Assembly (NCBI GenBank): GCA_014237145.1
Contig: JAAXOC010000111.1
Span: 1-41,126, forward strand
From: ANME-2 cluster archaeon
Lineage (GTDB): Archaea > Halobacteriota > Methanosarcinia > Methanosarcinales > Methanocomedenaceae
Length of the DNA: 41,126 bases
Reading direction: 5' to 3'
The notes beneath the pieces are model-generated. The model saw nothing but the letters and a program-made list of their open reading frames with translations. It had not been told where the DNA came from and ran no database searches. Shown piece by piece: positions 1 through 41,126 of the stretch (position 1 is the first letter of the stretch; each line of letters opens with the position of its first letter). Position numbers and translations under genes: made by a program.

Positions 1-100
1 GATAAATATCTTTGATCTTAACATCCCAGAAAATTGTTGTTTTCTTTACAACGATAGTCACGGGATGTTAAGACTGAGGGTACTTTCATGCTAAAAAATA

Positions 101-618
101 ATTGCTTTGGGTTAGACATATTTTGCGGTAAAGACAAGGGAGCGCGAGAATGATGAGGCGTTTATAGAAGACAACAAACGGTTTGCTATTAGAAATGAAT
201 TGGGAAACCATAATAAAGCCCTTGCAGAAGCCGCACATATGTCAGGCGTTGAGAGTCCTAAAGATTATGCAATATTTCAAAATAAAGGCTATCAGGGACT
301 ATACGAGGGGCTTGGAGTTAAAGACATACATAAAAGAAAAGGGCTTGCTCAAAACCAGAAATCCTGGATCATATGGGAAGCACAGAGCTTGCAGCCAACT
401 TGTTCAGGGCAACCCAGACTGATGATAAATTAAGGCGTGAAAATATCTAGGGAAAAGAGAACGCCAACAATACCCACCATTATGTAGGCAAAAAAGTAAG
501 GCAGACTATAAAAGAGCTTGGCGGAACAATGCCGGAAGATCTCAAGATGCCTGAAAAAAGCATTAAAGGGATAGAAGAAAAGCATAAGAAAAAATTGTTG
601 CGGGGCGAACTTGAATGA
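101..618 (+). pseudogene. dinD: dinD (DNA-damage-inducible protein D) remnant
   Basis: This is the C-terminal two thirds of a DinD/OrfA-like protein, broken by mutation. In one frame it reads TYFAVKTR, then ALAEAAHMSGVESPKDYAI, NKGYQGLY and GLGVKDIHKRKGL. Near 360 the coding frame shifts and continues as MGSTELAANLFRATQTDD, then VRQTIKELGGTMPEDL, ending at TGA 616-618. Besides the frameshift, two TAG stops lie at 113-115 and 448-450, both where relatives are expected to have Gln, which suggests C-to-T changes. The N-terminal BRO-like half is missing or unrecognisable. In many genomes dinD sits inside type I restriction loci, and the next reading frame here is an hsdS start. Family recognition is from memory of conserved motifs; the breakage is read directly from the sequence. 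Confidence 0.8.
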
Positions 619-680
619 AACCGGAAATTAAGGAACGGATTGAGAAAATAAGAAATGAGGAAGTTCCTGAAGGGTATTGA
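615..680 (+). pseudogene. hsdS: hsdS (type I restriction specificity subunit) N-terminal fragment
   Basis: An ATG at 615 overlaps the stop of the dinD remnant (ATGA) and encodes 21 residues, MKPEIKERIEKIRNEEVPEG plus Tyr, then TGA. The KERIE-x-I-(6)-VPEGY pattern is the usual beginning of many HsdS proteins, which normally continue into a target recognition domain of about 150 residues. No such domain follows; about 275 bases of non-coding DNA come next. The ATGA overlap suggests that dinD and hsdS were once translationally coupled. I see no hsdM or hsdR in the window. Identification rests on a short stretch and is moderately sure. Confidence 0.6.
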
Positions 681-860
681 AAAATGGTATTTGTTTAGCT
701 GCCTAACTCTAATCAGTGTTTAGTCGTTTGTGTATATGGGCTGTCCGGTAATTTAAAATCTGAAGAAAAGTAAGATGGATTGGGGCTTTAAATTGAAAAG
801 GAAGCATGAGAATTCTTATTGACAGTGATTGTTGGACAGCCTCTATATGTCAGTCAACGA

Positions 861-891
861 CCCCGCATTTCGCTAACGCTTAAATGCGGGG
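861..891. repeat. Strong hairpin, 10-bp GC-rich stem
   Basis: A perfect 10-bp inverted repeat (CCCCGCATTT at 861-870 and AAATGCGGGG at 882-891) encloses an 11-nt loop. With a small bulge the stem extends outward by CGA/TCG. No T-tract follows, so an intrinsic terminator is not indicated. It may be the end hairpin of a REP- or IS200/IS605-type element, or a MITE end, but no partner is seen nearby. Confidence 0.6.
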
Positions 892-957
892 CATCGAAAG
901 GGTGCATAGATATTTGAATAAGAAATGTGCACAAAATATTAATTTAATAAACCAGAT

Positions 958-1389
958 TTAGTCAGGAAGTGTCAAGCATCCCTTTTGTGAGAGATAGTGT
1001 CCATTGCCATCTGCTATATATGTTAAGACAGCTATTTTTTCTAAAATATCGTAAGTATCCTCGTTTTTTCTAATTTTTTCTTCTAATTGTTCTAAATATG
1101 AACTAACTTTGTCAAAAAAATCTTCTGGCAATGTAACTAATTGATTTCCACCTACGATATTATTTACACGTTCTTTTATTTGGTTGTATGACATAGCTAG
1201 AACAACATGAATGAAAACAAGTTGTTGATTTGCCTCAGGTTCTAAGTTAAAAATTCTTTGTACCATGGCGTAAGCTGCGCTATAATAATAAACTTTTTTC
1301 ATAGGATCTAATTCACTATTCATTTTCTCTCGAATTAATGCGAGTTCATCAACAAGAATTGTTCTAAAAGGTTCAGAAACTTCAATCAT
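958..1389 (-). CDS. Hypothetical all-helical protein, partner of wHTH gene
   Basis: A 143-residue protein I do not recognise. It starts MIEVSEPFRTILVDELALIR and appears mostly alpha-helical, with a charged segment SSYLEQLEEKIRKNEDTYDI around residues 92-111 that could form a coiled coil. No signal peptide or membrane segment is evident. Its start codon overlaps the last codon of the upstream wHTH gene by 4 bp (TCAT read on the + strand at 1386-1389), so the two are translationally coupled and probably work together. The region is AT-rich, unlike the core genes further on, consistent with acquired DNA. Function unknown. Confidence 0.6.
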   Translation of the reverse strand: MIEVSEPFRTILVDELALIREKMNSELDPMKKVYYYSAAYAMVQRIFNLEPEANQQLVFIHVVLAMSYNQIKERVNNIVGGNQLVTLPEDFFDKVSSYLEQLEEKIRKNEDTYDILEKIAVLTYIADGNGHYLSQKGCLTLPD

Positions 1390-1862
1390 GCCATCACCCC
1401 ACTTGAGACAATTATACCCGATGAAGAGTCAGGAAAAACGTTGGATTTAATTAAAGAATCATTAGTTTCTACTCTAACTATTGGTTGTGAATCATCAGTG
1501 GTTATTGTTTTCGCATTAATATCGAGTTTAACAATTGGCTCATATGATTTACTTAATACATTGAGTGTTGCTTTTAAGATATTTATACCATAGTCAGTCA
1601 CTTCATAATATGAATACCCTCTCACACCTTCTTGAAATTCGGTATAATGATCTACTATTGCGCCACTCATTAATCTTTTTAGTTCATCTGTTAATATTCT
1701 TTGATCTATCTCTAGTGTATTTTTAAGTTTACTGAATGTAAGTCGCTTGTTATTTTCATATAATGCTACGACAATAGCAGAACGATTGTCGCTTGCAAAT
1801 GCCTTGAATGTGTGCCTAAGTATCAGCGGTATTTGGCTAGCATATTCATCTACTTTTGTCAT
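1386..1862 (-). CDS. Winged-helix DNA-binding protein
   Basis: A 158-residue protein. Residues about 20-95 look like a winged helix of the ArsR/MarR/HxlR type: a helical start (LRHTFKAFASDNRSAIVVAL), LTFSKLKNTLEIDQRILTDE as the helix-turn-helix, then GVRGYSYYEVTDYG as the wing. The last 50 residues are Thr/Ser/Val-rich and not recognised. It heads a two-gene operon with the helical protein that overlaps its stop. The leader has a good Shine-Dalgarno match (AGAGGAAC, a few bases before the ATG). The divergent promoter region contains a short palindrome that this protein might bind, which is an inference. Confidence 0.6.
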   Translation of the reverse strand: MTKVDEYASQIPLILRHTFKAFASDNRSAIVVALYENNKRLTFSKLKNTLEIDQRILTDELKRLMSGAIVDHYTEFQEGVRGYSYYEVTDYGINILKATLNVLSKSYEPIVKLDINAKTITTDDSQPIVRVETNDSLIKSNVFPDSSSGIIVSSGVMA

Positions 1863-1946
1863 ATTAGTTCCTCTAGGTTCAAGAGTGAGTAAATCCTCAC
1901 CTATAGTATATTAAAGTTCTCTTTGTATTAATAACTTCGTGGTAAA
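1863..1946. promoter_or_regulatory. Divergent promoter region with palindrome GTGAG-N6-CTCAC
   Basis: These 84 bases separate the minus-strand wHTH operon from the plus-strand gene at 1947. A perfect 5-bp inverted repeat with a 6-nt centre lies at 1885-1900, and a TATA-like AGTATATTAAAG lies at 1905-1916, about 30 bases before ATG 1947. That spacing fits a leaderless or short-leader transcript of the rightward gene. The palindrome's position between both starts fits an operator shared by the two units. No experimental support. Confidence 0.4.
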
Positions 1947-2507
1947 ATGGTTAATACAATCAGTGATCTTTATGGACCTAATACTGATAAAATATTACAA
2001 AAATCTACTGAATTGAATATATTGATTTTGGGAGCTTACAGACCAGAAAACATGTATGATCGATTGAAAACCATTCGCGATTGTTTAAAACAAAAGGGAT
2101 TTGTAAATACATATCTCGTCGCAGACTTTCCAGATGACATCGTTAGATTTCACAAAGATGACGATATGCATTGGACAATGAAATCAAATTTCTTAATGAA
2201 AAAGTTTGATTTAAATTTATTTATATTCTTGGCAAATTGTGATAATTCAGGTCCTACTGACGAATTCAATTATTTTTGTTATGAAACAGGAGAATTTTTT
2301 AGATGTATGGTCTTGTATGAAGAGAGCCATAAAGGTGGTATATCATCACGTCTCAGTGCAAAAATAAAGGATTTTAAGTTACGAAATATTACTGTTAATG
2401 AAGGCGAAGACATGGTTACTTGTAAACTCGCTTTTGGACTTATTAATCAAGTATTGATGAAAGAACGAGATCGAATCTATAAAATACCTCGTTTCTCAGG
2501 GTATTAA
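1947..2507 (+). CDS. Hypothetical alpha/beta protein, possibly DUF7509-like or nucleotide-binding
   Basis: A 186-residue soluble protein. It opens a Rossmann-like fold with a hydrophobic strand, LNILILGAYRPENMYDRLKT (residues 23-42), then a helix and the strand/loop VNTYLVADFPDD. A second strand, DLNLFIFLANCDNSGPTDEF, resembles the 'is it a dangerous or busy entity' strand of TIR-like and nucleoside deoxyribosyltransferase-like folds, where an acidic residue follows. The GxYR...LR..L...G pattern also recalls archaeal DUF7509 proteins. I cannot assign catalytic residues. It is transcribed divergently from the wHTH pair and is AT-rich. It could be an effector of an uncharacterised stress or defence locus, but that is inference only. 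Confidence 0.55.
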   Translation: MVNTISDLYGPNTDKILQKSTELNILILGAYRPENMYDRLKTIRDCLKQKGFVNTYLVADFPDDIVRFHKDDDMHWTMKSNFLMKKFDLNLFIFLANCDNSGPTDEFNYFCYETGEFFRCMVLYEESHKGGISSRLSAKIKDFKLRNITVNEGEDMVTCKLAFGLINQVLMKERDRIYKIPRFSGY

Positions 2508-2555
2508 AAAACCATAAACATAAGAATTTTTAGATCTTAGGATTAATTTATACTA

Positions 2556-2663
2556 ATGTACCCAAAACCGTGCCAAAAGATTTGGATGTATGATGCACAG
2601 ATTATCCATCCCGCAATAACTATCTTCGTACTAATAGTACTAGGTCTTCATATACTTAAATAA
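2556..2663 (+). CDS. 35-residue single-pass membrane micro-ORF
   Basis: A short reading frame, MYPKPCQKIWMYDAQIIHPA followed by a hydrophobic helix ITIFVLIVLGLHILK and TAA. The KIW...D...(hydrophobic helix)...H..L arrangement superficially resembles the alpha polypeptide of bacterial light-harvesting complexes (KIW..FDPR...IHL.L). No photosynthesis genes are visible and the ribosome-binding site is weak, so the resemblance may be chance. The frame is bracketed by an imperfect inverted repeat (CCCAAAACCGT at 2561-2571 and ACGGTTTGGG at 2665-2674). It may be a real small membrane protein, a MITE cargo or noise. Confidence 0.25.
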   Translation: MYPKPCQKIWMYDAQIIHPAITIFVLIVLGLHILK

Positions 2664-2892
2664 AACGGTTTGGGACTGTTGTTTCTGAAGTCTTCTAAAT
2701 TAGGTGTTGAGCTGCCAACCTACTGGTTTTTAAGTACTGTTCAACAATATGACCACCAATGACCAATATGCCAACATGTGGTTTAAAATAAAATTCCTGA
2801 TATTGCCTGCCGAATGCAGAATCTAACTAAAATCTAATTGGCGCACATATTTCATTTAAAAACACACCTGTAAGGCATATGGATTGATCTCA

Positions 2893-2997
2893 ATGAAAAT
2901 ATTAGAACTCGAACATGTATTAAGATCATACAGTAATAAACAGATCATTGACAATATTCGAAAGACAGGAATCCACAAAATCCAACAATATGGGTAA
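2893..2997 (+). pseudogene. Possible ABC-transporter ATPase N-terminal fragment
   Basis: An ATG-initiated 34-residue frame begins MKILELEHVLRSYSNKQIID and stops at 2995-2997. The pattern LELEHV-x-RSY-x-NKQ-x-(I/L)-x-NI is what the first strands of ABC ATPases look like just before the Walker A region, which is absent here. It ends within the first 33-bp repeat that precedes the ATPase gene. It is probably a truncated gene remnant. Identification is weak because only the N-terminus is left. Confidence 0.3.
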
Positions 2998-3064
2998 CGA
3001 AATACCCATAAAATTAAATAATATGGGTAACTACATACCCATATAAGTGAAAAATATGGCTAAC
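2990..3064 (+). repeat. 33-bp tandem repeat with palindromes, fused to the ATPase start
   Basis: ATGGGTAAC occurs at 2990 and 3023 and as ATGGCTAAC at 3056, exactly 33 bp apart. The first two copies extend to near-perfect 20-bp palindromes (ATGGGTA-N6-TACCCAT at 2990-3009 and 3023-3042). Because 33 is a multiple of three, the repeats are in frame with each other and with the ATPase start (MGNEIPI..., MGNYIPI then TAA, then MANLL...). The array therefore looks like duplication of the gene's 5' end, and may also serve as twin operator sites about three helical turns apart. Confidence 0.75.
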
Positions 3065-4315
3065 CTATTAAAGTACAATCTTCACTGGAGAGAGGATTTC
3101 ACATACGGGCACAGGATAAAAAGGGATTTGTTCAATGAGCTTGTCAAGCATTTAGATATAAGGCAGACTATAGGTATTATTGGCCTTAGAAGGACCGGTA
3201 AGACAGTATTGCTAAAACAAATCATTGACCACCTGATCAGCCAGGAAGTGGAAAGGGACCAGATCCTCTACTTTTCCTTTGACGAGGAAAACGTGTCAAT
3301 GGAGGAAGTTATTAACGAATTCCTGTCAAGAACTGGTAAAGACATTTCCGGCACTGGCAGACTTTACATATTCTTTGATGAGATACAGAAACTTGATGGC
3401 TGGCAGAACCAGTTGAAATACTATTACGATACCTACCACAGAATAAAGTTCTTTGTTTCTGGCTCATCTTCATTGTTCTTGAAGAAAAAGACAGAAGAAT
3501 CGCTTGCGGGCAGGATTTTTCTATACTACCTGCCTGTGCTGGGCTTTACCGAGTTTCTCAGGTTGAAGGGCGACGAGGACCTTATCAAAAGACCAGGGAT
3601 GTTTGAAGATGCCATAAAAAAACAGGTGCCTTTGTATATGAAACGGCAGCTACCGGAATTGGTGAAGGCTGATGAACCATTCATTCAGATGTATCTTGAG
3701 TCTATCATCAATAAGATGGTTTATGAAGACCTGCCAAGAGTGTTTCCTGTTGAAAACGAGGATGTCCTTAAGCAGATACTTATCATCACAGCTTCTAATC
3801 CGGGCATGATCACAGATTACGAGGGTCTTGCCAACGATCTGGGCATAACAAGAAAGACGCTGGTAAAGTACATCTCCTATCTAAAAAGGGGTTTTATGCT
3901 GCAGAAATGCTATAATTTTTCTAGCAACCGCCTTACCAGTGAGAAAAAAATGAAACGGCTCTATCTTACCAGTGCCACATTGCTGCTACACCTGTGGGAA
4001 CATCCTGACATGGGCAGGGTAGTAGAGAACCTGGTGGTAACCAATTCAGGGGCACGGTTTTTCTGGAGGAAGGGGACATCTGAAGTGGATTGTGTGCTGG
4101 CCAAGGGTGATGAGGTTGTACCCCTGGTGTCCAGGTATAAGAACAATATCAGGAAGAAGGATATTAAGGGATTGCTAAAGTTCATGGAAACTTTTTCGGC
4201 AGAGAAGGGGCTTGTTGTGACAAAGGACCGGGAGGGTGAGGAACTGGTGGATGGCAAGTGGATTGTATTTGTGCCGCTTTGGAAATGGCTTCTGGAGGGG
4301 AGAATATCGAGTTAA
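3056..4315 (+). CDS. AAA ATPase with DUF4143 C-terminal domain (first of two)
   Basis: A P-loop ATPase of the archaeal DUF4143 group, about 419 residues. Walker A is GLRRTGKT (near residue 45), Walker B is LYIFFDEIQ (near 105) and a sensor-like FFVSGSSS follows. A winged-helix segment, DYEGLANDLGITRKTLVKYI, lies near residue 260. The DUF4143 part near residue 340 has FFWRKGTSEVDCVLAKGD, a PD-(D/E)XK-nuclease-like core, but the usual (I/V)E(V/A)K strand reads PLVSRYKN, so nuclease activity is doubtful. It ends VPLWKWLLE, as does the second copy at 38898 (VPLWYWLLE). An alternative GTG start is at 3047; neither has a clear ribosome-binding site. ATG 3056 is preferred because it is the third copy of the 33-bp repeat start. 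Biological role unknown; related genes are common in archaeal accessory DNA. Confidence 0.85.
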   Translation: MANLLKYNLHWREDFTYGHRIKRDLFNELVKHLDIRQTIGIIGLRRTGKTVLLKQIIDHLISQEVERDQILYFSFDEENVSMEEVINEFLSRTGKDISGTGRLYIFFDEIQKLDGWQNQLKYYYDTYHRIKFFVSGSSSLFLKKKTEESLAGRIFLYYLPVLGFTEFLRLKGDEDLIKRPGMFEDAIKKQVPLYMKRQLPELVKADEPFIQMYLESIINKMVYEDLPRVFPVENEDVLKQILIITASNPGMITDYEGLANDLGITRKTLVKYISYLKRGFMLQKCYNFSSNRLTSEKKMKRLYLTSATLLLHLWEHPDMGRVVENLVVTNSGARFFWRKGTSEVDCVLAKGDEVVPLVSRYKNNIRKKDIKGLLKFMETFSAEKGLVVTKDREGEELVDGKWIVFVPLWKWLLEGRISS

Positions 4316-4618
4316 AACAGGGGCATCTCCGGAATTATCTAAAACGATTGTTTTAATCAAGCCCACACCAGCTCACTCACCACCACTTCCATTAATCTTA
4401 ATAACTATATCCCGCATCTCTGCTGCGGTTGGGTGTGCCGTCGCAACTTTTTACTTTCCCTCAAACCCTGAGAAATACCCCAAAAGACATCGTTAAATAA
4501 AAACAGAAGGAGCTATATTCGATTAAGAATTTTTAGATATAGTTGAAATAACACATAATACCACCTCAAACTTTGTATTTATACAAATGAAGAAAACCTA
4601 CTAATGTGAAAAATAACC
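4316..4618. other. Intergenic region with AT palindrome before livH
   Basis: No gene is supported in these 303 bases. A minus-strand frame near 4400-4450 reads like a protein tail (VATAHPTAAEMRDIVIKI, then stop) but has no recognisable continuation. Just upstream of livH, TTGTAT-TT-ATACAA at 4573-4586 is a 14-bp palindrome that overlaps a TATA-like sequence about 35-45 bases before the ATG. It could be the livHMGF promoter or operator. No clear Shine-Dalgarno sequence precedes livH. Confidence 0.4.
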
Positions 4619-5479
4619 ATGCTGCAACTAATCGTCAACGGAATTGTCCTCGGAAGCATCATCGCCCTGGCAGCCATCGGCCTGACAATGGTATACGGTG
4701 TCCTGAATTTTGCCAACTTCTCCCATGCCGATTTCATGACATTCGGTGCATACATTGCCTTTGTGCTGAATGTAGCTCTCGGCCTGAATATAATATTATC
4801 ATTCTTCATTGCCGTTGCAATAGCAGGTGCAATGGGTGTGCTCCTGGACTTTTTGGTCTGGAAACCCATGCGAAGGAAAAATGCTGACCTTGTAAGCCTC
4901 ATAATCGTATCTATCGGCCTATCCCTGATCGTCAGGAATGCCATAATCTTTACATGGGGCGGCAGTACCAGAAACTTTGACCTGCCAGTGCAAAAAGGCA
5001 TTGAGATGCTTGGAATTACAATAACCCACAACCAGCTCACAGGACTGGGTACAGCCATACTATTCATTGCGCTGGTCCACTTTTTCCTGAAACATACAAA
5101 AATGGGCAAGGCCATGCGTGCCATCTCAGATGATATCAACCTTGCCCGTATCTCAGGCATTGATTCAGATAAAGTAATTATGTGGATGTGGTTTATTGGA
5201 ATAGGCCTGGCAGGTGTGGCCGGTATCCTGTACGGACTGGAAACCACTATCAGGCCCAATATGGGCTGGTTCCTTATCCTTCCCATGTTCGCTGCCGTTA
5301 TCCTGGGTGGTATTGGTAACCCCTACGGAGCCATGGTAGGTGGCATGGTGATCGGTCTGTCCCAGGAATTGAGTATGCTCATCCTGCCGTCAGAATACAA
5401 AATGGGAGTAAGCCTTGGCATAATGATATTAGTACTGCTGTTTAAACCAGAAGGACTATTCGGGGGAACAAAAACATGA
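4619..5479 (+). CDS. livH: Branched-chain amino-acid ABC transporter permease LivH
   Basis: An inner-membrane permease of 286 residues with about eight hydrophobic segments. It begins with the typical LivH start LIVNGIVLGSIIALAAIGLT and YGVLNFANFSHADFMTFGAY. The cytoplasmic loop KHTKMGKAMRAISDD-x-(5)-ARISGID is the EAA-type contact to the ATPase. GNPYGAMVGGMVIGL near the end is typical of the family. It forms a heterodimer with LivM and is driven by LivG and LivF. Its stop overlaps the livM start (ATGA), so the two are coupled. Substrate is probably branched-chain or other small amino acids; related systems import urea or amides, so the substrate is not certain. Confidence 0.93.
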   Translation: MLQLIVNGIVLGSIIALAAIGLTMVYGVLNFANFSHADFMTFGAYIAFVLNVALGLNIILSFFIAVAIAGAMGVLLDFLVWKPMRRKNADLVSLIIVSIGLSLIVRNAIIFTWGGSTRNFDLPVQKGIEMLGITITHNQLTGLGTAILFIALVHFFLKHTKMGKAMRAISDDINLARISGIDSDKVIMWMWFIGIGLAGVAGILYGLETTIRPNMGWFLILPMFAAVILGGIGNPYGAMVGGMVIGLSQELSMLILPSEYKMGVSLGIMILVLLFKPEGLFGGTKT

Positions 5480-6369
5480 TAGACTACTTGGTAGCCATCA
5501 GTATCATCGTTGGGATATATGCCATATTTGCAATAGGGCTGAACCTGGAATGGGGCTTCACCGGACTCATCAACTTCGGCCACGTGGGATTTTTGGCTAT
5601 CGGTGCCTACACAACAGTACTGATGAACCAGAGCGGTGCGCCGCTATGGCTATCCATGGCATCAGGCGTAGTACTGGCAGGCTTTTTCGGCCTTCTGGTC
5701 GGTATCCCCACCCTCAGGCTCAGGGAGGATTATCTTGCTATAGTTACGATCGGTTTTTCAGAGATAGTCAGGTTGTTCCTGCTTAATGAAGAATGGCTCA
5801 CCAGGGGACCCATGGGACTGTTCGGATTTGACAGGCCTTTTGAAGCAATGATACCCTTTGACTACAATTATTTCCTGTTCATCCTTGTATTCGGTTCACT
5901 GGCCGTTATTTACCTGCTTATAGAAAAACTGGTACACTCTCCCTGGGGCAGGGTGCTGAAATCCATTCGTGAGGATGAGGATGTGGCATCCGCTCTCGGT
6001 AAGGATGTGTTTCGTTACAAGATCCAGGCGTTGATGATCGGCTCGGCCATTGCAGGACTGGCCGGTGCCTTTTTAGCATTCAATATGCAATACATCAACC
6101 CCCGCAACTTTATCCCGATGGAAACATTTTATGCATGGATCATCGTGGTATTAGGGGGAAGTGCCAGGAATAAGGGGACCATCATTGGTGCTATTTTAGT
6201 CCAGTCCTTCTACACCGGGACCCGGTACCTTCAGGACTATGTGCCCCTGGCATCCCACCAGATGGCTGCCTTACGGGTCATGGTGATAGGATTATTATTG
6301 GTATTGTTGATGATGTATAAGCCACAAGGACTACTTGGCAAAAAAGAAGAACTGACGCTGGGGCAATAA
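5476..6369 (+). CDS. livM: Branched-chain amino-acid ABC transporter permease LivM
   Basis: The second permease of the importer, 297 residues and strongly hydrophobic. Family motifs are GLNLEWGFTGLINFGHVGFL near residue 21, GIPTLRLREDYLAIVTIGF near residue 76, and the coupling loop SPWGRVLKSIREDEDVASAL near residue 157. A second GGSARNKGTIIGAILV motif follows near residue 230. The gene overlaps livH by 4 bp and is followed by livG after one base, so transcription is polycistronic. Length and motif order match bacterial and archaeal LivM. Confidence 0.93.
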   Translation: MIDYLVAISIIVGIYAIFAIGLNLEWGFTGLINFGHVGFLAIGAYTTVLMNQSGAPLWLSMASGVVLAGFFGLLVGIPTLRLREDYLAIVTIGFSEIVRLFLLNEEWLTRGPMGLFGFDRPFEAMIPFDYNYFLFILVFGSLAVIYLLIEKLVHSPWGRVLKSIREDEDVASALGKDVFRYKIQALMIGSAIAGLAGAFLAFNMQYINPRNFIPMETFYAWIIVVLGGSARNKGTIIGAILVQSFYTGTRYLQDYVPLASHQMAALRVMVIGLLLVLLMMYKPQGLLGKKEELTLGQ

Positions 6370-6370
6370 A

Positions 6371-7138
6371 ATGGTGCAGGAAATCCTGAAGGTCAGGGAC
6401 GTGAAAAAGTATTTCGGGGGTGTCATGGCTGTTGACGGTGCATCTTTTAGTGTGGAAGAACAGACTATCAGGGGACTCATAGGTGCTAACGGCGCAGGCA
6501 AGACCACCTTGTTTAATCTCATAACCGGCTACTACAAACTTGACAGTGGTAATATTTTCTTTAAAGATGAAAGAGTAGACCAACTGCCCACGTTTAAAAA
6601 AGCCCGTATTGGCATGGTCAGGACGTTCCAGTTGACCAAGGCACTATCCAGGATGACTGTACTTGAGAATTTACTACTGGGACCCAAGATGCAAAGCGGT
6701 GAGCACATACACAACATATTTTTACGCCCGAAAATAGTGGCGGATGAAGAAGCAGTAATTGTGGAAAAAGCTCTCGCAACACTTGAATTTTTTGACTTGA
6801 TGCATATGAAGGATGATTATGCCGGAGCTCTTTCTGGTGGGCAGAAGCGACTGCTTGAGATGGCCAGGGCACTGATGACCGACCCGAAGATGCTGCTGCT
6901 GGACGAGCCTTTTGCAGGTGTCAATCCCACCCTGGCAAGGAAACTTGTCGGGCGCATCAAGGAACTTAAGGGGCAAGGCATGACGTTTCTTATCATAGAA
7001 CATGATATACCGCTCATAACCGAAGTAAGTGATACCCTTAGTTTCATGAACCATGGCAGGATAATCCTTGAAGGACCGCCCGAGGATGTCAAGCACGACC
7101 CCAGGGTACTGGATGCATATCTGGGGGATGGGGCATGA
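6371..7138 (+). CDS. livG: Branched-chain amino-acid ABC transporter ATP-binding protein LivG
   Basis: A cytoplasmic ABC ATPase of 255 residues. Walker A is GANGAGKTT (near residue 38), the Q-loop region is RTFQLTKALSRMTVLENLLL, the signature is LSGGQKRLLEMARALM, Walker B is MLLLDEPFAGVNP and the H-loop is LIIEHDI. The RTFQ...L..MTV.EN pattern and the extended loop before the signature are typical of LivG rather than LivF. It ends by overlapping livF by 4 bp (ATGA). It pairs with LivF to power LivH/LivM. Confidence 0.93.
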   Translation: MVQEILKVRDVKKYFGGVMAVDGASFSVEEQTIRGLIGANGAGKTTLFNLITGYYKLDSGNIFFKDERVDQLPTFKKARIGMVRTFQLTKALSRMTVLENLLLGPKMQSGEHIHNIFLRPKIVADEEAVIVEKALATLEFFDLMHMKDDYAGALSGGQKRLLEMARALMTDPKMLLLDEPFAGVNPTLARKLVGRIKELKGQGMTFLIIEHDIPLITEVSDTLSFMNHGRIILEGPPEDVKHDPRVLDAYLGDGA

Positions 7139-7836
7139 GCATACTTCAGGTAGAAGGCGTAGTGTCAGGCTACACAGACATTAACATCCTGAACGGAGTA
7201 TCCATTCATATTGAAAAGGGTGAGATAGTCTCCATCATCGGGCCCAATGGTGCAGGCAAGTCCACATTGCTTAAAACCATTATCGGGATGCTAAAACCCA
7301 GGAGTGGTAGTATATTTTTTGACGGGCAGGACATTGCAGGTATGACCACACATAATATCGTGGCCAGAGGCATGGGATTTGTACCCCAGGAAAAGAATAC
7401 ATTCCCATCCCTGACAGTTATGGAAAACCTGGAGATGGGTGCTTTCCTTAAGCGAGAGATGGGTGATGTCTTAGAAGAGGTGTTTGACATCTTCCCGGTA
7501 CTTCGGGATAAGAAGCACCAGAGGGCCACCACTTTAAGCGGTGGTGAGATCAAGATGCTGGCCATGGGTAGGGCAATGATGCCGGAGCCGCAAGTACTGC
7601 TGCTGGACGAGCCCACAGCAGGGCTGTCCCCAAAGTTAAGGGAAGTCGTGTTTGAGGAGATCAAGGATATTAACGGCACAGGGACCACCATCCTGATGGT
7701 GGAACAGAATGCTAAAAAGGCGCTGTCCATATCCCACAGGGGTTACGTGCTGGAGATGGGGGAGAACAGGTTTGAAGGCGAAGGCTCAACCCTGCTGGAA
7801 GATGAAAATGTCCTGAAACTTTATTTGGGTGGGTGA
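7135..7836 (+). CDS. livF: Branched-chain amino-acid ABC transporter ATP-binding protein LivF
   Basis: The second ATPase of the importer, 233 residues. Walker A is GPNGAGKST, the signature is LSGGEIKMLAMGRAMM, Walker B is VLLLDEPTAGLSP, and LMVEQNAKKAL is the LivF form of the H-loop region (Glu-Gln instead of Glu-His, usual in LivF). FVPQEKNTFPSLTVMENLEM is the Q-loop region. It is the last gene of the livHMGF operon. The stop is 25 bases from the stop of the convergent livK gene. Confidence 0.93.
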   Translation: MSILQVEGVVSGYTDINILNGVSIHIEKGEIVSIIGPNGAGKSTLLKTIIGMLKPRSGSIFFDGQDIAGMTTHNIVARGMGFVPQEKNTFPSLTVMENLEMGAFLKREMGDVLEEVFDIFPVLRDKKHQRATTLSGGEIKMLAMGRAMMPEPQVLLLDEPTAGLSPKLREVVFEEIKDINGTGTTILMVEQNAKKALSISHRGYVLEMGENRFEGEGSTLLEDENVLKLYLGG

Positions 7837-7837
7837 C

Positions 7838-7852
7838 AAAAAAGAAAAAAAA
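7838..7852 (-). terminator. T-rich terminator of livK
   Basis: On the minus strand, 9 to 24 bases after the livK stop, the sequence is CTTTTTTTTCTTTTTTG. Runs of T without a stem are the usual archaeal termination signal. The same tract on the plus strand is A-rich, so it would not serve livF. Confidence 0.5.
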
Positions 7853-7861
7853 GGGAACCGA

Positions 7862-9115
7862 TCACTCAAGATCGATTGACTCTCCCCATACTACATTACC
7901 ATCTGTTCCAACGTACCACTGGGCATAATTGGCAGTGTCTGCCGATATGTCCCCATTTTCATCAAAGGTAATATCACCCGATGCACCCTTGTAGTTGATA
8001 TCTTTTCCTTCCCGAATCAATTTCAGACCAGTACCGATATCGGTTACTTCCTCCCCCGGTGGATTTGCTACGGTCCTTAAATTGTCCCGGATAGCAGTGC
8101 CATCTGAACTTCCTGCCTTCTCTATTGCCAAGGCAATGACAGCTGCTGCATCATATGTTTGGGGTGTGAAGGTGGTAGGTTCTTTATTGTATTTGTTGAC
8201 ATATGCTTCTTTAAAATCCTCATATGCCGGGCCTTCTGGAAATGGTGCTGTGCCTTTGAACCCCTTTATTATATAGTTCCCATCAACGTCTTTACCAACC
8301 ATTTCTGCAAATGTCTCATCCTTAAGTCCTTCAGAGAGCAGCCAGTCAGTTTTATCCATAATGCCCTTTTCATATGCTGCCTTTAAGATCAGGCTGCCTG
8401 TCTCAGGATAAGATATCAGTATAATGACATCTGGATTGCCTTGTGCTGCCTTTTCGACCTCGGAATTGAACATGGTGGCCTGTGGGTCGTATTTTACCCG
8501 GTCCAGTATTTCTCCACCCATGTTTTCAAACTCCTCTACAAATACTGTTTCAAAACCTACACCATACGCATTGTTCAGTACAAGAGTGCTGGCTGTGGTA
8601 TAGTTCTTTTCTATTGCCAGAAGTGCCATCGCCCTACCCTGAAGAGCATCTGATGGGCAGGTTCTGAAGTAGAAATCATTGTCTTCATACGTGGTAAAGT
8701 CAGGCGCAGTATTGGAAGATGATATCTGGACCACGTTGTTACTTGTAGTTATGTCAATAAATGACAGGCTTATGCTGCTGCCTGCTGCCCCTATGATCGC
8801 AGGGACTTTATTTATCTTGACAAGTTTATTGGCAGCATCCACTGCTGCTATCTCCGAGGTCTGGGAATCTTCATTGATCATTATTACTTGTGTTCCCAGC
8901 AAGCCGCCGTTCGCATTCACTTCTTCGATGGCAAGTTTAGCTGCATTTTCCATAGGTCCGCCGTATGGGGCAAGATCGCCTGTGATCGACAGTAATGTAC
9001 CGATCTTTACCTCCTCTTGTTCTACAGTATCAGTAGTATCAGTACACCCTGATAATGTAACTATTGCAACGATGAACATTATTGCAATTAATCCTTTAGC
9101 ATGTGATTTTAACAT
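7862..9115 (-). CDS. livK: Branched-chain amino-acid ABC transporter substrate-binding lipoprotein LivK
   Basis: The external binding protein, 417 residues. A signal peptide (residues 1-24) ends in the lipobox TLSGC, so Cys is probably lipid-anchored; a Thr/Glu-rich linker follows. The periplasmic-binding-protein type 1 fold starts with VKIGTLLSITGDLAPYGGPM, then AAKLAIEEVNANGGLLG and EDSQTS, the LivJ/LivK/AmiC signature region. IIGAAGSSISLSF and VVQISSSNTAPDF are the ligand-binding loops. A strong Shine-Dalgarno AAGGAGG (complement of 9123-9129) precedes ATG 9115. The gene is convergent to livHMGF and must be transcribed separately, perhaps to give more binding protein than permease. Confidence 0.92.
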   Translation of the reverse strand: MLKSHAKGLIAIMFIVAIVTLSGCTDTTDTVEQEEVKIGTLLSITGDLAPYGGPMENAAKLAIEEVNANGGLLGTQVIMINEDSQTSEIAAVDAANKLVKINKVPAIIGAAGSSISLSFIDITTSNNVVQISSSNTAPDFTTYEDNDFYFRTCPSDALQGRAMALLAIEKNYTTASTLVLNNAYGVGFETVFVEEFENMGGEILDRVKYDPQATMFNSEVEKAAQGNPDVIILISYPETGSLILKAAYEKGIMDKTDWLLSEGLKDETFAEMVGKDVDGNYIIKGFKGTAPFPEGPAYEDFKEAYVNKYNKEPTTFTPQTYDAAAVIALAIEKAGSSDGTAIRDNLRTVANPPGEEVTDIGTGLKLIREGKDINYKGASGDITFDENGDISADTANYAQWYVGTDGNVVWGESIDLE

Positions 9116-9215
9116 ATATATTCCTCCTTAAATCATCCTGGAAGTAATCATCATGGATGAGTTCTTCCTAATGTTTTTTTGGGTAGGGCTTTTTACTTAA
9201 AGTTATCGTTTTTTT

Positions 9216-9358
9216 GAGACCGTTACAATTCGTGTTGGTGAATTTAATTAAACCACAGATAAACACAGATGAACACAGATTTTCAGGTAGCGTATCCGCG
9301 TTTATCGGCGTTCGTCTGCGGTTAGTTTGATAATACCAACATGTAATGTGACGGTCTC
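9216..9358. repeat. 143-bp hairpin repeat, copy 1
   Basis: A long inverted repeat. The outer arms (GAGACCGTTACAATTCGTG at the left; CATGTAATGTGACGGTCTC at the right) match over about 24 bp with few mismatches. The inner arms, CCACAGATAAACACAGATG and GTTCGTCTGCGGTTA, also pair. The whole unit can fold into one long hairpin. Copy 2 follows after eight bases (GTTTTTTT), at a period of 151 bp. It lies upstream of the livK promoter. It encodes nothing and looks like a non-autonomous mobile element. Confidence 0.75.
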
Positions 9359-9366
9359 GTTTTTTT

Positions 9367-9509
9367 GAGACCGTTAAAATTCTTGTTGGTGAATTTAATT
9401 AAACCACAGATAAACATAGATGAACACAGATTTTCAGGCAGCGTATCCGCGTTTATCGGCCTTATTCTGCAGTAAGTTTGATAATACCAGCATGTAATGT
9501 GACGGTCTC
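9367..9509. repeat. 143-bp hairpin repeat, copy 2
   Basis: The second unit is nearly identical to copy 1, with scattered substitutions (for example GTTAAAATTC for GTTACAATTC, and AACATAGATG for AACACAGATG). It ends in the same GACGGTCTCG followed by a T-run. The tandem pair occupies most of the space between livK and the DUF22-like gene. Confidence 0.75.
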
Positions 9510-9617
9510 GTTTTTTTTAACCTGTGCAGTTGAGTTAACTGAAGAAGACTGCGAAATTATAGGATTGCAGATAGAGTAATTTTGTCCCAAGGCTGTGGAT
9601 ACTCGATACAGGAAAAT

Positions 9618-10025
9618 TCATCTATTGACAATTATGGGGAATACATTAATTACACCCAGCAGATCACCCTTCTCGATCATCCCATCCAGTATAGGGAGAA
9701 AAACAATACTTGAGATATTCCTTTTACTTTCCACCAGTGCCACACCTTCAGATTGCACATTAAGTACAGTACCCAGGGCATGGTGGCAAAAAGCGCACGG
9801 TAATGATATTGTGTTTTCATACACAACTGTTTTCTTAATAGGGATTTGTATAACATCGCCCTTTTTAACCGCCACATCCCCAGCAGAAATAAGCATTTCC
9901 CATTTTCCTTCAGTTGAAATAGTAAAATTATACGGTACTGCGGATACATTTTCCCTCTCGATATGGTCCATTCCACCCAATACCAGTTGTATAGGGACCA
10001 GCAGGACATTTTCATTACCAGCCAT
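9618..10025 (-). CDS. Conserved archaeal protein, DUF22-like
   Basis: A 135-residue soluble protein rich in beta strands. It has LISAGDVAVKKGDVIQIPIK, then SLPCAFCHHALGTVLNV and a final FLPILDGMIEKGDLLGVINV. The repeated 'KKGD/EKGDLLGV' strand-turn pattern and the C-x2-C-H motif fit my recollection of the archaeal DUF22 family, which has no known function. The start ATG is preceded on the minus strand by a TATA-like GTTATATATC (near 10045), giving a short leader. Monocistronic, flanked by the 143-bp repeats and hisF. Family name is tentative. Confidence 0.6.
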   Translation of the reverse strand: MAGNENVLLVPIQLVLGGMDHIERENVSAVPYNFTISTEGKWEMLISAGDVAVKKGDVIQIPIKKTVVYENTISLPCAFCHHALGTVLNVQSEGVALVESKRNISSIVFLPILDGMIEKGDLLGVINVFPIIVNR

Positions 10026-10210
10026 GATATATAATAATTAGCGTTTATGATATATAACTTACTTTTTACACATCTTTCCTCAAACACAATATTTGTCGCA
10101 TTCCTTTCCCACCAGACTAAGATCAGTCATATCCTTCATTTACAGCACAACAATTAAAAACTATCATACGGTAATACTTCCATCCTTACCAATTTTCAAG
10201 AGGAACAAAT

Positions 10211-10975
10211 ATGGATTATAGAAGAATCATCCCCTGTCTGGACGTAAAGGACGGCCGCCTTGTCAAAGGCGTAAATTTTATAGACTTAAAAGACGTGGGC
10301 GACCCGTCAGAGAACGGTGCAGCCTACAGTGAAGCGGGAGCCGACGAACTGGTTTTCCTGGACATCACAGCGACTATTGAGAACCGGAAAACCATGGTCG
10401 ATGCCGTGGCAAGAACAGTAGATAAAATCTCCATACCGCTGACCGTAGGCGGTGGCATAGGAAGTATCCAGGACATACAGGCAATGCTGGACGTAGGTGT
10501 ATCTAAAGTATCAATTAACTCGGCCGCAGTACGAACTCCAGGGCTTGTTAAAGAAGCGTCATCAGAGTTCGGCAGCGAAACATTGACCATTGCCATAGAT
10601 ACCAGGCAGAACCCACAACTGCCGTCAGGGTTTGAGGTTATGGTTAACGGAGGCAACAAACCTACTGGCATCGATGCTGTCCAGTGGGCAAAACAGGTGG
10701 AAGAATCAGGCACTGGTGCCATCCTCCCCACCAGCATGGATGCTGACGGTACCCTGGCTGGATATGATATCCCTATGACCAGGGCCATTGCCGATGCGGT
10801 TGACCTCCCGATTATAGCATCCGGCGGTGCCGGCACGCTCGAACATCTTTATGAAGCCATAACTGATGCTCATGCAGATGCCGTACTGGTTGCGTCCATT
10901 GCACACTTTGGCACATATACTATTCAAGAGATGAAGGAGTACCTGGCAGGAAAAGGCATCCCTGTAAGATTGTAG
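10211..10975 (+). CDS. hisF: Imidazole glycerol phosphate synthase cyclase subunit HisF
   Basis: The TIM-barrel cyclase of histidine synthesis, 254 residues. With HisH it turns PRFAR plus ammonia into IGP and AICAR. Catalytic Asp11 is in IIPCLDVKDGR and Lys19 in LVKGVNF. The phosphate-binding loops are VGGGIGS and ASGGAGT, and the second catalytic Asp is in TIAIDTRQ (about 130). GAILPTSMDADGT replaces the commoner GEILLTSMDRDGT. A ribosome-binding site, GAGGAA, precedes ATG 10211. No other his genes are near. AICAR also feeds purine synthesis, and purM follows directly. Confidence 0.95.
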   Translation: MDYRRIIPCLDVKDGRLVKGVNFIDLKDVGDPSENGAAYSEAGADELVFLDITATIENRKTMVDAVARTVDKISIPLTVGGGIGSIQDIQAMLDVGVSKVSINSAAVRTPGLVKEASSEFGSETLTIAIDTRQNPQLPSGFEVMVNGGNKPTGIDAVQWAKQVEESGTGAILPTSMDADGTLAGYDIPMTRAIADAVDLPIIASGGAGTLEHLYEAITDAHADAVLVASIAHFGTYTIQEMKEYLAGKGIPVRL

Positions 10976-11019
10976 TATTTCGAAGTCTTTTTGATGTATT
11001 GAAGTCCTTTCTGCAATAT

Positions 11020-12018
11020 ATGACTAAAAAGATGACCTATGCCAGTTCAGGCGTGGACATACATCTGGAGGAAAGGGCCATCAAGGCGCTTGCCTCCGAA
11101 ATAACATATAAACGTATAGGGTTAGGTGCACCGCTGACAGACATCGGCCACTATGCCGGTCTTATCGCGTTCGGTGAATATGCCCTTGCCCTGGCCACTG
11201 ACGGTGTAGGTTCCAAGGTCCTCATTGCAAACGAGATGAAGCGCTGGAACACGGTGGGCATAGACTGTATGGCCATGAATGTGAACGACCTGCTGGCCAT
11301 AGGCGCAGAACCCCTTTCTTTTGTGGACTATCTGGCAATCGCAAAGCCGGATGAGGAACAGATGGCGCAGATAGGGGAAGGGCTCCAGCGTGGAGCAGAA
11401 CTTAGCAGGCTGACAATTGTGGGTGGTGAGACTGCAACTTTGCCAGAGATCATCAATGGGTTCGACCTGGCCGGTACCTGCCTGGGGGCGGTCAGGAAGG
11501 AGCAGGTCATTACTGGTGAGCATGTTAAAGAGGGCGATGTTCTGGTAGGAGTACCAAGTTCAGGAATCCACAGCAATGGCTATACCCTAGTGCGCAAGAT
11601 CATTGAGCGATCCACCTTTAATTACCATGACCCGTTCCCTCTTAATCCAGAAACCACGATCGGCGATGAACTGCTCATCCCTACGCGCATCTATATTGAG
11701 ATACTTGATGTGATAAAGGAATGCGAGGTTCACGGTCTGGCCCATATCACAGGCAGTGGCCTGTTAAAACTTCGAAGGATTAGCGACCTTGGATTTGATA
11801 TTCATTCACCTCTAAAGCCCCAGCCAATTTTCAGGTTCCTGCAGGAACAGGGAGAAGTTGACGAACTTGAGATGTATAAGACCTTCAACATGGGTATGGG
11901 ATTCTTAATTGTGCTGCCAGAACAGGATGCTCAGCGGGCGGCTGAGATCACAGGCGGCAGGATCGTGGGTGAGATCATTAGTTCAGGAATACGAGTTCGG
12001 GAATTGGAGATTGTTTAA
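11020..12018 (+). CDS. purM: Phosphoribosylformylglycinamidine cyclo-ligase PurM (AIR synthetase)
   Basis: Converts FGAM plus ATP to AIR in purine synthesis. The N-terminus MTYASSGVDIHLEERAIKAL is typical, followed by LALATDGVGSKVLIA, IGIDCMAMNVNDLLAIGAEP-like text (VGIDCMAMNVNDLLAIGAEP), IVGGETATLPE and VGVPSSGIHSNGYTLVRKI. The C-terminal domain has HGLAHITGSGLLKL and FNMGMGFLIVLP. ATG 11020 is used; ATG 11032 (MTYASS) is an equally good start and TTG 10999 is possible, with no clear ribosome-binding site to decide. It follows hisF after about 45 bases, so the two may be co-transcribed. Confidence 0.94.
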   Translation: MTKKMTYASSGVDIHLEERAIKALASEITYKRIGLGAPLTDIGHYAGLIAFGEYALALATDGVGSKVLIANEMKRWNTVGIDCMAMNVNDLLAIGAEPLSFVDYLAIAKPDEEQMAQIGEGLQRGAELSRLTIVGGETATLPEIINGFDLAGTCLGAVRKEQVITGEHVKEGDVLVGVPSSGIHSNGYTLVRKIIERSTFNYHDPFPLNPETTIGDELLIPTRIYIEILDVIKECEVHGLAHITGSGLLKLRRISDLGFDIHSPLKPQPIFRFLQEQGEVDELEMYKTFNMGMGFLIVLPEQDAQRAAEITGGRIVGEIISSGIRVRELEIV

Positions 12019-12208
12019 TTATTGAAAATTATCGTACAAATCCAGGTGCTTTTAAAACGGGCGGTTCCGAAAATTATATTTTACATATTTACCTTTCAGT
12101 ACCTGAATTTCATTTTATTATAAATAGATGAGACCAATATTGAAAGTTTATTACGGATTTGTGTCCGGAACAACAGTATTTAACAGATGATAACAAGGTG
12201 CCTCGAAC

Positions 12209-13501
12209 ATGGTTACAATAAAACCTTTCAAAACCACTTTAATAAATCCACAACTGTCACAGCGAGACCGGCTGGTATGCCCGGTCTATGATACCATTGA
12301 TGAGACCGAATATGGCAGGTATGGCGGTGAAGAGAATAATGTTATAAATATTACCACACGCAGGGCCGGTGTTGACAGTGAAGAGTTCATCGCAAATGCA
12401 AAAAGATGCCTTAAGCGTTTCTTTGATGAACAGATACTTGTAGAACGGGATGAACCTGCACTATATATTTACGGCATCAAGTACACCCTCTCCGAAAATA
12501 TTCTGAGCCAGATACCAGAAATAGCCAGGAGGAATATCTATTTTGCTTTTGGGTTGGTTGGCCTTGTAAAGGTGGAGGAGCTGGGAAGGGGCAGTATTGT
12601 GGGGCATGAGAGGATTTTTGAGAAACATACAATTGAACGCTATAACCTGATGAAGGCGTGCGGCATGAACTTCTCACCTATTGTATCTGAATACAACATG
12701 CCCGGGCATGAGATTAATAATATTCTCGAAGACTACCTTGGCTTTAAGCGACCCGACCTGGTCTTGAGGGAAGAACGCCCGCCTCTGGTGGACCTGGAAC
12801 TGAAGGGCACCAGGCACCTGCTGTGGGAGATCACTGAAACTGAAATAATCGGGAAGATACAGCAGCTAATGAAAGATGAGAAGGTCTTGATACTGGACGG
12901 GCATCACCGGTATAATGCAGCCAATGAACTTCGCATGAAGGATGGTGTGGACCATACTATGATGATGTTCATGGAAGGCGGGGACCGTGCCCTCTTGCTG
13001 CTGCCCTGGCACAGGGTGGTAAGGCATGTGGATGTGGGTAAGCTTGGGTTGCAGGTGAAGCGGTACTTTGAGACAATACGGGAAGGGGACCTGGATGATG
13101 GATTCCACAATGCATTACAGGATAGTGATGGTAAATATGATGTAAGGATAGGGTTGTATGATGGTGAGACGTTTTCTGTGCTGAAGGCAAATAAAGAGGA
13201 TGTTAAGCGGCTTTCAGTGGAATTGGGGGAGAACGTGGGGCTGGACTATATCGCATTGAATGAATGGATCATCGGGCCCTGTGTGGATAATTGCAATACA
13301 GATGATGTGGTCTTTGTGGATAGTATGGATGAAGCTGTTAACAAGGTTGATACCCAGGGATTTGATATGGCTTTCCTGATAAGGCCCCTTGCTATTGAAG
13401 ATGTGGAGTACAAGGCTCATGTGGAGATGAAGAATTTTCCCCAGAAGTCTACATTGTTCCTGCCCAAGGTTGCTGAGGGGATAATGATGCGGCGGTTTTA
13501 G
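12209..13501 (+). CDS. DUF1015 family protein
   Basis: A 430-residue cytoplasmic protein of the DUF1015 family, which is widespread, of unknown biochemical function, and has been suggested to be an ATPase or kinase-like. Family features are CPVYDTIDETEYGRYG near residue 26 (in place of the usual SPPYDVI), RRNIYFAFG, and the hallmark ILDGHHRYNAANELR near residue 230. C-terminal features are DGETFSVLK and DMAFLIRPLAIEDVE, ending LFLPKVAEGIMMRRF; the usual form is KSTYFYPKL..G. The 190 bases upstream hold a TATA-like TTATTATAAATA at 12116-12127. It is probably monocistronic. Confidence 0.85.
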   Translation: MVTIKPFKTTLINPQLSQRDRLVCPVYDTIDETEYGRYGGEENNVINITTRRAGVDSEEFIANAKRCLKRFFDEQILVERDEPALYIYGIKYTLSENILSQIPEIARRNIYFAFGLVGLVKVEELGRGSIVGHERIFEKHTIERYNLMKACGMNFSPIVSEYNMPGHEINNILEDYLGFKRPDLVLREERPPLVDLELKGTRHLLWEITETEIIGKIQQLMKDEKVLILDGHHRYNAANELRMKDGVDHTMMMFMEGGDRALLLLPWHRVVRHVDVGKLGLQVKRYFETIREGDLDDGFHNALQDSDGKYDVRIGLYDGETFSVLKANKEDVKRLSVELGENVGLDYIALNEWIIGPCVDNCNTDDVVFVDSMDEAVNKVDTQGFDMAFLIRPLAIEDVEYKAHVEMKNFPQKSTLFLPKVAEGIMMRRF

Positions 13502-13559
13502 GGGGTAGGGGCAGATGCAGGTGGCAGGATTTTCGTCTTTTAATTGATGAGGGTAATAT

Positions 13560-14155
13560 TCAGAGCATGATCTTTGCTTTTATTTGAGCAATATCATGTT
13601 CTATCATTATGATCCTCTCGTCGAAATGAGATTTGAAATCATCCCGGCTGTGCCGGATTTCTGATGTTATTTCTATCCTGTTTTGATCGATTTTACTACC
13701 AAGATCAACTCCGAGACCATCTATTTTACCACCAAGATCATCTCCGAGACCATCTATTTTACCACCAAGATCCCGAGACCATCTATTTTGCTACCAAGAT
13801 CATAAAAACCGTTCTTTGACACATGAATGAGCTCTTTTAGCAAATCCGCCGCAGTGTCCAGTCTTTCATCAGTTTCCCCATCATCCACAAGCTTGTAGAA
13901 GCTTTCATATTCCCCTGTATGGGTGAAATATTCTTTTTCAAGATCAGTGACGTTTATGAGAGTATTTTTAATGTTTACTGCCTTTATGAATCTCTCTAAA
14001 TCTGTCTCATCTCCTTCAGCTATAATTTTTACTCGTCTGTCCGGGAGATTTGCCACATACCCTTTTATATCTAATGCTTTGGCTATGTCTACGATTTTTG
14101 CCCGGAATCCGGATTGCTGGACATCACCTGAGATATGGAGAATTGCTTTTTTCAT
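13560..14155 (-). pseudogene. Acylphosphatase-domain protein with repeat tail, frameshifted
   Basis: From ATG 14155, an acylphosphatase-like domain fills the first 90 residues: LHISGDVQQSGFRAKIVDIA carries the phosphate-loop Arg and GYVANLPDRRVKIIAEGD carries the substrate-binding Asn. As it stands, translation stops at 13754 after 133 residues. Four bases (AGAT) are missing from the first of three 33-bp repeat units at 13773-13801. Restoring them opens the frame to TGA at 13560-13562, giving exactly 200 codons with a tail of DLGGKIDGLGD units and a helical end (DFKSHFDERIIMIEHDIAQI). The break is therefore recent, or is reversible slippage. A ribosome-binding site (AAAGGAAT) precedes the start. 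A related gene lies at 17187. Confidence 0.75.
13680..13801 (-). repeat. 33-bp coding tandem repeat
   Basis: Read on the minus strand, units start GATCTTGGTGGTAAAATAGA and end TGGTCTCGGAGAT. Units lie at 13740-13772 and 13707-13739 (33 bp each), a shortened first unit at 13773-13801 (29 bp) and a partial one at 13680-13706. Each full unit encodes 11 residues, DLGGKIDGLGD. The 4-bp shortfall of the first unit causes the frameshift. Confidence 0.85.
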
Positions 14156-14170
14156 TCAAAAATTCCTTTG

Positions 14171-14393
14171 GTTTGAAGTGGACATAAAGGTTATGGATGA
14201 GGAAGCTTCAACAGTTGCAGAGTTTCATGGTGTAAGGACTAAGGGTGCACTTTTCATTTTGCTAAAATCGGTGAAAGATGGTTTGCTTGGTAAAGGTGAA
14301 TCGCTTGCAATATTCCAGCAGATGCTTGAGGATGGTTTCTGGCTTGCCTGGGATACGGCAGTGGAGTTTGAAAGGATCTTATTTTTGATGTGA
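14171..14393 (+). pseudogene. PIN-domain toxin (DUF3368-type) C-terminal remnant
   Basis: An open frame reads VDIKVMDEEASTVAEFHGV, then RTKGALFILLKSVKDGLLGK and QQMLEDGFWLAWDTAVEFER, ending at TGA 14391-14393. This is the C-terminal pattern of DUF3368 PIN proteins (vDE..A...A...G....GtLgiLl.AK..GLi....p.l..L...GFWls...y...L). The N-terminal PIN core, with its acidic residues, is gone; the frame runs into the start region of the divergent acylphosphatase gene. The cognate antitoxin is absent. It is a decayed toxin-antitoxin module. Confidence 0.6.
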
Positions 14394-14520
14394 AGATGGT
14401 TGTATTGTTCCATGTTCAAATTCGTAGTATTTTGTTGGATTTACCCCCTTCGATAATATTGTTCGTGTTTACCACATAATTGCGAAATATTTTTCCAAAA
14501 TATTCTACAAACAAAAAAAC

Positions 14521-14634
14521 CATTATCATGATTATGAGAATGCAAATGTTTATATATGTCATAATCATAATGAGGTAATTACAGAGGAATTGACAGTTCG
14601 GATATCAGGTGTTTTTAATATCTAGTCTGTCAAT
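14521..14634 (+). promoter_or_regulatory. TATA box inside an inverted repeat, followed by a hairpin leader
   Basis: A perfect 10-bp inverted repeat (ATGATTATGA at 14528-14537, TCATAATCAT at 14559-14568) brackets the TATA element GTTTATATATG at 14548-14558. Further downstream, ATTGACAG at 14589-14596 pairs perfectly with CTGTCAAT at 14627-14634, with an inner GATAT/ATATC stem. The predicted transcript of the gene at 14656 would carry this hairpin in its leader. The arms around TATA look like an operator; the leader may control translation. Confidence 0.5.
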
Positions 14635-14655
14635 ATTCACAGCAAGGTGAATAAA

Positions 14656-14853
14656 ATGTCAAAGATAATGCACGCTCAGATGGTCATTATAGAAGATGAC
14701 CTAATCGCCCTTAAAGAGAAATCGGGTGAGAAAAACACCAAGGATGCTCTCGCCAAGGCTGTGGCGCACTACCTTGAATGCGAATATACGCAATCAACTG
14801 ATATGTGGGCAAAGAAACTTGAGAAGGCAATGAAGAAGAAATCTAAGGAGTAA
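14656..14853 (+). CDS. Small conserved protein, DUF5371-like
   Basis: A 65-residue basic protein, MSKIMHAQMVIIEDDLIALK then EKNTKDALAKAVAHYLECEY and a lysine-rich end, KKLEKAMKKKSKE. It resembles the Methanosarcinales-restricted DUF5371 family. The layout (short strand, two helices, 'TKDALAKAV..YLEC') also recalls ribbon-helix-helix proteins, so DNA binding is possible but unproven. ATG 14656 is chosen because AAGGTGA lies six bases upstream; a GTG at 14647 is part of that site. Its 3' end carries the AAGGAG ribosome-binding site of the pilin gene, so the two form an operon. Confidence 0.65.
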   Translation: MSKIMHAQMVIIEDDLIALKEKSGEKNTKDALAKAVAHYLECEYTQSTDMWAKKLEKAMKKKSKE

Positions 14854-14859
14854 ACAAAA

Positions 14860-15360
14860 ATGAAATCAAATAGGCAATATAGTAAAGATGAGAAAGCAGT
14901 GTCCCCGGTCATTGGTGTGATCCTAATGGTGGCTATCACTGTCATCCTGGCTGCAGTCATTGCGGCGTTCGTGTTCGACATGGGTGGAAATTTGGCTCCA
15001 GCACCACCGTCGGCTAGTATTACAGCATCAAATAATGCTGCTAGCACGACTTATGATATAAAAATAGTTCATACTGGTGGAGATTTAATTAAAGGTACTG
15101 AATGGAAAATATCGGTAGTTGATGAAGGGGATGTACCGATATATGTTACTTCAGAAGCAGGTGATGATTTTGCGGTCGGTTCACAGATATGTGTAAATAG
15201 TACAATAAAACCAAATAGCATCTCGTTTAATTTTGAAACTTACGATTGGACTTATGCCGCTGCTGATCTTGGTTTAGTCCAAGGTGATAAGTACGACGTT
15301 AAGATAGTACATATACCTTCAAATTCAATGGTACTAAATACTGTAGTTGAGGTAAGGTAA
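14860..15360 (+). CDS. Archaeal type IV pilin (Pilin_N / DUF1628 domain)
   Basis: A 166-residue pilin-like surface protein. The N-terminus is the archaeal class III signal: a basic leader ([13 protein letters not shown]) followed directly by [20 protein letters not shown], the hydrophobic assembly helix after which PilD/EppA-type peptidase cleavage occurs. The rest is a beta-rich head ([40 protein letters not shown]). Pro/Ala-rich APAPPSA links the parts. A ribosome-binding site AAGGAG lies nine bases upstream. A hairpin-plus-T terminator follows. No pilus assembly ATPase or platform protein is visible, so this is an orphan pilin or adhesin using machinery encoded elsewhere. Confidence 0.85.
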
Positions 15361-15370
15361 AACACATTTC

Positions 15371-15399
15371 AATCCCCTATTAAAGGGGATTTTTTTTCT
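15371..15399 (+). terminator. Hairpin with T-tract after the pilin gene
   Basis: AATCCCCT (15371-15378) pairs with AGGGGATT (15384-15391) around a 5-nt loop, followed directly by TTTTTTTCTTTTTTT. It is a textbook stem plus T-run, ten bases after the pilin stop. Confidence 0.8.
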
Positions 15400-15450
15400 T
15401 TTTTTAACAATCACCCTTCATTGCAATATGCCATATATTCTAATAGTAAA

Positions 15451-15546
15451 ATGAGGGCAATAAACAACAATAATGCAATTCCTCCAGCCACATGCATGAT
15501 AATAATCAATATCATAATTATCCTGACTGCTATCATCATGATCTAA
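15451..15546 (+). CDS. 31-residue hydrophobic micro-ORF
   Basis: ATG 15451 to TAA 15546 encodes MRAINNNNAIPPATC followed by an all-hydrophobic helix MIIINIIIILTAIIMI. It would be a single-pass membrane peptide. No clear ribosome-binding site precedes it, and Ile-rich text is expected by chance in AT-rich DNA. The rest of 15400-15782 shows no gene; it has AT-rich sequence and a TATA-like stretch near 15730 that may serve the glycosidase-like gene. Confidence 0.15.
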   Translation: MRAINNNNAIPPATCMIIINIIIILTAIIMI

Positions 15547-15782
15547 GGAACAGGTATAACAGGACATATAAGTAAGCATATAGTATCTGCATCCGCATCA
15601 GTTAGATATACCCGATTTAATGATCGTCCCTGATAGCATAATTAATCTAAATTCCTGAATTGTTATATTTTTATGGCATCTTACAGTACAAAGTTATCCA
15701 AGAAACATAAAAAATATGACCAGGGTATTAGATAACACTTTATAAAGGAGCATAGAAATAATATCAATGGGAAACATAAAAG

Positions 15783-16880
15783 ATGAATAAAAAAAATTAT
15801 TTAACACATACAGTCATTTGTTTATCATTACTAATCATATTTGTACTGCCCATCAGTGCAGATTCGGATACTGAAAAATATATTGCTTATTACGGGTGGC
15901 TTAACTGCTCGGGTTTAGACTGGGCAGACTCAGGGTTAACATTTGTTATCATTGCTGATGATAACCAGGATGAAATTCAAAAGATACGCAGTGCAGATGT
16001 TGATGTTTATTTGTATAAAGCATTAGGCAGTACATATGCGAGTGCTTCTCATAAAAATAACTGGGAGCAGCAAATAATGGATCTTGTTGATAGTCATGAT
16101 TATGTTGACGGTTTCTTCTGGGATGAAATAGATCCGGGCTATTATGGGCAAAGCAGCAAAGATGAATTTAACCAGCATTTGACTGCAATAAATGATCATG
16201 TCCACATGAATGGTCAAAAGACAATTGCCAATGGTGTAAGATATTATGCAGACCATTGTGACAATGATTATTATATGTGGGAAAGTTTTATGAGTTCCTT
16301 TAAAGGGACTTCAGCTGATCCTGAGTACTATTATGTAGATTTTTTCATACGAACAGGAGAGGATGATGATCCCTATAAGTGGATCAATAACATTGCCAAA
16401 TGGGAATACCTGCAAAATAACTCTGTACTGGGTAAAACACTAGCGCATTCTTATGGTGACCCTTTGGATGATGATAAAAGTAATTACAACTACATCGCTG
16501 CTCGTGTCTTAGGACTAAAGGGATTTGGTTATGTAGATGCAAATAACTTTGCTGCTACGCAAATAACACTTGCACAGGCAATGAGATCGGGTCTGGGAGT
16601 GCAGCTTGATCATACTATAGATGAAAGAGATCAAAGATTAAGCGGCCAATTTGCCAGTGGCGAAGCAGAAAATGATGTAAAGCAGACAATTTCCTCAGAA
16701 AATGCTGTTTATTCCATTACAAGATTATCACCTGATGAATCAGCAGGTGATGAGCCTGAAGTGGAACATTACGATGAAAATAAAGATGACTCTTCCATGC
16801 AAACTTCATTTTTTACAGCCTTTGATGTACTATTAATTGTTATCATTACGGCTATATTGATTGCGAAGTTTCGACCATGA
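15783..16880 (+). CDS. Secreted, membrane-anchored glycoside-hydrolase-like protein
   Basis: A 365-residue extracellular protein. Residues 1-26 form a signal peptide (THTVICLSLLIIFVLPISAD). The middle reads as a TIM barrel of the type seen in spherulin-4 or GH114-like proteins: YIAYYGWLNCSGLDWADSGL, FVIIADDNQDEIQKIRSADV, VDGFFWDEIDPGYYGQS (candidate acidic catalytic residues Asp/Glu), KTIANGVRYYAD and YYYVDFFIRTGED. A Ser/Glu/Asp-rich linker (ESAGDEPEVEHYDENKDD) leads to a C-terminal membrane helix FDVLLIVIITAILIAKF, so the enzyme is held at the cell surface. Substrate unknown; an exopolysaccharide or S-layer glycan is a guess. A decayed copy of its 3' end lies at 17962-17999. Confidence 0.7.
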   Translation: MNKKNYLTHTVICLSLLIIFVLPISADSDTEKYIAYYGWLNCSGLDWADSGLTFVIIADDNQDEIQKIRSADVDVYLYKALGSTYASASHKNNWEQQIMDLVDSHDYVDGFFWDEIDPGYYGQSSKDEFNQHLTAINDHVHMNGQKTIANGVRYYADHCDNDYYMWESFMSSFKGTSADPEYYYVDFFIRTGEDDDPYKWINNIAKWEYLQNNSVLGKTLAHSYGDPLDDDKSNYNYIAARVLGLKGFGYVDANNFAATQITLAQAMRSGLGVQLDHTIDERDQRLSGQFASGEAENDVKQTISSENAVYSITRLSPDESAGDEPEVEHYDENKDDSSMQTSFFTAFDVLLIVIITAILIAKFRP

Positions 16881-16904
16881 TATTTTATTGGGGAAGGGAG
16901 AATA

Positions 16905-16991
16905 ATGAATAATATGAGTTACGGCAAGAGGAGGAACCGATCAGTCATTTGGGAGTTTAGTAAAAAGTATGAGTACAATAAAAATCGGTAA
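16905..16991 (+). CDS. 28-residue basic micro-ORF, paralogue of 22410 micro-ORF
   Basis: MNNMSYGKRRNRSVIWEFSK followed by KYEYNKNR. It shares 13 of its first 21 residues, ungapped, with the micro-ORF at 22410 (pattern MN-x4-GK-x-R-x-RS-x-I-x-EFSKK). A purine-rich GAAGGGAG lies just upstream, and the same is seen before the second copy. It could be a real small peptide or the conserved edge of a decayed mobile gene. Confidence 0.3.
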   Translation: MNNMSYGKRRNRSVIWEFSKKYEYNKNR

Positions 16992-17186
16992 ATATCTATG
17001 CAAATCTTGTAATGAAAACCTCTAAGAAGATCGGAGTGTCTGGGAAAATCTCAAAACCCTTTATTCCTGCAACCCTTTTCCTGATTTCGATCAGCCTCAG
17101 GTCAAGTACTGAAAATCTGTGTATGCAATAAATGCCAAAGTAACTGGATTTTGGAACAGTGTCACTGAGATGTTAAAAAAATACAG

Positions 17187-17681
17187 CTATTTCTCAGCCA
17201 GTTTTACAAGGATGTTCTCAAGGCGCTGGTTGTGTTCATCCATTCGCTGGTTGTGTCCATCTTGCTTTATTACAAATGCTTCAAGCGTTGTATTTATATT
17301 AGTAAGAGATTCTTTCATTTCCCCAGTATCTATTTTTATTCCATCAAGGAAATCTATACCAATATCGAATTTTTCGCTAAATTCGTAATAATCATCGGTT
17401 GCTACCCTGCTGAATACAGACGGTAAATGAAGTTCTTCATGGACTTCCTTTTTCTCAATACTATCAATATCCGACCTAGCAAATTCGCTAAGGCCATTTA
17501 TGAAAGCATCTATCGACTTCTGAAGACCTTCACATGCAATCTTAACGCTACCGTCAACATCATTAAAAACATAACCTTTTATATTTAACTTTCTTGCAGT
17601 GCCTTCAATAATTCCACGATAACCAATATGCTGAACGTTTCCTCTTAATAAGATATTATATCTTTTTATCCTAGTTTGCAT
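17187..17681 (-). CDS. Acylphosphatase-domain protein with heptad-repeat tail
   Basis: A 164-residue protein. The acylphosphatase-like domain (residues 5-85) has LLRGNVQHIGYRGIIEGTAR with the phosphate-loop Arg and IKGYVFNDVDGSVKIACEG with the catalytic Asn. The tail has IDTGEMKESLTNINTTLEAF and two heptads, DGHNQRM and DEHNQRL, ending ENILVKLAEK, typical of a coiled coil. ATG 17681 is chosen because homology starts there; the open frame runs back to 17942 but that part is not protein-like. It is a paralogue of the broken gene at 13560-14155. Acylphosphatases hydrolyse acyl phosphates; fusion to a coiled coil is unusual, and its role is unknown. Confidence 0.7.
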   Translation of the reverse strand: MQTRIKRYNILLRGNVQHIGYRGIIEGTARKLNIKGYVFNDVDGSVKIACEGLQKSIDAFINGLSEFARSDIDSIEKKEVHEELHLPSVFSRVATDDYYEFSEKFDIGIDFLDGIKIDTGEMKESLTNINTTLEAFVIKQDGHNQRMDEHNQRLENILVKLAEK

Positions 17682-17961
17682 AGTCAAATCATACGTCCTT
17701 AACAATATTAACTTTATGCTCATCCAAACAGTAAATTTCCAAGCTGAACTGAATCCGTTCCCCATACAAAATCTACTTCTCCACCCGAAGATTACAGTCA
17801 CACTTTCATAAAAAAAACCTGCCTGCATAAAATCATTTAAACAACGACTGGAAATACAGCCTGAAAGACCAGAGCCCCAGGTAATAACGGAGGGTATCAC
17901 CGATAGTTTGAGCCTATTGAGCACTTGAAAAAGTGTAAACAATGTGTTGAGCCTTTCCAGC

Positions 17962-17999
17962 TAATTATTATAATTACGGCTATATTGGTTGCGAAGTTT
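17962..17999 (+). pseudogene. Decayed duplicate of the glycosidase-like gene's 3' end
   Basis: Thirty-eight bases match 16834-16871, the C-terminal membrane helix of the glycosidase-like gene, at 35 positions (LIIIITAILVAKF versus LIVIITAILIAKF). The stop is lost and the frame continues without recognisable protein. The remaining sequence between 17682 and 18266 shows no gene I can support. Confidence 0.55.
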
Positions 18000-18266
18000 T
18001 GTTTCACTCTTTGGAAAACCTTCAGGAACATTATCAATACTGGTATGTCTGCCGTCGATATACCTTTGGCGATATAATTTTCCTAAAATTGTCTTCCTAT
18101 AACATTATCCACATTGTTGCTACACAAAAATCGTAATAAATACATTCTGGTTTAATACCATCAAGTATGATTTTCAGTCCCTTGAGTTTAATTTATTTAC
18201 TTAGCAGTTTAATAATTATTACAACAGTTGCTTCATAAAAATCAACAAAACCATTGGAGGAAGAAC

Positions 18267-18578
18267 ATGGAAATCCCGGAAGAAAACCCTATGCAGGCCA
18301 TATTTGGCACGCATCCCCAGATAAAAGTGATCGAGACTTTAGCATTTCATTCAGATTTTGAATACAACCTGACAGAACTGGCCGAGTCTGCAAGCGTTTC
18401 AAAATCAAATGTCTTTGATATGAAAGAGAAGTTGTTACATTACCAGATAATGAGCCCCACAAAAAAGGTGGGAAGGATCCAATTATATAAATTCGAATCC
18501 CAAAGCCCTACAGGCAAATTATTAAACGAACTGTCAATAAAGCTTGCTGATATAGATGTGGAGCAACTTGTAAAATAA
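18267..18578 (+). CDS. Winged-helix transcriptional regulator
   Basis: A 103-residue DNA-binding protein. The start MEIPEENPMQAIFGTHPQIK leads into a winged helix: VIETLAFHSDFEYNLTELAE, then the recognition helix region SASVSKSNVFDMKEKLLHYQ and the wing MSPTKKVGRIQLYKFES. A C-terminal helix (LLNELSIKLADIDVEQL) may dimerise. ATG 18267 is selected because GGAGG lies at 18256-18260; an upstream in-frame extension to 18228 is unlikely. Monocistronic. The type is common in archaea, often next to small partner genes that are not seen here. Confidence 0.75.
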   Translation: MEIPEENPMQAIFGTHPQIKVIETLAFHSDFEYNLTELAESASVSKSNVFDMKEKLLHYQIMSPTKKVGRIQLYKFESQSPTGKLLNELSIKLADIDVEQLVK

Positions 18579-18692
18579 TGGGATCGCAAGGACCCAATTA
18601 AAGAACGTATCCGGGAATGACTAGTGTCGAGTCAACCATCTAATATCGCAAGATATATGATCTGACGCGGTTATATTTTTCAGTTATTTTCA

Positions 18693-18762
18693 AGACGCTG
18701 ATTCACGCAGATTAACGCTGATTTAAGGTTGCATCTGCGTTAATCAGTGTTAATCTGCGTCT
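18693..18762. repeat. Imperfect palindromic repeat (GATTAACGCAG family)
   Basis: AGACGCTGATTCACGCAG at the left pairs with TTAATCTGCGTCT at the right over about 30 bp of each arm. The arms are built from short repeats of ACGC(A/T)GATTAAC. This belongs with the hairpin repeats near 9216, 22038 and 34920. Confidence 0.7.
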
Positions 18763-18842
18763 AATATAATTATTGATTAATTTGAATTTTAGAATTGTGC
18801 CCTATACCCTTCATAATCTGACACTTGAAGGTTGACTTGACA

Positions 18843-19370
18843 CTAGCCCTTTTCCCACACCAGCGCCGCCAGCACCGCAGGCACAGCCCCGATGGCAGTA
18901 CATGTCTCAAGTGGAATCCCCTGTCCTGTTATATCCAGGTGATACCGTGCCCTTCCAAACAACTCCTTAGGCAGCCCCTTATGCCCCAGCCCCACCAGCA
19001 GCAGGTACGACCCGCCCCTGATAATCTCATCTGCCAGTGCTGCCGGGGTGATAGCCTTCTTCAGGTCCGGACCTGAAGTGGTCACCACTGGCACGCCGAA
19101 CTGGGGCTGGAATCCTTTTTTAGGCAGGTCGAACACGAAGAACCGGTTGTGTTCCAGCATCTCATGCAGGTACTTGCCTGACCTGCCGATGGTGGTCTTA
19201 TCTGCCACGAAATCACACAGTTCCCCTGCATCCATCTTGAACGGGTAATCGAACAGTGCCAGCGCAAATCCATAACTGTAGGCAATAGGTGCCGCCCTGG
19301 CAATGGAGCGGTAATGTGCATCCAGCACCTTGATCCTGTCATAAGTATTTACCAGTCCCAGTGTCAGCAT
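18843..19370 (-). CDS. DUF531 family protein
   Basis: A 175-residue archaeal protein, MLTLGLVNTYDRIKVLDAHY at the start, GRSGKYLHEMLEHNRFFVFD in the middle, and YLLLVGLGHKGLPKELFGRA followed by YHLDITGQGIPLETCTAIGA near the end. The last part resembles the knotted SAM-binding end of SPOUT-like methyltransferases (GLGxxGLP, then LD-TGxG-xLETCTAI), so an RNA methyltransferase-like fold is possible. I place it in DUF531 from memory. It lies four bases downstream of the GNAT gene, so the two are co-transcribed. Confidence 0.7.
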   Translation of the reverse strand: MLTLGLVNTYDRIKVLDAHYRSIARAAPIAYSYGFALALFDYPFKMDAGELCDFVADKTTIGRSGKYLHEMLEHNRFFVFDLPKKGFQPQFGVPVVTTSGPDLKKAITPAALADEIIRGGSYLLLVGLGHKGLPKELFGRARYHLDITGQGIPLETCTAIGAVPAVLAALVWEKG

Positions 19371-19374
19371 CTTA

Positions 19375-19806
19375 TCACTTCAATTCCAGTACCATAGGCA
19401 CCTGCATGCATACATCCAGTTTATCGCACTCTGCACAGTCCTGCCACAACACAGGTTTTTGTGAATCATCCAGTGCCCTAAAACCCATCTTCTCGAAAAA
19501 GCCCCTGGCTGTCGTTCTTACATATATCCGGTCTGTCATGCCCCTTGCCCTTTGCATCAGTGTTTCGAACAACCTGCGCCCGATTCCTTTATTTTTCCAC
19601 CCCGGAAGCACAGCAATAGACCTGAGTTCCACCAGGCTCATATTGGAATCCAGGCATGCACACCCCACAATCCTGCCCCCTGTTTTAGCTACAACAAACC
19701 AGTCAATGTTATCATCCACCAGTTCAGTCTCAAGTATGTACTGTGACAGGATACTTTTAATGTCCGGTATATCACCGGTGCCGGCATTCCTGATATTAAT
19801 ATCCAC
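19375..19806 (-). CDS. GNAT acetyltransferase, N-acetylglutamate-synthase-like
   Basis: A 143-residue GNAT enzyme that uses acetyl-CoA. IRNAGTGDIPDIKSILSQYI is the first strand-helix, WFVVAKTGGRIVGCACLDS the central strands, and LRSIAVLPGWKNKGIGRRLF contains the acetyl-CoA pyrophosphate loop (Q/R-x-x-G-x-G/A form KNKGIG). ARGFFEKMGF is the usual GNAT end. The C-terminal CAECDKLDVC adds cysteines that might bind metal. Similarity in layout to archaeal ArgA-type proteins suggests an amino-acid substrate, but this is not certain. Confidence 0.8.
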   Translation of the reverse strand: MDINIRNAGTGDIPDIKSILSQYILETELVDDNIDWFVVAKTGGRIVGCACLDSNMSLVELRSIAVLPGWKNKGIGRRLFETLMQRARGMTDRIYVRTTARGFFEKMGFRALDDSQKPVLWQDCAECDKLDVCMQVPMVLELK

Positions 19807-19882
19807 ATATCTGGAATATGATATTACTATTATTAAAAATAGAGCAAGAGAGCGGCGGTTAACCGCCCCCTTACAGATACAT

Positions 19883-21040
19883 TCACTCTTCCGGGTTGCC
19901 TTCTGGTTCAGCAGAAGATTCCTCTTCCTCTGTCTTGAAGATGTGGATGTCAGATTTATCGGCCATCGCCTTTTCCTTCAGTGACTCGCCAGCAATTATT
20001 GTTTCTTCAGTCTCCTTCACCAGGGCCTCCTCGATCTTTTCAACTTCCCGCCTCAGTTCGTCGGCCTTGGGTATGTGTCCTAGTATGTCCTCTGCCTTAC
20101 CCACGATCTTCTCCACATCCACAGTTTCGCCCACTTCAGGCACTTCAGTGGAGGCACCCAGATACTGCCCTACCTGGTTTAGCATCTTTGAGATCTCCAT
20201 TGGGAAGATTATCTTCGTGGCCTGGCCTTCAGCCATTTTCTTCATCATATCCATGCTCAGTACAGAGATGGCCTTTTTATCAAGGGGCACAGCACCCACA
20301 CTGAGGATTCTCAGACCTTGTGACTCACCCTGGGCAATAAGTATCTTTGACACCCGCTCGCCTTCAGCCTCAAGTATCTGTGACTGCCGCATACCCTCTG
20401 CATTCAGTATCCGGGCCTGTTTGGAACCTTCGGCCTCAAGGATGGCGGCTTTTTTCTGGCCATCGGCCAGCAGGATCGCAGCCCTTCGCTTCCTCTCGGC
20501 AGAGGTCTGCTCTTCCATGGCCTCCTTGACAGTACCTACAGGGTCGACTTCCCTTATCTCAACAGCTTCCACTTTGACACCCCAGGCATCGGTTGCCTCG
20601 TCAAGAATATCCCTAAGCTTGGTATTTATGAAATCCCTGTTGTACAGGATCTCGTCCAGTTCCATATCACCTACGACTGATCGCAGTGTGGTCTGTGAGA
20701 GGCTTATAGTGGCGACATGATAATTTACCACTTCAAAATAGGCCTTTTCCGGATCAATAACCCTGACATAGACAATAGCGTCCACATTGGTGGGACTGTT
20801 ATCCTTGGTAATGACCTCCTGCCTGGGTACATCCAGGACCTGGGTCCTCAAATCCATACGTATTACTTCACTGATCAGCGGATACACCCAGTTGAAACCT
20901 GGGTTTAACCGTTTCCTGTAGCGTCCGAGCACTATCCATAGGCCCTGTTCATAGGGCTGGATGATGGTAACACCCGAAATAAATATCAAAATGAGTGCTA
21001 TTGTAATGACCAGACCCAATCCAAAATCAATTACTGCCAT
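19883..21040 (-). CDS. SPFH/stomatin-like membrane protein
   Basis: A 385-residue member of the stomatin/prohibitin group. One N-terminal membrane helix, GLGLVITIALILIFISGVTI, is followed by the SPFH domain: IQPYEQGLWIVLGRYRKRLN, PGFNWVYPLI, RTQVLDVPRQEVITKDNSPT, and VEAVEIREVDPVGTVKEAME. A long Ala/Glu-rich coiled coil (RKRRAAILLADGQKKAAILE, repeats of EAEG) and KIIFPMEISKML follow. A charged C-terminal extension of about 80 residues (from STEVPEVGETVDVEKIVGKA on) is longer than in short stomatins. It organises membrane microdomains and pairs with NfeD encoded just upstream. Confidence 0.9.
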   Translation of the reverse strand: MAVIDFGLGLVITIALILIFISGVTIIQPYEQGLWIVLGRYRKRLNPGFNWVYPLISEVIRMDLRTQVLDVPRQEVITKDNSPTNVDAIVYVRVIDPEKAYFEVVNYHVATISLSQTTLRSVVGDMELDEILYNRDFINTKLRDILDEATDAWGVKVEAVEIREVDPVGTVKEAMEEQTSAERKRRAAILLADGQKKAAILEAEGSKQARILNAEGMRQSQILEAEGERVSKILIAQGESQGLRILSVGAVPLDKKAISVLSMDMMKKMAEGQATKIIFPMEISKMLNQVGQYLGASTEVPEVGETVDVEKIVGKAEDILGHIPKADELRREVEKIEEALVKETEETIIAGESLKEKAMADKSDIHIFKTEEEESSAEPEGNPEE

Positions 21041-21111
21041 ATACTATCCTCCATACAATTTATTTTCTATTTTGTTCCTGAACGTTTTTATCCTGAAATG
21101 ATGTAATCAGA

Positions 21112-21558
21112 TCATTCACTGATTTCAACAACTCTTACATGGACTCCTTCGGATTCTATTACTTTCACTTTTTTTCCTATCGGGATGACTGATTCGGATG
21201 TGGCACTCCATGTCTGGTTATCGATCTTCACTTTTCCGGTTATAGAACCTGGTTCAATATCAATGGTCACTTTCCCTATTTTATCTTTCAGGGTGTCCCT
21301 GCTGGTGGATAATGGTATTTGTACCGGGGCAATTTTACGGTACAGCATTATAGTTGCAATACTTGCCACCAGTGCAGTTACAACCATAATAACTGCATTC
21401 CATTGATCGAATATTTCGGGAAGCAGAATTAATACTGCACCCATAACCAGTAATACTGTGCCAGGTACTGCTACAAAGAACCCGGGATGAAACGACTCAG
21501 CTACAAGAAGGCCGATCCCTACAATTATCATTACCCATCCGATTTCTACATTTAACAT
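21112..21558 (-). CDS. NfeD-like membrane protein
   Basis: A 148-residue short NfeD. Three to four hydrophobic segments (VMIIVGIGLLVAESFHPGFF, VPGTVLLVMGAVLILLPEIF, VIMVVTALVASIATIMLYRK) precede a soluble beta-barrel OB domain (KIGKVTIDIEPGSITGKVKI, then VIPIGKKVKVIESEGVHVRV). It lacks the ClpP-like protease domain of long NfeD proteins. It lies 71 bases upstream of the SPFH gene on the same strand; the nfeD-stomatin pairing is a well-known conserved operon and supports both calls. Confidence 0.9.
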   Translation of the reverse strand: MLNVEIGWVMIIVGIGLLVAESFHPGFFVAVPGTVLLVMGAVLILLPEIFDQWNAVIMVVTALVASIATIMLYRKIAPVQIPLSTSRDTLKDKIGKVTIDIEPGSITGKVKIDNQTWSATSESVIPIGKKVKVIESEGVHVRVVEISE

Positions 21559-21770
21559 TATTACATCCTTATATCAATTGTCTTGAATGATATACTCATC
21601 GTCGTCAGTTTCTCACCTAAAATCTTCTTTTTCCCACTATAAATAACTACCTCCAATTGCTACTCATTCTGTTTATTCATTTAAAAGGAACTTCTTCAAA
21701 TTATTCCACATACATCCGGCTTTTTAATCGAACACTCTTTAAAGATTGCGTTTTTTAACCTATTTGAGAT

Positions 21771-21986
21771 TCAGACCATATATTTACACTCAGAGTCATG
21801 TAAAATCTCATAGGCAATGCTGACGGATGGTATGTGGATGCTGGTTACCAATATCACGTTTTCCTTGGACAGAGCCTGGGGAGTATAGATTCGGTCTGTG
21901 AATTCGTCGATAACGAATACAAAACCTCCATCTCCTATCTTGCTTTGCGGTGCAGTGTTAATGATTTTTCTACTCCACACCCACAA
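21771..21986 (-). CDS. Small hypothetical protein or C-terminal remnant
   Basis: A 71-residue frame with the feel of real protein: SKIGDGGFVFVIDEFTDRIY, then TPQALSKENVILVTSIHIPS and VSIAYEILHDSECKYMV. Start would be TTG at 21986 or GTG at 21980; no ribosome-binding site is clear and a TATA-like AAAATATAAAATTT sits just before, so a leaderless transcript is possible. I do not recognise the family. It may be an intact small protein or the tail of a lost gene. The region 21559-21770 shows nothing else. Confidence 0.35.
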   Translation of the reverse strand: MWVWSRKIINTAPQSKIGDGGFVFVIDEFTDRIYTPQALSKENVILVTSIHIPSVSIAYEILHDSECKYMV

Positions 21987-22037
21987 CTTAAATTTTATAT
22001 TTTAACTGCTTGCAGCGGCTGGCAATCAATTCATTAC

Positions 22038-22129
22038 GAACCGCAGATGGACGCAGATACACAGTCGAATAAGGAAGCGCGATTACTCGCCCTTTCTTAT
22101 TCGGCTATGATCCGTGAAATCCGTGTTCT
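22038..22129. repeat. Nested palindromic repeat
   Basis: Outer arms GAACCGCAGATGGACGCAGA and TCCGTGAAATCCGTGTTC pair imperfectly. An inner stem of CGAATAAG at 22066-22073 and CTTATTCG at 22096-22103 is perfect. Same family as the repeats near 9216, 18693 and 34920. Confidence 0.55.
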
Positions 22130-22265
22130 AAATCATTTGCTCCCATTTATACTTTGAGAGAGAGCGGATTGAAAGTAATATATTTTTAAAAAAATTTCAC
22201 AGAGTACAAGAGGTAAGACCATGATTTTCAAGAATAAGACATATAAAGACATCAGGTCATGAGAT

Positions 22266-22413
22266 ATGGGTGACTACCTAAATTTAGGCATATTAGAAGG
22301 TCGAGAAGTTGAACAGGACGATGAAAAGTGAGGAGATTGCCCAGATATTGGGAATGGGAAAGTCTCTGGTGAATGAATACATAAGAATTTTAAATGAGGA
22401 GGGAGATTTATGA
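22266..22413 (+). pseudogene. Degraded HTH gene, resembling the end of DUF1670 proteins
   Basis: Two overlapping frames form one broken coding region. The first reads MGDYLNLGILEGREVEQDDE (22266-22331). A +1 frame continues as MKSEEIAQILGMGKSLVNEY then IRILNEEGDL (22321-22413). The second part is a helix-turn-helix with the EI(A/S)...GM(G/S)KSLV.EYI pattern found at the end of archaeal DUF1670 proteins, which are often linked to mobile elements. No full-length gene exists here. The stop overlaps the ATG of the next micro-ORF. Confidence 0.45.
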
Positions 22414-22475
22414 ATAAAACAAATTTCGGCAAGTGTAGAGACCGATCGTTCATTTTGGAGTTTAGTAAAAAATAA
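22410..22475 (+). CDS. 21-residue basic micro-ORF, paralogue of 16905 micro-ORF
   Basis: MNKTNFGKCRDRSFILEFSK plus Lys, then two TAA stops. GAGGAGGGAG lies directly upstream, and the start overlaps the HTH remnant's stop (ATGA), as if the two were coupled in the intact element. It matches the micro-ORF at 16905 in 13 of 21 positions. Its function is unknown and it may be a remnant. Confidence 0.3.
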   Translation: MNKTNFGKCRDRSFILEFSKK

Positions 22476-22489
22476 TAAAAGGATAAATT

Positions 22490-23524
22490 ATGGCTCTGCG
22501 GTTAATTGAAGTATTTCTTCCTCCAAAGGATGAATATCGTGTACAACAGGCATTAAAAGACTTTGAAGTGTTGGACATCTGGCAGGAAAGGTTCTCAAAA
22601 GAGTTCATACACATAAAAATCCTTATCACTTCAGAAGATACCGAAACAGTGCTGGACATACTGAATAAACATATATCAATGGTTGAAGGACATAGGATAA
22701 TTCTTCTTCCGGTTGTGGCATCACTTCCCAGACCTGAAATAGTAAATGAGGAAATGCTTGACAATGGAGAATCCCAACCTGAAAACAATTCAAAAGCAAA
22801 GAAAGGCAGAATTAGCCGTGATGAACTATATGTTAATGTTGAAGAGATTACAAGCCTTTCATATGTTTTCGTTATATTGTCATTGTTATCTTCAGTGGTC
22901 GCTGCCATCGGCATTATGCAAAATAATGTGGCAGTGATTATAGGCGCCATGGTCATTGCACCCCTGCTGGGTCCGAATGTGGCGTTATCCCTTTCCACCA
23001 CCCTGGGGGATATTGACCTGGCCAAACGGGCCCTGAAAGCCAATATGACGGGTATCCTCACTGTCCTTTCATTTGCTGCTCTTGTAGGATATATGTTTAA
23101 AGTGGACCCAAACATTCCTGAACTTATATCCAGAACAAAAGTTAGTCTTGGTGATGTTATTCTCGCTATGGCTGCAGGCAGTGCGGCTGCATTATCATTA
23201 ACCACAGGAGTTGCAAGTGCCCTTATTGGTGTTATGGTTGCTGTAGCACTGCTCCCACCACTTGTTGTTTTCGGGATGTTGATGGGACAGGGTGAATGGC
23301 AATTGGCAATGGGGGCAATGCTTCTGGTACTCACGAACCTTATCTGCATAAATCTTTCAGGTGTAGTGACCTTCCTGGCACAAGGAATACGTCCTCGTAA
23401 GTACGGAGATGCAGACAGGGCCAAAAAGGCGACACAGATAGCTATTGTCCTATGGACTTTTCTGTTGATATTGCTCGTAGTTTTGATTATCCTGTCGCAG
23501 AATGGTTGGAAGGTTCACTTTTAA
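22490..23524 (+). CDS. DUF389 family membrane protein (TIGR00341-like)
   Basis: A 344-residue membrane protein. The N-terminal soluble part (residues 1-115) starts MALRLIEVFLPPKDEYRVQQ. The DUF389 domain follows with about six membrane helices: SYVFVILSLLSSVVAAIGIM, then the hallmark NNVAVIIGAMVIAPLLGPNV, GDVILAMAAGSAAALSLTTG and VGMVAVALLPPLVV-like text (IGVMVAVALLPPLVVFGMLM). LLVLTNLICINLSGVVTFLA is near the end. Function of the family is unknown; transport or sensing has been suggested. A ribosome-binding site (AAAGGAT) precedes the ATG. Its 3' end overlaps the convergent methyltransferase gene by 38 bp. Confidence 0.88.
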   Translation: MALRLIEVFLPPKDEYRVQQALKDFEVLDIWQERFSKEFIHIKILITSEDTETVLDILNKHISMVEGHRIILLPVVASLPRPEIVNEEMLDNGESQPENNSKAKKGRISRDELYVNVEEITSLSYVFVILSLLSSVVAAIGIMQNNVAVIIGAMVIAPLLGPNVALSLSTTLGDIDLAKRALKANMTGILTVLSFAALVGYMFKVDPNIPELISRTKVSLGDVILAMAAGSAAALSLTTGVASALIGVMVAVALLPPLVVFGMLMGQGEWQLAMGAMLLVLTNLICINLSGVVTFLAQGIRPRKYGDADRAKKATQIAIVLWTFLLILLVVLIILSQNGWKVHF

Positions 23525-24542
23525 GCATTTCCATAATGTAGATCATACCAGATATTTGGTAAAGGTGAACTGTCGTTTCTCCTACAAGGCCGGACTCAAT
23601 TTTGTTCCTCACATCCCAGTATCTGTCAGGCAGTACATTGAACCGGATCAGTGCCTTACCTATACTATGCTCTTTTAATGATCGTTTGATCTTATTACAG
23701 TCAAATGTGACCTTGTCAAGCACACGATATCTATTCTTGAAAAATGGTGAATCAATGTTCGATAAAGAGGTTAACAGGCTCCGTCTGGCATCAATCTTTA
23801 CGAGGCCCATATTTATGTTCAATTCGGCTGCAAGCTCCCCCAGCAGTTCCGCCTTCACCACAATAGGGTCGGGCTCAAAAGCATAAGGCAGAATTTCATC
23901 AGTCTCAGGTATTCCAGCCGGTACGGATACGCCCGACTCCAGCCTGTAATGCCTGTCCCCTTTCAACACCACAGCCGACCTCTCACAACTTTTCAGCGGC
24001 CCGAAGTACAGTGTCAGCCTGTTTAACTGTCCGTCCACGCTCAGGTACTCGCGTTCGCAATCAAAATCTATGCGTCCTGGCGGCATCTGTGGCGGGGCCT
24101 CGAAAGCAAAACTGCCTGTCACATCCCTGTATGCCTCCATCACCATCGGAATTCCTGGCCGCAGGCTGTCAGTCTGCCGCACATCCTCCTCGGCGGGCCG
24201 GGCCGGGTCGCTGAAGATAACATCTGCATCGGCAACCTGCTCCACCACCTGGGGCGACAGGGCATCCCCCTCAATAAAAGTGATGTTGTCCACGCCATAC
24301 ACTCCGGCATTACGGCGGGCACACTCCAGTCTTTCACGGTCTATGTCAATTCCGTAAACGCTATCGTATTCCTTTGCAAAGCAAACGGCCTGTCCCCCTA
24401 TCCCGCAGCTGATATCGGCAAGCACACTGCACTTAAGCCGCCCGGCCCGGTAGCGACCTACAACCTCGGGCGTGGCAAACCGGAGTCCATCGCCGCAGGT
24501 AAACACCGATTTGCTGAACTTGGGACTTTTTGTTCGTTCCAT
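23487..24542 (-). CDS. Class I SAM methyltransferase with THUMP-like C-terminus
   Basis: A 351-residue SAM-dependent methyltransferase. FATPEVVGRYRAGRL precedes motif I LADISCGIGGQAVCFAKEYD, then VYGIDIDRERLECARRNAGV and FIEGDALS. Motif IV is DVIFSDPARPAEE. The last 90 residues (LKEHSIGKALIRFNVLPDRY, then VHLYQISGMIYIMEML) resemble the THUMP-like domain of archaeal and bacterial RNA methyltransferases. Substrate is probably tRNA or rRNA, unproven. It lies 21 bases downstream of gltX on the same strand, so a translation-related operon is likely. Confidence 0.75.
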   Translation of the reverse strand: MERTKSPKFSKSVFTCGDGLRFATPEVVGRYRAGRLKCSVLADISCGIGGQAVCFAKEYDSVYGIDIDRERLECARRNAGVYGVDNITFIEGDALSPQVVEQVADADVIFSDPARPAEEDVRQTDSLRPGIPMVMEAYRDVTGSFAFEAPPQMPPGRIDFDCEREYLSVDGQLNRLTLYFGPLKSCERSAVVLKGDRHYRLESGVSVPAGIPETDEILPYAFEPDPIVVKAELLGELAAELNINMGLVKIDARRSLLTSLSNIDSPFFKNRYRVLDKVTFDCNKIKRSLKEHSIGKALIRFNVLPDRYWDVRNKIESGLVGETTVHLYQISGMIYIMEMLKSEPSNHSATG

Positions 24543-24563
24543 TGCTCTATCGTACTTACTTGC

Positions 24564-26258
24564 TTACTTGTGCGTGAAATAAGCGATAACTTTGCCGTTT
24601 GCACTATCTATTCTCACATACCCGAACCGCTCAAACTGCACCACCCTGTCCAGGTCGGTCGCAATACCAGCCTCTCCGGTACCTGTGATCTCACCCTCGG
24701 GCGTAAGCACCTTCACAGGTATGCCGTCCACAGGCGCCCAGTGTATGATGCGCCCGCCCTCCTTCTTCATGGTCTCAATGTCACGTCCTGCAAACTCGGC
24801 CGTGCCCTGCCCCGTGATCCTGATATTGTACAGGTCTTTCAACCTGAACAGGTCGCCGGGTTTTGCATTACTGATGTCCTGGCTGCACACCAATACACTA
24901 CTTTCTACCGTAATCTCCCTGAAGCCCCTGTCCACAGATGGATGCAGCGGCAGTTTCGCGTCTGTGACCTGTGATCCTGAAATGTCCAGTCTGACCGGGT
25001 CCCATACAAAGAAATAACGGTTAGCATCAGCATCGATCAGCTTGCGGTTCTCAGCATACAGGTTATCCAGGCTCAGGTTCACATCGGTCTCGCCCACACC
25101 CATGTCAATAAAGAACTTGCGCAATGCTTCAGGGCGAATCCCCTGGCGGCGCAGTGCCCTAAGCGTGGGTAACCCGGGGTCATCCCAACCGGAATATTCG
25201 CCAGCCTCAATGGCTTTTCCCAGGCCGCTGGTACTGAACTTACCGAACTCGTGCATTTTCACCCTGCCCCAGTGTGAGGTATGGGGATAGGTCCAGCCCA
25301 GGTAATTGTAAACGTATTTCTGCCGCAGTTCGCTGTCCATCAGGTCCTTGCCCCTGATGATATGTGTCATACCCAGCAGGTGGTCCTCAATTGCACCTTC
25401 AAAATCCAGCAGCGGCCAGACTACATACTTATCACCCACTTCCGGGCGGGGGTGCAGTGTCCTGATCACCCGAAACGCGCCCCAATCACGCAGCGCCGGA
25501 TCCTTGTGCTTGATATCGGTCTTGATACGCAGCACCACAGTGCGCTCCTCGTACTCCCCTGCAAGCATCCGATTCCACTCATGCAGGTGGTGCTCAGGAG
25601 GTAAGTCCCTGTGGGGGCATGCCTGCTTGTTATCCTTCAGTTCCTTGAACTCTGCCTGTGTGCAGGTGCACACGTAGGCATGCCCTGCCTTGATGAGCTT
25701 CTCTGCATATTCGTAATACACGGGTAGCCTGTCCGATGCTATTACTACTTCATCAGGTTCGGCACCCAGCCAGCGGCAGTCCTCAAGGTACCAGTCGTAG
25801 GCTTCCAGCATTGGGCGCTTGGTCACGGGGTCGGTGTCGTCGAACCTGATGATGAACTTGCCGCCGTAATTCTTCACGTACTCGCTGTTGACCACGATAC
25901 CGCGGGTGCTGCCCAGTGTGGGCGGGCCGTTGGGATTGGGTGCGAACCTCATGACCACACCACCTTTTGCATCGGGAAGTTCCTTCAGCCCCTTGTCAGG
26001 CTCCTTGCGCTGCGTGAGTTCTTCAATCAGTTCAGGCGCTAATGCTTGCAGTTCAGCCTGCCATTCTTCCGGAGTCCCTGATGCGATATCCTTTAAAAAT
26101 GTGCCGATCAACGGCGAGATTTCCTTTGCCCTCTGCCTAAGCTCTGGATGCTCTCCCATGAGTTTTCCCATGACTGCACCCTGCTGCGGGGCTTTGCCGT
26201 ATTTGACGGCATTCTGGAGAGCGTATTTCTTAACAAGAAGTTCGATATCTGTTTTCAT
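24564..26258 (-). CDS. gltX: Glutamyl-tRNA synthetase GltX (archaeal, probably non-discriminating)
   Basis: A 564-residue class I synthetase that charges tRNA-Glu and, in many archaea, tRNA-Gln. The N-terminal archaeal extension (MKTDIELLVKKYALQNAVKY) precedes the catalytic fold. RFAPNPNGPPTLGSTRG occupies the HIGH site; TLGS replaces HIGH, as I recall in Methanosarcina relatives. FIIRFDDTDP, YVCTCTQAEFKELKDNKQAC (Zn-like Cys), LLGMTHIIRGKDLMDSELRQ and KFSTSGLGKAI (KMSKS equivalent) follow. The C-terminus is the beta-barrel anticodon domain typical of archaea. ATG 26258 is chosen over an in-frame extension to 26285 because family similarity starts there. Confidence 0.95.
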   Translation of the reverse strand: MKTDIELLVKKYALQNAVKYGKAPQQGAVMGKLMGEHPELRQRAKEISPLIGTFLKDIASGTPEEWQAELQALAPELIEELTQRKEPDKGLKELPDAKGGVVMRFAPNPNGPPTLGSTRGIVVNSEYVKNYGGKFIIRFDDTDPVTKRPMLEAYDWYLEDCRWLGAEPDEVVIASDRLPVYYEYAEKLIKAGHAYVCTCTQAEFKELKDNKQACPHRDLPPEHHLHEWNRMLAGEYEERTVVLRIKTDIKHKDPALRDWGAFRVIRTLHPRPEVGDKYVVWPLLDFEGAIEDHLLGMTHIIRGKDLMDSELRQKYVYNYLGWTYPHTSHWGRVKMHEFGKFSTSGLGKAIEAGEYSGWDDPGLPTLRALRRQGIRPEALRKFFIDMGVGETDVNLSLDNLYAENRKLIDADANRYFFVWDPVRLDISGSQVTDAKLPLHPSVDRGFREITVESSVLVCSQDISNAKPGDLFRLKDLYNIRITGQGTAEFAGRDIETMKKEGGRIIHWAPVDGIPVKVLTPEGEITGTGEAGIATDLDRVVQFERFGYVRIDSANGKVIAYFTHK

Positions 26259-26439
26259 ATAGAGTTCATGATGTACTGGTACCACATAATTATTTGCTAA
26301 TTTCGCACGTACCGCACAACAGCACCGGACGCTTCATATCCTGCCCCGACGATGTAGAATAAACCGTTTCAGGAAATAATAAAAAGTCTCGAAGGTCAAA
26401 TGAAATGGTTCACGATGTATTGAGCCATTCCAGTTAATG

Positions 26440-27492
26440 CTAACGTATCCTCTTCTTTGGTTTAGGCAATATACCATTATCCATTTCTTCGATATCATAT
26501 TCATCAAGGATCTCCCCTACGATCTCTTCAATGATATCTTCCATGGATAACAACCCCACCACATTCTGTTTCTCATCAACCACTACTGTTATCTGGATCT
26601 TCCTGAACTGGAGTTCCTTGAATATGGAAGCGATCTTGCGGTCACTCCTGACCGTTAATATGGGTCTCAATATCTCTTCAACACTCATTCTTTCAAGTTC
26701 TTCATCCCGGTATTTTAGCAGGTCTTTGGCATATATCATGCCTATGATATTGTCAAAATCATCCTTCCAGACAGGAAGCCTTGAATGGCCGGACTCATTG
26801 ATCTTTTCAAGTGCCGTATCAAGGGTTATGGTATTTTCAACCGTTACCATGTCGGCCTTATAGGTCATGGCCGTCTTTGCTTTCTTGTCAGTGAACTTGA
26901 ACACCTTATGGATATAGTCCTGCTCATGACGCTCGAACACGCCTTCTTCCACCCCAACCTTGAGTAAGAGTTTTATCTGGTCTTCTGTGATAAAGGGGTT
27001 CCTGATCTTTTCCTTTACCCCTAAAATTCTCAGTACTATGCGGGTGATCTGGGTGAAAATAAACACAACTGGGTATAGTATCCTGGTAAGTAATTCCAGC
27101 AGCCCTGCAATCTTCAGGGAATATGTATCAGCATGCCGGGTGGCAAAGGTCTTTGGGACGATCTCCCCGAATACCAGGATAACCACTGTCATTACACCGG
27201 TAGCTATAGCAATACCCATATTACCAAAATAATTCAATGTCAGGGCAGTGACAAGCACGGAAGCAGTCACATTCACGATGTTGTTACCCACAAGAATTGT
27301 GGTAATGAATTTTTCAGGATGCTGCAGTTCCTTATGGATGATATTGGCATTCTTATCCCCTTTTTCAGCCAGGTGGAGCATCTTAATTCGGTTTACTGAA
27401 ATAAAAGCGGTCTCGGAAGATGAAAAAAAAGCCGATAGTCCTATCAGTATTATAACTGATAAAACCTCAATTAATGTTATTAGATCAATCAC
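26440..27492 (-). CDS. CNNM/CorC-type membrane protein (DUF21 plus CBS pair)
   Basis: A 350-residue integral membrane protein. The DUF21 domain (residues 1-180) has SVIILIGLSAFFSSSETAFI, the typical FFSxSETA start, then ILVGNNIVNVTASVLVTALT and VILVFGEIVPKTFATRHAD. Two CBS domains follow: MTYKADMVTVENTITLDTAL (with HSRLPVWKDDFDNIIGMIYA) and PILTVRSDRKIASIFKELQF (ending VVGLLSMEDIIEEIVGEILD). The usual C-terminal CorC_HlyC domain is missing; it ends PKPKKRIR. Probably involved in magnesium or cobalt transport. It is preceded by the initiator tRNA. Confidence 0.9.
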   Translation of the reverse strand: MIDLITLIEVLSVIILIGLSAFFSSSETAFISVNRIKMLHLAEKGDKNANIIHKELQHPEKFITTILVGNNIVNVTASVLVTALTLNYFGNMGIAIATGVMTVVILVFGEIVPKTFATRHADTYSLKIAGLLELLTRILYPVVFIFTQITRIVLRILGVKEKIRNPFITEDQIKLLLKVGVEEGVFERHEQDYIHKVFKFTDKKAKTAMTYKADMVTVENTITLDTALEKINESGHSRLPVWKDDFDNIIGMIYAKDLLKYRDEELERMSVEEILRPILTVRSDRKIASIFKELQFRKIQITVVVDEKQNVVGLLSMEDIIEEIVGEILDEYDIEEMDNGILPKPKKRIR

Positions 27493-27568
27493 TGCTTTAT
27501 TAACCCACTTTTATTAACTTCAATTGGTATTTGGTTCGTATACTTAAAAATTTTTCTGATAAATAAGA

Positions 27569-27643
27569 TAGCGGGGCATGGATTCGAACCATGGATCTAC
27601 GGGTTATGAGCCCGTCGGGATTTCCTGACTACCCCACCCCGCT
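27569..27643 (-). tRNA. Initiator tRNA-Met (CAU)
   Basis: A full cloverleaf on the minus strand: acceptor stem AGCGGGG/CCCCGCT, an anticodon stem ACGGG-CTCATAA-CCCGT, and T arm CATGG-TTCGAAT-CCATG. The anticodon is CAT. The A1-U72 pair and the three G-C pairs next to the anticodon loop (GGG/CCC) are marks of archaeal initiator tRNA rather than elongator Met or tRNA-Ile2. Discriminator base A; CCA is not encoded. No intron. Confidence 0.95.
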
Positions 27644-27764
27644 TTTATGGTACTGAATAGGTAAGGGTAAGGGCTTAGATAAGTGATTATTAGTCATAAA
27701 GCCTTCGGTGAATTTTTTCAGGTGCGGTTTATGATTGGATGTGTAGCAATTCTGCTGCCTTTTC

Positions 27765-27890
27765 TTAGAGTTCTACAATTTTTCCTGCAGTTCCGAGGTA
27801 TTTTTGCCATACTTGTTTGGGCTTGCCATAAACTTTTGCCATTTTAACAGCATACCAATATATACGACATTTGATCTTCTTCCTTTTCAA
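27765..27890 (-). pseudogene. IS1634-type transposase N-terminal remnant
   Basis: From TTG 27890 the minus strand reads LKRKKIKCRIYWYAVKMAK then VYGKPKQVWQKYLGTAGKI and VEL before TAA. The WYAVKMAKV-x-GKP-x-VWQKYLGTA pattern is the start of IS1634/IS4-like transposases common in Methanosarcinales. Nothing further of the enzyme remains and no terminal repeats are visible. It sits about 120 bases downstream of the 5' end of the tRNA gene. The rest of 27644-28031 holds no other gene. Confidence 0.55.
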
Positions 27891-27938
27891 TGTATAGGAA
27901 ATTATATATTTACCTATAGGTTAACAAAACACAGGAAG

Positions 27939-27948
27939 TTTATATACC
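27939..27948 (+). promoter_or_regulatory. TATA box upstream of marker protein 12 gene
   Basis: TTTATATACC preceded by purine-rich ACAGGAAG (BRE-like). Transcription would begin near 27970, leaving a leader of about 60 bases before ATG 28032. Confidence 0.5.
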
Positions 27949-28031
27949 ACAACAAGGAAATTTGCATAAAATTTCTGTAACTAAATGTTAAAATCAATTA
28001 ACTTAATACGCATTAGAAATTCCAGATTAAT

Positions 28032-28997
28032 ATGTTCGTAGGGATTGACCACGGTACCACATTCATGCGGTTTGCATCATCGGATGACAAAGTATTCAGT
28101 ATCCTGAGACAGGATGCTGCAGCAATGCCAGGGCATGAACTGCTGCATAATATCCTGCAGGGCCTGGATGTGTCAAAGAACGATATCCGGATGATTGCAG
28201 TTACTTATTCCATGGGTGATGGTATAGACCGCATCACACCCATTGACCGGGTGCCTGACAGGGGTATTACAAGCCGTGACGGTGCAGGGCTTCATGTGGG
28301 CGGGGGAACCCATGTCTATGATACCATAAAGGATTCAGGCATACCTGCCGTTGTGATCCCAGGGCTACACAGGGGCAACACACCGGATGCCCGGTTCAAT
28401 GTATTCTCTCACGGGGCCAGTCCCGAAAAGCTGGGTATTACCTACCATGCCCATAAAATGGGATATGATAATTTCATAGTCTCTGATATCAGTTCTAACA
28501 CAGTAACGCTGGCAGCAGCACATGGACGGCTATTGGGTGCTATCGATGCCTGTATCTTTGCACCCGGAATACACCATGGACCACTGGACCTTTCAGCTAT
28601 CAGGGACGTTGATTCCGGTCTGTATACTGCCAATGAGGCCTTCACGCGAGCGGGTGTGACCAGTATGACCGGACACTCCGGCATTTATGAGCTTTTGGAC
28701 GATTTCAACAAAGGTGATGAAAATGCTGTCCTGGCAGTTGATACTCTTGCATTGTTCGCATCAATGGAGATCGTGTCAATGACCCTTCCCTTAAAAGAAA
28801 TGGGTGTGCATAGCCCGGAAGTTTTCATCTCAGGTTCGGTCAGTGAGATACAATATATAAAAGAGAAAATTGAGGATCATATTAGCTGCAAGGTAAAGTC
28901 CCTTGGGATATGGAGTGCTGCAAAAGGGTGTGCCTGCATTGCAGAAGATGTGTTTAATGGAGCAGGACATATACTTGGGATAGACGTAGATGCCTGA
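28032..28997 (+). CDS. Methanogenesis marker protein 12
   Basis: A 321-residue protein of the actin-like/ASKHA fold group known as methanogenesis marker 12, found in methanogens and related methane-oxidising archaea. The first strand MFVGIDHGTTFMRFASSDDK is the phosphate-1-like loop. Other features are VTYSMGDGIDRITPIDRVPD, GLHVGGGTHVYDTIKDSGIP, VIPGLHRGNTPDARFNVFSH and FISGSVSEIQYIKEKIEDHI. ATG 28032 has only a weak ribosome-binding site. It precedes the pyrimidine genes by about 70 bases but probably has its own promoter. Precise function unknown; its presence supports a methane-metabolising archaeon. Confidence 0.85.
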   Translation: MFVGIDHGTTFMRFASSDDKVFSILRQDAAAMPGHELLHNILQGLDVSKNDIRMIAVTYSMGDGIDRITPIDRVPDRGITSRDGAGLHVGGGTHVYDTIKDSGIPAVVIPGLHRGNTPDARFNVFSHGASPEKLGITYHAHKMGYDNFIVSDISSNTVTLAAAHGRLLGAIDACIFAPGIHHGPLDLSAIRDVDSGLYTANEAFTRAGVTSMTGHSGIYELLDDFNKGDENAVLAVDTLALFASMEIVSMTLPLKEMGVHSPEVFISGSVSEIQYIKEKIEDHISCKVKSLGIWSAAKGCACIAEDVFNGAGHILGIDVDA

Positions 28998-29065
28998 TGA
29001 AGATCTGGTAAAGGTCATGCTTCATTTCAATAAGTTTAAATCAGGATATCGCCATATTACTTCCG

Positions 29066-29989
29066 ATGAGGTTCGAGCGCCGCCATATAATCTCAATGAA
29101 GGATTTTACCCGGGACGAGATGGATTATATCCTGGACCGGGCCGCTAAACTTGAACCGTTGGCAAGGGGCGGCAGGTCTGACCTTCTGGCCGGTAAGATA
29201 CTTGCACTATTATTCTACGAACCAAGTACCAGGACCAGGATGTCCTTTGAGACCGCCATGCTCAGGCTTGGTGGGCATGTCCTGAACCTTGGCTCCAAAG
29301 AGGCTACCAGTATTGTAAAAGGTGAGACACTTGCAGATATGATCCGGGTGGTCAGTACTTATTCCGATGCCATAGTACAGCGGCACCCCAGTGAAGGTTC
29401 GGCGCTAATGGCTGCCGAATTTTCATCCGTTCCCATTATAAACGGCGGCGATGGTGCCGGGCATCATCCCACGCAAACACTACTGGACCTGTACACGATC
29501 AGAAAGGAGAGCCATCTTGACAATCTTGATATTGCGATCGTAGGGGACCTGAAATATGGTCGAACTGTCCATTCCCTGACTTATGCCCTGTCATTATATG
29601 GCGCAAACATCACTCTTGTCTCACCCCCACAGTTAAAGATGCCTGACCAGATCAAGGCTGACCTGAAGGCCAGGGGTGCCAGGGTCCGTGAGACAGAGAA
29701 CCTTGGGGAGATACTGGACAGCATTGATGTGCTGTACATGACCCGCATCCAGAAAGAACGTTTTCCTGATCCTACTGAATATAAAAAGGTGGCAGGTGCC
29801 TATAAGATCACTACCGAACATCTTGGGAACGTAAGGGATAGTATGATAATAATGCATCCGCTCCCAAGGGTGTATGAGATTGATAGTTCAGTGGATACTT
29901 CTTCACATGCCCGTTATTTTGAGCAGTCTTTCTATGGCGTACCCATCAGGATGGCCCTGCTTACTATCGTAATGGGGGTAGAGGTATGA
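29066..29989 (+). CDS. pyrB: Aspartate carbamoyltransferase catalytic subunit PyrB
   Basis: Catalyses the first committed step of pyrimidine synthesis. At 307 residues it has the usual length. FYEPSTRTRMSFETAMLRLG contains the carbamoyl-phosphate STRTR motif, LGSKEATSIVKGETLADMIR the 80s loop (Ser and Lys), INGGDGAGHHPTQTLLDLYT the HPTQ motif, and MHPLPRVYEID the C-terminal substrate loop. The start MRFERRHIISMKDFTRDEMD is typical. It overlaps pyrI by 4 bp (ATGA). Confidence 0.96.
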   Translation: MRFERRHIISMKDFTRDEMDYILDRAAKLEPLARGGRSDLLAGKILALLFYEPSTRTRMSFETAMLRLGGHVLNLGSKEATSIVKGETLADMIRVVSTYSDAIVQRHPSEGSALMAAEFSSVPIINGGDGAGHHPTQTLLDLYTIRKESHLDNLDIAIVGDLKYGRTVHSLTYALSLYGANITLVSPPQLKMPDQIKADLKARGARVRETENLGEILDSIDVLYMTRIQKERFPDPTEYKKVAGAYKITTEHLGNVRDSMIIMHPLPRVYEIDSSVDTSSHARYFEQSFYGVPIRMALLTIVMGVEV

Positions 29990-30450
29990 GTGCTGAAAAA
30001 GAATTGAGGGTGCGACCCATTCACAACGGTACTGTCATTGACCGCATATTGGCTGGACAGGCCATGAACGTACTTAAGATACTGGGGATAAAAGGTGCAT
30101 ATAGTGAAGTTGTAACCATGGCTATGAATGTTCCCAGCAAGGCACTTGGACATAAGGATATAGTTAAGATAGAGAACAGGGAACTGGAAGAAAAAGAATT
30201 GGACAAGATATCATTGATATCTCCCGGGGCCACTATCAATATTATCCGGGATTTCGAAGTGGCAGATAAATACCAGGTAGAACTGCCGGAAATGGTGGAA
30301 AGTATGGTGAAGTGCATCAATCCCAATTGTATATCGAACACAAATGAACCTGTTACCTCAAAGTTCAAAGTAAAAAAAGACCCTATACAATTGAGATGCA
30401 TTTATTGTGAAAATATTATTATTGAAAACATAGCCGAGCATCTGCTATGA
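29986..30450 (+). CDS. pyrI: Aspartate carbamoyltransferase regulatory subunit PyrI
   Basis: The nucleotide-binding regulatory chain, 154 residues. The allosteric domain has LRVRPIHNGTVIDRILAGQA (His and Lys/Arg contacts to CTP/ATP), AMNVPSKALGHKDIVKIENR and ISPGATINIIRDFEV. The zinc domain has the four-Cys pattern C-x4-C (CINPNC) and C-x2-C (CIYC) near residues 109-141, which links regulatory to catalytic chains. Translational coupling to pyrB matches the archaeal and enterobacterial operon order. Feedback by nucleotides is expected from the family. Confidence 0.96.
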   Translation: MSAEKELRVRPIHNGTVIDRILAGQAMNVLKILGIKGAYSEVVTMAMNVPSKALGHKDIVKIENRELEEKELDKISLISPGATINIIRDFEVADKYQVELPEMVESMVKCINPNCISNTNEPVTSKFKVKKDPIQLRCIYCENIIIENIAEHLL

Positions 30451-30462
30451 GGAGGTCGTGAA

Positions 30463-30828
30463 ATGACAGAGATTAATCGTGTCTTGCTGCTCTTGAAAAA
30501 TATGGTCTATGAGAGCACCAGTCCCCAGGAGACCGTCAGGTTCGCAAAATACTATCGAAAAAAAGGGCTTGATGTTATGGTGGTATTGTGGGGGCCTATG
30601 GGTGTGCTGCTGGGTAAGAAGGATAAGTATGGGGCCCAGGCGTATGATAAATCTGTTAATGACTGCATAGATATGGGAGTCAGGTTCAAATGTTGTGATC
30701 TGGCATGTTCAATGATGGGGATATGCAATTATGATTTGATAGAGGGGATTGAAATTGTGGAGTCATATGAAGTGGCTGAAATGTTCCTGGAATATCAAAA
30801 GGATGGTCAGCTTATAATAAGTTTATAG
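30463..30828 (+). CDS. DsrE/DsrF-like family protein
   Basis: A 121-residue protein with the DsrE fold: VLLLLKNMVYESTSPQETVR, then KKGLDVMVVLWGPMGVLLGK and MGVRFKCCDLACSMMGICNY, ending with ESYEVAEMFLEYQKDGQLI. The clustered cysteines at the position where DsrE-type proteins carry a reactive Cys suggest sulphur-related or redox chemistry. GAGGAGG lies just before ATG 30463, 12 bases after the pyrI stop, so it is probably the third gene of the pyr operon, although its link to pyrimidines is not obvious. Confidence 0.75.
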   Translation: MTEINRVLLLLKNMVYESTSPQETVRFAKYYRKKGLDVMVVLWGPMGVLLGKKDKYGAQAYDKSVNDCIDMGVRFKCCDLACSMMGICNYDLIEGIEIVESYEVAEMFLEYQKDGQLIISL

Positions 30829-31151
30829 TTTTTCATGGTATATAATGTATAAATTTCTCCTCAAATCTTGTACAGTTTACGTAGATATAATTTTAAAAAG
30901 TGTGTGCGGAAACATTAATGGTTAATAACATACAATTAAAACATATATCAGATTGGCATATCAATTGTCAGAAAAATGCTTACTTCGTTTGCATTTTCTA
31001 AGCCCTGCAGGAAAGTATGTACTTTTCTATACGTTAAAAAAAATTAATATGGAATATCGTGTGCATGAATTTAAGTAAAATAAATATCATGTATATTTAG
31101 TAAATATGATCAATATTTATAATTTTAGTTATTTATTAGAGGCATGTTAAT
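30829..31151. other. Intergenic region with small hairpins
   Basis: No gene is supported in these 323 bases. AGAAAAATGC at 30970-30979 pairs with GCATTTTCT at 30991-30999 (one bulge), and GAAAGTA-TG-TACTTTTC lies at 31011-31027. Near the next gene, AAATATCAT and ATGATCAATATTT form an inverted repeat around 31080-31120, with TATA-like AT-rich sequence. These may be the CBS regulator's operator or promoter. Confidence 0.35.
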
Positions 31152-32027
31152 ATGGAACTTACACCTATTCAGAAGGAAATTTTAACTGCTTTAATTAATC
31201 TTTATCGCAAGCAAAAAACAGCTGTTAAAGGGGAAAATATAGCAGAGATCATCAACCGTAACCCGGGCACGGTCAGGAACCAGATGCAATCGCTAAAGGC
31301 ATTGGGGCTTGTTGAAGGTGTACCCGGGCCGAAAGGTGGTTATAAAGCCACAGGTGCTACCTACCAGGAGTTAAGTATTGTTGAAATGGATAAAGAGGTA
31401 GTGGTACCTATATATAAAAACCAGCAGTATCTGGAGAATTTAACTGCTGCTGAGATTAGTTTTACCACTGTACGCCATCCTGACACCTGTAACGGTATTA
31501 TCCGCATACTCGGGGATATCCGTGATTTCGATACAGGTGATATCATACAGGTAGGTCCCACTCCTGTTAATAAACTTGTTGTACGCGGAAAGATAATGGG
31601 GCGGGACGATTCATCCAATGCGTTGCTGTTCTCTATCACAGAGATGGTTTCGCTGCCAAAAAGCCCTATAAAGGATCTTGTACCTGATAAGACCATAATC
31701 GTTCCTGCCAGTTCCACTATCCAGGAAGCAGCAAGGATATTCACCAGGAATGATATTCATGGTGCGCCAGTGGAAGATAAGGGCAATATAGTGGGTATAA
31801 TCACATATTCAGATATTGGTAGAACACTTGCCAGCGGAAAGATGAACCTAAAGGTCAGGGAGATCATGACACGGGAGATTATTTCAGTGGATGGCAATAC
31901 ACCACTCTATGACGTTGTCAAGGTCTTTGATGAAAATAAGGTGGGAAGACTCATAATCACCGATGGCGGCAGACATATAGGGATTATCAGTAAGACTGAT
32001 GTACTCCATGAGATGATACTTCATTAG
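31152..32027 (+). CDS. wHTH transcriptional regulator with CBS-domain pair
   Basis: A 291-residue archaeal regulator. A winged helix at residues 1-70 (LTPIQKEILTALINLYRKQK, IAEIINRNPGTVRNQMQSLK, VPGPKGGYKAT) is followed by a middle domain and two CBS domains: LVPDKTIIVPASSTIQEAAR with HGAPVEDKGNIVGIITYSDI, and REIMTREIISVDGNTPLYDV with GRLIITDGGRHIGIISKTDV. CBS pairs usually bind adenosyl ligands such as ATP, AMP or SAM, so it is probably an energy- or metabolite-sensing regulator. Start MELTPIQKEI at ATG 31152; inverted repeats lie just upstream, perhaps for autoregulation. Confidence 0.85.
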   Translation: MELTPIQKEILTALINLYRKQKTAVKGENIAEIINRNPGTVRNQMQSLKALGLVEGVPGPKGGYKATGATYQELSIVEMDKEVVVPIYKNQQYLENLTAAEISFTTVRHPDTCNGIIRILGDIRDFDTGDIIQVGPTPVNKLVVRGKIMGRDDSSNALLFSITEMVSLPKSPIKDLVPDKTIIVPASSTIQEAARIFTRNDIHGAPVEDKGNIVGIITYSDIGRTLASGKMNLKVREIMTREIISVDGNTPLYDVVKVFDENKVGRLIITDGGRHIGIISKTDVLHEMILH

Positions 32028-32037
32028 ATTGACGGAT

Positions 32038-32286
32038 TCATTTTTTCTCGTAGACTCTTATCCCGTCATGATAGATTCTTAATATCCTGTGATATGGGAT
32101 TGATGTACCGTCCGTAGTCTCGAAAAAAGACCTGCCAATGATTCTAAGAGATGACCCTGGTATTGCTTTTGTGTCGCCTGGTGCGCCTCTGTGTATATAG
32201 TATATGGTACAATGGTTGATATCCAATCCTTTCCATTTGATCTCGTTAAGGATATCCCTGGATTTTCTCGATTTTATAGTGTGCAT
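32038..32286 (-). CDS. DUF504 / MJ1316-type RNA-binding protein
   Basis: An 82-residue protein of the DUF504 (UPF0248) family, annotated elsewhere as the MJ1316 RNA cyclic-group end recognition domain. Family features are SRDILNEIKWKGLDINHCTI, YYIHRGAPGDTKAIPGSSLR and GTSIPYHRILRIYHDGIRVY. ATG 32286 is chosen by family length; the frame is open back to GTG 32322 and ATG 32313, and the ribosome-binding site does not decide. It is convergent to the CBS regulator, 10 bases from its stop. Confidence 0.8.
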   Translation of the reverse strand: MHTIKSRKSRDILNEIKWKGLDINHCTIYYIHRGAPGDTKAIPGSSLRIIGRSFFETTDGTSIPYHRILRIYHDGIRVYEKK

Positions 32287-32419
32287 GTCCTTTCCATTAA
32301 ATATACTTCTCATCAAATACACATCTCACCGAATACTCATCCCGTCAAATACCGATAATTTGATGAATAACTATGTCGTAAATGTTGAACAATAAAAAAA
32401 GTTTTCTGGATTGAACTAT

Positions 32420-32602
32420 ATGAAACATGAATTAATGGAAATCTTATGCTGTCCAATGTGCAAGGGTGATTTAGTGCTTACAATAGATGAAGAGGACGAT
32501 AAAGAGATAATCAAAGGATCTCTTTTCTGTGGGAAATGCAATGAACATTACCCGATCGAGGATGGCATTCCCAACATGTTACCTCCCGATTTAAGGGAAT
32601 AA
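32420..32602 (+). CDS. Trm112-like zinc-binding protein
   Basis: A 60-residue protein, MKHELMEILCCPMCKGDLVL at the start, SLFCGKCNEHYPIEDGIPNM at the end. Two C-x2-C pairs bind zinc. In archaea Trm112 is the activating partner of several tRNA, rRNA and release-factor methyltransferases. A TTG at 32411 is an alternative start. It is followed 12-18 bases later by the membrane protein gene and then pyrG, so the three may be co-transcribed. Confidence 0.85.
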   Translation: MKHELMEILCCPMCKGDLVLTIDEEDDKEIIKGSLFCGKCNEHYPIEDGIPNMLPPDLRE

Positions 32603-32620
32603 CTGCAGAGGTACTTGCAA

Positions 32621-33277
32621 GTGCAGCAGATACATATAAACAGGAACCGGATAAACTCGATCGAGTTCGATAAATCTGATATCACTATACCGCTTGATCC
32701 AGGGAATGAATGCAGCATTGAACTGCCAATTATTAATTACGGAAGTCCTACCCATGTGTATCTGTCCGTCAGCGATACACTTAGAAAAAACGTCAGGTTC
32801 CTGTCTGATAATGTCTATGTAGCCAACCAGGAATATGCACCTGTTCTGATCAAACTTCCTGCTGATCTCACCACATTGGAAGGTGAGATGAAAGTTACAA
32901 CCGGATATGGGTCCCTCACAGAATCATTTAGGGTTATCATAGGTGAAATACCGGAAGTGTCCAAACCCATGTCAGTTATCGATGTTGATGAAAGACTGGC
33001 CTTCCCGAATTATAAGCAGGACCGGACATCATCCAGGGATGATTGGGATATTGATCCAAGTAAAAATCCGGATAAGAACCGAAAAAAAGAGATATCATTT
33101 AGTTTTCCGGATACGTTCATCCTGCCTTTGCTTATAATACTGCTCGTGGTGGTTATTCTGCTGGTCACATTTGCCTTTAATTTGATACATGTGCTGTATG
33201 GAGCCCTGGCAGTTTCTATTTTAATAATAATACTTATGGTATATGCTGTAATGCATTTGCTGGCAAAAAATAATTGA
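32621..33277 (+). CDS. Conserved archaeal membrane protein, DUF7524-like
   Basis: A 218-residue protein with a large N-terminal beta-rich domain (residues 1-120: [40 protein letters not shown]), a charged linker ([20 protein letters not shown]) and two C-terminal membrane helices ([20 protein letters not shown] and [20 protein letters not shown]). The fold resembles an Ig-like extracellular domain on a hairpin anchor; the N-terminus has no signal peptide, so topology is uncertain. GTG 32621 is chosen because GAGGT lies eight bases upstream (32608-32612); TTG 32615 is the alternative. Family name tentative; function unknown. Confidence 0.65.
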
Positions 33278-33299
33278 AAAATATGAGGTATTAGAGAAC

Positions 33300-34892
33300 A
33301 TGAAATATGTCATCGTAACCGGGGGTGTGATGAGCGGACTTGGTAAAGGAATAACAGCCGCATCAATGGGAAGGATATTGAAGAACAAAGGTTACGATGT
33401 AACGGCCATCAAGATCGACCCTTACATCAATATCGATGCCGGGACCATGAGTCCTTTCCAGCACGGCGAAGTATTCGTCTTAAAGGACGGCGGGGAAGTT
33501 GACTTGGACCTGGGTAACTATGAAAGGTTCCTGGATATCGAACTGACCCGGGAGCACAATATCACCACTGGTAAGGTATATCAGGCAGTCATCAATAAGG
33601 AGCGCAGGGGTGATTACCTGGGCAAGACCGTACAGATAATTCCTCATGTTACAAACGAGATAAAGGAACGGCTGAGGAATGTAGCCAAACAAAGCGGTGC
33701 CCAGATATGTCTTATTGAAATTGGCGGTACAGTAGGCGATATCGAGAGTATGCCGTTTTTGGAAGCTGTCAGGCAGCTGCATAATGAAGAAGATGTGGAT
33801 GATGTGGTTTTCATCCATGTAACCCTGGTGCCTATGGATGCACAGGGGGAGCAGAAAACAAAACCGACCCAGCATTCGGTTAAAGAACTGAGGGAGTTAG
33901 GTCTTCACCCGGATTTGATAGTTACGAGATGTGTAAAGCCTATACTACCCGGTACCAAGGAAAAGATCGCCCTGTTCTGTGATGTGCCGGCAAAGGCGGT
34001 GATAAGCGCCCATGATGCCGAGGATATTTATATGGTGCCCCAGCAGTTGGAAAATGAAGGTGCAGCTGATTACATGTTGACCAAACTGGGACTGAACTCT
34101 AAGGATGACAGTAAAGAGTGGGACCGGATGGTGGAAAAGATGCGCTCGACCACTGGTTCAGTGGAGGTGGCCGTGGTGGGTAAGTACACTGACCTAGAAG
34201 ACTCATATCTGAGCATAAGGGAGAGCCTGAAGCATGCGGGTATTGAGGTGGGATGCAAGGTAAATGCTTCATGGGTTGATGCCGAGGATTTTGAGAATGA
34301 ACCTGAAACTATCAACCAGCTCGCAAAATATGACGGAATACTTGTGCCAGGGGGTTTCGGGGTGCGCGGCACTGAGGGGAAGATATCTGCGATTAAATAT
34401 GCCAGGGAAAATGATAAACCGTACCTGGGACTGTGTCTGGGCATGCAGACTGCAGTTATCGAGTTTGCAAGGAATGTACTGGGGTATAAGGATGCAAACA
34501 GTTCGGAACTGGCTTCTACTGAGCATCCGGTTATAGACCTGCTGCCTGAGCAGGAAGGCGTTATAAATGTGAATATGGGTGCCACAATGAGGCTTGGTGA
34601 TTATTTTGCTGAACTGACACCGGGAAGCCTTGCCAATAAACTATATGGTTCTGACGCGATAATAGAGCGTCACCGCCACAGGTATGAAGTGAATCCAAAG
34701 TACATTGATGAGATTGAAAAGGCAGGTATGAAATTCACAGGACGTAACGAGAACAGGATGGAGATTGCCGAGATCCCTGAACATAATTTCTTCTTTTCCA
34801 GCCAGTTCCATCCCGAGTTCAAGAGCAGACCAAACAGGCCTTCGCCACCGTTTTTGGGTTTTGTCAGGGCCATGTTCAAGAAAAACAACTGA
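33300..34892 (+). CDS. pyrG: CTP synthase PyrG
   Basis: Makes CTP from UTP, ATP and glutamine. At 530 residues it is full length. The amidoligase domain starts [20 protein letters not shown] (P-loop), then [20 protein letters not shown] and [18 protein letters not shown]. The glutamine amidotransferase domain has [29 protein letters not shown] with the nucleophilic Cys, and [20 protein letters not shown] with the catalytic His and Glu. A ribosome-binding site (GAGGTATTAGAG region) precedes ATG 33300. It completes the pyrimidine set with pyrB-pyrI upstream. Confidence 0.97.
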
Positions 34893-34919
34893 CGCACACA
34901 AGACAAGTGATAAGTAATA

Positions 34920-34993
34920 AACCACGGAGAGCACAAAGTGCACAGAGAGTAAAATCAGATGCAAACTCTGTGCTCTCTGTGTCCTCTGTGGTT
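34920..34993. repeat. Palindromic repeat of ACCACAGAG type
   Basis: AACCACGGAGAGCACAAAG at the left and CTCTGTGTCCTCTGTGGTT at the right pair imperfectly over about 30 bp. It fills the space between pyrG and aroA and is built, like the repeats near 9216, 18693 and 22038, from short iterated motifs (CACAGAG). Similar hairpin repeats are widespread in Methanosarcinales intergenic DNA. Confidence 0.7.
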
Positions 34994-35031
34994 AGATTAT
35001 AATTGTCTAAAAATCAAAGTGTTAAGATATT

Positions 35032-36351
35032 ATGACCAATATGAAAGCAAAAGTTGGCATATCTGTCCTGAAAGGTGAGGTGCTTGCACCCCCGTCCAAG
35101 AGTTATACCCACAGGGCTGTGGTTATGGCATCCCTGGCAGAGCAGACCATTGTAGAGCGTCCCCTGCTATCTGCCGATACTGCTGCTACTATAAGGGCAT
35201 GCAGGGCACTGGGTGCCGTGATACAGGAGAAAGGTGACAGTCTCATTGTGGATGGGGTGAATGGGAAACCTTCCGTGCCTGGTAGCATTATTGATGTTGC
35301 CAACAGCGGTACTACACTGAGGCTGTTGATGGCTGTCAGTGCCCTGTGTGACGGTACAACGGTACTGACCGGGGACGACTCCATCCGTAAGCGACCCAAC
35401 ACACCATTGATAGATGTCCTGAACCAGCTTGGGACCAGTGTCACTTCCACCAGGGATAACGGGATGGCACCCATTGAAGTAAAAGGTCCCATGACCGGAG
35501 GTGAGGCGGTAATGGACGGAAGTATCAGCAGCCAGTTCTTTTCGGCCCTGCTCATGGCCTGCCCATTGTGCCGGACCAGGACAGTGGTCAAAGTGGATGG
35601 TGAATTAAAGTCCAGGCCGTATGTGGAGATCACTATTGAGATGCTGGAAAGTGCAGGTATTAAGATAGAACTGGCTGAAGACGATAAGGGGCACCTGTCA
35701 TTTATCATTCCCCCGAACCAGTCATACAAATTAACCGAATATACGGTGTATACCGTGCCCGGTGATTTTTCTTCAGCATCATACCTGCTGGCAGCCGGTG
35801 CCCTGGCAGGCGGAGGTGGCGGTGCAGGCGGCGCTATTACTGTGGGCGGGCTGTACCCGAATAAGCAGGGCGATGCTGCTATAATCCCCATCCTGCAGGA
35901 TATGGGTGCGAACCTGGAATGGGACCGGGAGCGAGGCGAGGTGAGGGTGAGTAAAAGCCGCTTGAAAGGTGTTACAGTGGATGTTGGGATGACACCTGAC
36001 CTGGTGCCCACACTGGCGGTACTTGGTGCGCTGTCTCAAGGCGAGATGGTGATCGAGAATGCCGGACATGTCAGGTATAAAGAGACTGACCGCCTGCACG
36101 CTATGACTGTGGAACTGACCAGGATGGGAGTGGATATAACAGAGGAGCCTGACCGGCTGGTGATAAGGGGCGGCGGCCTGCATGGTGCCAGTGTGAGCGG
36201 CTGGCACGACCACCGTATCGTGATGGCACTAACTGTGGCCGGAATGGTTGCCGGGGATACAGTAATCGATACTGCCGAATCTGTAGATATTTCTTATCCT
36301 GGGTTCTTTGAAGCTATGAAGTCACTTGGCGGGGATATTACACTGGAATAA
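35032..36351 (+). CDS. aroA: 3-phosphoshikimate 1-carboxyvinyltransferase AroA (EPSP synthase)
   Basis: Sixth step of the shikimate pathway; 439 residues. PPSKSYTHRAVVMASLA is the shikimate-phosphate and PEP-binding start. Then VANSGTTLRLLMAVSALCDG, RKRPNTPLIDVLNQLG, DGSISSQFFSALLMACPL, VPGDFSSASYLLAAGAL and WHDHRIVMALTVAGMV. A Gly-rich insertion (AGGGGGAGGA) follows LAAGAL where relatives have a short turn, arising from GGCGGAGGT-like repeats. It is a two-domain inverse barrel enzyme acting in the cytoplasm. No other aro gene is near. Confidence 0.95.
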   Translation: MTNMKAKVGISVLKGEVLAPPSKSYTHRAVVMASLAEQTIVERPLLSADTAATIRACRALGAVIQEKGDSLIVDGVNGKPSVPGSIIDVANSGTTLRLLMAVSALCDGTTVLTGDDSIRKRPNTPLIDVLNQLGTSVTSTRDNGMAPIEVKGPMTGGEAVMDGSISSQFFSALLMACPLCRTRTVVKVDGELKSRPYVEITIEMLESAGIKIELAEDDKGHLSFIIPPNQSYKLTEYTVYTVPGDFSSASYLLAAGALAGGGGGAGGAITVGGLYPNKQGDAAIIPILQDMGANLEWDRERGEVRVSKSRLKGVTVDVGMTPDLVPTLAVLGALSQGEMVIENAGHVRYKETDRLHAMTVELTRMGVDITEEPDRLVIRGGGLHGASVSGWHDHRIVMALTVAGMVAGDTVIDTAESVDISYPGFFEAMKSLGGDITLE

Positions 36352-36448
36352 ATTATAGAATTTCAGTTTGAATAGCTACTACTTAAATTATCTGGAAAGA
36401 TGTCATATGAAGGATGTGATGTGCAGGATGTAACATAATAGAGCATTA

Positions 36449-37237
36449 TCACCTGATGCCTGTCAGGTCCCAGTCAATTTTTTCCAGGAACTGATAGGCC
36501 TTATCAACTGCTTCATATTCTGCCAGAGCCTTGTTGGGTCCACTGCCAGTTATCCCGGGCAGCAATTTGCCATCGATGAGCAGACCCAATACAAAATGGT
36601 GTGTATTTCCTACTAACTTATCCTCTATAACAGGATATTCGATGGAAGGTGTGACTTTTTTCAATTCCTGGTATTTATGGATAAGCCTATCCTTTGGATT
36701 CTTTTGTGTAACCAGTTCGATCATTCGTTTTTCATCTTCAAGAAGATCGGATAGGTTGAGAAAGTCTATGATGAATTCCTTTGCCCGGACAATGGATCGT
36801 TCATTATCAAAATAAATTGCCGCAACCAAAGCCTCAATTATATCGTCACCCGGACCGGTACCTGAGCTATTATATCCAGTATTTGGATTATCTGTGGAAT
36901 CGAAAATAAAATCACAGAGGTTATAAGAATTAGCGCAGTCTGCCAGGAACTGGTTATTTACTACTTCCTGCCGTATCTTTGTCATCACAGATTCGGGTGT
37001 CATTTCATAGAATACTTTATTATCTTTAAGCTGGGACCATTTTTCGTATAACAGTTCAGCGGTCACGAAAGATAAAATAGCATCTCCCAAAAATTCAAGG
37101 GCCTGGTTCTCCGGACATTGTGGGTGTTCGTTGGAATAGGCGCGGGTAGTTATTGCTGACGTGCCCAACTGCTTATCATTGAACTGGTATCCTATGATCT
37201 TCTCGATCTTACTGAGACTGGGATTATGGTTGTTCAT
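36449..37237 (-). CDS. rnc: Ribonuclease III
   Basis: A 262-residue double-strand-specific RNase. The RNase III domain has NQALEFLGDAILSFVTAELL, the signature with the catalytic Glu and Asp, and PGDDIIEALVAAIYFDNE, the second acidic pair. The dsRNA-binding domain (residues about 180-255) has NPKDRLIHKYQELKKVTPSI, NTHHFVLGLLIDGKLLPGIT and GPNKALAEYEAVDKAYQFLE. The start is ATG 37237. Bacterial-type RNase III is uncommon in archaea, where rRNA is processed by the splicing endonuclease, so its presence suggests past transfer from bacteria and a role in rRNA or antisense RNA processing. Confidence 0.9.
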   Translation of the reverse strand: MNNHNPSLSKIEKIIGYQFNDKQLGTSAITTRAYSNEHPQCPENQALEFLGDAILSFVTAELLYEKWSQLKDNKVFYEMTPESVMTKIRQEVVNNQFLADCANSYNLCDFIFDSTDNPNTGYNSSGTGPGDDIIEALVAAIYFDNERSIVRAKEFIIDFLNLSDLLEDEKRMIELVTQKNPKDRLIHKYQELKKVTPSIEYPVIEDKLVGNTHHFVLGLLIDGKLLPGITGSGPNKALAEYEAVDKAYQFLEKIDWDLTGIR

Positions 37238-37287
37238 GCTGTTAGTAGCAGTAATTTGGTTATTATTTTTCTAATTAAAACAAAATA

Positions 37288-37626
37288 TCAGCCATATATC
37301 ATATCATCTGGTGGTGGGGAACTGAGATGATTCAGTATATATTCCATGGGCACAGGAGAAAAACCTACCATCTCTCCTTTGCATTTGGGACATTCTATCT
37401 TGAATTTTATTGGAGTAGCAGTTACATCTTCCTCGTAATACGACTCCTGGATATAGGGATTGGGTACTGTTGTGGGTTCCAGCAATTCGTACTGTTTATC
37501 CTTTAACAGATCGTAATAATTAGATTCTTCAATATGAGCACAATCCTGGCATTTAAGAACGATCTTGTGTGCCATGAATCCTTTTTTTTCACTCAATGAT
37601 ATAAGTTCTTTAATCGGGTCGATCAT
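37288..37626 (-). CDS. Hypothetical zinc-ribbon protein
   Basis: A 112-residue protein I do not recognise. Two C-x2-C pairs (CQDC near residue 28 and CPKC near residue 80) flank a beta-rich middle (YELLEPTTVPNPYIQESYYE), forming a likely zinc ribbon. It ends PVPMEYILNHLSSPPPDDMI. ATG 37626 is favoured over TTG 37635; neither has a good ribosome-binding site. It lies between rnc and the aminotransferase on the same strand. A role as a transcription- or RNA-related zinc protein is a guess. Confidence 0.6.
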   Translation of the reverse strand: MIDPIKELISLSEKKGFMAHKIVLKCQDCAHIEESNYYDLLKDKQYELLEPTTVPNPYIQESYYEEDVTATPIKFKIECPKCKGEMVGFSPVPMEYILNHLSSPPPDDMIYG

Positions 37627-37672
37627 GGAAAACAATAAGTACTTACCATAAATAATATTTTCTAATTATCTT

Positions 37673-38821
37673 TCAGGTGTTAAGGTATTCCTCAATCCTG
37701 TCCAGACCTTCCCTGATGTTCTCAAGGCTGTTGGCATATGAGAACCGCAAGTAGCCTTCTGCCCCCTCCCCGAAGTCAATGCCCGGAGCCACCGCCACCC
37801 CTGCTTCTTCAAGTATACGGCGGCTGAGTTCAAGTGAGTCCTCGCTGAACTCCTTTGCATTGGCAAGCACATAAAACGCCCCGGTAGGTTCACTGCCGAT
37901 CCCGAACCCCATACCTTTTAGCCGCTGCAGGATGTACTTCCTGCGTTTATCGTACGTTGCCACCATCTCCTGTACATAGTCCTGCGGTCCTTTTAGTGCC
38001 GCAATGCCTGCATGCTGGACAAAGCTGTTGGCACAGATAAAGAAGTTCTGCTGTATCTTCTGCAGGGCCCTGATGTATTCGGGCGGTGCGATAAGGTAGC
38101 CAAGACGCCACCCTGTCATGGCAAAGAGTTTGGAAAAACCGTTCAGCACAAAGGCGTTGTCTGTGTATTCAAGTATGGAATGGTCTTTGCCATTGTAGAT
38201 CAGGCCCTGGTATATCTCATCAGATATTACAGGAATATCCCCTGCGACTTCGGCCAGGCCCTGCATGGTTTTTGGGTACATGACGTGCCCGGTGGGGTTG
38301 GCAGGGGAATTTATCAATAGTGCCTTGGTCCGGGGGGTTATCTTCATGGCTACTGTATCGGGTGTCAGGCTGAACCCTTCGTCTTCCTTTGTATATACAA
38401 AAACAGGCCTGCCGTCCATGTATTCTACAAAATTTGGATACGCTGAATAATAGGGGTTGGACATCACGACCTCATCTTCTTTATCCAGCAGGCCCATGAA
38501 CAGCATCAACATGGCCGGGCTGGTGCCTGATGTGATGATGACCTGCCCGCTACTCAAGTTTAGGTTGAACTTCCGGTTGTAGTATCCGGCAACCGATTCC
38601 CTGAGTTTGAGCAGTCCCATGCTGTGGGTGTACCTGGTCTCGCCTGCCTTTATTGCCTCATAGGCAGCTTCGCTGATATGGGAAGCTGTGGGGAAGTTGG
38701 GTATACCTACTTCGAGATGGACGATATCCCTTCCTGCGCGTTCGAGTTCCTCTGCCCTTTCCAGTACTTCCATTACATAGAATGGCGGTATCCTTGCAGC
38801 TTTTTTTGAGAACATATCCAT
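37673..38821 (-). CDS. PLP-dependent aminotransferase, class I/II
   Basis: A 382-residue fold-type I aminotransferase. IPPFYVMEVLERAEELERAG and IVHLEVGIPNFPTASHISEA form the start of the family domain. GETRYTHSMGLLKLRESVAG and ITSGTSPAMLMLFMGLLD are cofactor-loop regions; LLINSPANPTGHVMYPKTM has the conserved Asn; VISDEIYQGLIYNG carries the pyridine-binding Asp and Tyr. FVLNGFSKLFAMTGWRLGYL contains the Schiff-base Lys and the phosphate-binding Arg. GYLRFSYANSLENI has the carboxylate-binding Arg. Substrate probably aspartate, alanine or an aromatic amino acid; not resolved. Confidence 0.9.
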   Translation of the reverse strand: MDMFSKKAARIPPFYVMEVLERAEELERAGRDIVHLEVGIPNFPTASHISEAAYEAIKAGETRYTHSMGLLKLRESVAGYYNRKFNLNLSSGQVIITSGTSPAMLMLFMGLLDKEDEVVMSNPYYSAYPNFVEYMDGRPVFVYTKEDEGFSLTPDTVAMKITPRTKALLINSPANPTGHVMYPKTMQGLAEVAGDIPVISDEIYQGLIYNGKDHSILEYTDNAFVLNGFSKLFAMTGWRLGYLIAPPEYIRALQKIQQNFFICANSFVQHAGIAALKGPQDYVQEMVATYDKRRKYILQRLKGMGFGIGSEPTGAFYVLANAKEFSEDSLELSRRILEEAGVAVAPGIDFGEGAEGYLRFSYANSLENIREGLDRIEEYLNT

Positions 38822-38897
38822 TTGTGTAATGATTTGTATAATGTATTCAATATTCTTATAACCTGTTGGATTTTAAGTTTAAAGGCTGTGAATGTTA

Positions 38898-40217
38898 TCA
38901 ATGACGGATCTCATTTTCAAGCAGCCAGTACCAGAGCGGTACATACCGTATTAGTTTCCCATCAACAGTTTCCTCATGGAACAGGTCTGAAGTTATGATC
39001 GTACCTTCCGGAAGGTCAAAATAGTCCAGACCTTCAACCAGACCATTGACCTCACGGGATTTTGTCTTTGCATCTGAAATATCAACACACACCTGTATCA
39101 GATGACTGGTTTCCAATCCCTCTTTTATTATAAAATCCACCTCGTGGCTTTTTGCACTTTGCCAGTAATATGTTTCACGATTTGTCCGCTTGAGCTGCAA
39201 GAATACCAGATTTTCATACAACTGCCCCATGTTATCTGAAAAGCGGAATGAGACGGCATTGACCATGCCGGTATCTATACAGTATAATTTTTTAGGTTTG
39301 TTTATCTGTTTCTTTATTGAATGATCATAATGCGGTATGGTGAACAGCAAGAATGCATCTTCCAGATATGCCAGGTAATTTATTATGGCATCCGTACTGA
39401 GGGGGGAATAATTTGCAAACAATCTTCTTAGTGAATTGAATGAATGGGGTCTTGAAATGTTTGAGATGCAAAACAGGCTCAACTGCTTGAAGACCTGGGG
39501 ATTACGTATATTGAAACGGGAGATGATGTCCCGGTAAATGATGTCGTCAAAGTAAGACTGAAGTAATTCCCTTTGCCCCACTCCTGGATAGTATATTACT
39601 TCAGGAAACCCGCCATTTTCCAGGTATTCGCTGAATTTCTTTTTTACTAATGTCTTTTTTTTCGAATATTGCAGGGTTTTTAGCTGGAACTTTATTTCGT
39701 GGTAATCCAGGAATTCAGTGAAACTGAACGGGAACATCCGGGTTGTGATATGTCTTCCGGTTAACAGGGTGGATATGTCACGTGATAACAATGATGCATT
39801 TGAACCGCTTATTATGATCTTTATATTTTGGTGTTTGTCATAGGTGCTCTTGACCCACTTTTCCCAGTCAGGCATGTTCTGGATCTCATCCAGGAACAGG
39901 TATAAATTGTGCTTGTCAGAGACCTCAAAAAACTCGTAGAACGTTTCGATCAGTAAATGTAGTTCATCGCCGTTTAAGGGCTGGAGCCTGTCGTCATCAA
40001 GGTTGATGTATAATATATTTGATTTGGGTATGTCTGAGTCCAGCAGCTCGGATATCAATTGGAACATGTAATAGGTCTTGCCGCAGCGCCTTACGCCTAT
40101 TATGTCTACAATATGCGGGCCGGTAAGGTCTATATCACGCCACCGCTTCTGGAATTTTGGCAGTTCACGTTCCTGCCATTCGACAAATACGTGTTTTAGT
40201 TTGCTTTTTGTGTCCAT
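38898..40217 (-). CDS. AAA ATPase with DUF4143 C-terminal domain (second of two)
   Basis: A 439-residue relative of the gene at 3056. Walker A is GVRRCGKTY (near residue 43), Walker B is NLYLFLDEIQ (near 112) and the sensor IIISGSNASLL follows. A winged-helix segment, RPHSFNSLRRLFANYSPLST, lies near residue 270. The DUF4143 part has LYENLVFLQLKR and YYWQSAKSHEVDFIIKEG, with LIQVCVDISD where a nuclease-like EVK strand would be. It ends YVPLWYWLLENE. The deduced N-terminus MDTKSKLKHVFVEWQEREL has an in-place start at 40217. Twin palindromes about 32 bp apart lie upstream, as for the first copy. Function unknown. Confidence 0.85.
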   Translation of the reverse strand: MDTKSKLKHVFVEWQERELPKFQKRWRDIDLTGPHIVDIIGVRRCGKTYYMFQLISELLDSDIPKSNILYINLDDDRLQPLNGDELHLLIETFYEFFEVSDKHNLYLFLDEIQNMPDWEKWVKSTYDKHQNIKIIISGSNASLLSRDISTLLTGRHITTRMFPFSFTEFLDYHEIKFQLKTLQYSKKKTLVKKKFSEYLENGGFPEVIYYPGVGQRELLQSYFDDIIYRDIISRFNIRNPQVFKQLSLFCISNISRPHSFNSLRRLFANYSPLSTDAIINYLAYLEDAFLLFTIPHYDHSIKKQINKPKKLYCIDTGMVNAVSFRFSDNMGQLYENLVFLQLKRTNRETYYWQSAKSHEVDFIIKEGLETSHLIQVCVDISDAKTKSREVNGLVEGLDYFDLPEGTIITSDLFHEETVDGKLIRYVPLWYWLLENEIRH

Positions 40218-40249
40218 GCTATGTAATATGGACTCTGGAAGTAAATAAG

Positions 40250-40300
40250 TTTATCGTGTATAGTCGATAAATTTTGCAGATTTTATCGTATATATACGAT
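40250..40300 (-). promoter_or_regulatory. Twin palindromes before the second DUF4143 ATPase
   Basis: ATCG-N8-CGAT at 40253-40268 extends to TTTATCG...CGATAAA (40250-40271). ATCGTATATATACGAT at 40285-40300 is a perfect 16-bp palindrome with a TATA core. The two start 32 bp apart, about three helical turns. The TATA in the distal site would place transcription start near the proximal site, 35-50 bases before ATG 40217, so a bound repressor could block initiation. Probably autoregulation by the wHTH of the ATPase, or another regulator. Confidence 0.5.
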
Positions 40301-40315
40301 GATAACACATGTAAC

Positions 40316-41010
40316 CTATGCTGCAGGATGCTTAATTTTTATGATATATTTTAAATCAACTTTTAAATCAAAATCTTCTAATTTGAAATCCTTGTTTACA
40401 TTATCACAAAAAATAACATTGTCCCCTGATAATGATTTGTAGAGTTCTTTATCAAAAGATTTTCTTACTTTATTATATATATCATTTGAGATTGTCGGAA
40501 AAGCCTAATTTTCGAATATTTCAGCTTTACTGTATAAACTTGACTGGGCGCAGCATAGTGATTTATTTTTAACAATATTTCTCTAAGTTTTAATTTAGGC
40601 GCTTTTCAGGTACTTTTCCGACAATCTCCATTTCCCATTAAAAATAAGAATTTTGATTTAGGATTATTAATAAACCGTTCTATTACCACTGATTCAAGAA
40701 AAAAATCAATGAATAAATGCTCTGCTACCCTACTCTTAAATACTTTTGTTGAAGGTGCAGACCATGCTGTTCTTTCATGCCATCTATCATCATGATAAGT
40801 GGCAATTCCATGCAAGGTTGCTTGTGTAACCATTATTTTTGACTCTTTAGAAACGGCTTTTTTTCCTTCAATTATATTAAATAAATCATGAAAATCTGTT
40901 TTATATATGCTTCCATTTGACCTATATTTCCATTCTTTTTTAAATTGTTTATACATCCCACCTTTATATATATTATGTATATATATTTCTCTAAGCTCAT
41001 TTACATCCAA
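40316..41010 (-). pseudogene. Unknown gene interrupted by a 141-bp MITE
   Basis: As it stands, the frame from TTG 41010 ends inside the inserted element at 40606. Removing the element and one copy of the CATTT target duplication (146 bp) restores one frame of 183 codons, joining FLFLMGN directly to DIYNKVRKSFDKELYK and running to TAG at 40316-40318. The protein is charged and soluble, with TQATLHGIATYHDDRWHERT and STKVFKSRVAEHLFIDFFLE. An upstream in-frame stretch from 41067 (GITAANGIALNLKKKNIDLL) suggests the true start is lost or outside this frame. I do not recognise the family. The region is AT-rich and accessory. Confidence 0.7.
40488..40628. mobile_element. 141-bp MITE with perfect 16-bp terminal inverted repeats
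   Basis: GAGATTGTCGGAAAAG at 40488-40503 is the exact reverse complement of CTTTTCCGACAATCTC at 40613-40628. The element is flanked by the direct repeat CATTT (40483-40487 and 40629-40633), a 5-bp target-site duplication. It encodes nothing. The reading frame of the host gene is restored in phase when it is removed, proving it is an insertion. A source transposase (perhaps IS1634/IS4- or IS5-like) is not in the window. Confidence 0.9.
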
Positions 41011-41126
41011 TAAGTCAATGTTTTTTTTCTTTAAGTTAAGTGCGATTCCATTTGCGGCGGTAATACCTTACTTTGAAAGATCCTAAAAAATAAGCCCTTC
41101 AGCTAGCGTTTTCTGTTGCCACCACA

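Follow-up and report, generated by a model that had tools for sequence, protein, structure and literature searches.

The window, a stretch of 41,126 nucleotides from contig C111 of an ANME-2 cluster archaeon, carries near its right-hand end a minus-strand gene that is interrupted by a 141-bp element (Table 1). Positions 40483-40633 read, in order, CATTT, GAGATTGTCGGAAAAG, the interior of the element, CTTTTCCGACAATCTC and CATTT; the two inverted ends match at 16/16 positions, with 109 nt separating the arms. The initial annotation had described a non-coding element of 141 bp whose 16-bp inverted ends are perfect and which is flanked by a CATTT target duplication, and this description is exact to the base. 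The element has a G+C content of 34% and no ORF of note, its longest frames being short and none of them a transposase ORF. Just one perfect 16-bp inverted pair with arms 50-400 nt apart exists in the window; the average over 100 simulated windows is 0.02 per window. Being short (under about 600 bp), devoid of a transposase ORF, bounded by terminal inverted repeats and a target-site duplication, multicopy and dispersed, and absent with base-exact precision from the orthologous site of a relative (G004), the element has the features of a MITE, a non-autonomous DDE element.

Table 1. Features at the right-hand end of the window.
Feature	Start	End	Strand	Remark
3' part of interrupted gene	40316	40487	-	stop codon 40316-40318
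Target-site duplication copy 1, CATTT	40483	40487	.	single copy at G004 empty site
MITE, 141 bp (non-autonomous element)	40488	40628	.	12 full-length copies (81-100% identical) inside contigs of own genome; also present in relatives
Left terminal inverted repeat, GAGATTGTCGGAAAAG	40488	40503	+	identical to the leftmost 16 bp of IS1182-family elements
Right terminal inverted repeat, GAGATTGTCGGAAAAG read from right end	40613	40628	-	
Target-site duplication copy 2, CATTT	40629	40633	.	
Middle part of interrupted gene (starts near codon 99 of 298 in the orthologue, stops at the MITE)	40634	41065	-	DNA 97% identical to intact G004 orthologue
TAATA (TATTA on gene strand), target duplication of second insertion	41061	41065	.	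other copy near C42 end
Terminal part of second repeated mobile element, with inverted end CCTTACTTTGAAAGAT	41066	41126	.	cut by contig end

Removal of 146 bp (the element plus one CATTT) joins the two minus-strand frames, which then run stop-free down to the stop codon of the gene. The same gene is an intact ORF of 298 aa in G004, a genome of the same genus, where it adjoins the same AAA_14/DUF4143 ATPase gene as in the window; aligned to the window, the G004 site has a single AAATG and no other gap there. The claim that the insertion can be reversed exactly to give an open frame is thereby confirmed on a natural empty site. G093 and G121, which belong to a different family of the order, have homologues that are 52-53% identical over nearly the whole length, contain no insert and continue across the site with the residues ...MGNDAF... 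in one and ...MGNDAY... in the other. The search for an uninterrupted copy of the restored protein thus returned three, and a view of the element as true coding sequence finds no counterpart in any of them. The empty site in G004 together with the uninterrupted homologues indicates that the insertion is derived in the lineage of the window.

The restored gene had been given as 183 codons; this count is correct from a TTG at 41010, but the true frame extends upstream to 41065, and the gene is one of about 298 codons that was broken twice rather than once. Apart from the two insertions it has neither a frameshift nor a stop, and its window-borne part differs from G004 with a dN of 0.027 and a dS of 0.065. 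Its designation as an inactivated gene is supported by an insertion within a gene that a close relative keeps intact, from which we infer that the product is lost; the assembly is fragmented and intact alleles may exist in the population. The insertion had also been called recent, which is appropriate in that it is younger than the split from the G004 lineage and the frames on either side have stayed open, but the inserted copy differs by 4-6% from the full-length copies closest to it. The product gave no Pfam hit above cut-off and no match in NCBIfam or PADLOC, and neither a solved structure nor a plasmid relative was found for it; the sole viral match, of 27 residues, is too weak for use. 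A resemblance to uracil-DNA glycosylases was considered and found no support. Aminotransferase gene remnants flank the broken gene on opposite sides in G004 and in the window (L043:651-992, window 37673-38821 and L133:1279-1474), pointing to a rearrangement or duplication around it.

In the window, the match to the G004 gene begins at about codon 99. Codons 1-99 are located at the end of contig C42 (86364-86720), where they are 96.6% identical to G004. At the C42 junction the gene breaks off at TTCTATTA and is followed by CCTGACTTTGAAAGAT, and the other half in the window starts with ATCTTTCAAAGTAAGG joined to TATTACCGCC; together the junctions show a 16-bp inverted end and a 5-bp TATTA duplication, of which G004 has one copy. 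The final 61 bases of the window have five other matches in the own genome, several of them near contig starts. Complete copies of this second element, whose family ends are CCTKACTTTGAAAGAT, lie in C2 (636 bp, L134:1423-2058, one of the five matches, with no exact duplication and no clear long ORF) and in C77 (437 bp, with an exact 5-bp duplication); no partner IS was found for the family. Gene halves at two contig ends, TATTA on both sides and a repeated element end make it most likely that C42 and C111 adjoin, with the second element between them; the gene was hit twice, by the MITE and by this element. The second insertion would explain the contig break and link C42 to C111.

The own genome (G000) is a fragmented assembly of 118 contigs and 2.97 Mb. 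A search of 60 genomes (the own genome, 16 others of the same ANME-2 family and 43 from the rest of the order) yielded 15 matches in the own genome: 12 full-length copies within contigs, the window copy included, and three incomplete matches, one being a near-complete copy at the C1 contig edge and the other two both parts of a single copy with an internal deletion. Of the 16 other genomes of the ANME-2 family, 12 have matches, with all four genera represented; the condition named in the initial annotation as refuting, a lack of other copies, does not hold, the element being multicopy in its own genome and present in relatives. The 43 genomes sampled from the rest of the order gave a single 21-base match and nothing else. 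No MITE was found in the plasmids and phages searched, and no paired MITE ends in the viral contigs searched, in which 25 single exact ends look like chance occurrences. The window copy is 94% identical to its nearest full-length copies in the own genome and 96% identical to one in G002. The copies in C11 and C31 share the same 141 bp throughout and sit at different sites with different duplications, and two copies in C73 are likewise identical over 141 bp at different sites; identical copies at different sites indicate recent movement of the family. C21, C77 and relatives also hold a 130-bp sister family that has the same ends. The internally deleted copy in C117 (7304-7396; L012:1362-1454) is 93 bp long, contains a short filler and lies 46 bp away from a full-length copy; it has the variant GTATAAAC in common with the window copy and is therefore probably its sibling.

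Target duplications were counted over 35 complete elements of 125-143 bp, the 130-bp sister family included. An exact duplication flanks 20 of them (18 of 5 bp and two of 6 bp), compared with 0.09 expected from pairing the left and right flanks of different copies, and duplications of other lengths occur little above chance.

A full-length IS with the same ends, another target of the proposed searches, was found in relatives, with only pieces in the own genome. The complete IS in Candidatus Argoarchaeum ethanivorans (L095:2796-4675) is 1880 bp long, is flanked by a TAGGT duplication and contains an ORF of about 505 codons, the product of which carries the Pfam domains DUF772 and DDE_Tnp_1_6 and matches NF033551 (IS1182, NCBIfam) with 314.9 bits against a cut-off of 270. 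Its left end is the same 16 bp as the MITE end. Elements in other genomes (L102 and L103) have the same ends and exact ATCTT and ATTAT duplications, respectively, and full-length IS1182 elements combining this 16-bp left end with a 5-bp duplication are present in several families of the order. The right ends of the IS are of the variant GAGATTGTCGGATAACCCC, whereas the MITE has the left-type sequence at both of its ends. At one end of the L103 element, the 20 bases GAGATTGTCGGAAAAGTACC are in common with the right end of the MITE. The window MITE is like the Argoarchaeum IS in its terminal 16 bp at the left end and its 5-bp duplication, and differs from it in lacking the transposase ORF and any similarity beyond the ends. 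The sequence shared by MITE and IS being the terminal 16-20 bp only, their pairing rests on the ends and the duplication length.

In the own genome, IS-type left ends (GAGATTGTCGGAAAAGTCC or close variants) occur in C44, C13 and C99, and also in relatives, and accompany a transposase fragment bearing a DUF772 domain. No intact IS was found among the 118 contigs. What they do hold is a decayed copy (C44) and two ends, one in C13 and one at the C99 contig edge, so that an active partner would be either missing from the assembly or located elsewhere. Repeats of IS length often break in fragmented assemblies, and the missing intact IS bears on present activity, not on the kind of element. The ends shared with an IS1182-family IS whose transposase scores above the NF033551 cut-off place the element among the IS1182-partnered MITEs, and it was most likely moved, in trans, by an IS1182-family transposase.

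It is very probable, in our assessment, that a transposase-less 141-bp MITE moved by an IS1182-family transposase broke the gene, and that a second element broke it again. We propose that an IS1182-family DDE transposase acts in trans on the MITE by recognizing the shared 16-bp end GAGATTGTCGGAAAAG, and that its cut, staggered by 5 bp, would lead to the duplication of 5 bp of target. The MITE would have entered a CATTT in an accessory gene whose intact orthologue has 298 codons, thereby breaking it, and another element, unrelated and flanked by a 5-bp duplication of TATTA, would have broken the same gene about 430 bp upstream, where the contig ends. That a different, undetected IS with ends merely resembling those of IS1182 mobilizes the MITE is improbable: such a reading could draw on the 16-20 terminal bases that are all the MITE shares with known IS copies and on an own genome without an assembled full-length IS1182, but the same 16-bp left end goes together with a 5-bp duplication in full-length IS1182 elements across several families, decayed copies of the IS reside in the same genome, and sharing of the ends only is typical for archaeal MITEs (PMC3852290). 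Hardly any credence is due to a non-mobile structured non-coding repeat or regulatory cassette belonging to the gene or co-transcribed with it, since the single strand does fold better than shuffles (z = -4.3) but the two inverted ends make up most of that fold, insertion is required by the exact target duplications, by copies that are identical although their sites are unrelated and by an empty orthologous site, and the empty site in G004 rules out a structured-RNA or regulatory role. The reading as a MITE insertion is supported overall, on evidence stronger than that originally claimed.

Two MITEs partnered with ISMac2, an IS1182-family element, have been described in Methanosarcina acetivorans (PMC3852290, Table 4): one of 160 bp with 14 copies, 26-bp ends and a 4-bp duplication, and one of 169 bp with 7 copies, 25-bp ends and a 0-bp duplication; archaeal MITEs and their IS generally share ends only, under 20 nt (PMC3852290). 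The window MITE resembles the M. acetivorans pair in archaeal order, IS1182-family partner, size and copy number, and is set apart from their published description by its 16-bp ends and 5-bp duplication. All observations made on the window MITE agree with the pattern described there. The family is thus new, as the initial annotation had it, and the kind, IS1182-partnered MITEs, is already known from M. acetivorans (PMC3852290). A partial literature search found no papers on MITEs of ANME-2 archaea. IS1272 of Staphylococcus, which has an IS1182-family transposase and 16-bp inverted ends like the present family, is reported to replace inverted-repeat targets without target duplication (PMC5678879), whereas the family partnered with the window MITE makes ordinary 5-bp duplications, suggesting that the IS1182 family is mixed and that the present branch uses the ordinary mode.

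We lean towards the view that this undescribed IS1182-MITE family (141 and 130 bp) is a main one among the small mobile elements in this ANME-2 family and is still moving, and that its IS1182 branch duplicates 5 bp in the ordinary way, in contrast to IS1272, which replaces its target. If so, sites of MITE presence or absence could act as strain markers. With ANME archaea being uncultured, sequence is what their genome dynamics have to be deduced from; the present case offers a base-exact insertion record that comes with a relative carrying the empty site, the name of the transposase family and statistics on target duplications, and in which one accessory gene is seen hit twice by mobile elements. 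Most MITE copies examined restore no long frame on removal, and gene disruption by the MITE is therefore the exception rather than the rule. Removal of a 130-bp copy in C77 (L051:421-550), flanked by a CGGTT duplication, opens a 131-codon frame across the site, and this copy possibly interrupts another gene.
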